NCBI RefSeq assembly: GCF_014844075.1
Contig: NZ_CP062165.1
Coordinates: forward strand, 1,488,001-1,552,000
Length of the DNA stretch: 64,000 bases
Direction: 5' to 3'
Origin: Paenibacillus sp. JNUCC-31
Lineage (GTDB): Bacteria > Bacillota > Bacilli > Paenibacillales > Paenibacillaceae
Shown here: positions 1 to 64,000 of the stretch, in pieces
Numbering within the stretch: position 1 is the first letter of the stretch
How the letters are laid out: the number at the start of each line of letters is the position of its first letter
Program-made: the position numbers and the translations under genes
Notes under the pieces: model-generated
What the model was told of the DNA's origin: nothing
The model's database searches: none
What the model saw: the letters and a program-made list of their open reading frames with translations, nothing else

Positions 1-289
1 ATTCACAGTCTGCTATAATCGTCGTATTCCATTCTTCAGATGTCGCCATTCTTTCAGCACGATCCCATCCTATCGGCCAGAAATCAAAACTTATACCGTC
101 AATCATAAACTGGCATTCCACTTCTCTACCCCTTGCCGTCGCTGGAATGAAGAAGAAATCCAAATCCGAACGTTCAGTCGCTCGCCCTTGCAAATACGAT
201 CCGTAATATCCGACAATGGCAACATCTTGAGGATAATGAGTCTTAATATGTTTTACAATAATATCTGATACAGCAAAAACATCAACCAT
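1..289 (-). CDS. Nucleotidyltransferase-like protein, 3' part outside window
   Basis: The first 96 residues are visible and the gene runs off the left edge. The ATG at 289 follows a GAGGTGATCTG ribosome site. Near residue 28 the sequence reads GSYLQGRATERSDLDFFFI, which matches the G-S-x(n)-D-x-D signature of the DNA polymerase beta-like nucleotidyltransferase fold (the group that includes aminoglycoside and lincosamide nucleotidyltransferases). The two aspartates of DLD would bind metal. The substrate cannot be told from this part. The fold is fairly sure; the function is open. Confidence 0.7.
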   Translation of the reverse strand, partial: MVDVFAVSDIIVKHIKTHYPQDVAIVGYYGSYLQGRATERSDLDFFFIPATARGREVECQFMIDGISFDFWPIGWDRAERMATSEEWNTTIIADCE

Positions 290-521
290 CAGATCACCTC
301 TATTAATTCAAGTTAATATTGTCCTCTTGTACACCTTCGTTAAAGTAGCGGTTAGCTTAAAACTGATCCTAGCAAATTTGGGGACATTTATCTTATTCGT
401 GACCTAATACCAAGACCCCTTTTAGAGGGTCATGTTCTGAGATTTACATTTGAAAATGAACATCATCAGAACCGAGCGCCACTTAAATGAAATCATTCTG
501 CCTACACCCCCCCTCAAATTT

Positions 522-548
522 ATTAAATTATCGTTTCCCGTTATTCGA
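522..548 (+). repeat. Dispersed CCCGTTA-containing intergenic motif, copy 1
   Basis: ATTAAATTATC is followed by a short variable step and CCCGTTA. The same 11-base start and core recur at 62794-62820, and related cores lie at 53594, 54587 and 62868. All copies are between genes. The function is unknown. Confidence 0.4.
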
Positions 549-581
549 AAAAAGGCTACCACTAGGCACTAGGGTAGCCTT
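545..581 (-). terminator. Rho-independent terminator of the MDR oxidoreductase gene
   Basis: AAGGCTACC at 552-560 pairs with GGTAGCCTT at 573-581. On the minus strand the stem is followed by a run of T residues, as expected for a terminator about 70 bases past the stop at 653. Confidence 0.8.
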
Positions 582-652
582 CTCTCACTTCAATTTTATG
601 TGGTGTACGTCAGAGCAAAGATCCGACTTAAACATTCAGCGGTAATCCTCAT

Positions 653-1579
653 CTATTCTACTCGAATGACCAGTTTCCCGCGTGTATGATGGGTTTCGCT
701 TTTTTCGTGCGCTTCCCTCAGTCCTTGTTCACTCAAGGGGTATATCTCATCAATTATGGGTCTCAGCTTGCCCTCAGCAGCGAGCTCAGCCAACTGATCG
801 AGTTGGTCCCCCTTGGGTTCCATCATGAACACGTTGGCCGTTACACCTGCTTCCTTAGCCAGCGCTTCATCCGGCTGTTCCACAAGCGATACCAGATGTC
901 CACCGGCCTTCAATACCTTGAAGCTATCACGTTGAATGTCGCCACCCATCGTGTCCAGCACGACATCATACCCGGAGAGAATCTCCGAGAAGTCTTCTTT
1001 TTTATAATTGATAAAATGGTCCACTCCCAGCGAACGAAGCAATTCCTCATTCGATTCACTCGCCGTGGAAGCCACTTCAGCGCCAAGGTATTTGGCAATT
1101 TGGATGGCGTAGGTTCCTACACCACCTGCTCCCGCGTGAATGAGAACCTTCTGCCCTTTGGCAAGGCGACCATGGTCGACAAGTGCCTGCCAGGCCGTCA
1201 TGGCGGCTAGCGGTATGGCAGCTGCTTCCTCAAAGCTCAGATTTTCCGGAATACGGGCAATGATGTCCGCATCCACGGCCACATATTCTGCGTAGGCCCC
1301 GAAATGACGAGGACGGGCAAATACGCGATCTCCTGCTCTGAACCTAGTGACATTCGAACCCGCTTCTGTCACCGTACCGGCAACATCCCCGCCCAATATA
1401 AGTGGAAAAGAATCCACTGCCTCTTTCATATGGCCTTGTCTGACTTTAAAATCCACCGGGTTCACAGAAGTAGCATGAATGCGGATTAGCACCTGATTCA
1501 CTCCACATGCCGGCTTGGGCATTTCCTTTTCCTTCAATTGTTCCGCTCCACCGAACTTTTCAATCACAATTGCTTTCAT
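653..1579 (-). CDS. NADP-dependent medium-chain oxidoreductase (zinc-free quinone reductase type)
   Basis: A 308-residue protein of the medium-chain dehydrogenase/reductase superfamily, quinone oxidoreductase-like branch. The N-terminal GroES-like half carries GGDVAGTVTEAGSNV, and the Rossmann half has the HAGAGGVGTYAIQIAK nucleotide-binding loop near residue 145. No structural-zinc cysteine cluster is visible, as expected for the zinc-independent branch. It probably reduces quinones or enones with NADPH in the cytoplasm. The ATG at 1579 is preferred over an in-frame ATG at 1600 because MKAIVIEKFGG is the usual family start and a GGAAAGG motif lies upstream. It stands alone with its own terminator. 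The substrate is unknown. Confidence 0.85.
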   Translation of the reverse strand: MKAIVIEKFGGAEQLKEKEMPKPACGVNQVLIRIHATSVNPVDFKVRQGHMKEAVDSFPLILGGDVAGTVTEAGSNVTRFRAGDRVFARPRHFGAYAEYVAVDADIIARIPENLSFEEAAAIPLAAMTAWQALVDHGRLAKGQKVLIHAGAGGVGTYAIQIAKYLGAEVASTASESNEELLRSLGVDHFINYKKEDFSEILSGYDVVLDTMGGDIQRDSFKVLKAGGHLVSLVEQPDEALAKEAGVTANVFMMEPKGDQLDQLAELAAEGKLRPIIDEIYPLSEQGLREAHEKSETHHTRGKLVIRVE

Positions 1580-1690
1580 TAGAGATCCCAGCCTTTCCAT
1601 AAGATTATCGTTATGCTTTCCTTCTTCATTACCCTTCCCGGACGTTCAGATGACCTATATTCACGAATTCGCAGCAGTTTGGGTTCACAA

Positions 1691-1715
1691 TCCTGATCAG
1701 GAACTGTGGTATACT
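1691..1715 (+). promoter_or_regulatory. Extended -10 promoter and palindrome ahead of the phzF-like gene
   Basis: TGTGGTATACT gives an extended -10 box (TATACT at 1710-1715). A perfect 12-base palindrome, TCCTGATCAGGA, occupies 1691-1702 immediately upstream, where a repressor could block RNA polymerase. No good -35 is visible at normal spacing. Confidence 0.45.
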
Positions 1716-1759
1716 GTAGAACTGCTGAATCCAAATAACTGAACAAGCGAGGTAGCAAT

Positions 1760-2638
1760 GTGGACATTGAAGTAAGTACGTTACATGCATTTTCGGACAA
1801 TCCTCTTGGTGGAAACCCCGCAGGAGTTGTTTTACAAGCAGAACACTTATCCGACTCCCAGATGCAGGAGATTGCTAAACAAGTCGGATTTTCAGAGACG
1901 GCATTTGTTATGCCATCGGATCAGGCTGATTTCAAAGTTCGTTACTTCACCCCTAGTGATGAAGTTGATCTATGTGGACATGCAACGATTGCCTTGTTTT
2001 ATTTAATGAAAGCACAGCATATCGTCGGGGCTGGTCTATACACACTGGAGACATTGGCTGGAATACTTGAAGTGGTTGTCCATAACAATGGTGAAGTCTA
2101 TCTGTCTCAGGCGCTACCGGAGTTTGGAGAGATCGTGGACCGACAAAACATTGCAGATTCTCTGGGTATTCCTACACATGATTTACACGCCGAATTACCT
2201 GTACAGATCGTATCTACCGGACTACCCGATATCTTGATAGCCGTTAAACATGTTGATGTTCTGGCAAAAATCGTTCCTGACTTCCAGCTTATCACTGGAA
2301 TATGCAAGGCTCATCATGTCATAGGTTATCACGTGTTTGCATTAGAACCAGATGCAGAGAACACTCTGGCAGAATGTCGTAATTTTGCACCGCTTTATGA
2401 TATACCGGAAGAGAGTGCGACAGGTACATCCAATGGGGCATTGCTATGTTACCTGCAAAAGTATCAGCAACTTCCAACTCCTCATGATCAGACTTATACG
2501 ATTAAACAAGGATATACCATGAACCGGCCCTCAGAGATCCTAGCCAGATTAACTCTGGGCAGTTCCAATGAAGTCACACAGATTCAGGTCGGCGGTGTCG
2601 CAGTTCAGATAGAAAACATCCAAATCCAACTCCCTTAA
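1760..2638 (+). CDS. PhzF family isomerase/epimerase-like protein
   Basis: A 292-residue protein of the PhzF fold (two diaminopimelate epimerase-like halves). The sequence shows the family landmarks: HAFSDNPLGGNPAGVVL near the N-terminus with the catalytic-type Glu in QVGFSETAFV, and the second-half motifs VDLCGHATIA and ESATGTSNGALLCYL. Members isomerise or cyclise small metabolites without cofactor; no phenazine genes are nearby, so a phenazine role is not implied. Translation starts at GTG 1760, six bases after GAGGT. The ATG at 1758 is out of frame and soon meets a stop. Confidence 0.9.
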   Translation: MDIEVSTLHAFSDNPLGGNPAGVVLQAEHLSDSQMQEIAKQVGFSETAFVMPSDQADFKVRYFTPSDEVDLCGHATIALFYLMKAQHIVGAGLYTLETLAGILEVVVHNNGEVYLSQALPEFGEIVDRQNIADSLGIPTHDLHAELPVQIVSTGLPDILIAVKHVDVLAKIVPDFQLITGICKAHHVIGYHVFALEPDAENTLAECRNFAPLYDIPEESATGTSNGALLCYLQKYQQLPTPHDQTYTIKQGYTMNRPSEILARLTLGSSNEVTQIQVGGVAVQIENIQIQLP

Positions 2639-2701
2639 GCAGAAGGTGTTTCAGTACTTATAATACGAATACCTGTCTCATCTGAAGATTTTTCATGACC
2701 T

Positions 2702-3649
2702 TTATAATTGAATCTTATGTAGAAATCGTAACACCGCTTCTTCCAATTGGTTCACACCAGGCTGTTCGATCGGGAAGTGACCTGCCCCTTCCAATATTAC
2801 GCATTCCTTTTCCACTTTCAATCGCTCAAAAAAAGAATGGCTGAACCGTAATGGGGTCATCGAGTCCAGTTCGGGGTGAACCAGCAATACGGGACATTGG
2901 TCAAACTCTTCCGGGTTTACCTCCGGCTTCTTATTCAGGAATGTTCTTAATAGTTCCAGCGGGACGCGCGTCGCTGCCGCCTGTGGATCATTCATAATAA
3001 GTCGGGTTAAATCCCGATTATTGGTAATCAGTTGCATACGCGATACTTGCTTCACAGAGATTCGTATATGATCCAGTAAAGCCGGGAACTGATCCATCAT
3101 GCGTTTACCCCAGCGGCTAACCAGACGGTTCGGTGCAAGCTGGTCACGCATATCAGCATCACTTGTGTCCACAAATGTTGTTACGATCAAGCCTTGTACG
3201 TGCTCACTGCGTGCACTCGTGTGATAAGCGAGCATGCCTCCGATGCTGCTTCCCAGCGCCACGATTGGCTTGCCATCTTTCCTATATTCACGATCAGCGA
3301 GTGAAACAAGCAGCTTGATCCATAGTTCATAATTGAGACGTGTCCCAGGCAACGGATAGCTCAGCCCATACGGTGGAAGATCTGGCGAGACTACCTCGTA
3401 ACCTCGGAGCTGCAACATTCGGGCATAGGGAGCGAGCAACCTGCCATTGCCTCCAGCTCCGTGAATGAACAGAATTTTGATCGGCGACTCGGGCGCTGGC
3501 AGCCGATCGATGTGCAGATGAACCCCGTTCGATTCCCACCACTCCTCTTCAGGATTAGCATGGTTCCCCAGCCTGAATTCTTCGTGAAAAAAGGCTTGAT
3601 ACTGTTTCCAATAATGATGTGTTGTCTGATATGAGGGCAGATTCTTCAT
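2702..3649 (-). CDS. Alpha/beta hydrolase
   Basis: A 315-residue cytoplasmic alpha/beta hydrolase without a signal peptide. The oxyanion-side HGAGGNGRLL motif is near residue 64 and the nucleophile elbow reads GSSIGG near residue 133. A late Asp (HPELDS) and His (GAGHFPIEQPG) complete a plausible triad. AAGAGGAG lies 11 bases ahead of the ATG. It is monocistronic. The substrate cannot be inferred; it may be an esterase or lipase-like enzyme. Confidence 0.85.
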   Translation of the reverse strand: MKNLPSYQTTHHYWKQYQAFFHEEFRLGNHANPEEEWWESNGVHLHIDRLPAPESPIKILFIHGAGGNGRLLAPYARMLQLRGYEVVSPDLPPYGLSYPLPGTRLNYELWIKLLVSLADREYRKDGKPIVALGSSIGGMLAYHTSARSEHVQGLIVTTFVDTSDADMRDQLAPNRLVSRWGKRMMDQFPALLDHIRISVKQVSRMQLITNNRDLTRLIMNDPQAAATRVPLELLRTFLNKKPEVNPEEFDQCPVLLVHPELDSMTPLRFSHSFFERLKVEKECVILEGAGHFPIEQPGVNQLEEAVLRFLHKIQL

Positions 3650-3846
3650 TGCAATTCATTCTCCTCTTGTTACAAATCAATTCATTCAGGTTGCATGAGC
3701 GTGTCCCTATATAATCCAAAAAAGCCGTGCACTGCACGACCTTTCATTAAGCAACATCTATAAGCATTCGTATAAGCTTACCCCTTTGTACAACAACCTT
3801 CATACATCTGTCAATGTAGGGATAGTACCTTACTTGCTGCAAATAA

Positions 3847-3890
3847 ACGCCACACCCGGGAGAGAGTTACTACTCCAAGCAGTGTGGCGT
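3847..3890 (-). terminator. Probable terminator of the khtTU operon
   Basis: ACGCCACAC (3847-3855) pairs with GTGTGGCGT (3882-3890), with an inner GGAG/CTCC stem in the loop. On the minus strand it is followed by TTATTT. It lies about 90 bases past the khtU-like stop. The T-tract is weak. Confidence 0.5.
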
Positions 3891-3981
3891 GTATGGATCA
3901 TCTGTGAATCAAGGAACTTATGTGTTTGCATCTGAGTGTTAAGCTGCCTGTTTCACGGACGTCACAACAGATGGAACAGTG

Positions 3982-5187
3982 TCAACCTGTCTCTTTTCCC
4001 CTCAGTCGATTCCTGAATCGAACATACTGTCCGTAAATCCATGGAGATTCTTTCGTCAGAATCGGGCCAAGTACTGCCAGAATCAACACGTATAACACGG
4101 CAAAAGATTGAATGGACGCCATCAGGCCTCCTGCCTTACCGATGTTCGCCATAATGATAGAGAATTCTCCCCGGGAAACGAGCGTGAACCCCACATTGAG
4201 AGAAGCCTTTGGTGTCATCCCGGCCAATCTGCCCGCGATCATGCCCGCACCGTAGTTGCTGGCAATGGTCAGGATAACGGCAATAACAGTCATTCCAACC
4301 GCCCCGCCTAGGGATGAAGGCTCAATGGTCAGGCCAAAGCTGAAAAAGAAGATGGCACCAAAGAAATCTTTGAACGGCATGATCTGATGCTCAATTCGGC
4401 TGGCATGTCTGGATTCCCCCAGAACCAGCCCCATCATCAGAGCTCCAATCGCCTCGGCTACATGCAGCGTTTCCGAGAAACCTGCCACCAGAAAAAGCAG
4501 TGTCATGACGGTAAGCAGGAACAACTCCGATGATTTGATGTTAAGCGCCTTATCAATATACTTGATGCATTTCCTGCCTATAATCAGAAATAACACAATA
4601 AAGAGCAGCGCAGACAGGGATACAAGCAAGACGCTGAGGAATGAGGTAGCCCCACTAAGTACAAGCCCCGTCAGAATCGAGATATGAATGGCGATGAACA
4701 GATCATCAAACATGATCATCCCCATAATAATCTCCGTCTCCGGGTTCGCCGTGCGCTTCAAATCCACAAGTACTTTAGCCACGATCGCTGTGGAAGAACT
4801 CGTCATAATACCACAGACAACTAATGTCTCTTTGAGGGGCAGCTCCATGAACCATCCCAGCAGCAGACCGGAAGCAAAATTTAGTCCAACATAGAACATA
4901 CCTCCGGTCAGGATGGCTTTGCCTGACTTCATCAGGCGGGAGACGGAAAATTCAAGTCCCAGATAAAAGAGCAAAAACAGAATGCCCAGCCTGCCCATAA
5001 ATTCAATAAATTCCGAGCTTTCGATAAAACGCAAATCTACAATGCCAATCTGTGGTGCATGCGGTCCAACTGCCATACCAATCAGAATATAGAAAGGAAT
5101 GACCGAAAATCGTAATCGTGCAGATATCAGCCCCGTAAGTGTAATCAGCGCAACGGCAATTCCCACTTCGAATATGAGCATATCCAT
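3982..5187 (-). CDS. khtU: KhtU-like K+(cation)/H+ antiporter, CPA2 family
   Basis: A 401-residue, very hydrophobic protein with about a dozen membrane segments and no cytoplasmic Rossmann domain. The length and lack of a TrkA domain match Bacillus KhtU rather than the longer KefB/KefC. It should expel potassium in exchange for protons. The upstream partner KhtT supplies the regulatory RCK-C domain, as in Bacillus khtSTU. Its start lies three bases after the khtT stop with no clear ribosome site, suggesting translational coupling. ATGs at 5187 and 5181 are both possible starts. Confidence 0.85.
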   Translation of the reverse strand: MDMLIFEVGIAVALITLTGLISARLRFSVIPFYILIGMAVGPHAPQIGIVDLRFIESSEFIEFMGRLGILFLLFYLGLEFSVSRLMKSGKAILTGGMFYVGLNFASGLLLGWFMELPLKETLVVCGIMTSSSTAIVAKVLVDLKRTANPETEIIMGMIMFDDLFIAIHISILTGLVLSGATSFLSVLLVSLSALLFIVLFLIIGRKCIKYIDKALNIKSSELFLLTVMTLLFLVAGFSETLHVAEAIGALMMGLVLGESRHASRIEHQIMPFKDFFGAIFFFSFGLTIEPSSLGGAVGMTVIAVILTIASNYGAGMIAGRLAGMTPKASLNVGFTLVSRGEFSIIMANIGKAGGLMASIQSFAVLYVLILAVLGPILTKESPWIYGQYVRFRNRLRGKETG

Positions 5188-5190
5188 AGG

Positions 5191-5697
5191 CTAGAGCCGT
5201 CCATTGGATAACAACCGTTTTAACAGTTTGATCTGATCCCGTTCACCGGCGACAACAATCGTAGCCCCCGCGGTAAAGGTATAGTCTGGACCCGGATTAA
5301 ACTGCTTCGTCTTGTTCTTCTCCACCACAGCCAGAATAACTGCTCCTGTTGCCTGGCGGATGTTCAGTTCTCCGATCGTTCTTCCTATACTCTCTGAATG
5401 TGGCTCAATGCGGAGCCATTCAATTAACAGTCCCTCCAGCATCACTTCACGCTCATCCTGAAACGTTGGTTTGTACGTCATGCCGCCGACAATAGCCGCT
5501 ACCGCACGTGCCTCATCATCATCCAGTGTGACCAGTGACACCATGTCTCCCAGTTCTTCAGGCGAATCGCCTGATTCCATGTGAAACAGGTCACGTCGCT
5601 CATCATTATGGATGACGATGACCAGATGCTCACCGCTGCGTGTATGCAGCCAATACTTACGTCCAATTCCCGGCAAATCCGTCTCTTTAAAGTGCAT
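5191..5697 (-). CDS. khtT: KhtT-like antiporter regulatory subunit (RCK-C/TrkA-C domain)
   Basis: A 168-residue soluble protein. The N-terminal half (HFKETDLPGIGRKYWL) matches the KhtT-specific start, and residues from about 100 form a TrkA-C/RCK-C domain with TIGELNIRQATGAVILAVV and NPGPDYTFTAGATIVVAG. In Bacillus, KhtT controls KhtU and its RCK-C domain binds c-di-AMP; this role is inferred here. ATG 5697 is chosen over GTG 5706 because it aligns with known KhtT starts and has a GGGGGT motif seven bases upstream. It overlaps the end of the GreA-like gene by 11 bases. Confidence 0.85.
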   Translation of the reverse strand: MHFKETDLPGIGRKYWLHTRSGEHLVIVIHNDERRDLFHMESGDSPEELGDMVSLVTLDDDEARAVAAIVGGMTYKPTFQDEREVMLEGLLIEWLRIEPHSESIGRTIGELNIRQATGAVILAVVEKNKTKQFNPGPDYTFTAGATIVVAGERDQIKLLKRLLSNGRL

Positions 5698-6160
5698 GAT
5701 CTGCACCCCCAGTCGGCATCCGGTTCAAGGATTCATTGTTCAACACAATATCCGTAATGCGAACCCGCATGGAGCCAGCCGGTATGTTAATCGACCTCAC
5801 TTCCCCCTTGTGTCCAAGCAGTAATTGCCGACCTACAGGGGAAAGGAAGGAAATACATCCCGCATCAGGATCCGCGTCGTCCGGCATAACAATCGTGAAC
5901 GAATCGGATGTGTGGAAGTCAACGTATTCAAAACGAATCAAACTGCCAATGAGTACCACCGAGTCCAGATTTTCGTCTGTTCCGAGGAGCAGTTCCTCCA
6001 CACATGTCGTATAAGCCGCAAGCAGCCGCTCCATCTGGGAACGTTCCGGATCACGCACGTCAAAATAGGCGTCGAGAAATGTTCTTTTCTCTTCACCCAA
6101 TATAATCAGCTGGTTTACCAGCTTCTCTCTGCAGTTTTGGCGAGTAGACCTATGGTTCAT
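5687..6160 (-). CDS. GreA/GreB C-terminal-domain protein, first gene of the khtTU operon
   Basis: A 157-residue protein with a helical N-terminal half (residues 1-60, no strong GreA coiled-coil signature) and a C-terminal GreA/GreB-like domain ending in ISFLSPVGRQLLLGHKGEV and PAGSMRVRITDI. Such proteins include RNA polymerase secondary-channel binders and the shorter Rnk-like nucleoside diphosphate kinase regulators. In Bacillus the corresponding operon slot is held by the small KhtS. ATG 6160 is chosen, 10 bases after AGGAGGT; an in-frame GTG at 6172 lies inside that ribosome site and is unlikely. It overlaps khtT, so co-translation is likely. Its role in potassium export is unknown. Confidence 0.75.
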   Translation of the reverse strand: MNHRSTRQNCREKLVNQLIILGEEKRTFLDAYFDVRDPERSQMERLLAAYTTCVEELLLGTDENLDSVVLIGSLIRFEYVDFHTSDSFTIVMPDDADPDAGCISFLSPVGRQLLLGHKGEVRSINIPAGSMRVRITDIVLNNESLNRMPTGGADHAL

Positions 6161-6224
6161 AATAGATCTCACCTCCTATACAAGCCCTGTTCTCCATGTT
6201 GATTCGCATGTTTTTCTTCATCAT
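6150..6224 (-). CDS. Putative 24-residue leader peptide overlapping the GreA-like gene
   Basis: ATG 6224 follows a very strong AAGGAGGAG ribosome site by five to six bases. The frame runs 24 codons, begins MMKKNMRINMENRACIGG, and stops at TAG 6150-6152, inside the start of the GreA-like gene (ATG 6160). The ribosome site of the next gene is therefore within this small frame, a typical layout for translational coupling. No homologue is known to me; it could encode a small protein or serve only as a leader. Confidence 0.5.
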   Translation of the reverse strand: MMKKNMRINMENRACIGGEIYYEP

Positions 6225-6248
6225 GTTGTACTCCTCCTTCATATAGAT

Positions 6249-6271
6249 AAAAAAACCACGGATACCGAGGT
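6249..6271 (-). promoter_or_regulatory. Terminator-like hairpin in the 5' region of the khtTU operon
   Basis: On the minus strand an imperfect stem (GGT/ACC and CGG/CCG around ATA) is followed directly by seven T residues, then 17 bases later by the leader ORF ribosome site. It could be an attenuator or the end of a short upstream transcript. The stem is short, so this is tentative. The rest of 6272-6549 is AT-rich divergent promoter DNA without a gene; no c-di-AMP riboswitch consensus was recognised. Confidence 0.35.
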
Positions 6272-6507
6272 CTTACTACCATCTTACCAAAACAATTTTT
6301 TTAATCCAGTCTATTCCGTTAACTTCGTGTTATATAACGATAAAAGGGCAGTCCATCCAGCTTCCAAACTTAACCTTTACATCATATGACAGATCCATAG
6401 AAGATTTTAATAACGTCATAAAAAACATTTTATGGATTTTCATCTCGTATTTTTATTTGGTTTCCTGTATATTTAACTACAAACTTTTATGCAATTTATA
6501 CAAATAG

Positions 6508-7926
<1,419 letters not shown>

Positions 7927-7993
7927 CTTCAAGAAATTGGGTCGTTGACTCGAAGAGTGTGTAACATCAGAATTAATCTTACCTTTATTGATG

Positions 7994-8029
7994 AAGGGCA
8001 GTCCCCCATGAGGAGAGCTGTCCTTTTTT
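7994..8029 (+). terminator. Terminator of the glutamate dehydrogenase gene
   Basis: AGGGCAG pairs with CTGTCCT (one G-T pair) and is followed by a run of six T residues. It lies about 70 bases after the stop. Confidence 0.75.
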
Positions 8030-8102
8030 CATTTTTCTTTTAACTGAAGCGAACCGTATAAAAGTTCAACAGAACATGTAGATACAATGTAGTCTTTATT
8101 CT

Positions 8103-8135
8103 TACTAAAACAAATAAGCCGCCTAAATGGCGGCT
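8103..8135 (-). terminator. Terminator of the FMN reductase gene
   Basis: AGCCGCC (8117-8123) and GGCGGCT (8129-8135) form a perfect seven-base stem with a five-base loop. On the minus strand it is followed by TATTTGTTTT. Confidence 0.8.
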
Positions 8136-8154
8136 ATCTAACAGACAATATGGC

Positions 8155-8694
8155 TTATGAACGAATGGTTTTCAACGCTCCGCTCCAGGATAACACTTGA
8201 TCCAACATGCCGTTCAGATTGGTCAAATGCAGATCAGCCGGTTTGAACGTTCCGTTATCAAAATCCGTAAACAACGACAATGCCGGATGAACACGTACGT
8301 CCGCAACCGACAATTCTCCGAGAATGCCGCGCAGATGTTCTGCAGCACGTGCACCGCCTACCGAGCCATAGCTGACAATCCCTGCAGCTTTATCGTTCCA
8401 TGCCTCCCGGGCATAGTCCAATGCATTCTTCAGCGATGCCGAGATGCTGTGATTATATTCCTGCACGATAAACACGAACCCGTCCAAGCTCGCCAGCTTC
8501 GTGTTCCAGGCAGCAGCCTGTTCTGTTGCATCGGCTTCGCCCAATAACGGCAGCTTGTAATCAGCAATATCCACGATTTCGTAGTTGGCATCTCCACGTG
8601 CATCTGCAATCTGTTTCACCCATTCTCCGACCTGCGGACTCAACCGCCCTTCACGTGTACTCCCAAGAATAATTCCAATGTTCAATTTCGACAT
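8155..8694 (-). CDS. NADPH-dependent FMN reductase family protein
   Basis: A 179-residue flavodoxin-fold protein. GSTREGRLSPQVGEW near residue 10 is the FMN phosphate-binding loop, and PLLGEADATEQAAAWNTKL with VQEYNHSISASLKNALDY matches the azoreductase/quinone reductase branch. SYGSVGGARAAEHLRGIL is the second flavin loop. ATG 8694 follows AGAGGAGG by seven to eight bases and gives the usual family length. An in-frame upstream ATG (8775 or 8757) would add about 20 residues (MGFMDKLFGK) with a weaker ribosome site. It may protect against quinone or electrophile stress. Confidence 0.85.
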   Translation of the reverse strand: MSKLNIGIILGSTREGRLSPQVGEWVKQIADARGDANYEIVDIADYKLPLLGEADATEQAAAWNTKLASLDGFVFIVQEYNHSISASLKNALDYAREAWNDKAAGIVSYGSVGGARAAEHLRGILGELSVADVRVHPALSLFTDFDNGTFKPADLHLTNLNGMLDQVLSWSGALKTIRS

Positions 8695-8809
8695 GATTGT
8701 TTCCTCCTCTTGTGTATTGTTATTTGTTTTTCCGAATAACTTATCCATAAATCCCATATTTACACCATCCTGCATCCGTTTAGTTGGTTAGCTCTGTATT
8801 AAATATAAG

Positions 8810-8829
8810 TGACTTAATTTATTTAGTCA
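8810..8829. promoter_or_regulatory. Palindrome upstream of the FMN reductase gene
   Basis: TGACT and AGTCA arms flank an AT-rich centre; eight of ten bases per half are symmetric. It lies about 115 bases upstream of the chosen start, in the promoter region, and could bind a winged-helix repressor of the MarR/HxlR type. No such regulator is adjacent. Confidence 0.45.
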
Positions 8830-8927
8830 AGTAACTTACATAAAGTTTGCAAATTATTTTTTATCTCTATCTATCATATCAGTGCCGGTTCCTATTTATG
8901 CTGCCAGCCCTTGCAACTACATAAAAA

Positions 8928-8962
8928 AAGGTCCATTCCCGATGAATCTGGGAATGGACCTT
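8928..8962 (-). terminator. Strong terminator of the PTS operon
   Basis: AAGGTCCATTCCC (8928-8940) pairs perfectly with GGGAATGGACCTT (8950-8962). Seven T residues follow on the minus strand. It ends the operon that runs from 14502 to 9008. Confidence 0.9.
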
Positions 8963-9007
8963 CCTGTTATTTTTCGTCGTTGCCTTGCTGAACTGTCTGG
9001 CACCCCT

Positions 9008-10936
9008 TTATTTTACAGTGATCAGAGCTTCACCTTGGTTCACTTGCCCCTGCTGCTTCGCCTGAATATCCATATATACGGCTGTATTCGATACAATAAC
9101 AGAGGTCGTAGTATCCAAACCTGCAGCTGTGATGCCTTCAAGATCAAACTCCACGAGCTTGTCTCCCTTGCGAACCGTATCCCCATCGGAGACAAAAGAA
9201 GTAAAATGTTTGCCCTTGAGACTCACCGTATTAATACCCACATGAATCAAAATCTCAATGCCATCTTCAGACAACAGACCAATGGCATGTTTCGTCTTGA
9301 AAATGGTCACAATCACACCATCGAACGGTGCATAAGCCACGCCTTGTGTCGGTACAATCGCAGCTCCCTGCCCCATGGCTCCGCTGGAGAATGCCTCATC
9401 GCCCACCTCTTTCAACGGAATCAGTTTACCCGTAAGCGGACTAAACACGGTTTTCTCCACAAGCGATTCCGCGGCAGAGTCAGCTGAAGCAGTGGAAGAA
9501 ACATTAACGAATTCGCTGGAAGCAGACGATTGCTCTGCCTTCTCGGCATGCTCCTGGTTTGATGGAGCAGATTGGGCTGCATTTTTATAACCAAACATGT
9601 AGGTTAGGATAAAGCCCAATATAAAAGCAATAAGAACAGACAGGATGAACCCAATGAATCCGGTATCCATTCCTGACGGATTAATGAAGATCGGAATACC
9701 GAATACACCACCAGCCGCAAAACCATACGCAGTCGAACCCATGAAACCAGCCAAAGCCCCGGCGATACCGCTTGCGATTGAAGCCATAATAAATGCCTTT
9801 TTGGCCGGCAATGTGACGCCATAGATTGCTGGCTCCGTTACCCCCAACAACCCAGCAATAGTTGCTGAGGTCGCAATCGGTTTCAGTCGCTTATCGCGTG
9901 TTTTAATCGCAATGGCAAGCGACGCCCCAGTCTGAGCAAACGTGGTACAGAACAGCATGCCGTTAATTGGATCGAAGCCGTTTGTGGTGAGGTTGTTGAT
10001 CAGGATCGGAATAAATGCCCAGTGCAGTCCAAAGATAATGACCGTTTGCCAGATCCCTGCCAGAATCAATCCTGCGATAATCGGGCTAAGCTTATAAACC
10101 CACATTGCACCGTCAGCCAGATAATCACTTACAAGTGTTGACACAGGACCAACTGCCAGGAAAACAATCGGTGTAATGACAGCAAGTGTAACAAGCGGTA
10201 CAAAGAACATTTTAATGGAGGGAGGCGTAATCTTCCCTAGCCACTTCTCGAAGTTCGAGGCCAGGTAGGAAGCGACAATAATAGGAATAACGGATTGTGT
10301 ATAATTCATCAGAACAACCGGAATGCCGAGAAATGACATGGCCGTGCCATCCGTAAATGCTGCTATCATGGTTGGATAGACGAGCGCTGCACCAAGGGTT
10401 GCCGAAATAAATGGATTACCTCCGAATTTCTTGGCTGCTGAGAATCCAAGCAGAATCGGGAAGAAATAAAACAGGGCATCTGCTATTGCATACAATATCT
10501 TGTACGTACTCATCTCTTCGGTAAGCCAGTTCAGCGTAATGAACAGGGCAAGTAGTCCTTTTAGGATACCTACAGCTGACAGTACCCCCACGACTGGCAG
10601 GAACACGCCGGAGATTACATCAACAAAGCGGTTGAACAAACCCTTTTTCTCACCTTGAGCTGTATCTCCCGAAGGTGATGCAGCCGGATCCCTTCCCATC
10701 GTTTTCAACAGGGACTCATAAACTTTAGGTACTTCATTCCCTATGACGACTTGAAACTGCCCTCCACCCTCCACAACGGTAAGTACACCATCAATCTGTT
10801 TGATCTCTTCCTTATTTGGTGCCTGCATGTCTTTCAAGGTAAATCGGAGACGGGTCACACAATGAATAACGTTATTGATATTATCATTGCCACCGACGGC
10901 GCTGAGAATTTCCTTTGCTGTTTTGTCGTGATTCAT
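9008..10936 (-). CDS. PTS beta-glucoside-type transporter, EIIBCA
   Basis: A 642-residue fused phosphotransferase permease. EIIB is at residues 1-85, with the phosphorylated Cys in VIHCVTRLRF near residue 26. EIIC is at about 100-455, with many membrane segments and the GVTEPAIYGVTLP loop. A Ser/Ala/Glu-rich linker follows at about 460-495, then EIIA at about 505-640 with the active His in ILIHVGINTV. The domain order matches BglP, SacP and TreP relatives; the cluster content favours a beta-glycoside. AAAGGAG precedes the ATG. It is the last gene of a minus-strand operon. Confidence 0.9.
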   Translation of the reverse strand: MNHDKTAKEILSAVGGNDNINNVIHCVTRLRFTLKDMQAPNKEEIKQIDGVLTVVEGGGQFQVVIGNEVPKVYESLLKTMGRDPAASPSGDTAQGEKKGLFNRFVDVISGVFLPVVGVLSAVGILKGLLALFITLNWLTEEMSTYKILYAIADALFYFFPILLGFSAAKKFGGNPFISATLGAALVYPTMIAAFTDGTAMSFLGIPVVLMNYTQSVIPIIVASYLASNFEKWLGKITPPSIKMFFVPLVTLAVITPIVFLAVGPVSTLVSDYLADGAMWVYKLSPIIAGLILAGIWQTVIIFGLHWAFIPILINNLTTNGFDPINGMLFCTTFAQTGASLAIAIKTRDKRLKPIATSATIAGLLGVTEPAIYGVTLPAKKAFIMASIASGIAGALAGFMGSTAYGFAAGGVFGIPIFINPSGMDTGFIGFILSVLIAFILGFILTYMFGYKNAAQSAPSNQEHAEKAEQSSASSEFVNVSSTASADSAAESLVEKTVFSPLTGKLIPLKEVGDEAFSSGAMGQGAAIVPTQGVAYAPFDGVIVTIFKTKHAIGLLSEDGIEILIHVGINTVSLKGKHFTSFVSDGDTVRKGDKLVEFDLEGITAAGLDTTTSVIVSNTAVYMDIQAKQQGQVNQGEALITVK

Positions 10937-10969
10937 GTCATATACTCCTTTATGTGGATGCCATAGTAT

Positions 10970-10995
10970 CTTCTTAGGAAGTCATTACTAAGAAG
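10970..10995. promoter_or_regulatory. Inverted repeat between the EutH-like and PTS genes
   Basis: CTTCTTAG (10970-10977) and CTAAGAAG (10988-10995) form an eight-base stem with a ten-base loop. No T-tract follows. It could be an internal processing or stability hairpin, or an operator. It does not resemble the RAT antiterminator sites of LicT/SacT-controlled PTS genes. Confidence 0.4.
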
Positions 10996-11026
10996 AAATA
11001 AATATCGTAAAACATTGTTAGTTGAT

Positions 11027-12115
11027 TTAATTACCTATTCCAGCCTTTACCGGTGTAGCCCATGCCGCCACGATCGCTGCACAGATGCCACCCGCCAGTT
11101 TCCCCACAATCATGGCGGTTACCATGGATTTGTCCATGCCCGCTACGAAACCCAGATGTCCTCCAAATACAAAAGAACCACTGACCGCAAAAGCAATGCT
11201 GACGACCTTCCCTCTTGGGTTCATGTCTTTAACCAGCTGAAATGTCGGGATATTATGAGCCAGTGAAGCTACAAGCCCGGCTGTGGTAGGCGCATCCAGC
11301 TTCAGCCATCGGCCTGCGCGTTCAAGCGGTGTTTTGCAGGTTTTGTTGATCACAGCCACCATGGGGAAAGCCCCGGCCAGTACAATGGCAATTGTCCCTA
11401 CCGTTGTAATGCCTTCCGAAAGCGGAGCCATGTTCGGGATCACCGCGAAGCCCGTGAGGGTTTTTACGGCGATGGCCACCAATCCAACCAGGGACAGCAA
11501 GGTGATACCGCTTCCAAATATGTTAAACAACCTGACCGTTTGATTCATAAAAAAGCGCAAGCCAATCATAATGATGATGGACAATATCACGGGGATAATC
11601 AGGTTTCGGTAGATGATCGTAAAACCAATGCCTGCTACCATTCCTCCAATCAGACAGCCAATCGGAATTGTACTGATGCCGATGAGGACGCCCTTGGCAA
11701 AGTACGGATGATCCTCCCGATCCAGAATGCCCAGCGCAACGGGGATCGTGAACACAAGTGTTGGCCCAAACATTGTCCCGAGGAATACCCATGAAAAGAG
11801 ACCTGCCTGTTCGCTCTGTGCCATCTGTCCCGCCAAAGCGTATCCTCCCATATCGACCGCAAGGATGGTATTGGCGAACGATGCCGGATCGGCACCGATC
11901 GCTTCATACAGCGGAGAGATGAGCGGAATGAGCATACTCGCCAGAACAGGCGCAAGTGAGACAATTCCCACCATGACCAGGGCGAGTGAGCCCATCGCCA
12001 TGATGCCTTCCGTGAACGCCACTCCGAGTCCCATCCGGTTCCCGAATGCCTTGTCCACAGCACCAAGCACCAGGAAAAACGCAATGAGGATCATGACGAG
12101 TTCATTAATGGACAT
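11027..12115 (-). CDS. EutH-like (ethanolamine permease family) membrane transporter
   Basis: A 362-residue protein with about ten membrane segments. Conserved-looking EutH stretches include AVDKAFGNRMGLGVAFTEGI, SFANTILAVDMGGYALAGQM and SGSFVFGGHLGFVAG. EutH normally brings ethanolamine into cells carrying the eut ammonia-lyase genes. None of those genes is here; this gene sits inside a sugar operon, touching the oxidoreductase stop (TAATG) with GAGGAGCAATA as ribosome site. The family is fairly clear, but ethanolamine as substrate is doubtful in this context. Confidence 0.8.
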   Translation of the reverse strand: MSINELVMILIAFFLVLGAVDKAFGNRMGLGVAFTEGIMAMGSLALVMVGIVSLAPVLASMLIPLISPLYEAIGADPASFANTILAVDMGGYALAGQMAQSEQAGLFSWVFLGTMFGPTLVFTIPVALGILDREDHPYFAKGVLIGISTIPIGCLIGGMVAGIGFTIIYRNLIIPVILSIIIMIGLRFFMNQTVRLFNIFGSGITLLSLVGLVAIAVKTLTGFAVIPNMAPLSEGITTVGTIAIVLAGAFPMVAVINKTCKTPLERAGRWLKLDAPTTAGLVASLAHNIPTFQLVKDMNPRGKVVSIAFAVSGSFVFGGHLGFVAGMDKSMVTAMIVGKLAGGICAAIVAAWATPVKAGIGN

Positions 12116-13161
12116 TATTGCTCCTCTACATACCGTTGAACGTTGTGGTTCGCCGCACTGTCATACGTATCAAATACCAAGCGAAGCGTTTTGACATTAT
12201 CCGAACCGCTGGTCTGGAACTCCGCCCCTGTATTCAAACATTCAATAAAGTGGGATTGAAGTTTACGGTGACTATCCTCGTAGTTCAGCTCCGTTCGTTC
12301 AGCATACACCTTCTCCTTGCCAGCGTTATCGATGATGGACAACCTTCCGTCTTTATAGAGCTTGATCGTGGCTTTATCCCCTTCGATGATGAGCTGCTCC
12401 TTATGATCCGGAAGTACTTGCTCCGGCAAAGATCCACTCAGCTCACGACGCGTCGCCCAGCTCATATCCATCAGCCCGACATACTCCCCGTATCCCAGCA
12501 TAACCATGCCACTGTCTTCGCCGAGCGTATATTCGCTTACCTTCCTTGTCTCTGCATACAGACGCTCAGGCTCTCCGAACAGGAAACGCCAGGTATCAAA
12601 CCAATGCACACCCATCTCATAGAACAACAAATGAGGCATGTCCCTGAAAAAAGGCTGTGGCAGTTCCTGTTCCGGAGCAAATCTTGGGGAATAAAAATCC
12701 GTATGGATATAACGAATCGTATTCAGTTGACCCACCGTATTTTCCTCGAGCAGTTTCTTGATCAATTGAAACGGTTCAAGCCAGCGCCAATTCTCCGTCA
12801 CCATCAGACGTACGCCTGCTTCTTCCGCAATTCGTACCATCTCCTCGGCCTCCTCAATGGAACGCGCAAACGGCTTCTGGCACATGATATGCTTGCCTGC
12901 AGCAGCAGCCAGTTTCACCAGTTCCAGATGTGTGTCAGGCGGCGTGATTATATCCAGCACATCCAGATCTGCTTCTTCAAGCATGGTTGCCACATCCGAG
13001 TACCGGAATGCTGCCGGAATGTTGAACCTGTCCGATTTCTCATTCAGCGCTGCAGCGTCGCGATCACAAATTCCTGTTATTTCGGCATCCGCAATGAATT
13101 GCCAAGCCTTAATGTGTTTTTCTGACCAGTACCCCGTACCTACGATACCGATTTTCCACAT
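12115..13161 (-). CDS. Gfo/Idh/MocA family oxidoreductase
   Basis: A 348-residue sugar or inositol dehydrogenase-type enzyme. IGIVGTGYWSEKHIKAW at the N-terminus is the NAD(P)-binding Rossmann loop. The usual EKP catalytic motif appears as QKP (MCQKPFARS, near residue 95), and the second-domain motif around GVHWFDTWRFLFG contains the expected His. It likely oxidises or reduces a sugar released by the operon glycosidase. It lies between the glycosidase and EutH-like genes on one transcript. Confidence 0.85.
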   Translation of the reverse strand: MWKIGIVGTGYWSEKHIKAWQFIADAEITGICDRDAAALNEKSDRFNIPAAFRYSDVATMLEEADLDVLDIITPPDTHLELVKLAAAAGKHIMCQKPFARSIEEAEEMVRIAEEAGVRLMVTENWRWLEPFQLIKKLLEENTVGQLNTIRYIHTDFYSPRFAPEQELPQPFFRDMPHLLFYEMGVHWFDTWRFLFGEPERLYAETRKVSEYTLGEDSGMVMLGYGEYVGLMDMSWATRRELSGSLPEQVLPDHKEQLIIEGDKATIKLYKDGRLSIIDNAGKEKVYAERTELNYEDSHRKLQSHFIECLNTGAEFQTSGSDNVKTLRLVFDTYDSAANHNVQRYVEEQ

Positions 13162-13227
13162 ACCTTCACCCCATCTATAATGTAAAATCTCTCTATGCCA
13201 TATCTCAGCCTGATGCTGGGGCCTCCC

Positions 13228-14502
13228 TTACTTCCGTGTACCAATGATTACCGTATCATGTTCAAACATATGCATTGGAATGACCCCGCACTCGTTCTCG
13301 CGGAATGGATTTGTCTGAGCAAATCGGCGGTGGACCAGATCAATGGTCGTAAACTCGTAATCCTCCACCGGAAAATCCAGTCGTACCTTCGTGTTGACCG
13401 GAACGTATAGAACAATGGTATCCTCATTGCCTGCCGCACGAATTTCCTTCGTCTTGTTCAATACGATATCCAGCGGCTTCACACCGACCAGTTGATACTG
13501 GTCAAAGAGGTATTTCATAAATGAATAATCCCACGCGCCCTCGAAGCGAAGAGCCGATCTCCAGTCATAGGGGCTATCGAAACCTTCCCCTTCCACAATG
13601 CCAAAAGACATGCCTTTTTTGTGCCAGCTCCAGATGCCGTGTGCTCCGTACGTGACCCCGGCACCGCCTCCGGCAAGCAGACTCTGCCACGCCGCCTTAC
13701 GAGCATCGAATGCAGAGTATCGCCCATACACGTTGCGGCTGTAACTAATCTGTTCATAACAAGGTTCACCGTTGATCACCGGACGCTCAGGCGTCTGATT
13801 ATAAAAATGCTCTGCAAGCTCATGAGCCATGGCCTGGAATTCAGAGTTATGACCGGATTGATACATATAAAAATCCAGTCCTTCATGGTTTGCAAACGTC
13901 TCCGGAATGTCTCGCAATCTCCCTTGAATGTGCAGCGTGGTCAGACTGGACGGACTGATCCGCTTGACGGTTTCCAGTGCAGTCTGATAATAGGTATTCG
14001 CCACGTCGGACGGGAAATCCGTATCACCACTGACCAGATAAATTGGGTTATATTTAGAGAAGCGATTGACGACATAAGTCACGTAAGGTTCAACAGCCCC
14101 CAACGGCATTTTGCTATTCTTCTGAAACCTCGTAGCCCATGTATCCGGCACATAATTACACCACAGGAGCACAAGCGCGGATGTAAATCCACGTTCTGTG
14201 GCCATGCGAACCATCTTTTCAGCACGGTCAAAGTAAAATTCGTTATAGACCGAATAATCAGTTGTCCCATCTTCCTGCTGAGCAAAGGGTTCCAGCTCCA
14301 GATCAGATCCACTGGCATCCCACTGACGCAGGATGTTGATCTGTAATACGTTAAATCCCTGCATTTTGCGATAATCCAAATACTCTTCCCATTCTTCAAG
14401 CGTGGCGTTAGTAAACGCACTCCACACAGTATCCGCCAAATAAAACAAAGGTTTCCCTTGTTTTTCTAACGTTCGGCGATTGGCAGCAACTTGAACAGCC
14501 AT
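13228..14502 (-). CDS. Apiosidase-like glycoside hydrolase (DUF4038 type)
   Basis: A 424-residue protein with no signal peptide, so it should act inside the cell. The N-terminus (KPLFYLADTVWSAFTNAT, then YLDYRKMQGFNVLQINIL) is the apiosidase-like TIM-barrel signature. NGEPCYEQ near residue 250 supplies a catalytic-type Glu, followed by the typical AWQSLLAGGGAGVTYGAHGIW. A C-terminal beta region of about 90 residues follows. The family includes enzymes that remove apiose from plant glycosides. As first gene of the operon with a PTS, it may process an imported phosphorylated apiosyl or related disaccharide. Confidence 0.75.
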   Translation of the reverse strand: MAVQVAANRRTLEKQGKPLFYLADTVWSAFTNATLEEWEEYLDYRKMQGFNVLQINILRQWDASGSDLELEPFAQQEDGTTDYSVYNEFYFDRAEKMVRMATERGFTSALVLLWCNYVPDTWATRFQKNSKMPLGAVEPYVTYVVNRFSKYNPIYLVSGDTDFPSDVANTYYQTALETVKRISPSSLTTLHIQGRLRDIPETFANHEGLDFYMYQSGHNSEFQAMAHELAEHFYNQTPERPVINGEPCYEQISYSRNVYGRYSAFDARKAAWQSLLAGGGAGVTYGAHGIWSWHKKGMSFGIVEGEGFDSPYDWRSALRFEGAWDYSFMKYLFDQYQLVGVKPLDIVLNKTKEIRAAGNEDTIVLYVPVNTKVRLDFPVEDYEFTTIDLVHRRFAQTNPFRENECGVIPMHMFEHDTVIIGTRK

Positions 14503-14527
14503 CTTTTCACCCCATCCTTCTTCACTA

Positions 14528-14549
14528 AACTAAATAGATTATTTTAGTT
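14528..14549. promoter_or_regulatory. Palindrome in the 5' leader of the glycosidase operon
   Basis: AACTAAAT and ATTTTAGTT arms surround AGATT, 26 bases upstream of the apiosidase-like ATG and inside the predicted transcript leader. It resembles the TTTAG-rich elements nearer the LacI gene and may be an extra operator. Confidence 0.45.
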
Positions 14550-14602
14550 AATTTAATATGATTTAAGTCATCCTCAATACAATGAATGCGTTTTCCAATT
14601 GA

Positions 14603-14631
14603 ATATTAACACTTGATTCATAAACAGTCAA
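14603..14631 (-). promoter_or_regulatory. Predicted sigma-A promoter of the glycosidase-EutH-PTS operon
   Basis: On the minus strand TTGACT (14626-14631) is followed after 17 bases by TAATAT (14603-14608). Both boxes are close to consensus, and the spacing is ideal. Confidence 0.7.
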
Positions 14632-14636
14632 TCATA

Positions 14637-14742
14637 ATTTTAGCTTAAATACATATTTTTTTTAGTTAAGTTTAGTTTAGTAAACAACTGAAATTTTAGC
14701 TTGAATCGTGGTATACTGAGCGTATGCAGTCCATTTAGGAGG
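14637..14742 (+). promoter_or_regulatory. LacI gene promoter with repeated TTTTAGCTT operators
   Basis: ATTTTAGCTTAAAT (14637-14650) and ATTTTAGCTTGAAT (14693-14706) are near-palindromic direct copies 56 bases apart; GTTTAGTTTAGTAAAC (14670-14685) lies between. The second copy overlaps the spacer just upstream of TATACT (14712-14717, extended by TGG), so binding there should repress the regulator gene. AGGAGG at 14737-14742 sets the TTG start. The first copy lies just upstream of the divergent promoter. Confidence 0.55.
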
Positions 14743-14749
14743 TTGTCTC

Positions 14750-15793
14750 TTGAAGATCGATGATATTGCGCGGCTGGCTGGCGTGTCCAAAGCAGCTGTC
14801 TCTCTTGCGTTTAACAATAAACCTGGCGTCAGCGAACAGACACGGGAACATATACTGAACATTGCACAGATCCACGGATATAAACCAAGAACGGCTAAAA
14901 CTGGAAAAGAAATCTATAAACCCAATGCGATTATTCGTTTTGTTGCCTGTAAAAATACGGATATCGTAACGGAACATTATGATACACTCCCCTTTTTCAA
15001 TGAGTTGATTCACCATATCACGGAGCAGGTCAAGCAACATGGAAATACACTTATCATTTCATCTATTGATCTTCAGCGAATACAGCACGAACTTGAAGTT
15101 TTGGAAAAGGAACAGCCTTCGGCGGGTATTTTGTTATTGGGTACCAATCTGACCCCACCGATGATTCAACACATTCAATCCATTCATGCCAACGTTGTCA
15201 TTTTGGACACATGCTTCGAATATGTGGACGCCAATTTTGTTTCCATTAACAATACGCTGGGCGGATATCAGGCAGGCAAACATATCGTTAACCTGGGTCA
15301 TCGCCACATTGGCTATGTAAAATCCAACACTCGCATTCCGAATTTCATCAAACGGGAGGAAGGATTCCGAGCTGCGCTGGCAGAGCATGATCTGATCGTG
15401 AATGAGTCGTTGACGTTTGATCTGCATCCCATGCGAGTTATGCCACAGGAAGATTTCCAGCAGGCTATCCAACAGCTTCAGGAAGTGCCTACGGCCATTT
15501 TCTGTGAGAATGATTATATGGCAATCAGTGCAATCAAATCGTTGCAAAATATTGGTATTCGCGTGCCTGAGGATATTTCCGTGATGGGATTTGATAATAT
15601 TTTCGAAGCCAAAGTCATCAGTCCCGAGCTAACCACTGTGCACGTAAAAAAGGACATCCTGGCCAAAACTGCCGTAAAGCTGATTATTGATCATCTGGAT
15701 AATCGGGAGAATAGCGGTGCCCATATTTATGTCAATACCGAAGTTGTGGAACGCAGATCCTGTATTCCTCTCGTCAGCTCACCCGGAGAATAA
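14750..15793 (+). CDS. LacI family transcriptional regulator of the glycoside/PTS operon
   Basis: A 347-residue regulator. The N-terminal helix-turn-helix reads IDDIARLAGVSKAAVSLAFNN with the hinge region following. Residues from about 65 form the periplasmic-binding-like effector domain, ending with ISVMGFDNIFEAKVISPELTTVHV, typical of the family. The start is TTG 14750, seven bases after AGGAGG. It is divergent from the apiosidase-like operon, with operator-like repeats between them, so it is most likely the local repressor. Confidence 0.9.
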   Translation: MKIDDIARLAGVSKAAVSLAFNNKPGVSEQTREHILNIAQIHGYKPRTAKTGKEIYKPNAIIRFVACKNTDIVTEHYDTLPFFNELIHHITEQVKQHGNTLIISSIDLQRIQHELEVLEKEQPSAGILLLGTNLTPPMIQHIQSIHANVVILDTCFEYVDANFVSINNTLGGYQAGKHIVNLGHRHIGYVKSNTRIPNFIKREEGFRAALAEHDLIVNESLTFDLHPMRVMPQEDFQQAIQQLQEVPTAIFCENDYMAISAIKSLQNIGIRVPEDISVMGFDNIFEAKVISPELTTVHVKKDILAKTAVKLIIDHLDNRENSGAHIYVNTEVVERRSCIPLVSSPGE

Positions 15794-15821
15794 TTGCCCT
15801 TTACCGGGGAGAACGAAAATA

Positions 15822-15849
15822 AACCGACTTCTTCTGATGGAAGTCGGTT
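15822..15849. terminator. Bidirectional terminator between LacI and SLH genes
   Basis: AACCGACTTC (15822-15831) pairs with GAAGTCGGTT (15840-15849). ATTTTC follows on the plus strand and TATTTTC on the minus strand, so it can serve both convergent genes. Confidence 0.8.
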
Positions 15850-15876
15850 ATTTTCATTCATATTGTCGTTCATGGA

Positions 15877-18582
15877 TTAATTCATTTTCTGTTGCATCCG
15901 AAGCAGCATCATGACCGCTTCAGCCCGTGTAAGCACATCCCGTGGAGCAAATGTATGGCCTGGTCTCCCTTGGACAATACCGAGCTGTTGCAGGGTCAGC
16001 ACATAGGGACGGGCCCAAAGGGCTACCTGATCCATATCCTTGAATGGCGTTACTGTGGATTCCTCCGATTCGTGCTGCAACCCAAAGGCTCTGACCATAA
16101 TGGCTGACATCTCTGCCCGGGTCACGGCATGATCAGGCCCATACTGCCCATCCGGGTAGCCCTGCATAATGCCTGCTTCTCTCATCGCAGATGCAGCCTC
16201 CATCCCCCAAGCCGGGATGGATGCCTGATCAGTGAAGCCGCTCTCCGTTGTGCCTTTTTCACTCACGCGCAAATGCAGTATACGCTGAAGCATAACCGCA
16301 TATTCCAGCCGCGTAAGCATTCCTTGCGGTTGATGGCTGCCATCCCCATATCCCTGGATGATACCCATCTGAGCAGCAAGCGCCATCGCCCGATCAGCCC
16401 AATCCGGCTGGCCTTCAACGTTAGACAGATCCACACCTGAAACAGAGCCTTCCGATTCAGAAGTCACCGTCTCACCCCGAACGATATTAACGTAATATTC
16501 CTTGGCCTCGTCATCCAAGCCTTTGACACCGATCGTAACCGGATTGCTGCCAGGGTTCAGGTTCACCAGCGTAATATTGCCCTGCTGCGCCGGGGAGCCG
16601 TTCACCATAATACTCTGTCCGATCACAGGCCAATGCAGGGTTACCGTCGAGGTATCTGCTGGCAATGTTAGCTGATAGCGAAACTGCTCCGGGGAAAATG
16701 CAGGTTCAAGTTTGCCTGGCGAAACGTTCAGCCCTGTTAAATTGGACGAGATGGCAGGTGCAGCCGATGTACTTTGCTGTCCCACTGGAGATGAGGAAAC
16801 ACTTGGAACCGATGGTTCAGATGGATTCCCTGGCTGCACAGGGGGTTCCTCTGGATTCTCTGGATTCCCTGGATTCCCTGGATTTCCTGGGTTCTCCGGG
16901 TTCTCCGGGTTCTCCGGGTTCTCCGGGTTCTCGGGGTTCTCGGGCCCTCCCGGTTCCCCTGTAGCCGGATCAGTCTCTTGAACAACATGCAGGGTATAAT
17001 TTCGTTGATTGATCCTATCCGCCGCTGTAACTTCAATAACGACGTCCTGCGTTGGCGCAATTACAGGCACATTTATGCCCTGGCCCGATTGTGCAGACTG
17101 TCCATCAAGAAGCAGGCTGGCAGTGGGCTCATACGTACTGGCTGTTACCGTAATGGATGATGCATCCTTCGAGACTTGAATTGTATACTCTTCAAGCTCG
17201 GGATCGAATCCGGTCAAGGGCAATCCATTGACAGCCAGCCTGTGTAAACGGGCATCTGCTGCATTGGCAGTAAATTGTAGAACCCGGACTTGGCCCGCAC
17301 CATAACCTTGTTCCCTGTCTTTCCGATACCTTACCCACACCTCTTCATTCCCGGGGAAAATCGGTGATGGTTCAACGGCAAAGGAAGTATAGCTCACCCC
17401 AGCATTGGTTGAAAACTCCATGTCGGGCGTTGTGCCTACAATAAGATTGGCTTGATCGTCCACGGCAATTTGTTCCGGCGCAGCAACCCGAAGGCCATAC
17501 CATCCACCATTGTCATCCCCGCCTAGAAACGAGTAACTCCCATCAGGGTTTTGTTTGGTGTTTGAACCTGATCCCTTTTCGGATAGGTGGTGAACCCACT
17601 GCATATTGCCTACTTCATCGGTTTTCAATACAAGCATGTTCAGATCGCTATCCGTGCCTGATACCACATATCCCCCTTCAAAAGCCAGCTTTACGTCCAC
17701 ACCATGGTTTCCTACAGGATATGTCCTCATCCACTCTTGGTCCAGATTGGCATCCAGTTTAAGCAGCATGATCTCCTGTTTAGAGCCAATAACCACATTT
17801 CCCGTCAGAATATACCCAAAATCATTCACCGGTGCCATAGCCTCAATCGTTTCGCTTGCATCTGGTGTACCATATGTTCTCTGATTGACCTGCACACCTG
17901 CCACATTCACTTCTGTCAGGAGCGCATCGGTATACCAGCTGACTCCATCCTGTTGGGTCGAGCCTCCAAGCAGGTGGGTGCCCTTAAAGGAACGAAGGCT
18001 GGCGTGTATAAATTGATTATAGGGCTGCGCATAGGTTGTATTAAATATCTGACTGCTTCCTGGATTCAGCATGACTGCCATCGGGTCCAGTTCACCGTTT
18101 GCAGAACGCCGATAACCGGTTAGCAGGATCAGTTCATGATCTGTCTTGAGCAAGGAGCTTACACTGCCCTCGACCATTACAGAAAAGGCAATCTCCTGAT
18201 CCGCATTCAGTTTGCCAATGACGGATTGATTCAGATCATTGTTATCGATTCCTGCATACATGTACTCATTGTCCCGCAGCGGAATAACAGCTCTCACATC
18301 GTATCTCGGCTCCGTACCCTCGGTCAGCTGTTTACGCCATAACTCCTTACCTTCAGCATCCGTTTTCAGCAGCGCACTCTGATTCCCGCTCCTGCCTGCC
18401 AGAATATATCCGCCATCCTGCGTTGGCTTGGCATCAATGACCGAAAACCCGTCATATCTGGTTACATCCACTTCCCACGTTCGACCACCGGCGTCGGCAT
18501 GCACGTTCGGTCCATACCCATATAACAGACCTGTCACCAATACTGCAATCCACAAACTAATTCCCGTCTTTCTTATCCGCAT
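15877..18582 (-). CDS. Secreted S-layer-homology protein with propeller-like and cadherin-like domains
   Basis: A 901-residue surface protein. A signal peptide (LWIAVLVTGLLYGYG, cleavage near HADA) is followed by repeated blades of the type GGYILAGRSGNQSALLKTD over about residues 35-400. Next come a cadherin-like beta-sandwich (about 455-535), a Pro-Glu-Asn/Pro-Gly-Asn linker (about 541-584), a second cadherin-like domain (about 615-700) and three SLH domains at the C-terminus (about 720-900; ITQGYGDG-like, MQGYPDGQYGP and TRAEAVMMLLRM). SLH domains anchor proteins to pyruvylated wall polymers. ATG 18582 is chosen for its GGGGGAG site and its signal peptide. The ligand is unknown. Confidence 0.85.
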   Translation of the reverse strand: MRIRKTGISLWIAVLVTGLLYGYGPNVHADAGGRTWEVDVTRYDGFSVIDAKPTQDGGYILAGRSGNQSALLKTDAEGKELWRKQLTEGTEPRYDVRAVIPLRDNEYMYAGIDNNDLNQSVIGKLNADQEIAFSVMVEGSVSSLLKTDHELILLTGYRRSANGELDPMAVMLNPGSSQIFNTTYAQPYNQFIHASLRSFKGTHLLGGSTQQDGVSWYTDALLTEVNVAGVQVNQRTYGTPDASETIEAMAPVNDFGYILTGNVVIGSKQEIMLLKLDANLDQEWMRTYPVGNHGVDVKLAFEGGYVVSGTDSDLNMLVLKTDEVGNMQWVHHLSEKGSGSNTKQNPDGSYSFLGGDDNGGWYGLRVAAPEQIAVDDQANLIVGTTPDMEFSTNAGVSYTSFAVEPSPIFPGNEEVWVRYRKDREQGYGAGQVRVLQFTANAADARLHRLAVNGLPLTGFDPELEEYTIQVSKDASSITVTASTYEPTASLLLDGQSAQSGQGINVPVIAPTQDVVIEVTAADRINQRNYTLHVVQETDPATGEPGGPENPENPENPENPENPENPGNPGNPGNPENPEEPPVQPGNPSEPSVPSVSSSPVGQQSTSAAPAISSNLTGLNVSPGKLEPAFSPEQFRYQLTLPADTSTVTLHWPVIGQSIMVNGSPAQQGNITLVNLNPGSNPVTIGVKGLDDEAKEYYVNIVRGETVTSESEGSVSGVDLSNVEGQPDWADRAMALAAQMGIIQGYGDGSHQPQGMLTRLEYAVMLQRILHLRVSEKGTTESGFTDQASIPAWGMEAASAMREAGIMQGYPDGQYGPDHAVTRAEMSAIMVRAFGLQHESEESTVTPFKDMDQVALWARPYVLTLQQLGIVQGRPGHTFAPRDVLTRAEAVMMLLRMQQKMN
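16831..16960. repeat. Nine-base tandem repeats coding a Pro-Asx/Gly linker
   Basis: About a dozen units of the type GGATTCCCT or GGTTCTCCG run in frame through the SLH gene and encode alternating PEN and PGN triplets on the minus strand. Such arrays change length by slippage, so copy number may vary between strains. Confidence 0.8.
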
Positions 18583-18781
18583 TTTTTCTCCCCCACATGA
18601 CCAGCAGTGTAGTACCTGCAAATTGAATAACCCTATTTTAAGATTAAAATGCAATGCCGGCGTCTACCCCCCGGTAGAGAAAACAAAACCCCTGATTCGA
18701 ATTGATCGAATCCCAGTGTAATGGTAAAGTGGTACTGAACTGATTCAATCTGTTTTTTGACTATTAAAGGAAGTGTTCATT

Positions 18782-19645
18782 TTGTCTAACCAACCATCCG
18801 CCACCACAGCCAGTCCTCATTTGAGCGCGGACTGCGAGCAATGTTTCGGTCTGTGCTGTGTTGCCTTGCCCTACGGCAAATCATCCGATTTTGCTTTTGA
18901 TAAATCCAGTGGTACTCCCTGTCCCAACCTGCGTACAGACCATCGCTGCGGAATCCATACCCAGCTCCGGCAAAAAGGGTTCAAGGGCTGCACCGTGTAT
19001 GACTGTTTTGGCGCCGGACAGAAGCTGTCCCAGATAACCTATGCAGGCAAAGATTGGCGAGATCATCCGGAATCCGCAAGCGAGATGTTCGATTGCCTGC
19101 CTGTCCTGAGACAACTTCACGAGCTGCTCAGTTATCTGAATGAAATGCTGATGCGGCCGGAAACGTCTACACTTCATGCGGCTCTGAGAGAAAGATATGA
19201 GGAGATACATCAACTTGCCAATCTGGAACCATCGGCCCTGCTGCGCCTGGACATTCCAGCTCATCGTGCGATGGTGAACGAGCTTTTGGTCAAGGCAAGT
19301 ACATTGGTACGCGCCAGTGTACCACCCACGAGTCGTGAACATGGAAAGGGAAAGCCGAAGAGCCAAAGACGTACTGGAAGAGACTTTTTAGGAGCGAATC
19401 TGGCAGGGGTTGATCTGCGAGGCGCCAGCTTCCGGGGTGCTCTGATGATCGCTTGTGATCTGCGCAATGCGGACCTGCGACATGCCGATTGGATCGGTGC
19501 CGACTTGCGTGATGCCCATCTTGGCGGAGCGGATCTGACCGGCGGTATTTTCCTGACGCAATCCCAGATCAATGCAGCTAAGGGTAACGCCCGCACCAAG
19601 CTGCCCGTCCATCTGCATATGCCTGAGCATTGGTCACAGGCATGA
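18782..19645 (+). CDS. Cysteine-rich pentapeptide-repeat protein
   Basis: A 287-residue protein of unknown role. Residues 15-85 are rich in Cys, beginning with ADCEQCFGLCC, followed by PCPNLRTDHRCGIH and GCTVYDCFGAG; this pattern suggests bound metal or an Fe-S cluster. A helical middle is followed by a C-terminal pentapeptide-repeat helix (about residues 195-260) with A(D/N)LR units such as ADLRDAHLGGADLTGG. TTG 18782 is chosen because AAAGGAAG lies eight to ten bases upstream; an in-frame GTG at 18773 sits too close. It is monocistronic. Confidence 0.75.
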   Translation: MSNQPSATTASPHLSADCEQCFGLCCVALPYGKSSDFAFDKSSGTPCPNLRTDHRCGIHTQLRQKGFKGCTVYDCFGAGQKLSQITYAGKDWRDHPESASEMFDCLPVLRQLHELLSYLNEMLMRPETSTLHAALRERYEEIHQLANLEPSALLRLDIPAHRAMVNELLVKASTLVRASVPPTSREHGKGKPKSQRRTGRDFLGANLAGVDLRGASFRGALMIACDLRNADLRHADWIGADLRDAHLGGADLTGGIFLTQSQINAAKGNARTKLPVHLHMPEHWSQA

Positions 19646-19683
19646 TTCAGCCAATACGCGTAGAGCAGGATTGTACAGCAAAT

Positions 19684-19714
19684 AGCCCGTCCTTCTTTAG
19701 ACGAAGGGCGGGCT
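19684..19714. terminator. Terminator after the pentapeptide-repeat gene
   Basis: AGCCCGTCCTTC pairs with GAAGGGCGGGCT (one T-G pair) around a seven-base loop. The plus-strand tail is ACTATTTTC. It may also help end the convergent ddh transcript. Confidence 0.8.
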
Positions 19715-19786
19715 ACTATTTTCTATTTTACAAAGGATAACAAGCCGTTCAAATGCAACGTCCTGTGACTTGCACGCACCACTGTA

Positions 19787-20764
19787 TTATAACAGGTCGC
19801 GGCGAAGGTCCTCAGCCGACTTCGGAGACAGGTGACCCAGCGGAATATCAAATACCGTCTTCGCACCCTTCTGCCCTTCCAGGCTCAGACGCTGTGCAGC
19901 TCGGGCATACGCCACAAGCACGCTCGCTGTGAATTCCGGGTTGCTGTCCAGCTTCAGACCAAATTCAATAATTTGTTTCTGGCCTGCGCCTGTAACTCCA
20001 CTGCGAATGACAAACCCGCCATGCGGCATGCCTTCGTGCTCAGCCTTTAACTGCTCCTCAGTAATGAACGTCACCGTAGTATCGTAATCCGAGAAATAGT
20101 TCGGCATGGATACAATCGTTTCACGAATTTCATCCTGATTGGCGCCTTCTTCAGCCACCACATAGCATTGACGCAAATGCTTCTCGCGTGTGGACAGTTC
20201 AGGTGTCTCCCCGGCACGAATGCGGTTAATCACCTCTTCGACAGGTACGGTGTACTGAACACCAGCTTTAACACCTGGAACACGGCGGATGGCATCCGAA
20301 TGCCCTTGGCTGACCCCTTTGCCCCAGAATGTGTATTCTTTGCCTTCTGGCAGAATGGATTGCGCAAGCAGACGGTTCATCGAGAACAAGCCCGGGTCCC
20401 ATCCTGTCGAGATGACACTCACATGTCCGCCTTGCTCTGCCGCAGCATGAACTTCCTTATAGAATTCAGGGATTTTGGCATGTGTATCGAAGCTGTCTAC
20501 CGTATTGAACAATTTGGCGATGGCAGGCGTCTGTTCTGGAAGATCCGTTGCCGAGCCGCCGCACAGAATCATGACATCAATTTTGCCTATGTATTGCTCA
20601 GCCGCAGAGATATGCTCGAAACGAACCTCTGTGCCTTCAGCGACCATCTGCTCCGGATTACGACGCGTAAAGACCGCAACCAGTTCCAGATCCTCATTTT
20701 GTGAAATGGCTTTCTCCACACCTTTACCCAGGTTACCGTACCCTACGATACCAACTTTAATCAT
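19787..20764 (-). CDS. ddh: meso-Diaminopimelate D-dehydrogenase
   Basis: A 325-residue enzyme making meso-diaminopimelate from tetrahydrodipicolinate, ammonia and NADPH in one step, for lysine and peptidoglycan. The N-terminal VGIVGYGNLGKGVEKAI loop binds the nucleotide. MILCGGSATDLPEQTP, STGWDPGLFSMNRL and GKGVSQGHSDAIRRVPGVK are characteristic of Ddh rather than of DapB. ATG 20764 is preferred over an in-frame TTG at 20770 because GAGAGGA lies six bases upstream. It stands alone; a TATACT -10 is visible near 20810. Confidence 0.92.
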   Translation of the reverse strand: MIKVGIVGYGNLGKGVEKAISQNEDLELVAVFTRRNPEQMVAEGTEVRFEHISAAEQYIGKIDVMILCGGSATDLPEQTPAIAKLFNTVDSFDTHAKIPEFYKEVHAAAEQGGHVSVISTGWDPGLFSMNRLLAQSILPEGKEYTFWGKGVSQGHSDAIRRVPGVKAGVQYTVPVEEVINRIRAGETPELSTREKHLRQCYVVAEEGANQDEIRETIVSMPNYFSDYDTTVTFITEEQLKAEHEGMPHGGFVIRSGVTGAGQKQIIEFGLKLDSNPEFTASVLVAYARAAQRLSLEGQKGAKTVFDIPLGHLSPKSAEDLRRDLL

Positions 20765-20913
20765 GTTCAATCCTCTCCTGTCTTCATCTATAGTTGCCTA
20801 CTACTCTAGTATAATGATATAACATACCATGTAACTTGTCAGGTTTCCAGTAGGTAAAGGCTATTTCAACAGAAATTCGATATGGCATTTTGCTAAACGC
20901 GTTCCCCCTTGTT

Positions 20914-21060
20914 CTAATCATGTTCAATCGAATGCATATCAGGAAAGGCATTTACAGGGGACGTTGCCCCTACAACCGATACGATCAAAACCGTTAAGGA
21001 TAACAGGCAGCTTGCCAATAGGATGGACAGAAAGCGGGCGACAATGCTTATATTTTTCAT
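20914..21060 (-). CDS. Small hydrophobic ORF, possible remnant of a second hydrolase
   Basis: A 48-codon frame with ATG 21060, preceded by GGGAGAG. It encodes one membrane or signal segment (FLSILLASCLLSLTVLIV) and then a short tail ending at TAG. It follows the truncated hydrolase by 16 bases. It may be a true small membrane protein, or the N-terminal leftover of another membrane-anchored hydrolase. No homologue is recognised. Confidence 0.35.
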   Translation of the reverse strand: MKNISIVARFLSILLASCLLSLTVLIVSVVGATSPVNAFPDMHSIEHD

Positions 21061-21076
21061 CCAGCTCTCCCGCTCA

Positions 21077-21511
21077 TTACTCATTGAACAAGTGCGCTAT
21101 CTTCAGAAATTCTGCGGCTACTTGACCGGATACTCGCAGCAACGGATGAATCTCCTCCGTCACGGTTTCCAACCCGCGAAGGTGATCCGTAATGTCGCTG
21201 TACCCATAACCAAGATGATCATCCATTGCAAGTTTCACATGCGGCTTCAACGGTTCATACAACGAACTGAAATCCATAGGGTTAGGCACCCCCCACTCTG
21301 AGGCAAACACCATCGTTGCGCCATCTTTTCCTGCTGTATAGAGATCCATATTGTAACCGCTCATTTCGTCGTATGTGCCTGATGGGGAATAAGCCTTCAT
21401 ATCCTGCGTCGATTGATAAGCCTCATATGCCGTGCCCGTTAGCAGTACAAGTCCTGCGGCCAGCATCAGCCCTCCCAGCACTTTCAATCCTCGATGTAAT
21501 CCTTTATTCAT
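21077..21511 (-). pseudogene. C-terminally truncated alpha/beta hydrolase
   Basis: The 144-residue frame has an N-terminal membrane anchor (VLGGLMLAAGLVLLTG) and then the first part of a membrane-anchored alpha/beta hydrolase: MDFSSLYEPLKPHVKLAMDDHLGYGYSD, TVTEEIHPLLRVSGQ. In complete relatives this is followed by the GHSxG nucleophile region, which is absent; the frame stops after VAAEFLKIAHLFNE. The catalytic Ser, Asp and His are therefore missing. It has a good AGAGGATGA ribosome site but is unlikely to be an active enzyme. Confidence 0.65.
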
Positions 21512-21698
21512 TCATCCTCTACCCCTTACTCCCAGGTTCATCTATATGTATGCTTCAATCCTACCCAAGAACTGGTGGAAACGGAACAATCCAGAGTCCA
21601 GTTCGTTCCCCAACCAAAGTCCAGTTTCTTCCCCCAACCTGTGGCGTAAAAAGATGTTAAGCCTTCCTGTCCTGCGAGGATGGATAACATGCCAAAAA

Positions 21699-21730
21699 AC
21701 CGCAAATCTCCGATGACGGAAACTTGCGGT
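21699..21730 (-). terminator. Terminator of the exonuclease III gene
   Basis: ACCGCAA and TTGCGGT flank an inner TCCG/CGGA stem. On the minus strand the stem is followed by six T residues; a T-run also follows on the plus strand. Confidence 0.8.
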
Positions 21731-21780
21731 AGCCCTTTTTTAATGATCATAAACCGACTTCTTCCCGGGCCATCTTGCAG

Positions 21781-22536
21781 CTACAGCTCCAGTGTTAGAC
21801 CCACCGGGCAATGATCACTACCCATGACATGACAATCGATATGTGCGTCTTTCACCTTCGAAGTCAGTTGATTGGACACCAGAAAATAGTCGATACGCCA
21901 GCCCACATTCCGCTCTCTGACCTTCGGCATATAAGACCACCAGCTATACACATCCGTCCGATCCGGATACAGATGGCGGAAACTGTCCACATACCCTGCA
22001 GCCAGCAGATCGGTCATCTTGGCTCGCTCTTCGAGCGTAAATCCCGAGTTGCCCAGATTGGACTTTGGATTCTTCAGATCGATCTCCTGATGGGCTACAT
22101 TCAGGTCTCCACACATAATCACCGGCTTGGTCTGCTCCAATTGCAGCACATATTCCCGGAATCGATCCTCCCATTCCAGTCGGTAAGGAAGTCGGGTCAG
22201 ATCCCGCTTCGCGTTGGGGGTATACACATTGATCAGGTAAAAATGGTCAAACTCCAGCGTAATCATCCGGCCTTCCGGCTCGCTGTCTTCCTCTATCCCG
22301 TACCAGACGGATAACGGCTTGATTCGAGTAAATATGGCGGTACCGGAGTATCCTTTTTTCACCGCATAATTCCAGTATTGATACACGTCTTCTCCCAGAT
22401 CCATCTCGATCTGTCCTGCCTGCAGCTTGGTCTCCTGCACACAGAAAATATCGGCCTGACTCTCGTTATAATAATCCATGAATCCTTTGGTTACACATGC
22501 CCGTAATCCATTGACATTCCAGGACACCAGCTTCAT
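21781..22536 (-). CDS. exoA: Exodeoxyribonuclease III / AP endonuclease
   Basis: A 251-residue DNA repair nuclease of the XthA/ExoA family, cutting at abasic sites and degrading from 3' ends. All family landmarks are visible: KLVSWNVNGLRA at the start, QETKLQ (metal-binding Glu), YSGTAIFTR, CGDLNVAHQEIDL (catalytic Asp and Asn), DVYSWWSYM and a final GSDHCPVGL with the catalytic Asp-His. It is cytoplasmic and monocistronic, and divergent from the LuxR-type regulator. Confidence 0.93.
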   Translation of the reverse strand: MKLVSWNVNGLRACVTKGFMDYYNESQADIFCVQETKLQAGQIEMDLGEDVYQYWNYAVKKGYSGTAIFTRIKPLSVWYGIEEDSEPEGRMITLEFDHFYLINVYTPNAKRDLTRLPYRLEWEDRFREYVLQLEQTKPVIMCGDLNVAHQEIDLKNPKSNLGNSGFTLEERAKMTDLLAAGYVDSFRHLYPDRTDVYSWWSYMPKVRERNVGWRIDYFLVSNQLTSKVKDAHIDCHVMGSDHCPVGLTLEL

Positions 22537-22666
22537 ATCCTCATCTCCTCACATCTCTCCAATATAGCATGCGTGAATTCGGAAGGACAAGCAGATGAAG
22601 AGGAATTCCTGTGTTTTTGTCGAATTATGGGGGATATACTCCGAAAGATCAGGAAAGGAAACATAT

Positions 22667-25273
22667 ATGTTGATGACCCTTCAATCCAAGCTGAGTTTGC
22701 CCTACCTCCATGTTCCCACACTGGAGCGTGAACGTCTGAATCATCTACTGGCTGAAGGACTTTTTCGAAAATTAACGCTGGTCACTTCGCCTGCCGGATA
22801 TGGGAAGACAACGTTGGTCAGCCGCTGGTGCAGCCAGATCACACAGCCCTTGGTGTGGATATCACTGGATGCCGGAGATAACGAGCTTATCCGATTCTGG
22901 CAATACATCGCAGCCGGTATTCAAACTGCTCTGCCTGAATTCGGTGTGAAGATTAACGCGTTCAACCACCTACTCCTCAGTGGCGACAACGAGATGGCGA
23001 CGGTATATCTATTGAATGAACTCAGTCGAATGGCAGGGCCGCTGGTTATCGTGCTGGACGATTTCCATTTCATTCAGGCGGATGAAATCAGGCACGCCTT
23101 TGCTTATTTCCTTGAATTCATGCCTGCCAGCCTGCATGTTATTCTGATCAGCCGTGAACTGCCCGATCTTTCACTTGCCAAACTGGAGCTTGAACAGGCG
23201 GTCCTGCGGATTGAAGCCGATGATATGCGGTTTACGGAGGTAGAAGGAATATTGTTTTTCCGTGATCTGATGAAATTGGAGCTACCCGAACAGACCTCAC
23301 GTTCTTTCGTGGATCGTACCGAGGGTTGGATTGCTGCATTGAAGCTTGCTGCTCTCGCGATGGAAAAGCATAGCTCACACCACGTGCTCAAAGAGCTTAC
23401 GAGCAACCCGCGCTTGTTTGAATCCTACTTGCTGGAGGAAGTATTCCGCGACCTTGCTCCGGTAATGCAGCAATTTCTGATGGACTGCAGTGTGTTGCCA
23501 CGCTTCAACGCCGCTCTGTGCGGAGCCATAAGCCAGCATCCGCAGCCCGGAATTATGCTGGAAGAAGCCGAGAAATCAGGCCTGTTTCTGATTCCGCTAC
23601 ATGATGCAGGAGGCTGGTATCGTTTTCACCCCCTGTTCTCCGCGTTTTTGCTCGCTCAGCTCATGAAGTTATATCCCGGCAGGGAGAATGAACGACGCCG
23701 CAGGGCTGCCGAGTGGTGCATGTCGCAGCACATGCCCGAAGAAGCCATAGAGCAATGGCTAGCCGCAGGCGATTATGATCAGGTGGCCGATCTGCTGGAG
23801 AACATGGCGGATCGTACCCTCATGCGTGAATGGTCGACGATTGGCGGCTGGCTGGGGGCTTTGCCTGAATACGTGCTGCTTGCCCGTCCCACCCTGCACT
23901 TCTCTTATATACTCTCGCTCCTGTTCGGACGCCAAAGTATACGCTTTGAATCCGAGCTGCGCAAAATGGAACGCAGGCTTGCCTCAGACGGGGCGAACTG
24001 GACTGAAACCGAGCGTCAATCGGTATCCGGCAATCTGGTGCTGATGCGTTCGCTCTACTCGACGTTCAACCAACAGAACAATCTGGCTGCACTGAACCAT
24101 CTTCAGCGGTTCCAGGAGCATCTTCCCCATATGGGCAACTTCATTCTTGGTATGTTTGAAGGGCCAGCCCATCCTACCATGCTTGGTGCATTCCGTGGTC
24201 AACTCGGACAGCTTGCCAAGTCTATCGCAGAGCCCTTTCTGCTGCACATTATCGAACTGATGCGCAATCTGAATCAACCTGTGCTGGCTTGGCTCTATAT
24301 TGGATTCGGCGAGCTGCACTATCACTGGAATGAAATGGACCAAGCACAGCATTATATTCAACTGGGCATGGAAGCCGCTGATCAGTTTGAAGATACACAA
24401 CATCGCGCAAGCATCCGCCTTCCCGGCTGGATCTACATGGCGCGCAGCCTGACTCTTCAGCAACGGCATCAAGAAGCGGTGCAATACCTGAACGAAGCAG
24501 TGGCTGAACTGGAAGAGCAGCAGATGGATGATGCCGTCATTCACGTGCAGGCAGAGCTCGCTCGCATGCTCCTGATGAATGGTGATACCAGACAGGCCAT
24601 CGACTGGATTGGTCGGTGGAAACTTGCTGTCACAGATCCCATCTCCATCTATCATTTGCATATCTATTTGCAATTGGCACGATTTCTCATCCGAATGGGC
24701 AAAACAGAGCAGGCCCTGCCGCTGATTGAACGGCTTGATCAACTGACTGAACAGGAGAAACGCCCCATCGAAGCCATTGAAGCCAATCTGCTTCATGCAC
24801 TGGCATTCTCCGGCTCGGGACGAATGGATGCCGCACTGATCTATATGGGCCAAGCGCTTCATCTGGCAGAGGCCGAAGACTTTATTGCCCTGTTTTTGCA
24901 AGAGAATGCTGCCTCAGCCGGGTTGATCCAGTCCTATATGCAGCTGAAGCCCAGTCATGAACGGAGCATCAGAAATAAACCGTCCACCTCTTATGTGAAG
25001 CAGGTGCTTCAGGCCTTCAATCCCCGCCCTCTTTTCGGGCAGGATTCCACGGCCCCCCACCTGATGGAAACCATCGCTTCACTCACCCCGAAAGAGCGGC
25101 TGGTACTGATCCATATGTCACATGGACATGCAAACCGTGAAATTGCGAGCCGCATGAATATCGGGACAGGCACCATAAAAACACACATCAATCGCATATA
25201 CAGCAAGCTTGGCGTCACGTCCAGATTGGAAGCCATTGGTAAAGCGCTGGAAGCCGGATTAAACGAAGAATGA
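22667..25273 (+). CDS. MalT-like large ATP-binding LuxR family regulator
   Basis: An 868-residue transcription factor. A Walker A motif (SPAGYGKTTLVSRW) lies near residue 40 and a Walker B-like VIVLDDFHFI near 125. A long helical, TPR-like middle region follows (about 380-760). The C-terminal LuxR helix-turn-helix is at about 810-868 (LTPKERLVLIHMSHGHANREIASRM). The architecture is that of MalT, where inducer and ATP trigger oligomerisation and DNA binding. ATG 22667 follows AAAGGAA by six bases; an in-frame ATG at 22595 is less likely. No sugar genes are directly co-oriented, so the target is open. Confidence 0.88.
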   Translation: MLMTLQSKLSLPYLHVPTLERERLNHLLAEGLFRKLTLVTSPAGYGKTTLVSRWCSQITQPLVWISLDAGDNELIRFWQYIAAGIQTALPEFGVKINAFNHLLLSGDNEMATVYLLNELSRMAGPLVIVLDDFHFIQADEIRHAFAYFLEFMPASLHVILISRELPDLSLAKLELEQAVLRIEADDMRFTEVEGILFFRDLMKLELPEQTSRSFVDRTEGWIAALKLAALAMEKHSSHHVLKELTSNPRLFESYLLEEVFRDLAPVMQQFLMDCSVLPRFNAALCGAISQHPQPGIMLEEAEKSGLFLIPLHDAGGWYRFHPLFSAFLLAQLMKLYPGRENERRRRAAEWCMSQHMPEEAIEQWLAAGDYDQVADLLENMADRTLMREWSTIGGWLGALPEYVLLARPTLHFSYILSLLFGRQSIRFESELRKMERRLASDGANWTETERQSVSGNLVLMRSLYSTFNQQNNLAALNHLQRFQEHLPHMGNFILGMFEGPAHPTMLGAFRGQLGQLAKSIAEPFLLHIIELMRNLNQPVLAWLYIGFGELHYHWNEMDQAQHYIQLGMEAADQFEDTQHRASIRLPGWIYMARSLTLQQRHQEAVQYLNEAVAELEEQQMDDAVIHVQAELARMLLMNGDTRQAIDWIGRWKLAVTDPISIYHLHIYLQLARFLIRMGKTEQALPLIERLDQLTEQEKRPIEAIEANLLHALAFSGSGRMDAALIYMGQALHLAEAEDFIALFLQENAASAGLIQSYMQLKPSHERSIRNKPSTSYVKQVLQAFNPRPLFGQDSTAPHLMETIASLTPKERLVLIHMSHGHANREIASRMNIGTGTIKTHINRIYSKLGVTSRLEAIGKALEAGLNEE

Positions 25274-25318
25274 AGATGACGGAAGGATGACACACCAAGT
25301 CGGTCAAACATACCGAAA

Positions 25319-25348
25319 CAGGCTAACCAGCACATTCTGGTTAGCCTG
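25319..25348. terminator. Perfect inverted repeat after the MalT-like gene
   Basis: CAGGCTAACCAG pairs with CTGGTTAGCCTG around CACATT, a 12-base perfect stem. There is no T-run on the plus strand and only TTT on the minus strand, so it may be an RNA-stabilising hairpin ahead of the real terminator at 25385. Confidence 0.6.
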
Positions 25349-25384
25349 CTCATACACAGGGCGGATCATGATCGGCCTTCATCC

Positions 25385-25409
25385 AGCCGCGGAGCACCGC
25401 GGCTTTTTC
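25385..25409 (+). terminator. Terminator of the MalT-like regulator gene
   Basis: AGCCGCGG (25385-25392) and CCGCGGCT (25397-25404) form an eight-base GC-rich stem with a four-base loop, followed by five T residues. Confidence 0.85.
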
Positions 25410-25473
25410 ATAGCTTCAAATGATGCTTCTCCCCATCCTCACCTCCTGATGCTGCTCCAAACATGGACAGAAG

Positions 25474-27318
25474 CTAATTGACCTTAACGAGGCTCCATTG
25501 CTGATTGGCCCCGCCATTGTCGGCCCATTGGATCGTTGAAGCCCCCGCACTCATGGACCCTTGATTGATATCTACTGTTAGACCACTGTTGCGGTTCACA
25601 AGAACGAGATAACCCCCAACGTCCACGGGCAGCCACTGCTGGTTGTTGCCGCCGTTATCCTGCCACTGGATCAGTGCAGCTCCCCCCTGCATGGAACTCG
25701 AATTCACATCCAGCAAAAGCCCGCTGGCTACATTGCGGATGTTATAATAACCGTTTCCAGCCGCCTCCAGCTTCCATTGCTGGTTGGCCGCTCCATTGTC
25801 ATTCCACTGGATGATGGTTGCACCTCCAGCAGTTGAAGCTCCGTTGACATCCAGAGCAAGGCCGCTGTTTCGATTGATCAGCTTGTAGATGGCCCCGCTT
25901 TCATATCCTGTACTACCATTGTATGCTGCACCAGAGATGACATAAGTCGTGACCGAGTTAGCTTTAGCTGTTGCTGTGAACTTTTTATTCTGAATGTTGA
26001 TGTTGGTCAATTGCTGCAACTTCTCTGTAGAAGATGTACGATAAGCTTGAGCGGAAGACCCAAGGCTTGTAAATCGGCTCAGATCATAGGTCACCGTTGT
26101 ATCTGTCGAATCCGAATTGGTGGTCACCAGCACTACTTTACCTGAATCAGCATCATAGGCAGCAAGCGTATTGGCATCACTCATGCCGATAATCTTGTAC
26201 CCCGGACGAATAAACTTGCTGTAATTGCCCATCACATAATATTTCTGGTTCACAGTGTAGCTGGTGGTTTGGGTATTATTCAGTACGTTTTTGAAAAATC
26301 CCCAGCCATCGGCGCTATCCACCGCCTGCCAGTATACCCACACACTTGCGCCCATGTTTCGCATGTCCTTAAGGATCGTACGTGACATCGTCAACCCGCT
26401 TGCATCGCCATCCCCGTATTCAGATGTCCACAGATGCTTGCCCGCAGATGTCGCTGTATTGCGCAGAGCTGTGCGATTGCTGCCGCCATACGTATGGGTG
26501 TTGATCTGGTCGATAGCCGACTTCACGGCACTGCTGTAGCTGTTAAAGGAAGTTGGTGAATCATCCAGACTGTATTCTTCCGGCGCACTCAGCTTCGTGG
26601 ACAATCCCTTTGCTGCAAGCGAGGATTGCACCTGACTGAGAATCGTGTTTTGATCTGCGCGGTCAAAGTGCATGCCTTCCTGATCATTGCCCAATTTCCA
26701 CCATGTCGAGATCGGTTCATTGAGCGGGGTAACTGTGTCAAACGTGATACCCCAGTTATCTCTGAAATGCTTCACAACCTCCGTAAGATAATCTGCAAAA
26801 TCATCATAGTAATCCGGCTTGAGATTATTGCCGCCATTCGCTGCACCGGATACACTTCCACTGATCGTCATCCAGTAGGGTGCAGAGTTCGCAAAGGCTT
26901 CAAACACGTTGACTCCATACGATTTGGCAGCCTGTAACATGTACCGCTGATTCGCATCTGCATTCCAGTCATATACGCCCGGAGAAGGCTGATATCCCGG
27001 CACAGCTTTGCGATATTCCAAAACATTGGATGATGGATTATCGCCGCCTCCAATGTTGTAACGAAGGACGTTCAGACCGAGCCCGTTGGCAGGGCTAAAC
27101 ATCTTTTCTGCATACTCGTCCCGATTGGAGTACTCTCCAACCACTTTGCCCCACCAGGCAAGGGATGTTCCCCATCCTTCGATGGTCTGATATTGCTTCG
27201 AGGGATCGGCCACAGCTGTGTAAGAACCCGCGGCTGATGCCTCCGTACCCAAGCCCAGACTTCCTGTGAGCAAACTGCCTGTCATCAACAGAGCGGCTAT
27301 TCGTTTCAACCATTTCAT
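25474..27318 (-). CDS. Secreted GH30 glycosidase with ricin-type lectin domain
   Basis: A 614-residue secreted enzyme. A signal peptide (RIAALLMTGSLLTGSLGLG, then ASAAG) is followed by a GH30 catalytic barrel starting QTIEGWGTSLAWWG. The acid/base Glu is in VTPLNEPISTWW and the nucleophile Glu in LWTSEYGDG. A beta-sandwich follows, then a C-terminal ricin B/CBM13 domain (about 475-614) with three NRNSGLALDVNGAS-type repeats and QWN/QWQ motifs. The barrel resembles endo-beta-1,6-galactanases. ATG 27318 has AAGGAG eight bases upstream and begins the signal peptide. It is the most distal gene of the galactan locus. Confidence 0.85.
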   Translation of the reverse strand: MKWLKRIAALLMTGSLLTGSLGLGTEASAAGSYTAVADPSKQYQTIEGWGTSLAWWGKVVGEYSNRDEYAEKMFSPANGLGLNVLRYNIGGGDNPSSNVLEYRKAVPGYQPSPGVYDWNADANQRYMLQAAKSYGVNVFEAFANSAPYWMTISGSVSGAANGGNNLKPDYYDDFADYLTEVVKHFRDNWGITFDTVTPLNEPISTWWKLGNDQEGMHFDRADQNTILSQVQSSLAAKGLSTKLSAPEEYSLDDSPTSFNSYSSAVKSAIDQINTHTYGGSNRTALRNTATSAGKHLWTSEYGDGDASGLTMSRTILKDMRNMGASVWVYWQAVDSADGWGFFKNVLNNTQTTSYTVNQKYYVMGNYSKFIRPGYKIIGMSDANTLAAYDADSGKVVLVTTNSDSTDTTVTYDLSRFTSLGSSAQAYRTSSTEKLQQLTNINIQNKKFTATAKANSVTTYVISGAAYNGSTGYESGAIYKLINRNSGLALDVNGASTAGGATIIQWNDNGAANQQWKLEAAGNGYYNIRNVASGLLLDVNSSSMQGGAALIQWQDNGGNNQQWLPVDVGGYLVLVNRNSGLTVDINQGSMSAGASTIQWADNGGANQQWSLVKVN

Positions 27319-27401
27319 TCGATTCACTCCTTCTGAAGTAAAATAATTTCCATTTTTCATCGAGATAAATGAGTTCAATTTATATAGAAGATTTCAGAGG
27401 A

Positions 27402-28385
27402 TTACTGTGCAAACTCCCTGAAAGTAGCGTCTGACTTGTCAACCGCCGTTACGATCGGTTCCAACCGCAGCATGTTGTTCACATGTCTTAAATACCGGTT
27501 TGGGTAATTCAATGATTGGTAAGACGTCCAGGAAGAATTGGCAAGACCATTAACACGTTTGAACGTGGCATCACTTTTGAAGGTTGCAGAGCCATCATTT
27601 TTTACAAGTACAATCCCATCGTTGTAATGCCTCAGGAAGTAGCCTGGATAATTGATCGACTCGAACGAAATCCCAGATGAATCAGCTAGTCCAGGAACGA
27701 TGCGAAACTGTGCGTCCTCCGCTGGGCTGACATTGGCATCTATTCTTGCCTGATAGTTGTAATGGCGAATATAGCTGCCTGGAACATTGTACGATTCCAG
27801 CCGTCGAATATCGCCCGGTTGTCCTGTCTCCTTGAGCACAGTCATGTGCCGAACCAACCCGGTCAGACCTGCAATCTCCTGCTTTGCACTCCACGTCTGA
27901 AACCCGTCGACAGAGTCGCTGTAGTAATATTTTTGGGTGGAATAACCGTCAAAATAGATTCGCCAAGAACCGTTATCGAGCTGGACAAGCGCAGGCCCCT
28001 CTACCCAGGAACCCCATCCTGCCCAATCTCCTGTCCCTTTGAACGTGTAAGGTCCAGCGAGGGAAGTAGCCGTAGCATATTCGATATACTTGGTGGTCTC
28101 ATTCTTGGTAAATGCATGATAGGTGGAGCCTGTCTTGACGATGAAGGTATCGATGTAGTTGGGTGCAATGCCTGCAAGCTCTGTGGCCGCAGACCATGTT
28201 GTGGAAGACAGCGTTGCATTGATTGCCGTGATGACATAAGGTTTGAAGTTCTCATAATTTCCTGGGGAGATGGACACGATGATGTTCAGACTGCCATTGC
28301 TGTCCTTGAACCATTCCGGTGCCCAGGTATGTGCAATCGTGGTAGGTGTAGATAGCGTAACATTGCGGACAAACGTCCAGTTCAC
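27402..28385 (-). CDS. GH43-like five-bladed propeller protein with AbfB (CBM42) domain, 5'-truncated
   Basis: A 327-residue frame. Residues 1-190 resemble the later blades of GH43-type arabinanase/galactosidase propellers (NWTFVRNVTLST, HTWAPEWFKD, WVEGPALVQLDNGSWRIYFDG). Residues about 200-327 form an AbfB arabinofuranose-binding domain with three NYPGYFLRHYN-type repeats. There is no signal peptide and the first blade, which normally carries the catalytic base Asp, is missing. GTG 28385 has a possible AAAGGGGTGG site. In-frame sequence upstream (VYIKGWDKV) still looks coding but meets TAG without a start. It may be a decaying gene. Confidence 0.65.
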   Translation of the reverse strand: MNWTFVRNVTLSTPTTIAHTWAPEWFKDSNGSLNIIVSISPGNYENFKPYVITAINATLSSTTWSAATELAGIAPNYIDTFIVKTGSTYHAFTKNETTKYIEYATATSLAGPYTFKGTGDWAGWGSWVEGPALVQLDNGSWRIYFDGYSTQKYYYSDSVDGFQTWSAKQEIAGLTGLVRHMTVLKETGQPGDIRRLESYNVPGSYIRHYNYQARIDANVSPAEDAQFRIVPGLADSSGISFESINYPGYFLRHYNDGIVLVKNDGSATFKSDATFKRVNGLANSSWTSYQSLNYPNRYLRHVNNMLRLEPIVTAVDKSDATFREFAQ

Positions 28386-28577
28386 CTTATCCCACCCCTT
28401 TATGTAAACGGTTCCAATAAATGATTGCAGCTATCTTCGTCGCACATTTACTTTAACCGAGCTGCCCGGAGATTCAGAATCTATAGACTCAATCATCCGA
28501 GCAGTCCCTGCTAAAAGAATGATACGACTAAGGAGAAGCTATCTATTTCCGTTGTACGTGTTACAAATAAAGATGAT

Positions 28578-31574
28578 CTATTCGACCACAACCCATGGAT
28601 ACTGGGACAAGTTGTCATACAATAAGCGCACCCGTTCTGGCGCCCGCCCTTCCTCATCAAACAACAGCAGTTCATTCTCCTCCTGCAGCCAGGATACCGG
28701 AATTTTGTAATCCTCCTGCGGACCGATCTGCCAGTAACGACCCAGATGGTGGCCATTCAGATGAAGTGTTCCCTTGCTCATCCCGGTAAGGCGAAGCATC
28801 AGGTTCACCCGGTAGTGTCCTGGTACTGCTGACTTGGAGAATTGCCAGCGATACCAGACTGGCTGACCGTTCGAACCATTTCCCACTGGAGTGGCACTTC
28901 GGTTGCCACTATAGTCAGCAGTCTGCCCATGCGTTTGGAGATGACCTGACTTATTCGATGCCTCATATGTCTCCCATTGTTGCGGCAGCAAGGCATCCGT
29001 ACCCGCCATACGCCAATCCTTCAATTCATTTTCACTCCGGTAAAGGATCAGTTCCAGTCGATTGAGCGGTGTTCTGCTGTAAGGCATCTCCAGCGTATTG
29101 ATCTCCCCCGGTCGTAAATAAAGGGAAAGATCCAATGTGTCGAACGAAAACCAGTCCTGATACCCTTCCATCGGCACATCCATGCCATTAATGCGCAATC
29201 CTTGGCTGACGGCTCCAACGAGAATGGCTCGATCCATGCCATCCAGTGTAAAGGTTCTGCTCAGTAGCCGGGCTTCCTGAAGATGATGATCATTCACTTC
29301 ATCGAGGTGAACGACCCCTTGCTCCGTATGCCAATTCCTTCGTATATCCTGAACAGAACCACCGATGTACACAGATCCTGCCAGACCTTTGCTTTCACCC
29401 AAATATGGAGAAAAATTCAGCCTGCCCATATGCTGTACCAGCACTTGGAGTGTATTCTTTCCTTTGTTCGCCTGCACTTGCATTCCCGCTGCACCCACTT
29501 GACGTACCAGCGCCTGCTCAACATGGTTGACATATATTCTAGCCGTATCCTGGAGATCCGGCAGAATAAGGGTGGTGATTCCATTCACTGAGCTGTCGAA
29601 GTCGCACTCGTATAACAGATACCCAAAATCCTGTCCGTACTGGGAAAAATGTTCGGGTTGACCACTCGAAGAACCCTGCTGTGCTGTCAAGGTCACACGT
29701 GCCAGGTCAGGGGAATCAGACAGTTTCGGTGGCATTGGCGGCCTAATGAACGGAGAGTGACGAATTGCTGCGGATAACTCCACAACATGTTCATCCGGTA
29801 TGCCGCTCTGTGAATCGTTTGCTTCTCCGTATATAAACTCATGTCCAATCAACGTCTGTTCTCCACCAGTCCAGCTGCCGAGAAGCATAATGGTCCGATT
29901 CGGATCAGAGATCATACCCGTGACCTGCCCGGAAGAGGAGACGTCTACATCATCAAATCCGATGGCATAACGTAACTGATCCGGCTCGCCTCCTCCATCG
30001 ATTCTCCACGTGCGATCCATCATTTCCTTGTCCAGAACCACAAACCGAATGGGTACACCGCTTGCCTCCAGATGAATGATGCCCGGCTCACGGAAATGAA
30101 CCAAATCGAAACGATAGACCTCTCTGACCGGATCATGATCAACCAACACCTGGATGCTGCTGCCTCGTACATTCAAGACGTCCGTTTCCAGTTCCACGAC
30201 TGACCGCTGTCCCGCCTCTGCAGCGATGAACAGGGTCAATTCTCCGTTCACCACTTCATTGCCTGTGATCATCGTGCCGCCTGTCAGGTATACATGCTCG
30301 GCAATCTCTATTCTGTCCAGTATCGGAATAATCTGCCCTGGGTTCAGGGCCACAGGAATTGTCCGGCCTTCCTCCAGCGTGACATGGAACGTCTCCCGCT
30401 CATCCTTGTGACTCTCCAGGAACCATATCTTCTCATTGCCTTTACACCTGCCTCGTACAGAAACGCCTTGCGGATGACGTACCTTGATCTGCTCTGCCGG
30501 TACTTCCTCCGTCTCCATCAATAATGCTCCAAATGCATGGACGAAATAAGATAACGTCTTGGCTACAGCGTACTTATCCGTTACCCTCCCGTACTCATTC
30601 AACGGCGCATCATAATCGTAGGAGGTAATCATGAAAATATCACTGCTGCCCACGGTTCTGCCACCGTATCCGCCAAAGTTGGTCCCGCCGTAGAACATGT
30701 AATAACTGATTCCGGTGTACCCGGCGCGGAGAATTTCCATGATGCGTTTCTCCAGCAAGGCTGGTGTCTTCTGAATGGCCGAAGGGCCGCCCCAGTTCTC
30801 AAACCAGCCGGTCCAGAATTCTGTCACAACCTTCGGTGTATCCGGCTGCTTCTCCCGAAGCTTCGCATAATGCCCGTCAGCCCCTGACCAGAAATTCGCA
30901 CCTTCAATTGTGCCTTCCGCCCCGCCGACACAGGTGATAAGCGGTACGTCGATCCCGCGCTGAAGCAAACTGTCCCGAAGATGGTTCATATGGGCACTCG
31001 CTGCTGCATCATCCATCAAATACCCGTATTCGTTCTCGACCTGTACGAGAATGACAGTGCCTCCGGCAGATAGCTGGCGCTTGCGGATGATTGGAATGAT
31101 CCGGTCAAAATACAGATCCACATAATGCAGATAGGCTTCATTGTTTTGTCGGAACCTGATTCCCTGTTTCGTCTCCAGCCAATACGGGAAACCACCAAAG
31201 TCCCATTCGGCGCAAATGAACGGTCCCGGTCTTGTGATTACGTACATGCCCAACTCTGCACAGAGGTCCAGAAAAGCCCCGCAATCATGGTCTCCTTCGA
31301 ACGACCATTGTCCTTCCTCGGGTTCATGCACGTTCCAGGCAAAATAGGTATCAATGCAATTCATGCCAGCCAGCTTCGCCTTCATTAATACTTCCCGCCA
31401 TTCCTCCCTCGGCATGCGGAAATAATGAATGGTGGCACTGTTCAGAAATACTCGTTCTCCATTCATAATGAAGCTGCGCTGATCGTAAGTCAGTTCAGAT
31501 CGAAGACTGTGCTCAGCCCTGGTCTGTGTATTCTTCTCCTGCTTTTGAAGCAAAAGGGATGGTTTCTCTGTCAA
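28578..31574 (-). CDS. GH35 beta-galactosidase
   Basis: A 998-residue intracellular enzyme (no signal peptide). The GH35 barrel begins RSFIMNGERVFLNSATIHYFR. The acid/base Glu lies in VILVQVENEYGYL and the nucleophile Glu in VVTEFWTGWFENWGG, with the family FYGGTNFGGYGG motif. Later beta-sandwich domains end in LMLRLTGMSKGTLHLNG and GRYWQIGPQEDY. It should release terminal galactose from short galactan oligomers. TTG 31574 is favoured because AAGGAGG lies eight bases upstream; ATG 31607 would add 11 residues but lacks a ribosome site. It lies between the anchored GH30 and the GH43-like gene. Confidence 0.9.
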   Translation of the reverse strand: MTEKPSLLLQKQEKNTQTRAEHSLRSELTYDQRSFIMNGERVFLNSATIHYFRMPREEWREVLMKAKLAGMNCIDTYFAWNVHEPEEGQWSFEGDHDCGAFLDLCAELGMYVITRPGPFICAEWDFGGFPYWLETKQGIRFRQNNEAYLHYVDLYFDRIIPIIRKRQLSAGGTVILVQVENEYGYLMDDAAASAHMNHLRDSLLQRGIDVPLITCVGGAEGTIEGANFWSGADGHYAKLREKQPDTPKVVTEFWTGWFENWGGPSAIQKTPALLEKRIMEILRAGYTGISYYMFYGGTNFGGYGGRTVGSSDIFMITSYDYDAPLNEYGRVTDKYAVAKTLSYFVHAFGALLMETEEVPAEQIKVRHPQGVSVRGRCKGNEKIWFLESHKDERETFHVTLEEGRTIPVALNPGQIIPILDRIEIAEHVYLTGGTMITGNEVVNGELTLFIAAEAGQRSVVELETDVLNVRGSSIQVLVDHDPVREVYRFDLVHFREPGIIHLEASGVPIRFVVLDKEMMDRTWRIDGGGEPDQLRYAIGFDDVDVSSSGQVTGMISDPNRTIMLLGSWTGGEQTLIGHEFIYGEANDSQSGIPDEHVVELSAAIRHSPFIRPPMPPKLSDSPDLARVTLTAQQGSSSGQPEHFSQYGQDFGYLLYECDFDSSVNGITTLILPDLQDTARIYVNHVEQALVRQVGAAGMQVQANKGKNTLQVLVQHMGRLNFSPYLGESKGLAGSVYIGGSVQDIRRNWHTEQGVVHLDEVNDHHLQEARLLSRTFTLDGMDRAILVGAVSQGLRINGMDVPMEGYQDWFSFDTLDLSLYLRPGEINTLEMPYSRTPLNRLELILYRSENELKDWRMAGTDALLPQQWETYEASNKSGHLQTHGQTADYSGNRSATPVGNGSNGQPVWYRWQFSKSAVPGHYRVNLMLRLTGMSKGTLHLNGHHLGRYWQIGPQEDYKIPVSWLQEENELLLFDEEGRAPERVRLLYDNLSQYPWVVVE

Positions 31575-31643
31575 AGATAGGCCCTCCTTCTCTGTGTTTG
31601 AGTTCATCACTGCGATGACAGAAAATGATATGTTGATTAACCC

Positions 31644-33233
31644 TCAGTTAGCTTGCAATGTTACGCCTTCCAATACAACGGTTGTTATGGAATTGTCCGT
31701 TGTAGGCACTTCCAGTCCATTGGTGTATACCGGAACATCTTCAAGCTGCTCCATGTTCCGAACGGATGACGTCTGGTACACCTGTGCTGTGGAAGTGTTG
31801 CTGTGGTCAAATGCACCCAGTTCAAATGCTGTGGTTCCGGCAGATAACTCATTGCGGATCACCAGCACCAGCCTTTGATTAGCAGGATCATATGCGGCCA
31901 GTGTTCGTCCATCATCCGTTGGAATAATCGTTGCGCCTGGACGGATGAACTTCGTAAATTGGGCCATGCCATAATACTGTTTCGTCATCTCGTACTGTTC
32001 TTCTCCATTAAAGTTGGCATGAATGAAGCCCCAGTTATTATTGGCGCCTTCATCTTCAACGGCCTGCCAATAGACCCAGGCGGATGGCTGCATGATTTTC
32101 AGATCGAACATAATACGCTCCGCCAGTTCCTGCACGGAAGTCATGTCCTCATGACTGTGCGGCTCGCTGCCACCCGTTCCGTACTCGGACATCCACAGCT
32201 TCTTGCCATGCCGTTCAGCCAATGTGCGCAGTTCCTCCATTTTGCTTCCATTATAAGAATGGGTATTAATCTGGGCGATCACATCGAGCGTATCCTGATC
32301 ATAGAGGCTGAAATTGTACACCGTCTCGTCAATGCTGTTATCGTCCGCAGCACTGATGACCGTCCCGTCCAGTCCTTTACTTTTGAGCGATGTCGCAACC
32401 TTCTTGATAATCTCGGCCTGTTTATCGTTGGTAAAATGACTGCCTTCCTGCATGTTGCCTTTCTTCCACCAGTCCGAGGATGGTTCATTGAGTGGGTCAA
32501 GTGTGCGGAACGTAATGCCCCACTCATCGCGATAATGCTTCACGACTTCGGTCAGATAATCGGCAAACGCATCATACTGATCCTCCCGCAGATTGTTGCT
32601 GCCGTCCACAGCCCCCGTAACCGAGCCACTGATCGTCATCCAGTAAGGTGGTGAATTGGAGAATGCCTCCGTAATGTTGACCCCACGTTCCAGAGAACCC
32701 TGCAATACAGCCCGCTGGCCTGCATCTGCCCCCCAGTCCCATTCTCCAGGTTCAGGCTGAAATCCGGGAATATCCCCTCCGGGCCGAAGCGCCTTCATCT
32801 CGGGGTTCTCCTCACCACCAATATTGTAGCGGACAATATTCAGGCCCAGCCCTTTCTCTGCGTCAAATACCAAATCCATCACTTCACTGACTTTGGCTTG
32901 ATCTTTCCAGCCACCCAGATCGTTGGCCCACCACGCAAGCGATGTACCCCAGCCTTCAAAATGGTCATAGGACTGCTCTAACTTTAGACGTACCGGCTCC
33001 CCTTGGAATGTAAGTGTTTTGGATGATTCACTGGTAAAATGATTGATGGTAATTCCTCCTCCCGCGAGCAGCGCGATCAGGGCGACACCTATCAGGATGT
33101 AGCTCCGGCTGCGCCACCTGCGTTGTTTGTCATGTTCATTCCTGTCAGTCTGGATCAGATTCTTGTAATCATGCTTGGTATTATCCTTGTTATCCTTCCT
33201 GTCGTTCTCAAAAGGGGGGTTGTTATCATCCAT
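31644..33233 (-). CDS. Membrane-anchored GH30 glycosidase
   Basis: A 529-residue type II membrane protein. A charged N-terminal tail (1-45) is followed by one membrane segment (YILIGVALIALLAGGGITI) that places the enzyme outside. The GH30 barrel begins YDHFEGWGTSLAWWAND; the acid/base Glu is in LDPLNEPSSDWW and the nucleophile Glu in LWMSEYGTGG. A C-terminal beta domain follows and there is no lectin domain. It is clearly paralogous to the secreted GH30 at 25474-27318. It could trim bound galactan at the cell surface next to the ABC transporter encoded just upstream. Confidence 0.87.
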   Translation of the reverse strand: MDDNNPPFENDRKDNKDNTKHDYKNLIQTDRNEHDKQRRWRSRSYILIGVALIALLAGGGITINHFTSESSKTLTFQGEPVRLKLEQSYDHFEGWGTSLAWWANDLGGWKDQAKVSEVMDLVFDAEKGLGLNIVRYNIGGEENPEMKALRPGGDIPGFQPEPGEWDWGADAGQRAVLQGSLERGVNITEAFSNSPPYWMTISGSVTGAVDGSNNLREDQYDAFADYLTEVVKHYRDEWGITFRTLDPLNEPSSDWWKKGNMQEGSHFTNDKQAEIIKKVATSLKSKGLDGTVISAADDNSIDETVYNFSLYDQDTLDVIAQINTHSYNGSKMEELRTLAERHGKKLWMSEYGTGGSEPHSHEDMTSVQELAERIMFDLKIMQPSAWVYWQAVEDEGANNNWGFIHANFNGEEQYEMTKQYYGMAQFTKFIRPGATIIPTDDGRTLAAYDPANQRLVLVIRNELSAGTTAFELGAFDHSNTSTAQVYQTSSVRNMEQLEDVPVYTNGLEVPTTDNSITTVVLEGVTLQAN

Positions 33234-33320
33234 GATTCATGCAACCCTTTCCCCATATGCCGTATCGTATTCGGTCACTGGCTTTCACGTTTGGCTTGTT
33301 CTGCACTGCTGCACCTCCCG

Positions 33321-34166
33321 TTACTTGATTCCACTGCTGCCGCCGCTGATATTCGCTTCATAGACATAGCGCTGTCCGAACAGATACACCAGCACCATCG
33401 GAATGGTCAGGAACAGCGAAGCAATCATAACCAGGTTCCATGGCGGCATCTGTCCGCCACCTACTGTGGTCAAAAGCTGAACACCGAGTGCGAGTGGCAT
33501 TTTCTCCGGATCATTGATGTAAATGAGCGGCCCCATGAAATTCCCCCAGTTATAGGAAAATGAGAAAATGGCGATGGCGGCCAGAATGGGATAGGTCAGC
33601 GGCATGATAATCTTCCAGTAGATTCCCGGATGTCCCATACCGTCGATCATGGCGGCTTCATCCAGTGATTTTGGAATGCTCATGACAAATTGCCGGATGA
33701 GGAATACGTTGAACGCTCCCGCAAAGAAACTCGGTACGATCAGCGGATAGAATGTATTGATCCAGTCCAGATGACGGAAGATGATGAACTGCGGTACCAT
33801 CGTCACTTCACCCGGAATCATCATCGTACTGAGCAAAACAATAAACAAGAACCGACTGCCTCTCGCCTTGATACGGGCGAAGCCATAAGATACGACCGAA
33901 GCTGACAATACCGATCCGATAATGGTAATCACGGTAATAATGACTGAATTTTTCAGATAGGTACCCAGATTATTATTGGTGAAGATCGTGTAGAAATTGG
34001 ACCATTGGAACTCCAGCGGTACAAAGGTAAAGGCCGATTTCACGGTTGTTGCGTCACTCGCCAGTGCGATGGAGATCATGTACAGGAACGGAGAAGCAAG
34101 CAGTACCCCGACCAGAATCAGAAAAATATAGGATATCGTCTTCTCCACAGTGGATGGATTACTCAT
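33321..34166 (-). CDS. Carbohydrate ABC transporter permease, MalG type
   Basis: A 281-residue inner-membrane permease with six predicted membrane segments. The EAA loop reads SLDEAAMIDGMGHPGIYWKIIMPL near residue 175, where the ATPase docks. It is of the MalG/CUT1 class. ATG 34166 follows GAGGAGGG by about eight bases and overlaps the end of the partner permease by eight bases. An ATP-binding gene is absent from the operon, so a shared MsmX-type ATPase encoded elsewhere probably energises it. Confidence 0.92.
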   Translation of the reverse strand: MSNPSTVEKTISYIFLILVGVLLASPFLYMISIALASDATTVKSAFTFVPLEFQWSNFYTIFTNNNLGTYLKNSVIITVITIIGSVLSASVVSYGFARIKARGSRFLFIVLLSTMMIPGEVTMVPQFIIFRHLDWINTFYPLIVPSFFAGAFNVFLIRQFVMSIPKSLDEAAMIDGMGHPGIYWKIIMPLTYPILAAIAIFSFSYNWGNFMGPLIYINDPEKMPLALGVQLLTTVGGGQMPPWNLVMIASLFLTIPMVLVYLFGQRYVYEANISGGSSGIK

Positions 34167-35046
34167 TCGCTTTTCCCTCCTCGTAGTGCACCCATAGCGC
34201 CGATGAACGGAACACAACCAGGGTCAGCGCCATGATGATGATGAACAGCACCCAGGCAATGGCTGATGCATATCCCATTTTGTAGAACTGGAATGCGTTC
34301 TGGAACAGGTAGGGAACAACCATCTGGCTTGCATTATCAGGTCCCCCGGCAGTAACGATGAACACCTGCGCGAAGGTCTGAAGCGCCCCGATCATCCCGG
34401 TCACGAGATTGAAGAAGATGACGGGAGTGAGCATTGGAAATGTAATGTGAAAGAAGGATTGCGAACTCTTCGCCCCATCGATGGCGGCGGCCTCGTACAG
34501 CTCCTGCGGAATACCTTTCATTCCCGCCAGAAGCAGTACCACGCCGCCACCGACGCCCCATAAGGACATGAGGATCAAAGCAGGTTTAACCCAATTCGGA
34601 TCCAGTAGCCAGGCCGGGCCCTCAATGCCGAAGATAGCAAGCGCCTGGTTGATCAACCCTTCCGTCGGAGCAAGCAGATGGATGAAGAGCAAGGAGCTCG
34701 CCACCACAGGCACGACGGAAGGCAGATAGAACAGGATGCGGAAGAAGGTGATTCCCTTGATCTTCTTGTTCAGGTAATAGGCGATCCATAGCGAGATCGA
34801 CATGCCCAGCGGAATCGAGATCAGCGCATAGAAGAAGGTATTGCCTACCGACTTCCAGAAGATCGGATCATCGGTCAACAGCGTTTTGTAATTGTCCACT
34901 CCGATGAATTCAGGGGACTGGAACAGGTCCCAATTGGTGAAGCTCATGTAGATGGAAAACAGGATCGGACCCAGAGTAAGTCCAAGGAACCCGATCAGCC
35001 AAGGCGAGATGAAGATATAAAACCATTTCCCGTCCTTTTTCTTCAC
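34159..35046 (-). CDS. Carbohydrate ABC transporter permease, MalF/UgpA type
   Basis: A 295-residue permease with six membrane segments beginning FYIFISPWLIGFLGLTLGPI. The EAA loop is LYEAAAIDGAKSSQSFFHIT near residue 190. It pairs with the downstream MalG-type permease. GTG 35046 is chosen because GGGAGGG lies six bases upstream; ATG 35061 is in frame but lacks a ribosome site. It belongs to the galactan import system together with the binding protein just upstream. Confidence 0.92.
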   Translation of the reverse strand: MKKKDGKWFYIFISPWLIGFLGLTLGPILFSIYMSFTNWDLFQSPEFIGVDNYKTLLTDDPIFWKSVGNTFFYALISIPLGMSISLWIAYYLNKKIKGITFFRILFYLPSVVPVVASSLLFIHLLAPTEGLINQALAIFGIEGPAWLLDPNWVKPALILMSLWGVGGGVVLLLAGMKGIPQELYEAAAIDGAKSSQSFFHITFPMLTPVIFFNLVTGMIGALQTFAQVFIVTAGGPDNASQMVVPYLFQNAFQFYKMGYASAIAWVLFIIIMALTLVVFRSSALWVHYEEGKANE

Positions 35047-35120
35047 GTTAAGCCCTCCCATGACGAAGCGAGCAGACGGAACCCGGATTCATGCCGAATT
35101 CCGCCTGTCCCCTGTCGATG

Positions 35121-36392
35121 CTATTTGTAGATTCTCTCCAGCCCACTCTGAATCTCGGTTACGGTATCATCCAATGAAGCTTTATTGTTGAAGTAGACAC
35201 CCAGCTTGTCATTAATCAGCTTCATCATTTCATTCCACTGCGGATTGAACGGTTCTGCGTAGATGGTGGACTCGCTGAAAGCAGCCATGTTGATTTTCTT
35301 GCCGCCATACTCGGCATTCAGGAACTCATCACTGGACAGACCCGCCTTCGTTGCAGGGGCATCCTGACCCGCTTTGATCATCGGCAATTGTGCTTCAGGT
35401 GTAGTCAACGCTTCAATGATTTTGAATGCCTCTTCCTTATGCTTGGATGCGTTCGTAATCGTGAAGCCATTGAAGAATGCGTTGGTCTCACCCCATATCG
35501 GAGATATGTCCCAATTGATGCCTTCCACCTTGGCAAGTGATCCAATATTCCAGAATCCCGTCGTTTCCATGGCAATCTTGCCTTGGGCGAACAATGGGTC
35601 AGCACCGATATTTCCCATGTCGGCAATTTCCGTTGGTGTTGGTCCCACGCCATGCGTGAAGGTCAGATCATTCATGAATTGCAGCGCTTTACGTACAGGT
35701 TCGGTATTAAAGGTAGGTTTGCCGCTCTCATCGAACAGTGAACCACCGTTTTGGTAGATCAACTGCATCCATTGCGGCCACCAGCTGCCTGGGTAGTACC
35801 CCCATTGAACCGTTTTGCCGTTCTCCTTCACTGTCAGCTTCTGAGCAGCGGCGAGCAGATCTTCCTGGGTCCATTCCTTGGTCGGATATTCAACCCCGGC
35901 TTTGTCGAACAGATCCTTGTTATAAAAGAGAACCATTGCGCCTGCGCGGTCCGGCATACCAAACTGCTTGCCGTCAAACTTCATCAGGTTTGCGATATCA
36001 TCGGAATAGCGCTCGGCCATGTTCACATTATTCGCCTTGATCATGTCATCCAATGGAACAATCTGATTTTTGGAGGCGTACGCCTGATAGTTCTCGGCAA
36101 TCATCATGATGTCCGGTGCAGTTCCCCCGGCGATCATCGTTTGTACCTTCTGGTCATAGTCCCCGGCTACCACGTTCAGCTTCACGTTAATATCGGGATA
36201 CGTTTGTTTTACAATGTCGAGCCGTTCCTGATAAATCTTCTTCTCGTCCTCGGAACCCCAGATCGTCATGCTCAGATCAACTTTGCCACCAGACCCCCCA
36301 GCTGAACTGCCATTGTCCTTGTTGCTACAGGCTGTCAGACCCATAATCATGACCAGCATCACTAACGAAATGACCTTTAAACTTCTTCTCAT
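35121..36392 (-). CDS. Extracellular solute-binding lipoprotein of sugar ABC transporter
   Basis: A 423-residue lipoprotein. The signal sequence ends in a lipobox (GLTAC, Cys at about 22) followed by a flexible Ser/Gly linker. The mature part is a family 1 (CUT1-type) solute-binding fold (DLSMTIWGSEDEKKIYQERL, APDIMMIAENYQAYASKNQIVPLDD). It should capture a galactan or arabinogalactan oligosaccharide for the two permeases. It is the first gene of the operon, with AGGGGG ahead of the ATG and a near-consensus promoter with operators upstream. Confidence 0.92.
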   Translation of the reverse strand: MRRSLKVISLVMLVMIMGLTACSNKDNGSSAGGSGGKVDLSMTIWGSEDEKKIYQERLDIVKQTYPDINVKLNVVAGDYDQKVQTMIAGGTAPDIMMIAENYQAYASKNQIVPLDDMIKANNVNMAERYSDDIANLMKFDGKQFGMPDRAGAMVLFYNKDLFDKAGVEYPTKEWTQEDLLAAAQKLTVKENGKTVQWGYYPGSWWPQWMQLIYQNGGSLFDESGKPTFNTEPVRKALQFMNDLTFTHGVGPTPTEIADMGNIGADPLFAQGKIAMETTGFWNIGSLAKVEGINWDISPIWGETNAFFNGFTITNASKHKEEAFKIIEALTTPEAQLPMIKAGQDAPATKAGLSSDEFLNAEYGGKKINMAAFSESTIYAEPFNPQWNEMMKLINDKLGVYFNNKASLDDTVTEIQSGLERIYK

Positions 36393-36431
36393 ACGGTACG
36401 CCCCCTAATATAATGAATGGAAGAACTTTAC

Positions 36432-36459
36432 TGAAACCCATTTCATGAAATGGGTTTCA
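36432..36459. promoter_or_regulatory. Perfect 28-bp double operator in the leader of the galactan operon
   Basis: TGAAACCCATTTCA (36432-36445) and its reverse complement (36446-36459) stand back to back, so the 28 bases are perfectly self-complementary. They lie 50-80 bases after the predicted start of transcription and are the likely roadblock site of the LacI regulator encoded next door. Confidence 0.75.
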
Positions 36460-36491
36460 TAAACCTTAAAATTAAAACCCGCTCCACGTTA

Positions 36492-36505
36492 TGAAAGGGG
36501 TTTCA
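36492..36505. promoter_or_regulatory. Single LacI operator copy just after the transcription start
   Basis: TGAAAGGGGTTTCA differs by one base from TGAAATGGGTTTCA. It sits a few bases after the predicted start site of the galactan operon, where bound repressor would block initiation. Confidence 0.7.
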
Positions 36506-36516
36506 TTCACGCACTC

Positions 36517-36546
36517 ATTATATTTCACCCTTTGAGAAAATGTCAA
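36517..36546 (-). promoter_or_regulatory. Consensus sigma-A promoter of the galactan operon
   Basis: On the minus strand TTGACA (36541-36546) is followed after 18 bases by TATAAT (36517-36522). Both hexamers are perfect matches to consensus. Confidence 0.8.
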
Positions 36547-36573
36547 CGCTTTCTTTTTCCATATATCGGACCG

Positions 36574-37602
36574 TTATCGTGATGCAGGCCCTGTACTTTG
36601 ACGGATGATTAGCTCTGGTTGGAGGATCGTCTGCTTCTTTGGATTGCCCTGATTAATCAGTTCGTGCAGCTTATCCACGGCTAGCTTACCCAGCTGATAC
36701 GTATTCTGGGATACCGTTGTTAATTCGGGTATTACCGCGCTGGCAAGCGGCGTATCATCAAAGCCGACGATCGAAATATCCTTGGGAATCGACAACCCAT
36801 GTTCAATGGTTGCCTTGATTGCACCAATGGCCGTGTAATCATTCACGCAGATGACCCCCGTGGGCGGATTGTCCCGATCCAGCAGCTTTGCCATTTCACG
36901 TTTGCCGTCTTCAATGGAAAAACTGCCGAGCATCTGGCGTTCTTTTGGAATTTCGAGCCCATGTTCACGGAGTTTCTTCTGAACAGCCTTGACCTTGACC
37001 ATCGTGGTGGACAACTCCCTCAGCCCGCCCACAAAAGCAATATCCCGATGTCCAAGTTCCAGCAGATGTTCCGCTGCAAGAGCTGCGCCTGCACCTTCAT
37101 CCGTATACACCCGATGGAATCCGCCTTTGGCAATATTGCCATTGACCAGCACGATTGGCATGCGTTTACCCATATCGATCAATTCCTGGGCCATGTCATC
37201 CGGACAGACTTGCATATTGATTCGTCCACCTAGAAAAATAATGCCGTCCACCCGCTTCTCACGCAAAATGGATAAGTATTCGGACTCCCGGCTGTAATCC
37301 CCTGCGGTGTTGCACAAAAAGAACGTATACCCCAATCCGCGTGCCTCGTTCTCTGCACCCCAGAACACTTCCGGAAAGAACGGATTCGTAATGTCCGGCA
37401 GGATAATGGCAATGGTGCCCGTCTCTTTCTTGATCAGACTGCGCGCCTGTGCGTTGGGCTGAAACTGGTGTTTTTCAATAATGGACATAATCTTCTCCCT
37501 CGTGCTCGCACGCACGGGTGCCGTATCATTCAGTACCCGGGAGACCGTGGATACGGATACGTTCGCTTCTTTGGCGATATCATATATGGTGATCGGTGTC
37601 AT
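36574..37602 (-). CDS. LacI family regulator of the galactan locus
   Basis: A 342-residue repressor. The helix-turn-helix ITIYDIAKEANVSVSTVSRV is at the N-terminus, followed by a LacI/RbsR effector domain (IAIILPDITNPFFPEVFWG; DISIVGFDDTPLASAVIPEL). ATG 37602 follows AAGGAAGG. Its own promoter carries one copy of the operator found in the galactan operon, so it should repress itself and the binding protein-permease-glycosidase genes. The inducer is probably a galactose-containing sugar; this is inferred from context. Confidence 0.9.
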   Translation of the reverse strand: MTPITIYDIAKEANVSVSTVSRVLNDTAPVRASTREKIMSIIEKHQFQPNAQARSLIKKETGTIAIILPDITNPFFPEVFWGAENEARGLGYTFFLCNTAGDYSRESEYLSILREKRVDGIIFLGGRINMQVCPDDMAQELIDMGKRMPIVLVNGNIAKGGFHRVYTDEGAGAALAAEHLLELGHRDIAFVGGLRELSTTMVKVKAVQKKLREHGLEIPKERQMLGSFSIEDGKREMAKLLDRDNPPTGVICVNDYTAIGAIKATIEHGLSIPKDISIVGFDDTPLASAVIPELTTVSQNTYQLGKLAVDKLHELINQGNPKKQTILQPELIIRQSTGPASR

Positions 37603-37637
37603 AGCGGAACCTTCCTTTTTCTCTATTTTTCCTGCTT

Positions 37638-37675
37638 ATCATACCAGATAAGGAATTGCGATGAAATGGGTTTCA
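37638..37675 (-). promoter_or_regulatory. LacI gene promoter overlapped by its operator
   Basis: The -10 box TATGAT (37638-37643) is extended by TGG. The -35 region TTTCAT (37661-37666) lies 17 bases upstream, inside operator copy TGAAATGGGTTTCA (37662-37675). Overlap with the -35 box fits autorepression. Confidence 0.65.
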
Positions 37676-37862
37676 CTACGAGGCTCCATCACAACGTCTC
37701 CTTCGATGGCATTCAGGTCATGGAACCATTCGATCGGATGATCCATTAACGTTATAATTTTCATCGGATTGGGCCTGCTTTCACCTTCTATTTTACACCA
37801 TTGTTCCATATATTAGATTGTAAGCGAATTCACGAGGTGATTAGAGGAGTGTGAACGACGTT

Positions 37863-38225
37863 ATGAACATTCAGGTCAGTCCGCTGGCAGAATCAAGACT
37901 TAACGCGATGCTGGGAGATCGGCCGGGCTATTTCAAGCTGTTTTATGACACCGATGGATGCGGATGTGATGGTACTGCTGTGCTCCTGATTGTTAACGAG
38001 CCGGACAGTGATGACATTCGGATTGAATCCGATTCGCTTCCTTTTCTCATCAACAAACAGCAACAGATTTATTTCGAGCCTTGCCTTCGCCTGCAATCGG
38101 AGAACAGTTTCCCTTCCTACCGACTGAGCAGTGATTCCATGATTTACGGTAGCAATGTCAAGGCACATGATCTTCGCGACACGGCAGACATGGCCCCGCA
38201 GCCGCTCAGTTGGTTCGTACGATAA
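37863..38225 (+). CDS. HesB/YqkB-like iron-sulfur biosynthesis domain protein
   Basis: A 120-residue protein of the Fe-S biosynthesis (HesB/IscA-like) fold. It begins MNIQVSPLAESRLNAML and carries DTDGCGCDGTAVLLI, but lacks the later C-x-C pair of true A-type carriers, as in Bacillus YqkB. A role in iron-sulfur assembly is therefore uncertain. ATG 37863 is chosen for homology of the start; GTG 37851 is in frame, ten bases after GAGGTGA, and would add four residues. It is monocistronic. Confidence 0.75.
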   Translation: MNIQVSPLAESRLNAMLGDRPGYFKLFYDTDGCGCDGTAVLLIVNEPDSDDIRIESDSLPFLINKQQQIYFEPCLRLQSENSFPSYRLSSDSMIYGSNVKAHDLRDTADMAPQPLSWFVR

Positions 38226-38255
38226 CCTCACTGATCTTGAAACTACAAATAGGAC

Positions 38256-38289
38256 AAAAGCCGGCACCCATAAGGGTTGGCCGGCTTTT
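38256..38289 (+). terminator. Terminator of the HesB-like gene
   Basis: AAAAGCCGGC pairs with GCCGGCTTTT around a loop that itself contains CCC/GGG. The T-run follows directly. Confidence 0.85.
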
Positions 38290-38317
38290 GTTATAAATTT
38301 CTCATCCTAAAAATCTG

Positions 38318-38455
38318 TCATGGAATCGATATTTGCCCCGCCCAATCCAAGGCATACGTAGCAGAATCGTAAGCCAAGACACCTATGGTGTAGTTACCCG
38401 CTGCAGTTGGCTTAAAACTGATCGTTTCCTGAAAAAGAACTCCCTCATACGACTC
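38318..38455 (-). pseudogene. C-terminal remnant of an unknown beta-sandwich protein
   Basis: The minus strand reads ESYEGVLFQETISFKP and then TAAGNYTIGVLAYDSATYAL, ending DWAGQISIP and TGA. This has the look of a secreted beta-sandwich domain. The frame is closed upstream by TGA at 38456-38458, though coding-like residues (HRAGEVYIFL) continue in the same frame beyond it. There is no start codon. It is the decayed end of a gene whose body is lost. Confidence 0.5.
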
Positions 38456-38507
38456 TCAGAGAAAAATATAGACTTCACCTGCTCTATGTATACATAATCC
38501 AACATAC

Positions 38508-38981
38508 TTAATAGATGGACACCGTGTCCGATGGGAGTGAAATGGTAGAGACTTCATCCCATGTACTCACTTCCTCTATTTCGGTGATCGTCAATTTGGC
38601 AAAAAAACTGTATCCTCCAAATCCCTCCTTGTCCGTGACAGCATCCTTGAACGCAGAGAATTTCGTTTTCAAAAAGTTTTGTTTGGATATGTTCAGATCA
38701 TATCTAAGCATAATACTCACTTCGATCTTTTCTTCAGTTTTATTCAGTTTATATTCGTCTATGAGCGTTTGAAGGGGTTCAAGAATCACTATCTCTTTCA
38801 CTGTTCTATCTCCATCTACTTTTTGTTTCTCACTTTCCATCTTGGCTGAAGGACATATTTTTTTTACTTTCACTGCTTTGACCACAGGTGCCTTCAATTG
38901 AGCTTCTTTTGCTAAAGCTACTGAAGGAATAAATAAGAGACATGCGATTAAGGAAATGCATACTTTTCTTCGTATTTGCAT
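38508..38981 (-). CDS. Secreted protein of unknown function
   Basis: A 157-residue protein with a clear signal peptide (VCISLIACLLFIPSVALA, cleavage before KEAQ). The mature part is charged and Lys-rich, with a single Cys in KKICPSAKM and a predicted alpha/beta C-terminal half (IEVSIMLRYDLNISKQNFL, GYSFFAKLTITEIEEVSTW). No family is recognised. ATG 38981 follows AGGTGG by seven bases; TTG 38984 is in frame but unnecessary. It lies upstream of the remnant at 38318. Confidence 0.65.
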   Translation of the reverse strand: MQIRRKVCISLIACLLFIPSVALAKEAQLKAPVVKAVKVKKICPSAKMESEKQKVDGDRTVKEIVILEPLQTLIDEYKLNKTEEKIEVSIMLRYDLNISKQNFLKTKFSAFKDAVTDKEGFGGYSFFAKLTITEIEEVSTWDEVSTISLPSDTVSIY

Positions 38982-39125
38982 CAAGTTACCACCTTCTTAC
39001 TCCAAATTTACATTACTTTCCTATTCAGACGTGGATAAGACAGTAAATGTTTCGTTGTTAACCTCCTTTTTTTACATAATGAATTTATCCAATTGATGTC
39101 ATCAGGCATTTTTTATAAAAATAAA

Positions 39126-39162
39126 AACCTCCTTACCCTTAACTAAACAGGGCTTGGAGGTT
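39126..39162 (-). terminator. Terminator of the chemoreceptor gene
   Basis: AACCTCC (39126-39132) pairs with GGAGGTT (39156-39162), with an inner CCCT/AGGG stem. TTTTTATTTTT follows on the minus strand. Confidence 0.8.
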
Positions 39163-39242
39163 AAGTTCTATGCTGGTTCGAATTGAACCAGGAACGTTAC
39201 CGTTTTAACATCCCATGTGCTACATGTCGTCATGATCTTGTT

Positions 39243-41300
39243 TTATTTTATCTTGAACCGGGACGCTTCTTCCGCAAGCTGTTTGGTCAACCCATCGATG
39301 GTCTGTACCATCTCTGACAGATGCTCGGTCATGCCTGACTGTTCCTCCATCGTCGCGGTCACTTCCTCCACGGATGCGGACACTTCTTCACCCGAAGCAG
39401 ACAAGTTCTGTGCAGCTCCAATAACGTCATCCTTATCGCGTTCAATGGATTCAATCTCGGAGGCAATGGCCTGAACCTGATCCATCATCTCATTCATATT
39501 TTGGGTGACAAAATTGAACGTTTCCTTGGTGTGGCCTACACTGCTCTTATGTTGTTCAGCAATCGCCTCAATGGCGTGTACACTCCGGTTATTCTGCTCG
39601 ACATGATCAATCGTCTGCATCACAATCCGGCTGATATCCTCCGATTGAGCTGTGGTCTGTTCCGCCAGTTTGCGGATCTCCGATGCAACGACGGCGAAGC
39701 CACGTCCATGCTCGCCTGCCCTAGCGGCTTCAATGGAGGCATTAAGTGCAAGCAGTTTCGTCTGATTCGCAATCTCGGTTATCGTACCTGTGATTTGGTG
39801 AATGCCAGAGGAACTTTCGGCCAGCTGTACTGTGATTTTGGAAATGTTGGCTACTTCGGCCTCGTTCTGTTCGTTCACCGCAATCAGTGCATCAATGACC
39901 TCATGATTGCTCTTGAATGCATCCGTAATCTCATCTGCCTTGAGCTTCACCAACTGTGACATTTCATTGACGTTCTCAATTTTATTGCCCACGTTCATGA
40001 ATTTATCCACGATAGCTTCCGTATCATTGGCCTGAGACTCCATGGCTCGTGAAATTTCAAACGCCGTTGTCGTTGTTTCGGCAATGGAAGTTGAGGTCTG
40101 CTGAGTGGAATGATCCAGTTCGGTTGTACTTGTTTTCAGTACGCTGATGGAATGATTCATACTGGAAATCAGCTGTTGGTTGCCCGTCGCCATCGTGTTA
40201 AAGCTGTCCACCAGCTGTTTGAATTCTCCGCTATATTTACCCTTGGCCTGCACGGTCAGATCCCCGTCTGCAAGTTGTTTGAATAATGCAGTCAGTCTCG
40301 TAATTGGTCTAGTAACCCATAGTGAGATCAGTATACCTGCGATGACAGATACCGCAATCGCGCTGAACAGGACAATATACATTTTATTGGCCATAGCAAC
40401 CAAGGGTTTCCGTACATCACTTAACTTATCTTCAACAATGATGGTCCAATCCGATCTTGGAATTTTGGAATAAAAGACGACTTTGTCCTCTGTGCTAACA
40501 TCGCCTTGTTGCAACTTCTCGTTAGAAGGCAGATCAATCAGTGACTGATATTCTCCAGACTCCAGCTTCTGCCCCGCCATCTTCTCATCCGCCGAATTGA
40601 ACATCACTGTACCCACACGGTCCAGAATAATGACTTTTCCCTCTTCATTAATCTCGATATTCTGCAGCTGATTGACAAAGAACGAGGTTGATGCGGTGGA
40701 TACAAGCACGCCCTCTACTTGCTTGTTCTCATCGTAGATCGGCATCGCAAAAGCTGTACCCAGCGTACCCAGTGATTTGGAGATAACCCCTTCACTAATT
40801 ACATTCTGGCCTTGAATTGCCTGTTGAAAATACGCACGATCTGCACGTTCACCCCCGAGGGCCTCAGGATCGTTCGCTGCTACTATGATGCCTTTCTGGT
40901 CCAGCAATATGATATTGCTGTTGCCTTCCATCCCTGCGAGGCTCTCTGCCAATATGCCATTGGCTTTATCCACGAGTTCACTATTTTCAGAAAAAAAAGC
41001 ATCCTCATTCTGTCCTTCGCTATTTCGAATCTCCAGCAAATCCAGAAATGTGCGATGGGTTGTGATCAGGAACGTGGACTGTTCTTCCAACGTTAGTGAG
41101 GTGAATAGGCCCGCACCAATCCGGTCGGAGGTTGCTTTAATCTCATCCTTGCTTTTGTCGAGGGTAATGACTGCTGCTACGCTGTAAGATAATACCGCTG
41201 TTACCGCCAATACGATGGTTACCAGTAAACTGATCATTAGCGGCAATTTAACTCTGAACGACATATTGATTATGCGTTCTCTCGCCTTCGCGATTAACAA
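39243..41300 (-). CDS. Methyl-accepting chemotaxis protein with Cache sensor
   Basis: A 685-residue chemoreceptor. The first membrane helix ([20 protein letters not shown]) is followed by an extracellular dCache-type sensor (about 45-300) containing [23 protein letters not shown] second helix ([22 protein letters not shown]), a HAMP domain (about 325-380) and the long signalling coiled coil follow, with the conserved tip [23 protein letters not shown] 41309, TTG 41300 and ATG 41264 are possible starts. TTG 41300 is chosen because GGAAGGTGG lies five bases upstream, but this is uncertain. The ligand is unknown. Confidence 0.88.
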
Positions 41301-41554
41301 TAAATCCACCTTCCATTTCTACGATGTTAGTGTCCAATTTTGTATGGGTTAACTTTATATCGGTAGATATCGATCAATTGTTCAGCAGAAAAAACGTTTG
41401 CCCTGAAAAATGTTTTTTTTAACTCATATTCATCTATTTAAAAATAGAACTATAGGTAACTATTAATATTTTTTCTTTACTCAATTTGTAAAATAAAGGT
41501 ATAATTTTCTTGGATTAATCTATCGTTTCTTTTAGTGAAAAGGGTGAAAAGTTA

Positions 41555-42571
41555 ATGAAAAGAAAGGTTTTATCCTACCCATTTATTGCAATCGTAATGA
41601 CTTTACTTCTCTTCATTGCGGGGTGCAGTTCAGGAGAAGAAACACATGAATATCTTTCAATTACAAACACGGAATATGTTAATGGAACAGATACCGATGA
41701 TGGGATGATCATGCGAGCATACACATACGATATCCAAACGAAGGCTCTAGCTAAACTAGCTGATTTGCCTTATAACTCTCAATATCCCTTAACTGTAGCT
41801 TCCTTAGCAAATGACACCATCTATTATTCAGGAGCAGGAAAAGATAAGGGTGACGAGTTGTTTTCCTATGATATTCAGACACAAACGATTCAACAATTAA
41901 GCTCAGGCTTATTTGCAATTAATTCAATTATTCCGGATACCGTTGATCATAGATTGGTTATGGCAGCTGTTAAAAAAGGGGAACGTCCCGTCAAAGTCAT
42001 TTTCTTTGATAAGAACACGCAAGAAATGAACATCTTGAATGACGAGGATTCGGATACAACTACATGGGATATTTCGTTTAACCCTGAAACGAGCAAAACC
42101 TATGCCATCCAATATTCCGAAGAAGAGCAATATATTCATATGGAGCAGTCCAATAAGGCGCAAACACCGATGGTTCCTCCAAACCATAGCATTATTGAGA
42201 TAGATCCTATTTCCATGGAGACCCGTAAGGTCATTGAACTGGATGAGGAACAAATCTTAACTCTGTCCGCACGTGCAGATCAGATCATGATTGCCACGGC
42301 AAAACACATCAACAAGTATCCCATTGAATACAGTATGGTGAATATCAGAACAGGCAAAAGAACGAATATTTCCCTTCCTATAAAGGCTAGCAGCGAATTG
42401 TGCTTATCCAAAGATGGACAAGGTTTTTATTTCCTTGGGGAGTATGTAGATGCAAACATCAAACATGAACGGGGAATCTATTACTATAATTTGAAAACAC
42501 AAGAATTCGAAGAGGTATTTCTTCAAAAAGAGGGATTCCTTAATAATTTTATGCTTCTATCGAATCCATAA
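41555..42571 (+). CDS. Lipoprotein with predicted beta-propeller
   Basis: A 338-residue lipoprotein. The signal sequence ends in FIAGC (lipidated Cys about 24) followed by SSGEETHEY. The rest shows repeated beta-hairpin units such as DELFSYDIQTQTIQQLSSG and RGIYYYNLKTQEFEEVFL, typical of TolB-like or WD40-like propellers. It would sit on the outer face of the membrane. AAAGGGTG precedes the ATG. The function is unknown. Confidence 0.75.
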   Translation: MKRKVLSYPFIAIVMTLLLFIAGCSSGEETHEYLSITNTEYVNGTDTDDGMIMRAYTYDIQTKALAKLADLPYNSQYPLTVASLANDTIYYSGAGKDKGDELFSYDIQTQTIQQLSSGLFAINSIIPDTVDHRLVMAAVKKGERPVKVIFFDKNTQEMNILNDEDSDTTTWDISFNPETSKTYAIQYSEEEQYIHMEQSNKAQTPMVPPNHSIIEIDPISMETRKVIELDEEQILTLSARADQIMIATAKHINKYPIEYSMVNIRTGKRTNISLPIKASSELCLSKDGQGFYFLGEYVDANIKHERGIYYYNLKTQEFEEVFLQKEGFLNNFMLLSNP

Positions 42572-42604
42572 TCAATCCGTAATTAGGTTCTTACCAAAAA
42601 CACC

Positions 42605-43159
42605 ATGGGGTCGAAAAAAGAACTACCCTGGATACCTACTGTGGATCGAAATCACATCATCGATATGATGGAAAATCGTTGGAGACCTTCGTGGAACGCT
42701 GCCATTGAAAGCCTGGCATTCATTGAAGAATTTGGATTACAGATCATATCGAAAATTGAAGCTATTGCAAGTAGCATCGTAGATGATCTTGAAGTTCTGA
42801 TGAGGGATGAACATACACATACGATGATCCATAATGATCTGAACCCCGGCAATGTATTGATACATAACAATAAGGATGTCTATTTTATCGATTGGGAGGA
42901 AGCAAGGTATGGCTCCGTGTTCTTCGATATTTCTCTGCGATGTAGCCACTTAAGACAAGTAGAGATTTATCGGGAGGCTCTGAGTTCTCACGGATACGAT
43001 ATTCCACATGAGCAGTTCGTAAAGTATTTCTCCCTGGCATCCCGTTATCTGGGCATCCGTTATATGAGCTGGAGCCTTGGTGTCTGGGAACAGCACCCAC
43101 ATGCAAAAGACGACTTAAAAAAATACATGAAGATGGTAACTCAACCTTTGTTCTCCTGA
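42605..43159 (+). pseudogene. Aminoglycoside phosphotransferase-family fragment (C-terminal lobe only)
   Basis: The 184-residue frame contains the catalytic core of the APH/choline kinase fold: MIHNDLNPGNVLIHNN (Brenner motif with catalytic Asp and metal-binding Asn) and YFIDWEEARYGSVFFDI. The ATP-binding N-terminal lobe is absent. Coding-like residues (LTKNT) precede the ATG in frame but stop at a TAG seven codons upstream, and no ribosome site is present. It is therefore most likely a truncated kinase gene. Confidence 0.65.
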
Positions 43160-43302
43160 CCCCTCCTCATTCCGGGTTAGGCATAAGTTGTATTCATTAT
43201 TTTCCCTCAGGTAATGTATGGTTTATTTCCCCTATGATACCTCCATTACCTCTTTTGGCATGTCCTTTTTCAATTTTAACAAGTGTTAATTGAAAAAAAA
43301 CA

Positions 43303-43347
43303 TTGCAAACGGAACGTTGTTCCGTATATAATCGGAACAACGTTCCG
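43303..43347 (+). promoter_or_regulatory. Promoter within a near-perfect double operator, hydrolase operon
   Basis: TTGCAA (43303-43308) and TATAAT (43327-43332) are spaced by 18 bases. CGGAACGTTGTTCCG (43310-43324) fills the spacer and CGGAACAACGTTCCG (43333-43347), its exact reverse complement, follows the -10 box. Each copy is itself a 15-base palindrome. This is a classical repressor layout; the TetR protein encoded at 45788-46402 is the nearest candidate. Confidence 0.75.
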
Positions 43348-43418
43348 CTTATATTCATCTTTAGCATACAAGGCGGCGCTAGTCACAAATTTATGCAAAA
43401 AAGGAGACTACTATTATT

Positions 43419-44339
43419 ATGGAAATCAAGGTTAATGTGTCCACTCCAGTCGTCTCGGTGAAACCGGTAGTGCTATCAGCCCCGGGCCGTGATGAGGATT
43501 TGCAAGTGAGAGTGTCTGCGCCCGCGATTGGGCGCGAATTGCCTATTATTCTTTTCTCCCACGGCTTTGGCTGGTCATTGGACGGCTACGGTCCGTTGGT
43601 CGACTTCTGGGCTTCTCAAGGCTTCGTGGTCATTCAACCCACCCATCTCGACTCAAGGACTCTCAACCTTCCTTCTGAAGATCCCCGTACACCATTGATC
43701 TGGCGTTTCCGGGTCGAAGACATGAAGCGCATCCTTGACCAGCTTGATCTCATTGAAGCTTCCGTTCCCGGCCTCAGTGGGCGCCTCGATCGCAGCCGCA
43801 TCGCTGCAGCCGGACACTCCTTCGGCGGCCAGACGGTAGGCATGCTGCTCGGCGCCCGAGTCATAAATGCCCACGGCGAACCGGGAGAGGACATGTCCGA
43901 CTCGCGGATCAAGGCGGGTGTGTTGCTTGCCACGACTGGCAAGGGTGGAGCTGACCTTAGTCCGTTCGCGGCTGAGCACTTCCCCTTCATGAACCCGAGC
44001 TTCGCAGACATGAGCACGCCGACCCTCGTGGTCGCGGGGGACCATGACCAGTCCCCACTGTCCACTCGGGGGCCGGACTGGTTCACCGACCCATACTTCC
44101 TGAGCCCGGGCAGCAAGAGCCTGCTCACCCTCTTCGGGGCAGAGCACTCGCTTGGCGGAATCTCCGGGTACAGCGTCACGGAAACGACGGATGAGAACCC
44201 CGAACGAGTCGCCCTGATCCAACGGCTCTCGTGGGCTTATCTTCGCAACGCGCTCGACCTCGACAATTCCAGCTGGCCGGCAGCTCTCGCAGCTCTGGAA
44301 GAGAGCGATAGTCCGCTTGGACGTATCGAGTCCAAATAA
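43419..44339 (+). CDS. Alpha/beta hydrolase (PAF acetylhydrolase/chlorophyllase-like), copy 1
   Basis: A 306-residue cytoplasmic hydrolase. SHGFGWSLDGYGPL forms the oxyanion region, GHSFGGQTVGMLLG the nucleophile elbow, VVAGDHDQSPL a likely Asp, and FGAEHSLGGISGY the catalytic His. It aligns almost without gaps to the next gene. Base composition is visibly GC-richer than the neighbours, with many GCC/GTC/CTC codons, pointing to acquisition from a high-GC donor such as an actinobacterium. The promoter carries a repressor palindrome. The substrate is unknown. Confidence 0.85.
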   Translation: MEIKVNVSTPVVSVKPVVLSAPGRDEDLQVRVSAPAIGRELPIILFSHGFGWSLDGYGPLVDFWASQGFVVIQPTHLDSRTLNLPSEDPRTPLIWRFRVEDMKRILDQLDLIEASVPGLSGRLDRSRIAAAGHSFGGQTVGMLLGARVINAHGEPGEDMSDSRIKAGVLLATTGKGGADLSPFAAEHFPFMNPSFADMSTPTLVVAGDHDQSPLSTRGPDWFTDPYFLSPGSKSLLTLFGAEHSLGGISGYSVTETTDENPERVALIQRLSWAYLRNALDLDNSSWPAALAALEESDSPLGRIESK

Positions 44340-44537
44340 GGCATTGGTGATCCCATCGATCTGAAAATTATAATAAAGCTTAATTACACATCATTTAACA
44401 ATACATTGACGATCAGATTATAGATCAGAATGAATAGTTCAAGCCGGGATCATATTCATTTCGGAATGCTTAGGAGTATGCCTCGAAGTATGTGAAAGCC
44501 ACATTGAACACCAAATAAATGTAAAAAAGGAGATACC

Positions 44538-45485
44538 ATGAGTATGGAAATCAAAATCAGCACGCCTGCTCCAGTCCTTTCGTTCAGTCCGGTAGTACTT
44601 TCAGTTCCCGGCCGTGCTGTAGACCTGGAAATGCGGGTCACCGCACCGGCGACCGGAAGCGAACTTCCGATCATCCTTCTCTCGCATGGGCACGGTCCAT
44701 CCAATCATCTCTCCTCACTGAACGGATATGCTCCACTCGCGAGCTTCTGGGCAGCACATGGATTCGTCGTAATCCAGCCGACCCATCTGAGTTCGAGAAC
44801 GCTGAACCTCGGTTCGGATCATCCCGAGGCGCCGTTATACTGGCGATCCCGGGCTCAGGATATGACACATATCCTTGATCAGCTAGACACAATCGAGTCC
44901 ACTGTTCCGCAGCTTCTCGGACGCCTCGACCGGGATAGAGTCGCCGCAGCTGGCCACTCCATGGGCGGACATACCGTAAGCCTGCTGCTAGGAGCGCGAC
45001 TTACCGATCCTCATGACGGAACAGAAGTGAACTTGGCCGATCCGCGGATCAAGGCTGGCGTACTACTTGCGGCGCCCGGCAGAGGCGGCGATGCACTCAG
45101 TGAATTCACGATCAAGAATTATTCCTTCTTCTCTACTACCGATTTCTCTGAAATGGAAACACCCGCGCTCGTTGTTGCCGGGGACAAGGACTACTCCCGT
45201 CATCTGACGGTTATGGGCGCGGATTGGCACACTGATCCGTATTTCCTTTCCCCCGGCCCCAAATCCCTGCTCACTCTGTTCGGCGCAGAGCACGGACTCG
45301 GTGGAGTGTCCGGCTACGATGTCGCCGAGACGACGGATGAGAATCTTGAACGGGTAGCTGCGGTTCAGAAACTCACCTGGGCTTATCTCCGTACTGAACT
45401 CTATCCGGAAGATTCCGCATGGGATTCTGCATGTATGGCTTTGGCAGGGAGCGACAACCCACTGGGTCGTATCGAAACCAAATAA
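44538..45485 (+). CDS. Alpha/beta hydrolase, tandem paralogue copy 2
   Basis: A 315-residue paralogue of the upstream hydrolase with the same motifs: SHGHGPSNHLSSLNGYAPL, GHSMGGHTVSLLLG, VVAGDKDYSRHL and FGAEHGLGGVSGY. It is about nine residues longer around the oxyanion loop. AAAGGAG lies five bases ahead of ATG 44538. The 198-base gap to copy 1 shows no terminator, so both may share the operator-controlled promoter. It is also GC-rich, but less extreme than copy 1. It ends at a strong terminator. Confidence 0.85.
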   Translation: MSMEIKISTPAPVLSFSPVVLSVPGRAVDLEMRVTAPATGSELPIILLSHGHGPSNHLSSLNGYAPLASFWAAHGFVVIQPTHLSSRTLNLGSDHPEAPLYWRSRAQDMTHILDQLDTIESTVPQLLGRLDRDRVAAAGHSMGGHTVSLLLGARLTDPHDGTEVNLADPRIKAGVLLAAPGRGGDALSEFTIKNYSFFSTTDFSEMETPALVVAGDKDYSRHLTVMGADWHTDPYFLSPGPKSLLTLFGAEHGLGGVSGYDVAETTDENLERVAAVQKLTWAYLRTELYPEDSAWDSACMALAGSDNPLGRIETK

Positions 45486-45615
45486 GGAAACTGACTGATT
45501 GATGGATCGTATCAACTTGGCAGCGGCGATATCATCATGATCAACATATTCCTCCGATAAAAGAAAAAGGAACCATCTGCATGGCTCCCCTGTACAATCG
45601 TATATATCTTGTTAT

Positions 45616-45652
45616 GGCAGCAGGAACCTGACCCGTTCCTGCTGCCGTTTTT
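45616..45652 (+). terminator. Strong terminator of the tandem hydrolase genes
   Basis: GGCAGCAGGAAC (45616-45627) pairs with GTTCCTGCTGCC (45635-45646) around a seven-base loop and is followed by GTTTTTT. Confidence 0.9.
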
Positions 45653-45787
45653 TATTTTGTGCAATCCGTACAAGGACCACAAGCCTGGAAAGAAAGCTCG
45701 ATTCATCGGAAGATTCGCAAGCTTTATTTTTACTGGGCAGATGGCTGGATAGCATTGAAATCTTAAATATCAGCAGCAGTCACTCGC

Positions 45788-46402
45788 TTACAGAGTCGCA
45801 CGATAACGCAGTCCATCTACAAGCAGAGCAACCATCTGCCGAGCCTGCATGGCATTGCCCTTATGTCCCGCCGCAGAGAGACTCGCTACTGCTCGCAGCA
45901 ATTCATCCGGTTCAACATCAGCACGCACCTCACCAGCAGCAGCAGCAGTATCAAGCAAGGTTCGCAGCGCAGGATTCAGCCGCTTATCAAAGTAAGCAGG
46001 CAGGGTCTCATATGCCGGGTTGCCCGAATGCAGAGCCGCCGCGAGTCCACGCTTGGCCGCTATGAAGTCCACGTATCGCTGCATCCATCGCGCCAAGGCC
46101 TCACCGGGTTCATACTGGGCAGACAGCTTCTCCGCCGCATCTGCACAGGCATCGACCTCCTGCCGGAATACGGCTTCGATCAAATCCGAGCGCTGTGGAA
46201 AATGACGATACAGGGTGCCAACACCTACACCTGCCTTCTCCGCAATCTCCCGCACCGGAGCATCCACTCCCGAGGTCGCGAACACCGTCATTGCGGACTG
46301 AAGCAAAGCATTGATGTTGCGCTGTGCGTCGGCGCGCACAGGTCGATCCGTGTGGTCGCGAGGGTCCAAGCCTTCACTGGGGTTTTCCGTTTTGTCATTC
46401 AT
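45788..46402 (-). CDS. TetR family regulator (SbtR-like)
   Basis: A 204-residue regulator. The helix-turn-helix is at about residues 35-75 (VREIAEKAGVGVGTLYRHFPQRSDLIEAVF). The Ala-rich ligand domain with GNPAYETLPAYFDKRLNPAL resembles SbtR-type regulators common in actinobacteria. Its codons are GC-rich like those of the adjacent hydrolases, which suggests they arrived together. It is convergent with the hydrolase genes. No CGGAAC palindrome was seen in front of it, so autoregulation is not supported. Confidence 0.88.
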   Translation of the reverse strand: MNDKTENPSEGLDPRDHTDRPVRADAQRNINALLQSAMTVFATSGVDAPVREIAEKAGVGVGTLYRHFPQRSDLIEAVFRQEVDACADAAEKLSAQYEPGEALARWMQRYVDFIAAKRGLAAALHSGNPAYETLPAYFDKRLNPALRTLLDTAAAAGEVRADVEPDELLRAVASLSAAGHKGNAMQARQMVALLVDGLRYRATL

Positions 46403-46584
46403 CCATTAGTTCCCCCCATCAATTTAATCCTCAATTTATATTCACAGAATTCATCCATTACCGATTACCCCGAATTATACTATTAACACCCATATGACTC
46501 AACCATATGTCCGATTATAAACCTTTGTGAAAGGAGATTGGCTTCAATCCTATTTCTCGAAAATACGAAAAAGACATCCATCAT

Positions 46585-46618
46585 AAAAAAGCTCCTGCCA
46601 GCACAAAATGGCAGAAGC
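46585..46618 (-). terminator. Terminator of the GNAT-fusion/amidohydrolase operon
   Basis: GCTCCTGCCA (46591-46600) pairs with TGGCAGAAGC (46609-46618, one mismatch or wobble). Six T residues follow on the minus strand. Confidence 0.8.
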
Positions 46619-46695
46619 AACTTGATAGATGATTCAGAGCGAACATCGCATCCAGAGTATTGATATGCTTATCGATCATTTTTTGGATCTTTTCC

Positions 46696-47574
46696 TTAAC
46701 CCAGCTCCGCGATCCGCTTCCCAATGCGTGGAAATAACCCAAAGGCATTCTCGTAGAATACCTTTTCATGATGCTGCTCCGGCACAAGTCGGCGGACGAA
46801 TTCTGCATACAGATCAATTGGCGCAAGCGGCCAGTCGGTTCCGAACAGCATTTTCTCATAATGATCCGAATATACCAAGGCTCGACGGAAATGATCCATG
46901 AACAAGGGTTCGTTCATAAACCGTTCAAAATGGGGCCGATCCCCGACAACGAGACCGGATAAATCTGCGTAAACGTTAGGATTCTTCGCCACTACTTCAG
47001 CGGCATCCATCACCCAGGGATCACCCAGATGACAGATCATAAAGTTCACGCCGCGCTGTTGAAACGCTAATTCGTCCACGGTCAGCGGATGTGCGTACTT
47101 GAGCAATCCGTTCATGGAGTACGTATCCCCTGTATGAATGACCACCGGCACGTTATACTTGGCTGCCAGCTCATAGACCGGCGTGTAGATTTTATCATAC
47201 ACATAGTGGTGATAGTATCCAGCATAAAGTTTGATCCCAGCTACCTCAGGCGCTTGCAGTCGTGCTTCAATCCGGTCCAGCTCATCCTGAGCATGTTCAC
47301 CACCAAGGTGGTTTGGATTAATGCCGACGCATTCCATGAGAAAGGACGGAACCGTCGCTTCCAAATCGAGTCCCATCGGATTGGGTGAGCTCGAATCCGG
47401 GAATGCTCCCTTCGTCTGCTCCGTAACCCCCATTCCGATGCCAAGAATAACGTCGTTCTTATCAAACTCCTCTTTAAGGCCAGCGGCAGAGTAATCCACT
47501 TTCGATAAATCGATCGCCGTTCGATGAAAGCTGTCGATGTCTGACAGATGAATATGAATATCAATGATCGGCAT
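46696..47574 (-). CDS. Amidohydrolase family (Amidohydro_2) protein
   Basis: A 292-residue metal-dependent TIM-barrel hydrolase or decarboxylase. It opens PIIDIHIHLSDID, giving the H-x-H metal site. VVIHTGDTYSM supplies a third His, NFMICHLGDPWVMDAAEV a fourth, and MLFGTDWPLAP the conserved Asp. GIKLYAGYYHHYVYD is typical of this group. ATG 47574 follows AAGGAGG by six bases and overlaps the upstream fusion gene by 14 bases, so the two are probably co-translated. The substrate is unknown. Confidence 0.85.
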   Translation of the reverse strand: MPIIDIHIHLSDIDSFHRTAIDLSKVDYSAAGLKEEFDKNDVILGIGMGVTEQTKGAFPDSSSPNPMGLDLEATVPSFLMECVGINPNHLGGEHAQDELDRIEARLQAPEVAGIKLYAGYYHHYVYDKIYTPVYELAAKYNVPVVIHTGDTYSMNGLLKYAHPLTVDELAFQQRGVNFMICHLGDPWVMDAAEVVAKNPNVYADLSGLVVGDRPHFERFMNEPLFMDHFRRALVYSDHYEKMLFGTDWPLAPIDLYAEFVRRLVPEQHHEKVFYENAFGLFPRIGKRIAELG

Positions 47575-50500
47575 GTGAGGCCTCCTTTTCGTCGGTAGAA
47601 GTTGCAAAGGTTAGCTTCAGAAGGTCACGGACATCCTCTGGACTCAGGGGAATTTGTCCCAAGATCAGATAGGTCGGCTTCATCCAGACCGTATCCCCAT
47701 TCGGAATAGGCAGATGCTGGTGCACGCTGTGACCAAGTACCTGGTTGTTCGCAAATGCTGAAGCGTTCTGGTTTGGATATCCATCTACTGCATGCAGCAT
47801 GTTCTTACGCGAAACCGCCCCAACACGCAAGAGCCCCTTCAATTGAAGACCCGCGTCCACCTTCCCCAGAGGGAACCGTCCTAGCTCGGGGTGTTCGAGC
47901 CAACCATCAGCAAAGACAGACGAAGGCTTGAAGAAATGATCTTCCGTTAGCGAGTAATCCGTCAGTGCCAAGCCGCTTTCGTTGGTCACCGAATGCAATT
48001 CACAGAGTACAGGTACGCCGGGCAGCATGAGGTAATGCTGGTGTACCGTAATTCCCCGATTCGCTTCATGCTTCTCGATGCGGGTTGTGATCTGAATCCC
48101 TTTCCAGATGTTACCATGATTATCCTTTTGCTCCGTCCAAGCCGCGCTTCTCTGCTCCAGCTGGCGGCTGAAACCGTTCATACCGGGGATACCCACACCA
48201 AGTCCACCGTACCATGGATTCCACCAGGAACGGGGTGCTGCTTCCGGGTACGAACTGTCCAGCCATTCCTCGCCCTGATGCTTCAAGGAATGCACGACAC
48301 TTCCGAAGCCAGGTGCAGCTGCCATGGAGAGAACTCCATTGCTCACCGTGTAAACGGGTCCTGCCGGACCTTCTTCAATTACCCGATCAACGTTTGCTCC
48401 TGTCTGCGGATACCAGAGGGCGTTCCGTTCCTGAACACGATCCTCACCTCGATAGACAGCCCGAACCTTCCAGCCGAATTCTCCTTCTTCTGTCTCAAGC
48501 TTTTCCTCAGCAGGGGAGAATTCCAACTGAGCAGAGCGCAGGTCATCCTCTCGGTGTAATTCCATATCAGCCGCTAAGTGCTCAGGTTCGCCACCATTCT
48601 GCACGTACAGTTCCAGATTTCCGGCGAGCGGAACCATTTTTCGTTCGATCAATTCCGCTGTGAGTACGTCTGAAACAAACGGATTGCCGCCACTAAGTGC
48701 CAGTTCAAGATGGTTGTCCAGCGTCGGTACAAATGCACTCCGCTGTTTTCGGGCGAAAGATCGGAAATCCTGCCACTTGGCAAAGGTGTTCAAGGCAAAT
48801 ACGGTCGCCTTCGTCCGAACAACGGCTCCTGCCGGAATTCGGCCAAGCTCATGCTCCAACCCCAGCGTGTATTCTGGACGTATCAGCTTCAGCGAAGGGT
48901 CCCAGTAGATACCGCATGCACCGTACGCTTCCTTACAGAACAGCCAGTTCTCCGTGATTTGGCTGCTATCCCAATGGCCCGGATCACCAGCGTAAGCGTC
49001 GCCCATGTCCACATATCGACCTTGGTACGGAAGAATGAGTCGATTACCGTAGAACCCGAAGCTGGTCATTAGAAACATGTTCTCTTCCAGCTCTGCGCTG
49101 CGAGTATTTTCAATTTCGTGGTGGAATTCTGCGATCCCATTTGCAGACAGCTTGACCACGGACTTGATCTGCAAACCAAGGAAGTCTTCCGATTCGTAGA
49201 GTGCTTCGAGAACCTGATGTTCCCCTTCGGGATAGATGTTCACTTCTTTGGCTTGTTTCTTGGAAAGCTCTTCTGCAAATGGCTTACCCAGCTTCGGATA
49301 GGTCCACCAAAACGTGTGCTGTGAACCAGGGTATTCAATCCACATGTTGTTATCTTGCTTACTCATATGGAGGGAGAATGCGCCGTTCACGGCCACCCAC
49401 TGTTCCCCGTTCTCCCCACCATAACGGCCCTCCGTTCCTTTCATGAGAACAGACAGCTTGGTTGTGAAAGAGACCGCCCGCCTGCCTGCCGGAACAGCCG
49501 TCACCTCTACTTCTCGCGAATATAGACCATACGACTGTAAGGTAAAGGACACCGGCACAGATGCTTTTCCTTTTGCAGGAACCGTGAAGCGTACCGAGCG
49601 TTCTGCCCACTCCAGGAATTCATCCTCAGGCAGGTCAAAAGCGAACTCCGCTTCGGATTCAAAATTATTTTCCACGTTCAGGTACAGTTCGGCCGGGATA
49701 CCTGTATAGAGCTCCTTCACGGGCAACGCCGCATTGATCTTGGCCGGAAATTTCGGGGCGACGCCCACACGGAACTCGGCTTTCCTGCCACCGATCAGCC
49801 ATGTGCTGGTGACAACGGGATGGGTCTTATTCTGGCTCTGCTCCTCTGTAACCGGATCAAGGTGGAACTCGCCCTCCACAATTACCGTTTCTCCCGGAGC
49901 AATCACTCGCGCAGCGTCCAGCGCAAATCGAATATTTTTGTTATTCTGGCCCTTGATCTCGACCGCCAACTCGGATGCTGAGCGGTTCTTGATTCGATAG
50001 CGAACCTTGTATGCGGAACCAAATACGAGATCATGATCGTCAATCTCTGTGGAAATTTCGTAATCCGGTGTTTCGAGAGCCGTCAGACCGCGACCCGACT
50101 TTTCGAATTCAGCTCGCAGGGAGATATCTCCCTTGCTCCAGGTATATTCAAAGAAATCGAAACCTCTCTCCCGTCGGCCATCCGGCTCGATGACGAGTTC
50201 ACGCGTGCTATCTGCGTACCAATCCAGCTCCTCAAAATAAGGAGCGAGTGCTTCGGTCTGCAAGATCGTCGGGATGAAGTTCATGAGGTGCACGTTATCA
50301 TCTTTTTTCTCCCAGAAGAACCCGCATTTCTTGTACATCGGCACAGCCTTCGTATTGCCCGCCCATGTGTACAAATCCAGGCGGGGCCACCCCGCTTCCA
50401 CGGTCTTGCGGACGGCGTTCAGGATCAGATTACGTCCTACTTTATAACCATGATAATCGGGGCGAACATTCAATAGGGGTACATATAAGGCACCCTCGTC

Positions 50501-50734
50501 AAAGCGGTAGTGGGCGAAACTGCAGAAACCAACAACCTCATTCTCATGAACAGCGAGAAATACATGAAGATTGGATGAACTCTCCATCTCTCGGCGAACG
50601 GTATCCTCTGTTCTCTGGTTGGTGCCGCCTCCCCAACTTTCATTGCTGCGATTCCACATATCAGCGAGCGCAGCAGCGTAGGAGGGATCGTATTCAATAA
50701 TGCGGATTTGATCGATAATCGAAGTAACGGTCAT
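47561..50734 (-). CDS. GNAT acetyltransferase fused to large mutarotase-like beta-sandwich region
   Basis: A 1057-residue cytoplasmic protein with no signal peptide. Residues 1-165 form a GNAT domain; NVRPDYHGYKVGRNLILNA is the acetyl-CoA binding motif and NTKAVPMYKKCGFFWEKKD the C-terminal motif. About 200-440 contain Ig-like beta domains (LVFGSAYKVRYRIKNRSASEL). About 445-680 and 800-1040 look like galactose mutarotase-type supersandwiches (NMWIEYPGSQHTFWWTYP; SWWNPWYGGLGVGIPGMNGFS). Such regions usually bind sugars. The pairing with GNAT is unusual. AAGGAG precedes the ATG. The function is unknown. Confidence 0.8.
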   Translation of the reverse strand: MTVTSIIDQIRIIEYDPSYAAALADMWNRSNESWGGGTNQRTEDTVRREMESSSNLHVFLAVHENEVVGFCSFAHYRFDEGALYVPLLNVRPDYHGYKVGRNLILNAVRKTVEAGWPRLDLYTWAGNTKAVPMYKKCGFFWEKKDDNVHLMNFIPTILQTEALAPYFEELDWYADSTRELVIEPDGRRERGFDFFEYTWSKGDISLRAEFEKSGRGLTALETPDYEISTEIDDHDLVFGSAYKVRYRIKNRSASELAVEIKGQNNKNIRFALDAARVIAPGETVIVEGEFHLDPVTEEQSQNKTHPVVTSTWLIGGRKAEFRVGVAPKFPAKINAALPVKELYTGIPAELYLNVENNFESEAEFAFDLPEDEFLEWAERSVRFTVPAKGKASVPVSFTLQSYGLYSREVEVTAVPAGRRAVSFTTKLSVLMKGTEGRYGGENGEQWVAVNGAFSLHMSKQDNNMWIEYPGSQHTFWWTYPKLGKPFAEELSKKQAKEVNIYPEGEHQVLEALYESEDFLGLQIKSVVKLSANGIAEFHHEIENTRSAELEENMFLMTSFGFYGNRLILPYQGRYVDMGDAYAGDPGHWDSSQITENWLFCKEAYGACGIYWDPSLKLIRPEYTLGLEHELGRIPAGAVVRTKATVFALNTFAKWQDFRSFARKQRSAFVPTLDNHLELALSGGNPFVSDVLTAELIERKMVPLAGNLELYVQNGGEPEHLAADMELHREDDLRSAQLEFSPAEEKLETEEGEFGWKVRAVYRGEDRVQERNALWYPQTGANVDRVIEEGPAGPVYTVSNGVLSMAAAPGFGSVVHSLKHQGEEWLDSSYPEAAPRSWWNPWYGGLGVGIPGMNGFSRQLEQRSAAWTEQKDNHGNIWKGIQITTRIEKHEANRGITVHQHYLMLPGVPVLCELHSVTNESGLALTDYSLTEDHFFKPSSVFADGWLEHPELGRFPLGKVDAGLQLKGLLRVGAVSRKNMLHAVDGYPNQNASAFANNQVLGHSVHQHLPIPNGDTVWMKPTYLILGQIPLSPEDVRDLLKLTFATSTDEKEASHADH

Positions 50735-51038
50735 ATTTGGATCTCCTTATCTTTATGTATAGGATGGTCTTCGTGATCATTCGATATGGCCTTTGCCCGA
50801 TCGCCGCTGAGATAAATCAGGCCATGTTTGAAGAAGCTAGCGATAGTCTTATCATACTATATCTGGAAAGAATTTCAGAGGATTAAAAATCTTTCTTTCA
50901 ACAAAAACACCTCATGCATACCCTTATTTGAAGGGTCAAGGATGGAAGGGGCTAATAAGGTATGAAAGCAAAAAATCCACGTCTCTGAATTAGACGTGGA
51001 TTTAGGTATATGATCATGATCAAGCTACTAATCTACAA
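50735..51038. other. Intergenic region with terminator of the mazEF pair
   Basis: No gene is seen. AAATCCACGTCT pairs with AGACGTGGATTT (50973-51003) and is followed on the minus strand by a T-run, ending the mazEF transcript. A small ACCCTT/AAGGGT hairpin lies at 50920-50936. Confidence 0.6.
50973..51003 (-). terminator. Terminator of mazEF
   Basis: A perfect 12-base stem, AAATCCACGTCT with AGACGTGGATTT around CTGAATT, plus a minus-strand T-run. Confidence 0.85.
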
Positions 51039-51374
51039 TTATGCCAAAATAGAACGGACATTGCGTAGAACTGATTTCATAAATTCAGAGGTTGGTTCGG
51101 CATGCCCCGCAATTTGAATACGTCGTTGCCGCACATCAAGACTCTTCAACTGATCCGTCAAAACAAAACCTGAAAATGGCAGGTCTTCTGGTAGTGTAAC
51201 TTCAAAAGGATAATCCTTGGCTTGGCTCGTTATGGGACATACAACGGCAAAACCTGTTACTTCATTGAATTCATGTTCCGATAGAACAATAGCTGGTCGT
51301 CTCCCGGCTTGCTCATGACCCGCTTGAGGATCAAAGTCAAGCCATATCAGATCGCCTCGCTTGGGAATAATCAA
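51039..51374 (-). CDS. mazF: MazF-like endoribonuclease toxin
   Basis: A 111-residue toxin of the MazF/PemK family, which cuts mRNA at short sequences. The start KRGDLIWLDFDPQAGHEQAGRRPAIVLS is very close to E. coli MazF, as is CPITSQAKDYPFEVTLP with the conserved Thr-Ser. DQLKSLDVRQRRIQ completes the core. The resemblance is nearer to the E. coli type than to Bacillus NdoA. Its ATG overlaps the antitoxin stop by four bases, a typical toxin-antitoxin layout. Confidence 0.92.
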   Translation of the reverse strand: MIIPKRGDLIWLDFDPQAGHEQAGRRPAIVLSEHEFNEVTGFAVVCPITSQAKDYPFEVTLPEDLPFSGFVLTDQLKSLDVRQRRIQIAGHAEPTSEFMKSVLRNVRSILA

Positions 51375-51637
51375 AGTAACTCGTTCCCTTCCGTGCCAAA
51401 GTCTATTTCTTCATGTCTTGTATCTTGTTTCACTTTAGAGAGCAAAGTCTTTAGATGGTTACGTAGTTCCTCATTGGACTCTACAGGCTTGGTTTTTGGA
51501 CGCAACAACAATTCATTATCTGCTGTCACCAAAATCTCAATTTCCGAGCCTTCCTCCAGATTAAGACGTTTAAGCAATTGGTTAGGAATGCGAATTGCAC
51601 TGCTATTTCCCCATTTGCTCAGTGTGGCTGTAGTCAT
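51371..51637 (-). CDS. mazE: MazE-like AbrB-fold antitoxin
   Basis: An 88-residue antitoxin. The N-terminal swapped-hairpin DNA-binding domain reads LSKWGNSSAIRIPNQLLKRLNL, close to E. coli MazE. The acidic C-terminal tail (TRHEEIDFGTEGNELL) matches the region that blocks MazF. ATG 51637 follows GTGGGG; an in-frame upstream ATG at 51673 is less likely. A TATAAT box at 51673-51678 would drive the pair. It should bind its own promoter with MazF. Confidence 0.9.
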   Translation of the reverse strand: MTTATLSKWGNSSAIRIPNQLLKRLNLEEGSEIEILVTADNELLLRPKTKPVESNEELRNHLKTLLSKVKQDTRHEEIDFGTEGNELL

Positions 51638-51820
51638 GGCAACCCCACGCCTTTCGTTTGATTGTTGCTCCAATTATACCTCACCTCACCATAATTGTAT
51701 ATCCATATGATATACATAAAACAATAAAAGGATACATTGTATTCAACCGTAACATAATGATTGTACAGCCTATGATTACGAATAGATATACCATTGGTAT
51801 GAAGCAAAATGAGCATAAAA

Positions 51821-51847
51821 ACCCCTCGTTTGGTCGAAACGAGGGGT
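51821..51847. terminator. Hairpin upstream of mazEF
   Basis: ACCCCTCGTTT pairs with AAACGAGGGGT around five bases, with a TTTTT tail on the minus strand. No gene ends next to it. The 51638-52033 stretch has no convincing gene, so this may be a leftover terminator or one that insulates mazEF. Confidence 0.6.
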
Positions 51848-52033
51848 CCCAAATCATCCTCAACAATAAAAAAACAGCGGCATGCCTTAGACTGGAAAAT
51901 AAAGTCCACACTGCCCCTGTTTTATGGAGCTATCGTTCCAAGGTAGCTTACCCTGTATAATGTGAATTCAATATAGAGTTAGTCACAGTCAATGTAAGGT
52001 GCTCAGGTACACCAGATAACACTACAAACGAAA

Positions 52034-52067
52034 AACGGCTGTTTCCGCCCGATTGGAAACAGCCGTT
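52034..52067 (-). terminator. Terminator of the rarD gene
   Basis: AACGGCTGTTTCC (52034-52046) pairs perfectly with GGAAACAGCCGTT (52055-52067). TTTTTCG follows on the minus strand. Confidence 0.88.
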
Positions 52068-52091
52068 ATGATGATCCGGGGGCCTGTGCCA

Positions 52092-52976
52092 TCAGCTCGC
52101 CTTCGCAAGTTTCGTGCCGCGAATCGATGCTGTAGCGTATACGACCAGGGCTGTCCAGATGAGCGCAAAGCCGACGAGCAGAACCGGAGAGACCGATTCC
52201 TTGAATACGAATATGCTCAGTAACAGCATGATCGTCGGCCCGATGTATTGAACGAAGCCGAGCGTGGACAGCGACATCCGGGCGGCTGCCCGCGCAAAAA
52301 AGAGCAGCGGCAGCGCCGTGACTACGCCGGAAAGAAGCAGTTCGATGAACGTCGGTGCAGGCAGCGTCCATGCCGTCGTTTTCCCCACGACGGCCAAATA
52401 GATCCAGTAACCGAGCGCGACGGGCAGGACTACAGCCGTCTCCGAAAATAAGCCTATAGAAGCGTCTTGCTTGATCTTCTTTTTCGCCAGGCCGTACAAG
52501 CCAAATGACGCGGCCAGAGAGATCGCGACCCACGGAAAGCGTCCATAGTCAATCGCAATGATAAGCACCGCTGCACCAGCGATGGCAATCGCGAGCCATT
52601 GGCCGCGGTTCGGCTTCTCATGAAGGAAAACGACCGCTAACAGCACGTTCAACAACGGGTTCAAATAATAGCCGAGACTTGTCTCCACGACATGTCCGTT
52701 GTTAACTGCCCAGATGAAAATGAGCCAATTGGCAGCAATCAGCAGTCCGCTCGCGGCGAGCGACAACAGAAGCGAACGGCTAGTCGCAATCTTCTTTATA
52801 TCACCCCAGCGGCGCTGGGCAGCGACGAGAATGCCCATGAAAACGAATGACCAGACAACCCGATGCGACAGAATCTCGCCTGCCGGCACTTCGCTAAACA
52901 ACTTCCAATAAAGCGGGAGAACTCCCCACATAATATACGCGATAATAGCATTGATCAACCCGTTGTTCATAATCAT
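52092..52976 (-). CDS. rarD: RarD family EamA transporter
   Basis: A 294-residue membrane protein with ten predicted helices in two EamA repeats. It starts with GLINAIIAYIMWGVLPLYWKLF, and the LPLLFFARAAARMSLSTLGFVQYIGPTIMLLL stretch is typical of RarD drug/metabolite transporters. The substrate is unknown. AGAGGGG precedes two close ATGs (52976 and 52970). The gene is GC-richer than the surrounding AT-rich region. Confidence 0.88.
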   Translation of the reverse strand: MIMNNGLINAIIAYIMWGVLPLYWKLFSEVPAGEILSHRVVWSFVFMGILVAAQRRWGDIKKIATSRSLLLSLAASGLLIAANWLIFIWAVNNGHVVETSLGYYLNPLLNVLLAVVFLHEKPNRGQWLAIAIAGAAVLIIAIDYGRFPWVAISLAASFGLYGLAKKKIKQDASIGLFSETAVVLPVALGYWIYLAVVGKTTAWTLPAPTFIELLLSGVVTALPLLFFARAAARMSLSTLGFVQYIGPTIMLLLSIFVFKESVSPVLLVGFALIWTALVVYATASIRGTKLAKAS

Positions 52977-53098
52977 TTTTCCCCTCTTCTTACTCTGGTG
53001 TCTGAACGGATTATACGTCTCGATCTCCTCTCAAGTAAAGGAAAAATAGTTTCTAAACTATTATATATTCATAATTAGTTTGATTTAATTATTACTTA

Positions 53099-53542
53099 CT
53101 AGTCCAGGCTAATACTCTTATCAAAGCAGTATGAATCCTTGTCATAACCATTATGCTCATAAAAAGCATGAGCGTCTGTTCGCTTGAATCCGCTGCATAA
53201 AATAATGCTTGATATTCCGATTTCTTTAGCATAATTTTCAGTATGTCTTAATAGTTTTGTACCTACCCCACGATGCTGAAATTCCTTTTTAACGGCAAGA
53301 GCTTGGATATGTAAATAACCAATCGAAACCCCTATGGATAATGCCTGAACTATAGTTACAAAGCCAACCACATCGTTTTCGAATAATGCAACAAATGTTT
53401 TGTAATTCCCGGCATCATTCATTTTTTTTGTTGTAACTCGAAAGTTTTCATCATTGACATTGCGAATCTCAAGCACATCGTTCCATAGAAAAACAACATC
53501 AGTATAATCATTCGCTACAATTTCTCGTATCTTAATTTCCAT
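53099..53542 (-). CDS. GNAT family N-acetyltransferase
   Basis: A 147-residue acetyltransferase. The acetyl-CoA motif is LAVKKEFQHRGVGTKLLRHTENYAKEIG near residue 80 and the C-terminal part KRTDAHAFYEHNGYDKDSYCF is standard for the family. AAGGGGGG precedes the ATG. The acceptor cannot be told. It is an AT-rich, monocistronic gene. Confidence 0.88.
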   Translation of the reverse strand: MEIKIREIVANDYTDVVFLWNDVLEIRNVNDENFRVTTKKMNDAGNYKTFVALFENDVVGFVTIVQALSIGVSIGYLHIQALAVKKEFQHRGVGTKLLRHTENYAKEIGISSIILCSGFKRTDAHAFYEHNGYDKDSYCFDKSISLD

Positions 53543-53593
53543 GCCTAACCCCCCTTATTAGAAATATTCGTTAAAGGATTCGACAATGGATAA

Positions 53594-53617
53594 AGCTATC
53601 CTGCCCGTTAATTGAAC
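53594..53617 (+). repeat. Dispersed CCCGTTA motif, copy 2
   Basis: CTATCCTGCCCGTTAATTGAA lies between the GNAT gene and the next start; the core TATCCTGCCCGTTA is identical to copy 4 at 62801-62814. Confidence 0.4.
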
Positions 53618-53736
53618 GGATAATTTTTGTAACGAAAAAAAGTAATACCATCGTTCATAATGGATTTTAAAGGAAACCTTTTCCCGTCTTGTAACGTTTA
53701 TGTGACGTGAATAACAATACTTAAGGAGGAATCAAG

Positions 53737-54117
53737 ATGAAACGATTAGTTTCTCTATTGTTGATGTTAAGTTTAGTTGTGGGTATAGGATCCGTTGCAT
53801 CTGCTTTGGATCAATCCTTATTGGATCTACCTTTTAAGGAACGTGCGGCGAACGTGTATAATCCTTCACTAAAAAAGGTCTTGTTAGATATCTCAAAGGA
53901 CAACAAGTTAACTACAACCCAACATAACTCCATTTATGTTCCTGTGAAGGATGTTTTTAAACAATCTGGAGCAACGTTTAATTGGGACGGAAAGAAAAAA
54001 ATTACTACGGTTAAAAATCAAGGCCAAGAACTGATTCTTAATTTCTCTGGCAAAGAAATCACATCGGGTAAAAATCAAGTTGTTCTCCCTCGAGAGAGCC
54101 TCGCGAACGTGATGTAA
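53737..54117 (+). CDS. Secreted copper amine oxidase N-terminal-like domain protein, truncated
   Basis: A 126-residue secreted protein. The signal peptide (LVSLLLMLSLVVGIGSVASA) is followed by a helical stretch and one copper-amine-oxidase N-terminal-like unit (NSIYVPVKDVFKQSGATFNWDGKKKITTVKNQG). Relatives normally continue with a second half-repeat after GKEI; here the frame ends LPRESLANVM, overlapping the 3' end of the convergent GC-rich DinB gene by 43 bases. This suggests truncation at a recombination junction. AAGGAGG precedes the ATG. Confidence 0.65.
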   Translation: MKRLVSLLLMLSLVVGIGSVASALDQSLLDLPFKERAANVYNPSLKKVLLDISKDNKLTTTQHNSIYVPVKDVFKQSGATFNWDGKKKITTVKNQGQELILNFSGKEITSGKNQVVLPRESLANVM

Positions 54118-54548
54118 TCGACTTGGACAGGCTCCGCCGATTCGATCCGAAGTGCCCGGTTGATCTGCCCCCGGTGATATTGCCCATGCAAGAGGACCTG
54201 CAGCAGGATGTCCCGGACGGATGTTCGGAACGGAACCCCGCTCTGATTCGCATAGTCGATCATTTCGTCCAACTCAGATTCCTCAAGCTCTGCGATATAG
54301 ACGCGATATTGCTCGGCGTTATCTTCGAACATCGTCCGGATCGCCGTCAGGTCTTCCGTTTCCTCCCACAACGAATATTGCGCACTGCCCTTGCCCTGCA
54401 ATCGGGACAGCCAGACTCGTTCCGCGACCGCAACATGCCGGACCAGCTTCAGAAGGTCCTTGTTCTTCGTCCCACTCTCTTCGAGCGCGTCCAAGATACG
54501 TCCGTCTGCCCAGTACAGGTGGTCCATCATACATTTGATCGTCTTCAT
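54075..54548 (-). CDS. DinB family protein
   Basis: A 157-residue four-helix bundle protein. His residues in MMDHLYWAD, VRHVAVAERVWLSRL and LLHGQYHRGQINRAL fit the usual three-His metal site. DinB/YfiT relatives include thiol-dependent transferases, but no function is known here. The gene is GC-rich compared with both flanks. Its last codons (LSRGRTT) read across the end of the truncated secreted protein gene. Confidence 0.85.
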   Translation of the reverse strand: MKTIKCMMDHLYWADGRILDALEESGTKNKDLLKLVRHVAVAERVWLSRLQGKGSAQYSLWEETEDLTAIRTMFEDNAEQYRVYIAELEESELDEMIDYANQSGVPFRTSVRDILLQVLLHGQYHRGQINRALRIESAEPVQVDYITFARLSRGRTT

Positions 54549-54586
54549 TTCGATTTCCCCCTCTTCGCTTCATCGCTTATTTGAAC

Positions 54587-54610
54587 TTACTGTCTCCCGT
54601 TAGTTTCATC
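54587..54610 (+). repeat. Dispersed CCCGTTA motif, copy 3
   Basis: TTACTGTCTCCCGTTAGTTT lies just upstream of the DinB gene. It is a weaker relative of the motif at 522, 53594, 62794 and 62868. Confidence 0.35.
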
Positions 54611-54712
54611 AATGAAAAGAGAACTTCACCCGATAAAATAAAAAACAATGCTACTAGCTTAGCAGCTCTACATGGTGCAAATTTATATTGGATGGTTCAG
54701 AGCATTCATCCT

Positions 54713-55198
54713 TTAATAGTCCCACTCCGTTAAATCCTGGATGAACTTACTCGCAAAAACAAGTTCATCCGCAGTATACTTATCCAAAAAATTCATGAAC
54801 CGCTCTTCAATTTCCTGATGGATTCGATGATGGATAACATAAATTTTTCGGCCTTTCGAAGTCAAACTATAATAGACTTCTTTTTTATTGTCATTAATCT
54901 GCTGTCTTTTGATTAACGCCAGTTTTAGAAGTTTTTTGCTAATTCTTGTGATGGAGCCTTTGGTTAATCCGGTTTTTTCTGAAATGGAGGTGACATTAAT
55001 CGGTGAGAAATCTCCGATACATGCGATGAGGTGAATCTCCGACAAGGTCAAATTCCCTTTTTCGCCAAATTCCTTTTCAAATTTATGTATTTCCTCACTC
55101 ATTCGGACGGATAACTTGCTTTCCCTTATGTCCTGTTGACTCATAAGATGGATAAAGCTTTTAAAAATCCATTGTTTAGAAAGATCCATTGGCTGCAT
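54713..55198 (-). CDS. MarR family transcriptional regulator
   Basis: A 161-residue winged-helix regulator. NVTSISEKTGLTKGSITRISKKL is the recognition region and QQINDNKKEVYYSLTSKGRKIY the wing. GAGGAGACC precedes the ATG, and a TATAAT box at 55234-55239 lies beside an AAACAAT half-site (55244-55250). It is upstream in the same direction as nothing else, and close to the monooxygenase-RidA genes whose promoter holds two AAACAA palindromes. It is the likely local repressor. Confidence 0.88.
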   Translation of the reverse strand: MQPMDLSKQWIFKSFIHLMSQQDIRESKLSVRMSEEIHKFEKEFGEKGNLTLSEIHLIACIGDFSPINVTSISEKTGLTKGSITRISKKLLKLALIKRQQINDNKKEVYYSLTSKGRKIYVIHHRIHQEIEERFMNFLDKYTADELVFASKFIQDLTEWDY

Positions 55199-55272
55199 TT
55201 TCTTTGGTCTCCTCTATTCGCGTATCTTTCCTCATTATACATGATTGTTTCGCAAAAAAATATTTGAGGCGC

Positions 55273-55477
55273 TTATATTTTGGACCTCGTGGACCAAAAT
55301 TTCCCGGAAATAGTCATAAGAGCCCCAATAACTGCGCATCCCTATATTTTCTCCCAATAAAGCAGGTATCGCCATCGTCGAAAGTGGAACGAGATTGAAA
55401 AATAATGAGGTTTTATTGGCCCCAATTCGAGATATGCCTTGAAAAATCACGGCCATCCAAGCTGTTAAGATTACAAC
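55273..55477 (-). pseudogene. EamA transporter C-terminal remnant with frameshift
   Basis: The minus strand encodes VVILTAWMAVIFQGISRIG, then ANKTSLFFNLVPLSTMAIP and ALLGENI, a recognisable end of a drug/metabolite transporter. After ENIG the reading continues in another frame as CAVIGALMTISGKFW and STRSKI with a stop at 55273-55275. The start and most of the protein are missing. Confidence 0.6.
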
Positions 55478-55578
55478 GGGTTCTGCTTCCACCGTTGTAA
55501 GTACAACACACCAAAGAAAGAAATTATGCTCCCTCCCCATAAGAAAACCCGGAAAGCGATGAATCCGAGGCTTCCGGG

Positions 55579-55610
55579 CATATTATTGTTTTTATCGAAA
55601 CAATAATATT
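55579..55610 (-). promoter_or_regulatory. Hairpin with AAACAATAATA arms after the monooxygenase gene
   Basis: TATTATTGTTT (55581-55591) and AAACAATAATA (55598-55608) form an 11-base stem six bases past the monooxygenase stop. A GC-rich CCCGGAA/TTCCGGG hairpin lies next to it. It may act as transcript end, and the arms also resemble the AAACAA elements of the promoter at 57568-57658. Confidence 0.5.
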
Positions 55611-55618
55611 AAAAAAAG

Positions 55619-57118
55619 TTACTCTTTGCTGATACTCTTAATACCTTCCACAATGCATTGTTCCAATTCACTTTCTTGATCGGAAATTGCCCATGCAATA
55701 TATCCATCCGGACGAATCATTGCTGTGTGCACATTGTTCCAGTCAAGAGCTGGTTCCGCCAACGTCGCGCTAACAAATGTGAAATGCTGATTCGGCAGAC
55801 GACGAATGATGCTTTCCACGAGATGATCATTAACGAGATTCACCAATACATATTTGCCTTCCCGGAAAAGTTCGTAACTGCTGAAGATATCGCCGTTTTC
55901 CTTGCGCAGTTTGATCTCTGCAAGCCTGCGACCATTTAACGGATGTGCAGAAACGGTATCTAGCACTTTATAGCCAACATCCACGGCTGCAATTTGACTC
56001 GCTAAGCGGTAGTTTGCTTCAGGGATTTCCAATAAGTTGGATATCAATCTCCGCAGATCGATCGTAGTCGATGAAAAATCGGTACCAAATAGCTGCGTTT
56101 GTACACGTGTATTCCTAAGCAATGCTGAATTGACGGGAAAACGCTCTTCATGGTAACTATCGAGCAACCCTTCTGGTGCCCATCCTTTCAGTTCCGCAGC
56201 CAATTTCCACCCGAGATTCATGACCTCTTGCAGTCCCACATTCATACCTTGACCTCCGGCAGGGAAATGAATATGAGCAGCATCCCCTGCAAGGAATATT
56301 CTTCCCTCCCTGTAGCGGTCAGCTTGTCGGGTAGCATTGCCAAAGCGAGTCATCCAGTACGGATCTGAAATCCCATAGTCGTCCCCTAACATGCGGAGCA
56401 TTCCCGAGCGTAGTTCCTCCAGTGTGACCGGTGTATCCTTAGGAATGGATTTTCGATCCGGATCGATAAAAACTACACGATGCAACTCTTTAGACACAGG
56501 AACGATCATGATCATTCCGTTCTCGTCAAAACTGGAAACGACACTCGTTACAGGCGGGCGTTTAAGCACAACATCGCCTTGGACCGAGGTAAGTGTTGCA
56601 TCTGTTCCATTAAAGGGAATGTTCGCCTGTTTACGTACAATGCTTCCGGCTCCGTCTGCACCAACCACATATGCTGCTGTTAATGTCATTTCGCCTTCAG
56701 TTCCAGTGGCTATCACTTCTACATATTCTGAATTTGGTGAGATGGACGATACTTCCGTTCCTCGCCGTATTTCTGCACCTAGCTCTCTGGCTCTGCGCTC
56801 CAGTACCTTTTCGGTTTCGGATTGGGCAATAAACAATGAATAATTGGATGAAGAGTCGATGACCGTAAAGTCCAACCGAGTTTCCAAGCCTGCAAAATGC
56901 CCGGTCGGCAACGGTTTCCCGATCTTCAACAATTCCGTTTTTAAACCGCGCAAGTCCAGAATTTCTAATGTACGAGGATGGATGCTAAGTGCTCTAGAGT
57001 ATGGGGTGGTATCTTCTAATTTCTCCAAAACACAAACCTTGACGTCCGCCAAAGCGAGTTCCCCTGCCAACATCATGCCGACAGGTCCCCCGCCGATGAT
57101 AATCACACCATAATTCAT
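55619..57118 (-). CDS. FAD-dependent aromatic monooxygenase (PHBH/Rox-like)
   Basis: A 499-residue class A flavoprotein hydroxylase. GVIIIGGGPVGMMLAGELAL binds the FAD ADP part, YVVGADGAGSIVRKQ is the DG motif, and LAGDAAHIHFPAGGQGMNVGLQ the GD motif. A thioredoxin-like C-terminal domain (about 400-499) is typical of polyketide hydroxylases and rifampicin-type monooxygenases. It likely hydroxylates an aromatic compound or antibiotic with NAD(P)H. AGAGAGGAG precedes the ATG. It is co-transcribed with the RidA gene under probable MarR control. Confidence 0.9.
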   Translation of the reverse strand: MNYGVIIIGGGPVGMMLAGELALADVKVCVLEKLEDTTPYSRALSIHPRTLEILDLRGLKTELLKIGKPLPTGHFAGLETRLDFTVIDSSSNYSLFIAQSETEKVLERRARELGAEIRRGTEVSSISPNSEYVEVIATGTEGEMTLTAAYVVGADGAGSIVRKQANIPFNGTDATLTSVQGDVVLKRPPVTSVVSSFDENGMIMIVPVSKELHRVVFIDPDRKSIPKDTPVTLEELRSGMLRMLGDDYGISDPYWMTRFGNATRQADRYREGRIFLAGDAAHIHFPAGGQGMNVGLQEVMNLGWKLAAELKGWAPEGLLDSYHEERFPVNSALLRNTRVQTQLFGTDFSSTTIDLRRLISNLLEIPEANYRLASQIAAVDVGYKVLDTVSAHPLNGRRLAEIKLRKENGDIFSSYELFREGKYVLVNLVNDHLVESIIRRLPNQHFTFVSATLAEPALDWNNVHTAMIRPDGYIAWAISDQESELEQCIVEGIKSISKE

Positions 57119-57136
57119 TTTTATATTTCTCCTCTC

Positions 57137-57541
57137 TTAGTTGGAAATCGATGCAATTGCATCCACTTCAATTAACCACTCCTCAAAGGCAAGCGCCTGA
57201 ACACCTATAAAGGTACTAGCCGTTTTGGGCCATCCGTCCCCGAATACTTCAAATCCGGCTTTAAAGATCGAATCAACCAACTCAGGCTTATGGTTTACGA
57301 CATAAATCCTCATTTGAACAATACTTTTCGCTTCGGTATCGATTGCCTCCAAGGCTAATTTCAGATTGCCAAAGACTTGCTTGGCCTGGAGTAGATAGTC
57401 ACCCTTTCCGATCAGCTCGCCTTTTTCGTTTAACGCAACTTGTCCGGAAATAAAAGCTAACGGAGAAGCGGGTGTAATGATGATTTGTGAAATGAGATTC
57501 GTCACTGTTTGTGTGAGGGTGCTCGGATTTATTATTTTCAT
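57137..57541 (-). CDS. RidA family protein
   Basis: A 134-residue member of the RidA/YjgF/UK114 family, which hydrolyses reactive enamines and imines or related compounds. SPLAFISGQVALNEKGELIGKGDYLLQAKQVFGNL is the core, but the usual catalytic Arg region (IRIYVVNHKPEL after QM) is only partly standard, so it may belong to a divergent subgroup. AGAGGAGG precedes ATG 57541. It is the first gene of the two-gene operon with the monooxygenase. Confidence 0.88.
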   Translation of the reverse strand: MKIINPSTLTQTVTNLISQIIITPASPLAFISGQVALNEKGELIGKGDYLLQAKQVFGNLKLALEAIDTEAKSIVQMRIYVVNHKPELVDSIFKAGFEVFGDGWPKTASTFIGVQALAFEEWLIEVDAIASISN

Positions 57542-57567
57542 GATCTTCCTCCTCTTTATTGTTTTTC

Positions 57568-57658
57568 ACAAAACAAAAAGTGTATATTGTTTTGTTAAAA
57601 ACAAATTTATGGTATCATCAATATTAAATAAAAACAATGTATATTTATATTTTGTTTT
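57568..57658. promoter_or_regulatory. Two 28-bp palindromes upstream of the RidA-monooxygenase operon
   Basis: ACAAAACA and TGTTTTGT arms span 57568-57595; AAAACAA and TTGTTTT arms span 57631-57658. Both are 28 bases long, 63 bases apart (six helical turns), and share a GTATAT-like centre. A TATACA -10 box lies in the first. They are strong candidates for MarR binding sites. Confidence 0.65.
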
Positions 57659-57779
57659 GATAAAAACAAAAATGAAAGCCTTATGAAGTAGTCTTTTCGC
57701 TTTGACTTGCGTTCGAAGCCCCTCGACATGAGATAGGAACTAGAAACAAATAAGCCGCTGGAAAGCGACTTGGAAGGGA

Positions 57780-58136
57780 TTAATTTATTAATGGGAATTG
57801 AACCATCATTATAACGATAAGAGAAGCGATAAAGCTTAGTATTGCAATGAGAATATGAAGACAGCTGAATGAGATTTTTTCCAGGACATTTCTTTGTTTC
57901 TTTTGAATGAAGCACGAGTAAATGAACACAGTTAGCACAAGGGGCAAATATTGATGAAGATTTGGTCCATCGTACCTCGGCAATATTTTACTAATATATT
58001 CATTGGTAGTTTCATTAGCAATCATCAATGCATATATAACACCGATTATCGCTGACATAAAAAATTGAAATGCTATCTGAATTATTCTATTCTTCAAAAG
58101 GAATGGACCCAGTTTTCGGTGTAGGTCATTGATCAT
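57780..58136 (-). CDS. Small membrane protein of unknown function
   Basis: A 118-residue protein with three or four membrane helices (IIQIAFQFFMSAIIGVIYALM, YLPLVLTVFIYSCFI, ILIAILSFIASLIVIMMV). AGGAGGG lies 13 bases before ATG 58136, rather far. No family is recognised. It stands between the RidA promoter and the peptidase gene on the same strand. Confidence 0.6.
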   Translation of the reverse strand: MINDLHRKLGPFLLKNRIIQIAFQFFMSAIIGVIYALMIANETTNEYISKILPRYDGPNLHQYLPLVLTVFIYSCFIQKKQRNVLEKISFSCLHILIAILSFIASLIVIMMVQFPLIN

Positions 58137-58245
58137 TATCTACTTGTTGCCCTCCTCATTTTTTTGAATAGCGCTCCTATATTTTAGCCTTGATTTTAAA
58201 CATCAAAAGGAATTAATTCTGTTAGGTCACAGCCACTCACCCTAA

Positions 58246-58914
58246 TTAGAGTGTCTCAACCAATTTCTGAATCTTAGAGTGGGAAATTAAATATACAGGA
58301 CCCATTATTTCTATTTTGCCGTCCTTTACACGTATAGCGCTCTCCTGTTCTGCCGCATAAACATCGATCTCTTCAGACAAGGGAAATAGGTAGCCTTGAA
58401 CAAACGTGGCGTAGTCTCGTTTAGAATGAGATTCATAGGCAAAATGGTTTAAGCCAATACCATCATAAATAGTACTTGTTTCAACTTCATTGCCAGTCTC
58501 TATCAAGCTTAACCATTTGGCAGCCATGTTTAACGCGCCAGCGCTGGCACCCATTATAATGGCATTGCTGTTCTTGATAACATCCGATAATTCATATTCC
58601 GCCAAAAAATCGTTCTGCAAAACAGGATATCCACCGCATAAAAAAATGACAGAAGCGTTTTGAATGAATCGCTGGGCATCTTCCTTCTGCATACGGTAAT
58701 CAATGAAATGATATTCATCAAAAATAATGTTAGCATGATTAAACCATGTCCTTTCAGAAACATCATCAGAATTAATTTGCTCACCTGTATAACCAGACGG
58801 ATCAGCGCTAATCATAACAAGCGATTTTCTGTCTTGTATATCCTCATGCAACAATTTGACCAGCTTCTCTGGAAAAAAATCATTAAACCAACTGAAATAG
58901 TAGTGAGTCTTCAA
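58246..58914 (-). CDS. Peptidase S51-like (dipeptidase E) protein
   Basis: A 222-residue protein of the S51 class-I glutamine-amidotransferase-like fold. VIFLCGGYPVLQNDFL and IIMGASAGALNMA give the glycine turn and the nucleophile elbow with the catalytic Ser; GIGLNHFAYESH supplies a His region. Dipeptidase E cleaves Asp-X dipeptides, but cyanophycinase-like relatives also exist. It starts at TTG 58914, eight bases after GGAGGT. It is monocistronic and AT-rich. Confidence 0.82.
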   Translation of the reverse strand: MKTHYYFSWFNDFFPEKLVKLLHEDIQDRKSLVMISADPSGYTGEQINSDDVSERTWFNHANIIFDEYHFIDYRMQKEDAQRFIQNASVIFLCGGYPVLQNDFLAEYELSDVIKNSNAIIMGASAGALNMAAKWLSLIETGNEVETSTIYDGIGLNHFAYESHSKRDYATFVQGYLFPLSEEIDVYAAEQESAIRVKDGKIEIMGPVYLISHSKIQKLVETL

Positions 58915-59026
58915 ATTTAATTACCTCCATATGTACTATTTACATTCATCCATTCTTAACGATAACACATATTATACACGCTAGAAAGATGAACGGTTTC
59001 ATAAGACAGTCCACTCTATGAAAAAA

Positions 59027-59309
59027 TCAGCCAAATAAAAGAAAAGGCGGTGCCAGGGAGGTCATCCATTGCACCGCCCTTTCTCGCTTTTGGTCTATTA
59101 CCGCCTTCTTGAGCAGATTGTAGGCGAGCGATAGCCACCCGACCTCAAGGCTCACTTTTCGCAGGCCTCGAAGCAGAAAACGTCTGAATCCCCGATTGTT
59201 TTTTTATGTCTTTTGTGCTGCTCTCATAGCGAAACCATTGCTTGCGTCCAGCCGCACATGTCCATGTATCTTCTTCCTCGTTGTATTCCCAGTTGTCCAG
59301 TTTGCTCAT
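59027..59309 (-). mobile_element. IS1182-type transposase remnant, internally deleted
   Basis: The minus strand first reads MSKLDNWEYNEEEDTWTCAA and GRKQWFRYES, an internal segment of IS1182-family transposases. After an A-run the frame shifts and continues as KNNRGFRRFLLRGLRKVSLE and VGWLSLAYNLLKKAVIDQ, the conserved C-terminus, to a stop at 59027-59029. The DDE catalytic centre between them is gone and no terminal repeats were identified. It is a dead element. A GGCGGTGC/GCACCGCC stem at 59046-59078 lies inside its end. Confidence 0.75.
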
Positions 59310-59367
59310 ACCTTGCTTTCACTGGCTTTATATTTTGATTGGTGCAGCGTTTGAAGTATGTTGGATC

Positions 59368-59979
59368 CTAGCTTTTGAGAACCCGCTTGCGCAAAAATAA
59401 TATACCAATCACGGCTGCTCCCAGTGCCAGAAGGACATATACGGCATTGGAATACAAGTCCATGTAACCCACGATCTTCTCCCAGGAACCTCCGACTGCC
59501 GAACCCAAATATACGAGAGCCGTATTCCAGATCAGTGAACCAATCGTTGTCAGGACAAGGAAAGGCAGAAAACTCATCCCGGTGCTTCCGGCAGGAACGG
59601 AGATGAGGCTGCGAATCAAAGGTACAAGACGACCCAGAAAAACGGCCCATGATCCATGCCGATCGAACCAGTCATATGACTTCCGGATATCTTCGGGTTT
59701 CAAACGCAGAAATTTCCCATATCTCAAGATGAGTGTTTCCAGCCTGTTTACAGATAACATTTTCCCGACCCCATAGAGGCAGATTGCTCCTGCGACCGAG
59801 CCGGCGGTTGCGGCAGCGATGACTCCGAATATGCTCAAACCCGATTTGGTAGTCATGAACCCGCCAAAGGTAAGAATGACTTCCGAAGGAATGGGGGGAA
59901 ACAGATTTTCCAATGCGATGAGCAGAAAAACGCCCAGGTAACCATACGCGTCCATAATTTCGGTTATCCAATGTTCCAT
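59368..59979 (-). CDS. DedA family membrane protein
   Basis: A 203-residue membrane protein of the DedA/VTT class. It shows LENLFPPIPSEVILTFGGFM, the FDRHGSWAVFLGRLVPLIRSLISVPAG motif with the essential Arg residues, and GSLIWNTALVYLG. Relatives flip phospholipids or undecaprenyl phosphate. AAGGGG precedes ATG 59979. It lies 22 bases after the PadR-linked membrane protein gene, on the same strand. Confidence 0.9.
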   Translation of the reverse strand: MEHWITEIMDAYGYLGVFLLIALENLFPPIPSEVILTFGGFMTTKSGLSIFGVIAAATAGSVAGAICLYGVGKMLSVNRLETLILRYGKFLRLKPEDIRKSYDWFDRHGSWAVFLGRLVPLIRSLISVPAGSTGMSFLPFLVLTTIGSLIWNTALVYLGSAVGGSWEKIVGYMDLYSNAVYVLLALGAAVIGILFLRKRVLKS

Positions 59980-60001
59980 ATTGGCACACCCCTTAGCTTT
60001 T

Positions 60002-60646
60002 TCAAGAAAAATACTCCTTCACTTTCTGGTAAAGGAATTTATCGAACATTTTATATAGAACAAACAGCGCGATGAAGCATACGCCATAAACGGCCAATAC
60101 AACCTGCATAATATACAGGAACAATATTTCTTGGGTAGTCATCTGATCAATGATGGTTAACAAGCATGCCGCGGCGAACGCAAACAAAGCGTAACCCATC
60201 AAATAATGATGCCCGTGGATTTCGAAAGGCCGCGTATGTTTGGACATCGACAGAAATTCTTTGACTTTAAACTGGTTAATGGCCTCTTTGGCAGCCTCCT
60301 CTTTCGGCCTTCCTTGCCGCTCCAGATCCGCTGCGAAATCTTCCAGATAATTCTGGAGTTCCAGTTTATCCTCTTTATTTAAAGCAAGCTGGGCAACGTA
60401 AGTATGGATATCATTTTGCCTGCGGTATAGGCTATTCATCTGAATATGTCTCACATAGTTCGTCAAACTCCACACCAATGCCAACGTGAAAGAGACATAA
60501 TAAGATAACGCCAACCAAAATTGGTCCTCAGGATTAAAATGCTCGTCGTAAAAGAACGTAATGCTGCAGATCGCGATCGAGAGCAGCAATATCCACCCGA
60601 ACCTTATTTCTCCCAAACTGAATGCTTTCCGTAAAAAATTCTTCAT
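60002..60646 (-). CDS. PadR-linked membrane protein with HAAS-like cytoplasmic helix region
   Basis: A 214-residue membrane protein. Two N-terminal helices (GWILLLSIAICSITFFY; LALSYYVSFTLALVWSLTN) precede a soluble helical part (KEDKLELQNYLEDFAADLERQGRPKEEAAKEAINQF) of the kind seen in PadR-associated HAAS/permease-prefix proteins, then two C-terminal helices. ATG 60646 is chosen, eight bases after GGGAGG; GTG 60655 is too close. It follows the PadR gene immediately. The function is unknown. Confidence 0.75.
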   Translation of the reverse strand: MKNFLRKAFSLGEIRFGWILLLSIAICSITFFYDEHFNPEDQFWLALSYYVSFTLALVWSLTNYVRHIQMNSLYRRQNDIHTYVAQLALNKEDKLELQNYLEDFAADLERQGRPKEEAAKEAINQFKVKEFLSMSKHTRPFEIHGHHYLMGYALFAFAAACLLTIIDQMTTQEILFLYIMQVVLAVYGVCFIALFVLYKMFDKFLYQKVKEYFS

Positions 60647-60664
60647 TATACTCACCTCCCGGGT

Positions 60665-60979
60665 TCAAATGAACCGATTCACGATCTCGGTTGTAGTCTT
60701 CCAGTCCTTAATGAACTTGGCAAACAATCGCTTGCCATCTTCGGTGACCGAATAATATTTGCGCCGGCCTCCATGACTTTGATCCCCCCAATATGCTGAA
60801 ATCGCTCCTTGCTTTTCCAGACGCTTCAAAGAAAGATACAGCGTGGCTTCCTGGATTTCGAATGCCCCCTCCGTTTGTTCTTTAACGGCCTTGGAGATTT
60901 CGTAACCGTAATTGTCCTGCCTGACCAATACAGACAAAATGAGGAGATCGATCGTTCCTTTGAGCATTTCCGCATTCAT
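60665..60979 (-). CDS. PadR family transcriptional regulator
   Basis: A 104-residue winged-helix regulator of the short PadR-s2 class. LKGTIDLLILSVLVRQDNYGYEISKAV, EATLYLSLKRLEKQGAISAYW and GGRRKYYSVTEDGKRLF are the standard motifs. GGAGGGAATGCC precedes the ATG. It leads a probable operon with the membrane protein and DedA genes, and a 19-base palindrome in its leader is its likely operator. Confidence 0.92.
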   Translation of the reverse strand: MNAEMLKGTIDLLILSVLVRQDNYGYEISKAVKEQTEGAFEIQEATLYLSLKRLEKQGAISAYWGDQSHGGRRKYYSVTEDGKRLFAKFIKDWKTTTEIVNRFI

Positions 60980-60999
60980 GGCATTCCCTCCAGATCAAT

Positions 61000-61018
61000 T
61001 ACTCAATATTATTGAGTA
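61000..61018. promoter_or_regulatory. PadR operator candidate
   Basis: TACTCAATATTATTGAGTA is a perfect 19-base palindrome 21 bases upstream of the padR start. A looser ATTACTTAATAAT copy follows at about 61038-61050. It would allow autoregulation. Confidence 0.6.
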
Positions 61019-61059
61019 CATAACGATATTAAGATATATTACTTAATAATGCAAGGTAC

Positions 61060-61266
61060 TCACAGACATTCTTTCTTTATGATTTCCAAAATACAATCCA
61101 GGGGCCGATGTAATCCTTCTGCTAACCCTACGAGTACTGTTAAAAAAGTTAAGCTCAACCTCAATATATTAGATGACTGAAGTTGTTTGTTCTGAAGTTG
61201 TTTGTTCTGAACTTGCTTTTCCAGAAAGCCAATACGTTTTTTAAGCTCCTGAATCTCTTTCTCCAT
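61060..61266 (-). CDS. Small coiled-coil protein with one membrane helix
   Basis: A 68-residue protein. Residues 1-32 form a charged coiled coil (EIQELKKRIGFLEKQVQNKQ) with a duplicated QNKQL unit encoded by two copies of a 15-base direct repeat. A hydrophobic segment follows (LRLSLTFLTVLVGLAEGL). GAGGATTACC precedes the ATG. It is divergent from the sigma factor fusion gene, so a partner or anti-sigma role is possible but unsupported. Confidence 0.55.
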   Translation of the reverse strand: MEKEIQELKKRIGFLEKQVQNKQLQNKQLQSSNILRLSLTFLTVLVGLAEGLHRPLDCILEIIKKECL

Positions 61267-61431
61267 TGGTAATCCTCACTTAATACCACATAGCTGAATT
61301 GCCTTTACGCTTTGCTTTTTCGGGGTTTAAAAAAAGAGGAGCGGCGTCGTGTAAAATTATTTTAAAATGATGTGGCTTTTTACCTCCCTTCGGTGTCTAA
61401 TGAATTGTAAGTTCAGGAGGAGGTACTACTG

Positions 61432-62670
61432 GTGTCACGAGCTCAAGACAAAAAGAAAATCCCTGTTCTTCCGGAGGAGCAGGAGCACATCCAACATTTC
61501 GAAGCCATTTACAATCAATATCGAGATAGAATTCGAAATTATATTGCAGTAAAGACAAATTCGGCAACTGCCGATGACTTAACGCAACAAGCTTTTTTAA
61601 GAGCAATGGAAAACTTTCACTTGTTTAAGTGCAACTCCAGTATATTTACTTGGCTATTCAAAATCGCGCAAAATATTGTGAAAAACGAGTATCGTAGGAG
61701 ATCACGAAATAAAGAAATGGTGCACGAAGTAATCGATTTTCAGACCCAATCGATATCCCTCGATATTGCCAGAGATGTCGATATCCGTCTTGATATCAGT
61801 GCTGCATTAGCCCGATTGAATGAATTAGATCAGCAAATCATATCATTGCGTTTTTTCGTCGATTGCACTTTATTGGAAATATCCAAAATCATCGGGATGC
61901 CTGAAAGTGCAGTCAAGAACAGACTCTATCGTGCCTTAAACAAACTAAAAAAAGAATTAAAAGAATGGGGTGACATTACAATCATGTCTATTAAAGAATT
62001 GATATCAATTGTGGATAAAAGCGAGGCTCCCTCCAAGAATGATGGTATGAACAAGGTATACCATGACTTATTTGAAGAGTTGAAAAGCAATGTAGATCGA
62101 ATTATTACAACCTATCGTCATCGACCTTCTCAGAAAATCGCTATTGAGATCTATCCGGATCTGCCCACTTTTCATCAAGCAATAAACGAGCCGGATGCGC
62201 CCAATTGGTATATGGGAACCTATGAAGACAATAAAATTAAAATCGTATCCCCACTCAACCCAGGCCCTGAACATACGTATCAATCGGTACTACGGCACAC
62301 TATAAGCTTGTTTACGATGTGGTTAGTGAAGGATATTAATCCGTTGGCACCGAAATGGCTTACACACGGTCTCGGCGGGCATGAAGCCAAACAAATGTCA
62401 CAAGAATATATCCAGTATAGCACCTCCGAATCGATTCAAAATAACGCTGTCCCTAGCTTTCAAGCATTAACTAATGATACCTGGGATTTCGAGAAGATAG
62501 GGGGATATGGATTCTCGCACTTGCTCATAGAATATCTCATCCATTCATACAGTTTAGATGCGCTCAACAAATTCATACGCGATGCCACTGATTTTCAAGG
62601 CGCATTTCAAGTATCGGAAGCTGAGCTGCACGGGATGTGGGTGCAATATTTAAAATCTAGGCTATGTTAA
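61432..62670 (+). CDS. ECF sigma factor fused to a degenerate metallopeptidase-like domain
   Basis: A 412-residue protein. Residues 20-185 are an ECF sigma factor: region 2 (DDLTQQAFLRAMENFHLFK, SIFTWLFKIAQNIVKNEYRR) and region 4 (LDQQIISLRFFVDCTLLEISKIIGMPESAVKNRLYRAL). Residues about 210-412 resemble the MA-like gluzincin fold (MGTYEDNKIKIVSPLNPG, VLRHTISLF, PKWLTHGLGGHEA). Where an active enzyme has HExxH, this has HTISL, so catalysis is unlikely. GTG 61432 follows AGGAGGAGGT. No anti-sigma gene is adjacent. The added domain may act as built-in sensor. Confidence 0.8.
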   Translation: MSRAQDKKKIPVLPEEQEHIQHFEAIYNQYRDRIRNYIAVKTNSATADDLTQQAFLRAMENFHLFKCNSSIFTWLFKIAQNIVKNEYRRRSRNKEMVHEVIDFQTQSISLDIARDVDIRLDISAALARLNELDQQIISLRFFVDCTLLEISKIIGMPESAVKNRLYRALNKLKKELKEWGDITIMSIKELISIVDKSEAPSKNDGMNKVYHDLFEELKSNVDRIITTYRHRPSQKIAIEIYPDLPTFHQAINEPDAPNWYMGTYEDNKIKIVSPLNPGPEHTYQSVLRHTISLFTMWLVKDINPLAPKWLTHGLGGHEAKQMSQEYIQYSTSESIQNNAVPSFQALTNDTWDFEKIGGYGFSHLLIEYLIHSYSLDALNKFIRDATDFQGAFQVSEAELHGMWVQYLKSRLC

Positions 62671-62690
62671 ATTTTGATACTAGTATTTGA

Positions 62691-62730
62691 CCATAACAAA
62701 ACCACCTTCGAAAAGGTGGTTTTGTTATGG
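62691..62730. terminator. Perfect 18-base-pair bidirectional terminator after the sigma fusion gene
   Basis: CCATAACAAAACCACCTT (62691-62708) pairs perfectly with 62713-62730 around a CGAA loop. The GC part followed by TTTTG forms a terminator in both directions. Confidence 0.85.
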
Positions 62731-62793
62731 TCTCCCATAGCTCAACAGTACACTATACATTGTTCTATCTAGTACAGCCTTATAGCCTCAATC

Positions 62794-62894
62794 ATTAAAT
62801 TATCCTGCCCGTTAGCTTAATAAAAAGAGCAGGATACCGAAGTACCTGCTCATTAATGTCTAGGATTCCACTATCGTTTCCTGTTAGTTGAATC
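62794..62894 (+). repeat. Two dispersed CCCGTTA-type motifs flanking a hairpin (copies 4 and 5)
   Basis: ATTAAATTATCCTGCCCGTTA begins at 62794 (the full copy runs to 62820) and CTATCGTTTCCTGTTAGTTG lies at about 62870-62890. Between them GAGCAGG (62827-62833) pairs with CCTGCTC (62845-62851). Copy 4 shares its first 11 bases with copy 1 at 522. No gene is seen in 62731-62897. Confidence 0.4.
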
Positions 62895-62897
62895 AAT

Positions 62898-63089
62898 TTA
62901 CTTTTTAGTTTCCAATTGGATATCTTCAAATAGTACGTATTTGTTTGGTTCAACCTCTTTATATATGCGTACATAATTGACATCAAAGGTTGGAAAAGGA
63001 GCTAATTCGTTCATTGCTAAGGGCTTCATTTCTTCAATTTCAGTCTCGTTCAAACCCCAATAGGTTTGCCCCAAGGTCAAAAAAGCCAA
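62898..63089 (-). CDS. Possible C-terminal gene fragment, unknown
   Basis: A 63-codon minus frame from TTG 63089 with a protein-like second half (LAPFPTFDVNYVRIYKEVEP, NKYVLFEDIQLETKK). There is no ribosome site. It may be the end of a decayed gene lying upstream of the MerR 3' end; no family is recognised. Confidence 0.25.
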   Translation of the reverse strand: MAFLTLGQTYWGLNETEIEEMKPLAMNELAPFPTFDVNYVRIYKEVEPNKYVLFEDIQLETKK

Positions 63090-63147
63090 TCAAGAAGTTT
63101 AAACCGAGAATTATCTCCAAAACGGTTGATGTCCTCACAACTATTTC

Positions 63148-63597
63148 TCACGCCTTCCGAACTGTCGGCGAGTAAAATACGTCAGCATGCATATGTTGAA
63201 TTTTGTCCCAGTTACCGGGATTGGTTGTGTCTGGAGAGCGGTGCTCCAGAATAGCCTGATATAGAGCAGTCTTTTGTTCCAAATGCGCAATATGCCGTTT
63301 GGCTTCTTCGAGCTGAACGAGAGCCGCTTCTTTATGCTCCATCATGAGTGCGCAGCGTTGCGGGATGGTCGAATCCCCTTCGAGACATAGATCGATATAC
63401 TTTTTAATGACTTCAATAGACATCCCGGATTGCTTGAGGCATTTGATGCCATGCAGCCAGTTGATCGATTCTTCGTCGAACATCCGAATATTGTTTTGAT
63501 TGCGCTGCACGCTTGGCACCAGGCCTTTATCCGTATAAAAGCGTACAGCATGCTCGGTAAGTCCCGTTATCAGGGCGGCTTCTTTGACCGTATGCAT
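63148..63597 (-). CDS. MerR family transcriptional regulator
   Basis: A 149-residue regulator. TVKEAALITGLTEHAVRFYTDKGLVPSV is the MerR winged helix, and residues 75-120 form the dimerising coiled coil (ALMMEHKEAALVQLEEAKRHIAHLEQKTALYQAIL). There is no metal-binding Cys cluster, which fits the NmlR/AdhR-like group responding to aldehydes or other electrophiles. ATG 63597 follows AAGGAGG by 11-12 bases. It is divergent from an aldo/keto reductase gene whose promoter has a MerR-type long spacer. Confidence 0.9.
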   Translation of the reverse strand: MHTVKEAALITGLTEHAVRFYTDKGLVPSVQRNQNNIRMFDEESINWLHGIKCLKQSGMSIEVIKKYIDLCLEGDSTIPQRCALMMEHKEAALVQLEEAKRHIAHLEQKTALYQAILEHRSPDTTNPGNWDKIQHMHADVFYSPTVRKA

Positions 63598-63640
63598 GTG
63601 AAATAAATCCTCCTTGAAAAATATTTTTTTTGAAATCGGC

Positions 63641-63671
63641 TTGCCTTCGTGTAACACGAAGGTGATAGGCT
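63641..63671 (+). promoter_or_regulatory. MerR-type promoter with 19-base spacer and operator
   Basis: TTGCCT (63641-63646) and TAGGCT (63666-63671) are separated by 19 bases. The palindrome CTTCGTGTAACACGAAG (63645-63661) sits over the spacer. Over-long spacers with a central operator are the hallmark of MerR-activated promoters. Confidence 0.65.
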
Positions 63672-63756
63672 TAGTGTAATGCAAATCTACCGTAAGCGTA
63701 AGCCCCGCTGTGGTGCCCGATTTTCGAGTTCGGGGCCGTTTGCGTTTTACATTTAA

Positions 63757-64000
<244 letters not shown>

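Follow-up and report, generated by a model that had tools for sequence, protein, structure and literature searches.

The locus described here raises the question of how an ECF sigma factor might be controlled when its own chain ends in a peptidase-like domain. The window, i.e., the whole stretch of 64,000 nucleotides analyzed (G000:C1:1488001-1552000), is from Paenibacillus sp. JNUCC-31, whose genome consists of a single contig of 7.55 Mb (family f1 and genus g1 in the genome codes used here). The gene occupies 61432-62670 on the forward strand as an open frame of 412 amino acids, with a GTG start at 61432, AGGAGGAGG ahead of it, and a stop codon ending at 62670. The original prediction was that complete sigma regions 2 and 4 are joined in one frame to a catalytically dead metallopeptidase-like domain. 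The frame, the sigma regions and the fusion were all found to be real, and the motifs on which the prediction was based, GTYEDNKIKIVSP, HTISL (residues 289-293) and PKWLTHGLGGHEA, were all present in the protein; the part that did not hold was the choice of HTISL as the former HExxH site. Sigma region 2 (approximately residues 21-92; 61492-61707, forward strand) matched PF04542 with 38.4 bits (gathering score 24), and sigma region 4 (approximately residues 125-180; 61804-61971, forward strand) matched PF04545 with 46.5 bits (gathering score 24.1). PF08281 was also above its gathering score and region 3 was absent, in keeping with an ECF sigma factor. The match to TIGR02937 reached 87.4 bits with a cut-off of 42.9. 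The window protein belongs neither to the BldN-type equivalog TIGR02952 (95.6 of 206.45 bits) nor to the SigY equivalog (78.5 of 194 bits). Residues 204-412 (about 210 residues; 62041-62667, forward strand) were delimited as the C-terminal domain by the structural model and by fold and profile comparison. The protein is an ECF sigma factor bearing an unexpected kind of C-terminal extension, a dead gluzincin. Defence models gave one match of 12.8 bits for the window protein and none for two other proteins scanned.

A fusion of two separate genes by sequencing error was ruled out, because full-length relatives were found in many genomes, down to 44% identity, and because purifying selection acts on both halves. 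A first search returned 132 relatives of the window protein at E ≤ 1e-5 (120 listed) and a profile search 138 at E ≤ 1e-3 (120 listed); among the relatives listed, the named ones were mostly from Paenibacillus, the genus in which a search for the same fusion had been proposed. At E 1e-40, 51 of the 295 genomes in the family had a match to the gene, fragments included; at E 1e-25, 68 of the 344 in the order did, and this second count also takes in matches to the sigma part only. The dN/dS ratio of the sigma part was 0.09-0.18 in all 11 pairs compared. For the C-terminal domain it was 0.11-0.27 in eight of the 11 pairs and 0.65 in one (dS 0.016), and two pairs gave no usable value. A second, broken copy of the sigma gene lies elsewhere in the genome of the window (G000:C1:7511086-7511777; L009 6088-6779) and is 95% identical over residues 30-202. 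Broken or partial copies were also seen in G013, G043, G139, G186 and G445.

The C-terminal domain was found to be homologous to stand-alone zinc peptidases (profile comparison 99.7%, E 1.7e-25). Fold comparison matched it to bacterial collagenases (M9), M30 lugdulysin and M1 aminopeptidases, with 7-15% of residues identical where the two align. Its place in the gluzincin, or Peptidase MA, fold follows from this structural match and from profile homology to HExxH proteins. Pfam and PDB sequence searches with the C-terminal domain of the window protein gave no match, and the window protein had no match to Peptidase_MA_2 (PF13485, gathering score 32.4). Six of eight relatives scanned matched PF13485 with 15-27 bits and two long forms did not match, so that all were below the gathering score.

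Two comparisons agree in aligning HExxH to residues 292-296 (S292-L293-F294-T295-M296; 62305-62319, forward strand) and the third zinc ligand, the Glu of WLxEG, to H312 (62365-62367, forward strand). HTISL is ruled out as the zinc site by the alignment with intact stand-alone homologues, the true site being three residues further on; the prediction of a dead gluzincin itself was borne out by profile comparison, fold comparison and a residue census. The census comprised 206 rows, 205 of them unique among 242 sequences collected, and counts refer to rows with a letter, or complete, at the site in question. The position of the catalytic Glu (293) was Leu in 204 of 204 rows. The first His of HExxH was kept in 148 of 204 rows (S292 in the window protein), and the third-ligand position was Gln in 148 of 204. 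Among the 197 rows complete at the site, none had Glu at 293 or His at 296, and two had Glu at 312. Hence the combination of HExxH and a third-ligand Glu that marks an active zinc metallopeptidase is lost throughout the family, which answers whether HExxH is always lost, and we found no fused member with an intact zinc site. The lone HExxH string in fused members, HEQGH in P0093, is N-terminal; the zinc site of that protein reads HLYTM. By alignment, the domain is catalytically dead across the family. The uniform loss of the catalytic site under continued purifying selection argues for a retained, non-enzymatic function.

The stand-alone HExxH proteins (L092 5421-6236 and L145-L148) begin with hydrophobic or lipobox-like segments and, judged by these, are apparently surface-anchored. 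They too fall below the gathering score of PF13485 (18-25 bits), and are possibly an undescribed family of surface peptidases.

Members of the family differ around the old site. Residues 289-293 are HTISL or similar in the subtype of the window protein and STVHL or similar in most others. Position 292 is Ser in the subtype and His in most relatives, and the subtype has His at 289, 312 and 317, in place of the Ser, Gln and Tyr usual among the relatives. The subtype may have rebuilt the old zinc site as another metal site, so that the domain would be a metal sensor. Positions 289 and 312 do vary together. In a tree of 52 domains, however, the subtype is nested inside the others (SH-aLRT 100) and groups with two STVHL sisters (SH-aLRT 96); the change maps to this one nested clade, the covariation may reflect a single event, and two members have Asn289. 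We consider a metal sensor highly improbable. The stand-alone enzymes were weakly placed in the same tree (support 7, long branches).

A second conserved element lies outside the domain. The linker between sigma regions 2 and 4 of the fused family carries an ISLDFAKxVEIRIDI-like sequence (residues 107-122; 61750-61797, forward strand). This pattern was found in 195 of 206 family rows and in none of 17 non-fused ECF proteins (the ten nearest sigma-only matches, five paralogues and two further ORFs); it was written from the family and is no independent test. Asp121 was present in 202 of 202 rows of the census. The model places two strands here, at residues 107-112 and 116-121, forming a hairpin, with modest pLDDT for the linker block (58 and 75). 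Most structural alignments to gluzincins start near model residue 100 (only first and last residues were reported), and several span up to 225 residues compared with 209 in the domain. Because the alignments are longer than the domain and start at about residue 100, some of the sequence ahead of residue 204 is also paired with the enzyme fold. In the stand-alone enzymes the first long helix is preceded by a LIQETxHGKFY-like stretch; at this place the fused domain has a disordered tether in the model. We infer that the linker hairpin replaces this missing N-terminal stretch of the peptidase fold. Weighing against this are the modest linker pLDDT, a low-confidence model of a long form of the protein (see below) that showed no strands at the linker, and a coupling analysis whose top 200 pairs included 20 between linker and domain, with 15.7 expected (Neff 58).

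A mechanism may be proposed from these features. The C-terminal domain would descend from a zinc peptidase of the stand-alone type that lost its N-terminal anchor or signal, the stretch before the first long helix, and catalysis. Now cytoplasmic, it would hold the sigma2-sigma4 linker, the conserved hairpin substituting for the missing N-terminal strands, and with the linker docked in this way the sigma factor could not sit properly in RNA polymerase. The dead domain could also be a positive module that binds a partner, DNA or RNA polymerase and is not a brake. A parallel is TAF2, the dead M1-type peptidase within the eukaryotic transcription initiation complex TFIID. We nevertheless regard it as rather unlikely, with no partner gene conserved beside the sigma gene and with a conserved linker motif that suggests an internal contact. 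In crude ORF calls covering about 5 kb per side, no neighbour or anti-sigma gene was conserved, the most frequent neighbour family being present in 10 of 77 loci and at varying positions. In the window, inspection by eye likewise showed no anti-sigma gene beside the sigma gene, as originally noted.

Ahead of the gene, a motif search of the 77 loci identified a predicted ECF-like promoter motif, GTGGCTTTTT-N10-GGTGTCTAAT (N is any nucleotide; 61372-61401, forward strand in the window). It was found within 250 nucleotides upstream in 75 of 77 loci at up to five mismatches, being exact in 49 and carrying one mismatch in 10, and none of 77 control stretches reached this similarity. In the long forms and the remotest branches it had four to five mismatches, and it was absent from two loci. 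When 22 genomes were searched at up to three mismatches, each of the 17 sites with no or one mismatch lay a short way upstream of one of the 17 family genes in the 14 gene-bearing genomes, and none occurred in the eight gene-less genomes. A wider regulon was not apparent from the motif: five further sites at two to three mismatches compare with 14 for the reversed pattern. With a looser motif in 32 genomes, 17 sites besides the 19 own sites were found in 16 gene-bearing genomes against 24 in the control; the corresponding numbers for the 16 genomes in which the gene had no match were 10 and 13. One weak site is common to five genomes, among them that of the window, in which it lies over the start of an opposite-strand ORF. 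One of the 10 sites in genomes lacking a match to the gene, in G205, has a single mismatch (L282 1501-1531) and is followed by no family ORF. The flanking sequence is similar to that of the gene-bearing P. amylolyticus, so we read this motif as the scar of a lost gene; it still breaks a strict rule of motif with gene. The simplest reading of these sequences is a self-directed sigma factor with positive feedback, and a regulon with weaker sites is possible.

The gene appears to be mobile, at least in the subtype of the window. A blastn comparison of the window with L149, L151, L153 and L154 gave 94.0-97.6% identity over a unit that starts at 61130 and ends at 62824-62832, and the flanks differed; smaller stretches are shared with L150 (61197-62819) and L155 (61343-62783). 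This unit, common to other Paenibacillus species in unrelated surroundings and placed approximately at 61130-62825 (no strand assigned), was also carried by P. lautus (G217, genus g13), P. castaneae (G198, genus g17) and P. eucommiae (G417, family f6), i.e., by other genera and families according to the genome codes. Ahead of the sigma gene is a candidate divergent ORF of 68 amino acids, coiled-coil-like (61060-61266, reverse strand), whose far end varies between loci and which has a related small ORF at the matching place in four other loci. A palindrome 3' of the gene (62689-62732, no strand assigned), seen in the sequence and as self-matching inverted blastn hits, is a probable terminator. 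It was missing in L149 and L154 and was not reported by a terminator scan, and the single Rfam match, at the palindrome, was far below cut-off.

The right-hand side of the unit carries an integron-like repeat element (62794-62894, forward strand; core 62869-62892), which folded better than 200 of 200 shuffles (z -3.4). Another copy of this imperfect palindrome lies at 526-549 of the window, and one lies about 1.2 kb before the broken second copy of the gene. Of the 15 copies of the subtype, 11 have the repeat no more than 1.5 kb from the gene, and 16 of 16 sites point the same way as the gene. The other 62 loci had it in five (five sites one way and two the other), and the reversed pattern gave none. 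Some loci have repeats on both sides of the gene; the window has one, on the right. When five elements were folded as single strands, four beat their shuffles (z -3.1 to -7.1) and one did not (z -1.4, 18 of 200 as good). All 12 genomes searched had the repeat, in 1 to 43 copies each. In P. castaneae, 36 repeats in one orientation extend over 77 kb (L298-L302, G198:C1:2749770-2826687). Between them are recombinase-like (XerC/D-like) ORFs and small unrelated ORFs; most of the latter, in contrast to the sigma gene, read in the opposite direction to the repeats. Two of these recombinase-like ORFs score best to XerD (184 of 329.6 bits) and far below the integron-integrase cut-off (TIGR02249, 82.2 of 265 bits). 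From its layout, this Gram-positive example looks like an array of integron-like cassettes; integrons are reported to be rare in this phylum (PMC9024848). The subtype of the window appears to be transferred among species as a compact unit (about 1.7 kb) close to integron-like repeats.

Such movement, with near-identical copies in different species and differing flanks, is also what a largely selfish regulatory cassette would show, in which the protein mainly drives its own expression and spreads without benefit to the host. The one-to-one count of near-exact motif sites and genes, the lack of excess of weaker sites over the control and the broken copies in several genomes agree with this. We still find it quite improbable, since both halves are under purifying selection in most pairs, some related species keep the sigma gene in a common place (4-locus clusters), and true ECF regulons can use sites weaker than the autoregulatory one.

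Further information on the domain came from sister proteins. Ten matches in five genomes of another family sit in frames of 778-828 residues, and the two scanned carry SBP_bac_1 (5.4e-21 and 2e-15). In precomputed Pfam assignments, 16 of 18 proteins found with a long form had both sigma region 4 and SBP_bac_1; those named were from P. mesophilus, P. ginsengarvi, P. solanacearum and P. hemerocallicola, among others. These proteins (L093-L102, P0126-P0141) join an ECF sigma factor, the dead peptidase and a solute-binding protein of extracellular type in one chain of about 700-820 residues. The third domain matched oligosaccharide-binding proteins (best E 7.3e-15; the model is of low confidence, with a mean pLDDT of 66). 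The alignment showed no membrane segment separating the domains, so a cytoplasmic solute sensor would be a natural reading of the third domain, and the solute-binding fusions suggest a sensory role. That the dead domain senses or restrains the sigma factor, as first supposed from the sequence of the window, is plausible, and the idea has become more specific because of the conserved linker hairpin and these fusions.

The preferred reading is a transferable, self-activating one-component ECF sigma factor with the dead peptidase domain as its on-board sensor or brake, to which we would give somewhat less than an even chance. A ligand or partner of the domain would free the linker and with it the sigma factor, which would then transcribe its own promoter, giving a positive-feedback switch that could work wherever the gene lands. 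A more elaborate version is unlikely: a self-propagating cassette whose sigma factor serves its own promoter only, with beta-hairpin exchange with a captured dead peptidase, integron-like spread among Gram-positives, and relatives bearing a cytoplasmic sugar-binding sensor. With these proteins, the sensor modules of ECF factors come to include a dead-enzyme fold and, in the long forms, a solute-binding protein. A single gene with its own promoter makes it possible to test how an attached domain controls a sigma factor when no anti-sigma partner is involved, and the movement of a compact unit near cassette-like repeats raises the question of gene capture in Paenibacillus.

Among known systems, ECF41 (SigJ, Ecf41Bli) is alike in having an ECF core with a C-terminal domain and no anti-sigma factor; its C-terminal domain contacts the linker and blocks RNA polymerase binding (PMC8999054). 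The ECF41 extension is SnoaL-like and of another fold, whereas here there is a modelled linker hairpin and a dead peptidase; the Pfam matches included no SnoaL-like domain and the domain matches gluzincins, which places the protein outside ECF41. Saccharibacillus is a near relative of Paenibacillus. ECF264 (WP_037286607.1), with its reference protein from Saccharibacillus sacchari, is one of the groups whose regulatory extension is given as unstudied in Table 2 of PMC8999054; the present family may or may not be ECF264. ECF264 aside, the literature searched (titles and starts of abstracts) described no sigma factor with a gluzincin or solute-binding domain, and our claim of novelty is limited to that. 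The stand-alone, Peptidase_MA_2-like proteins L092 and L145-L148 match the domain end to end but keep HEFTH, HEFVH or HEFIH together with WLYES or WLDEG, and have no sigma part. M9 collagenases, M30 lugdulysin and M1 aminopeptidases differ in being active zinc enzymes. TAF2 resembles the present protein as a dead peptidase in transcription initiation, and differs in being a separate eukaryotic subunit and not a sigma factor.
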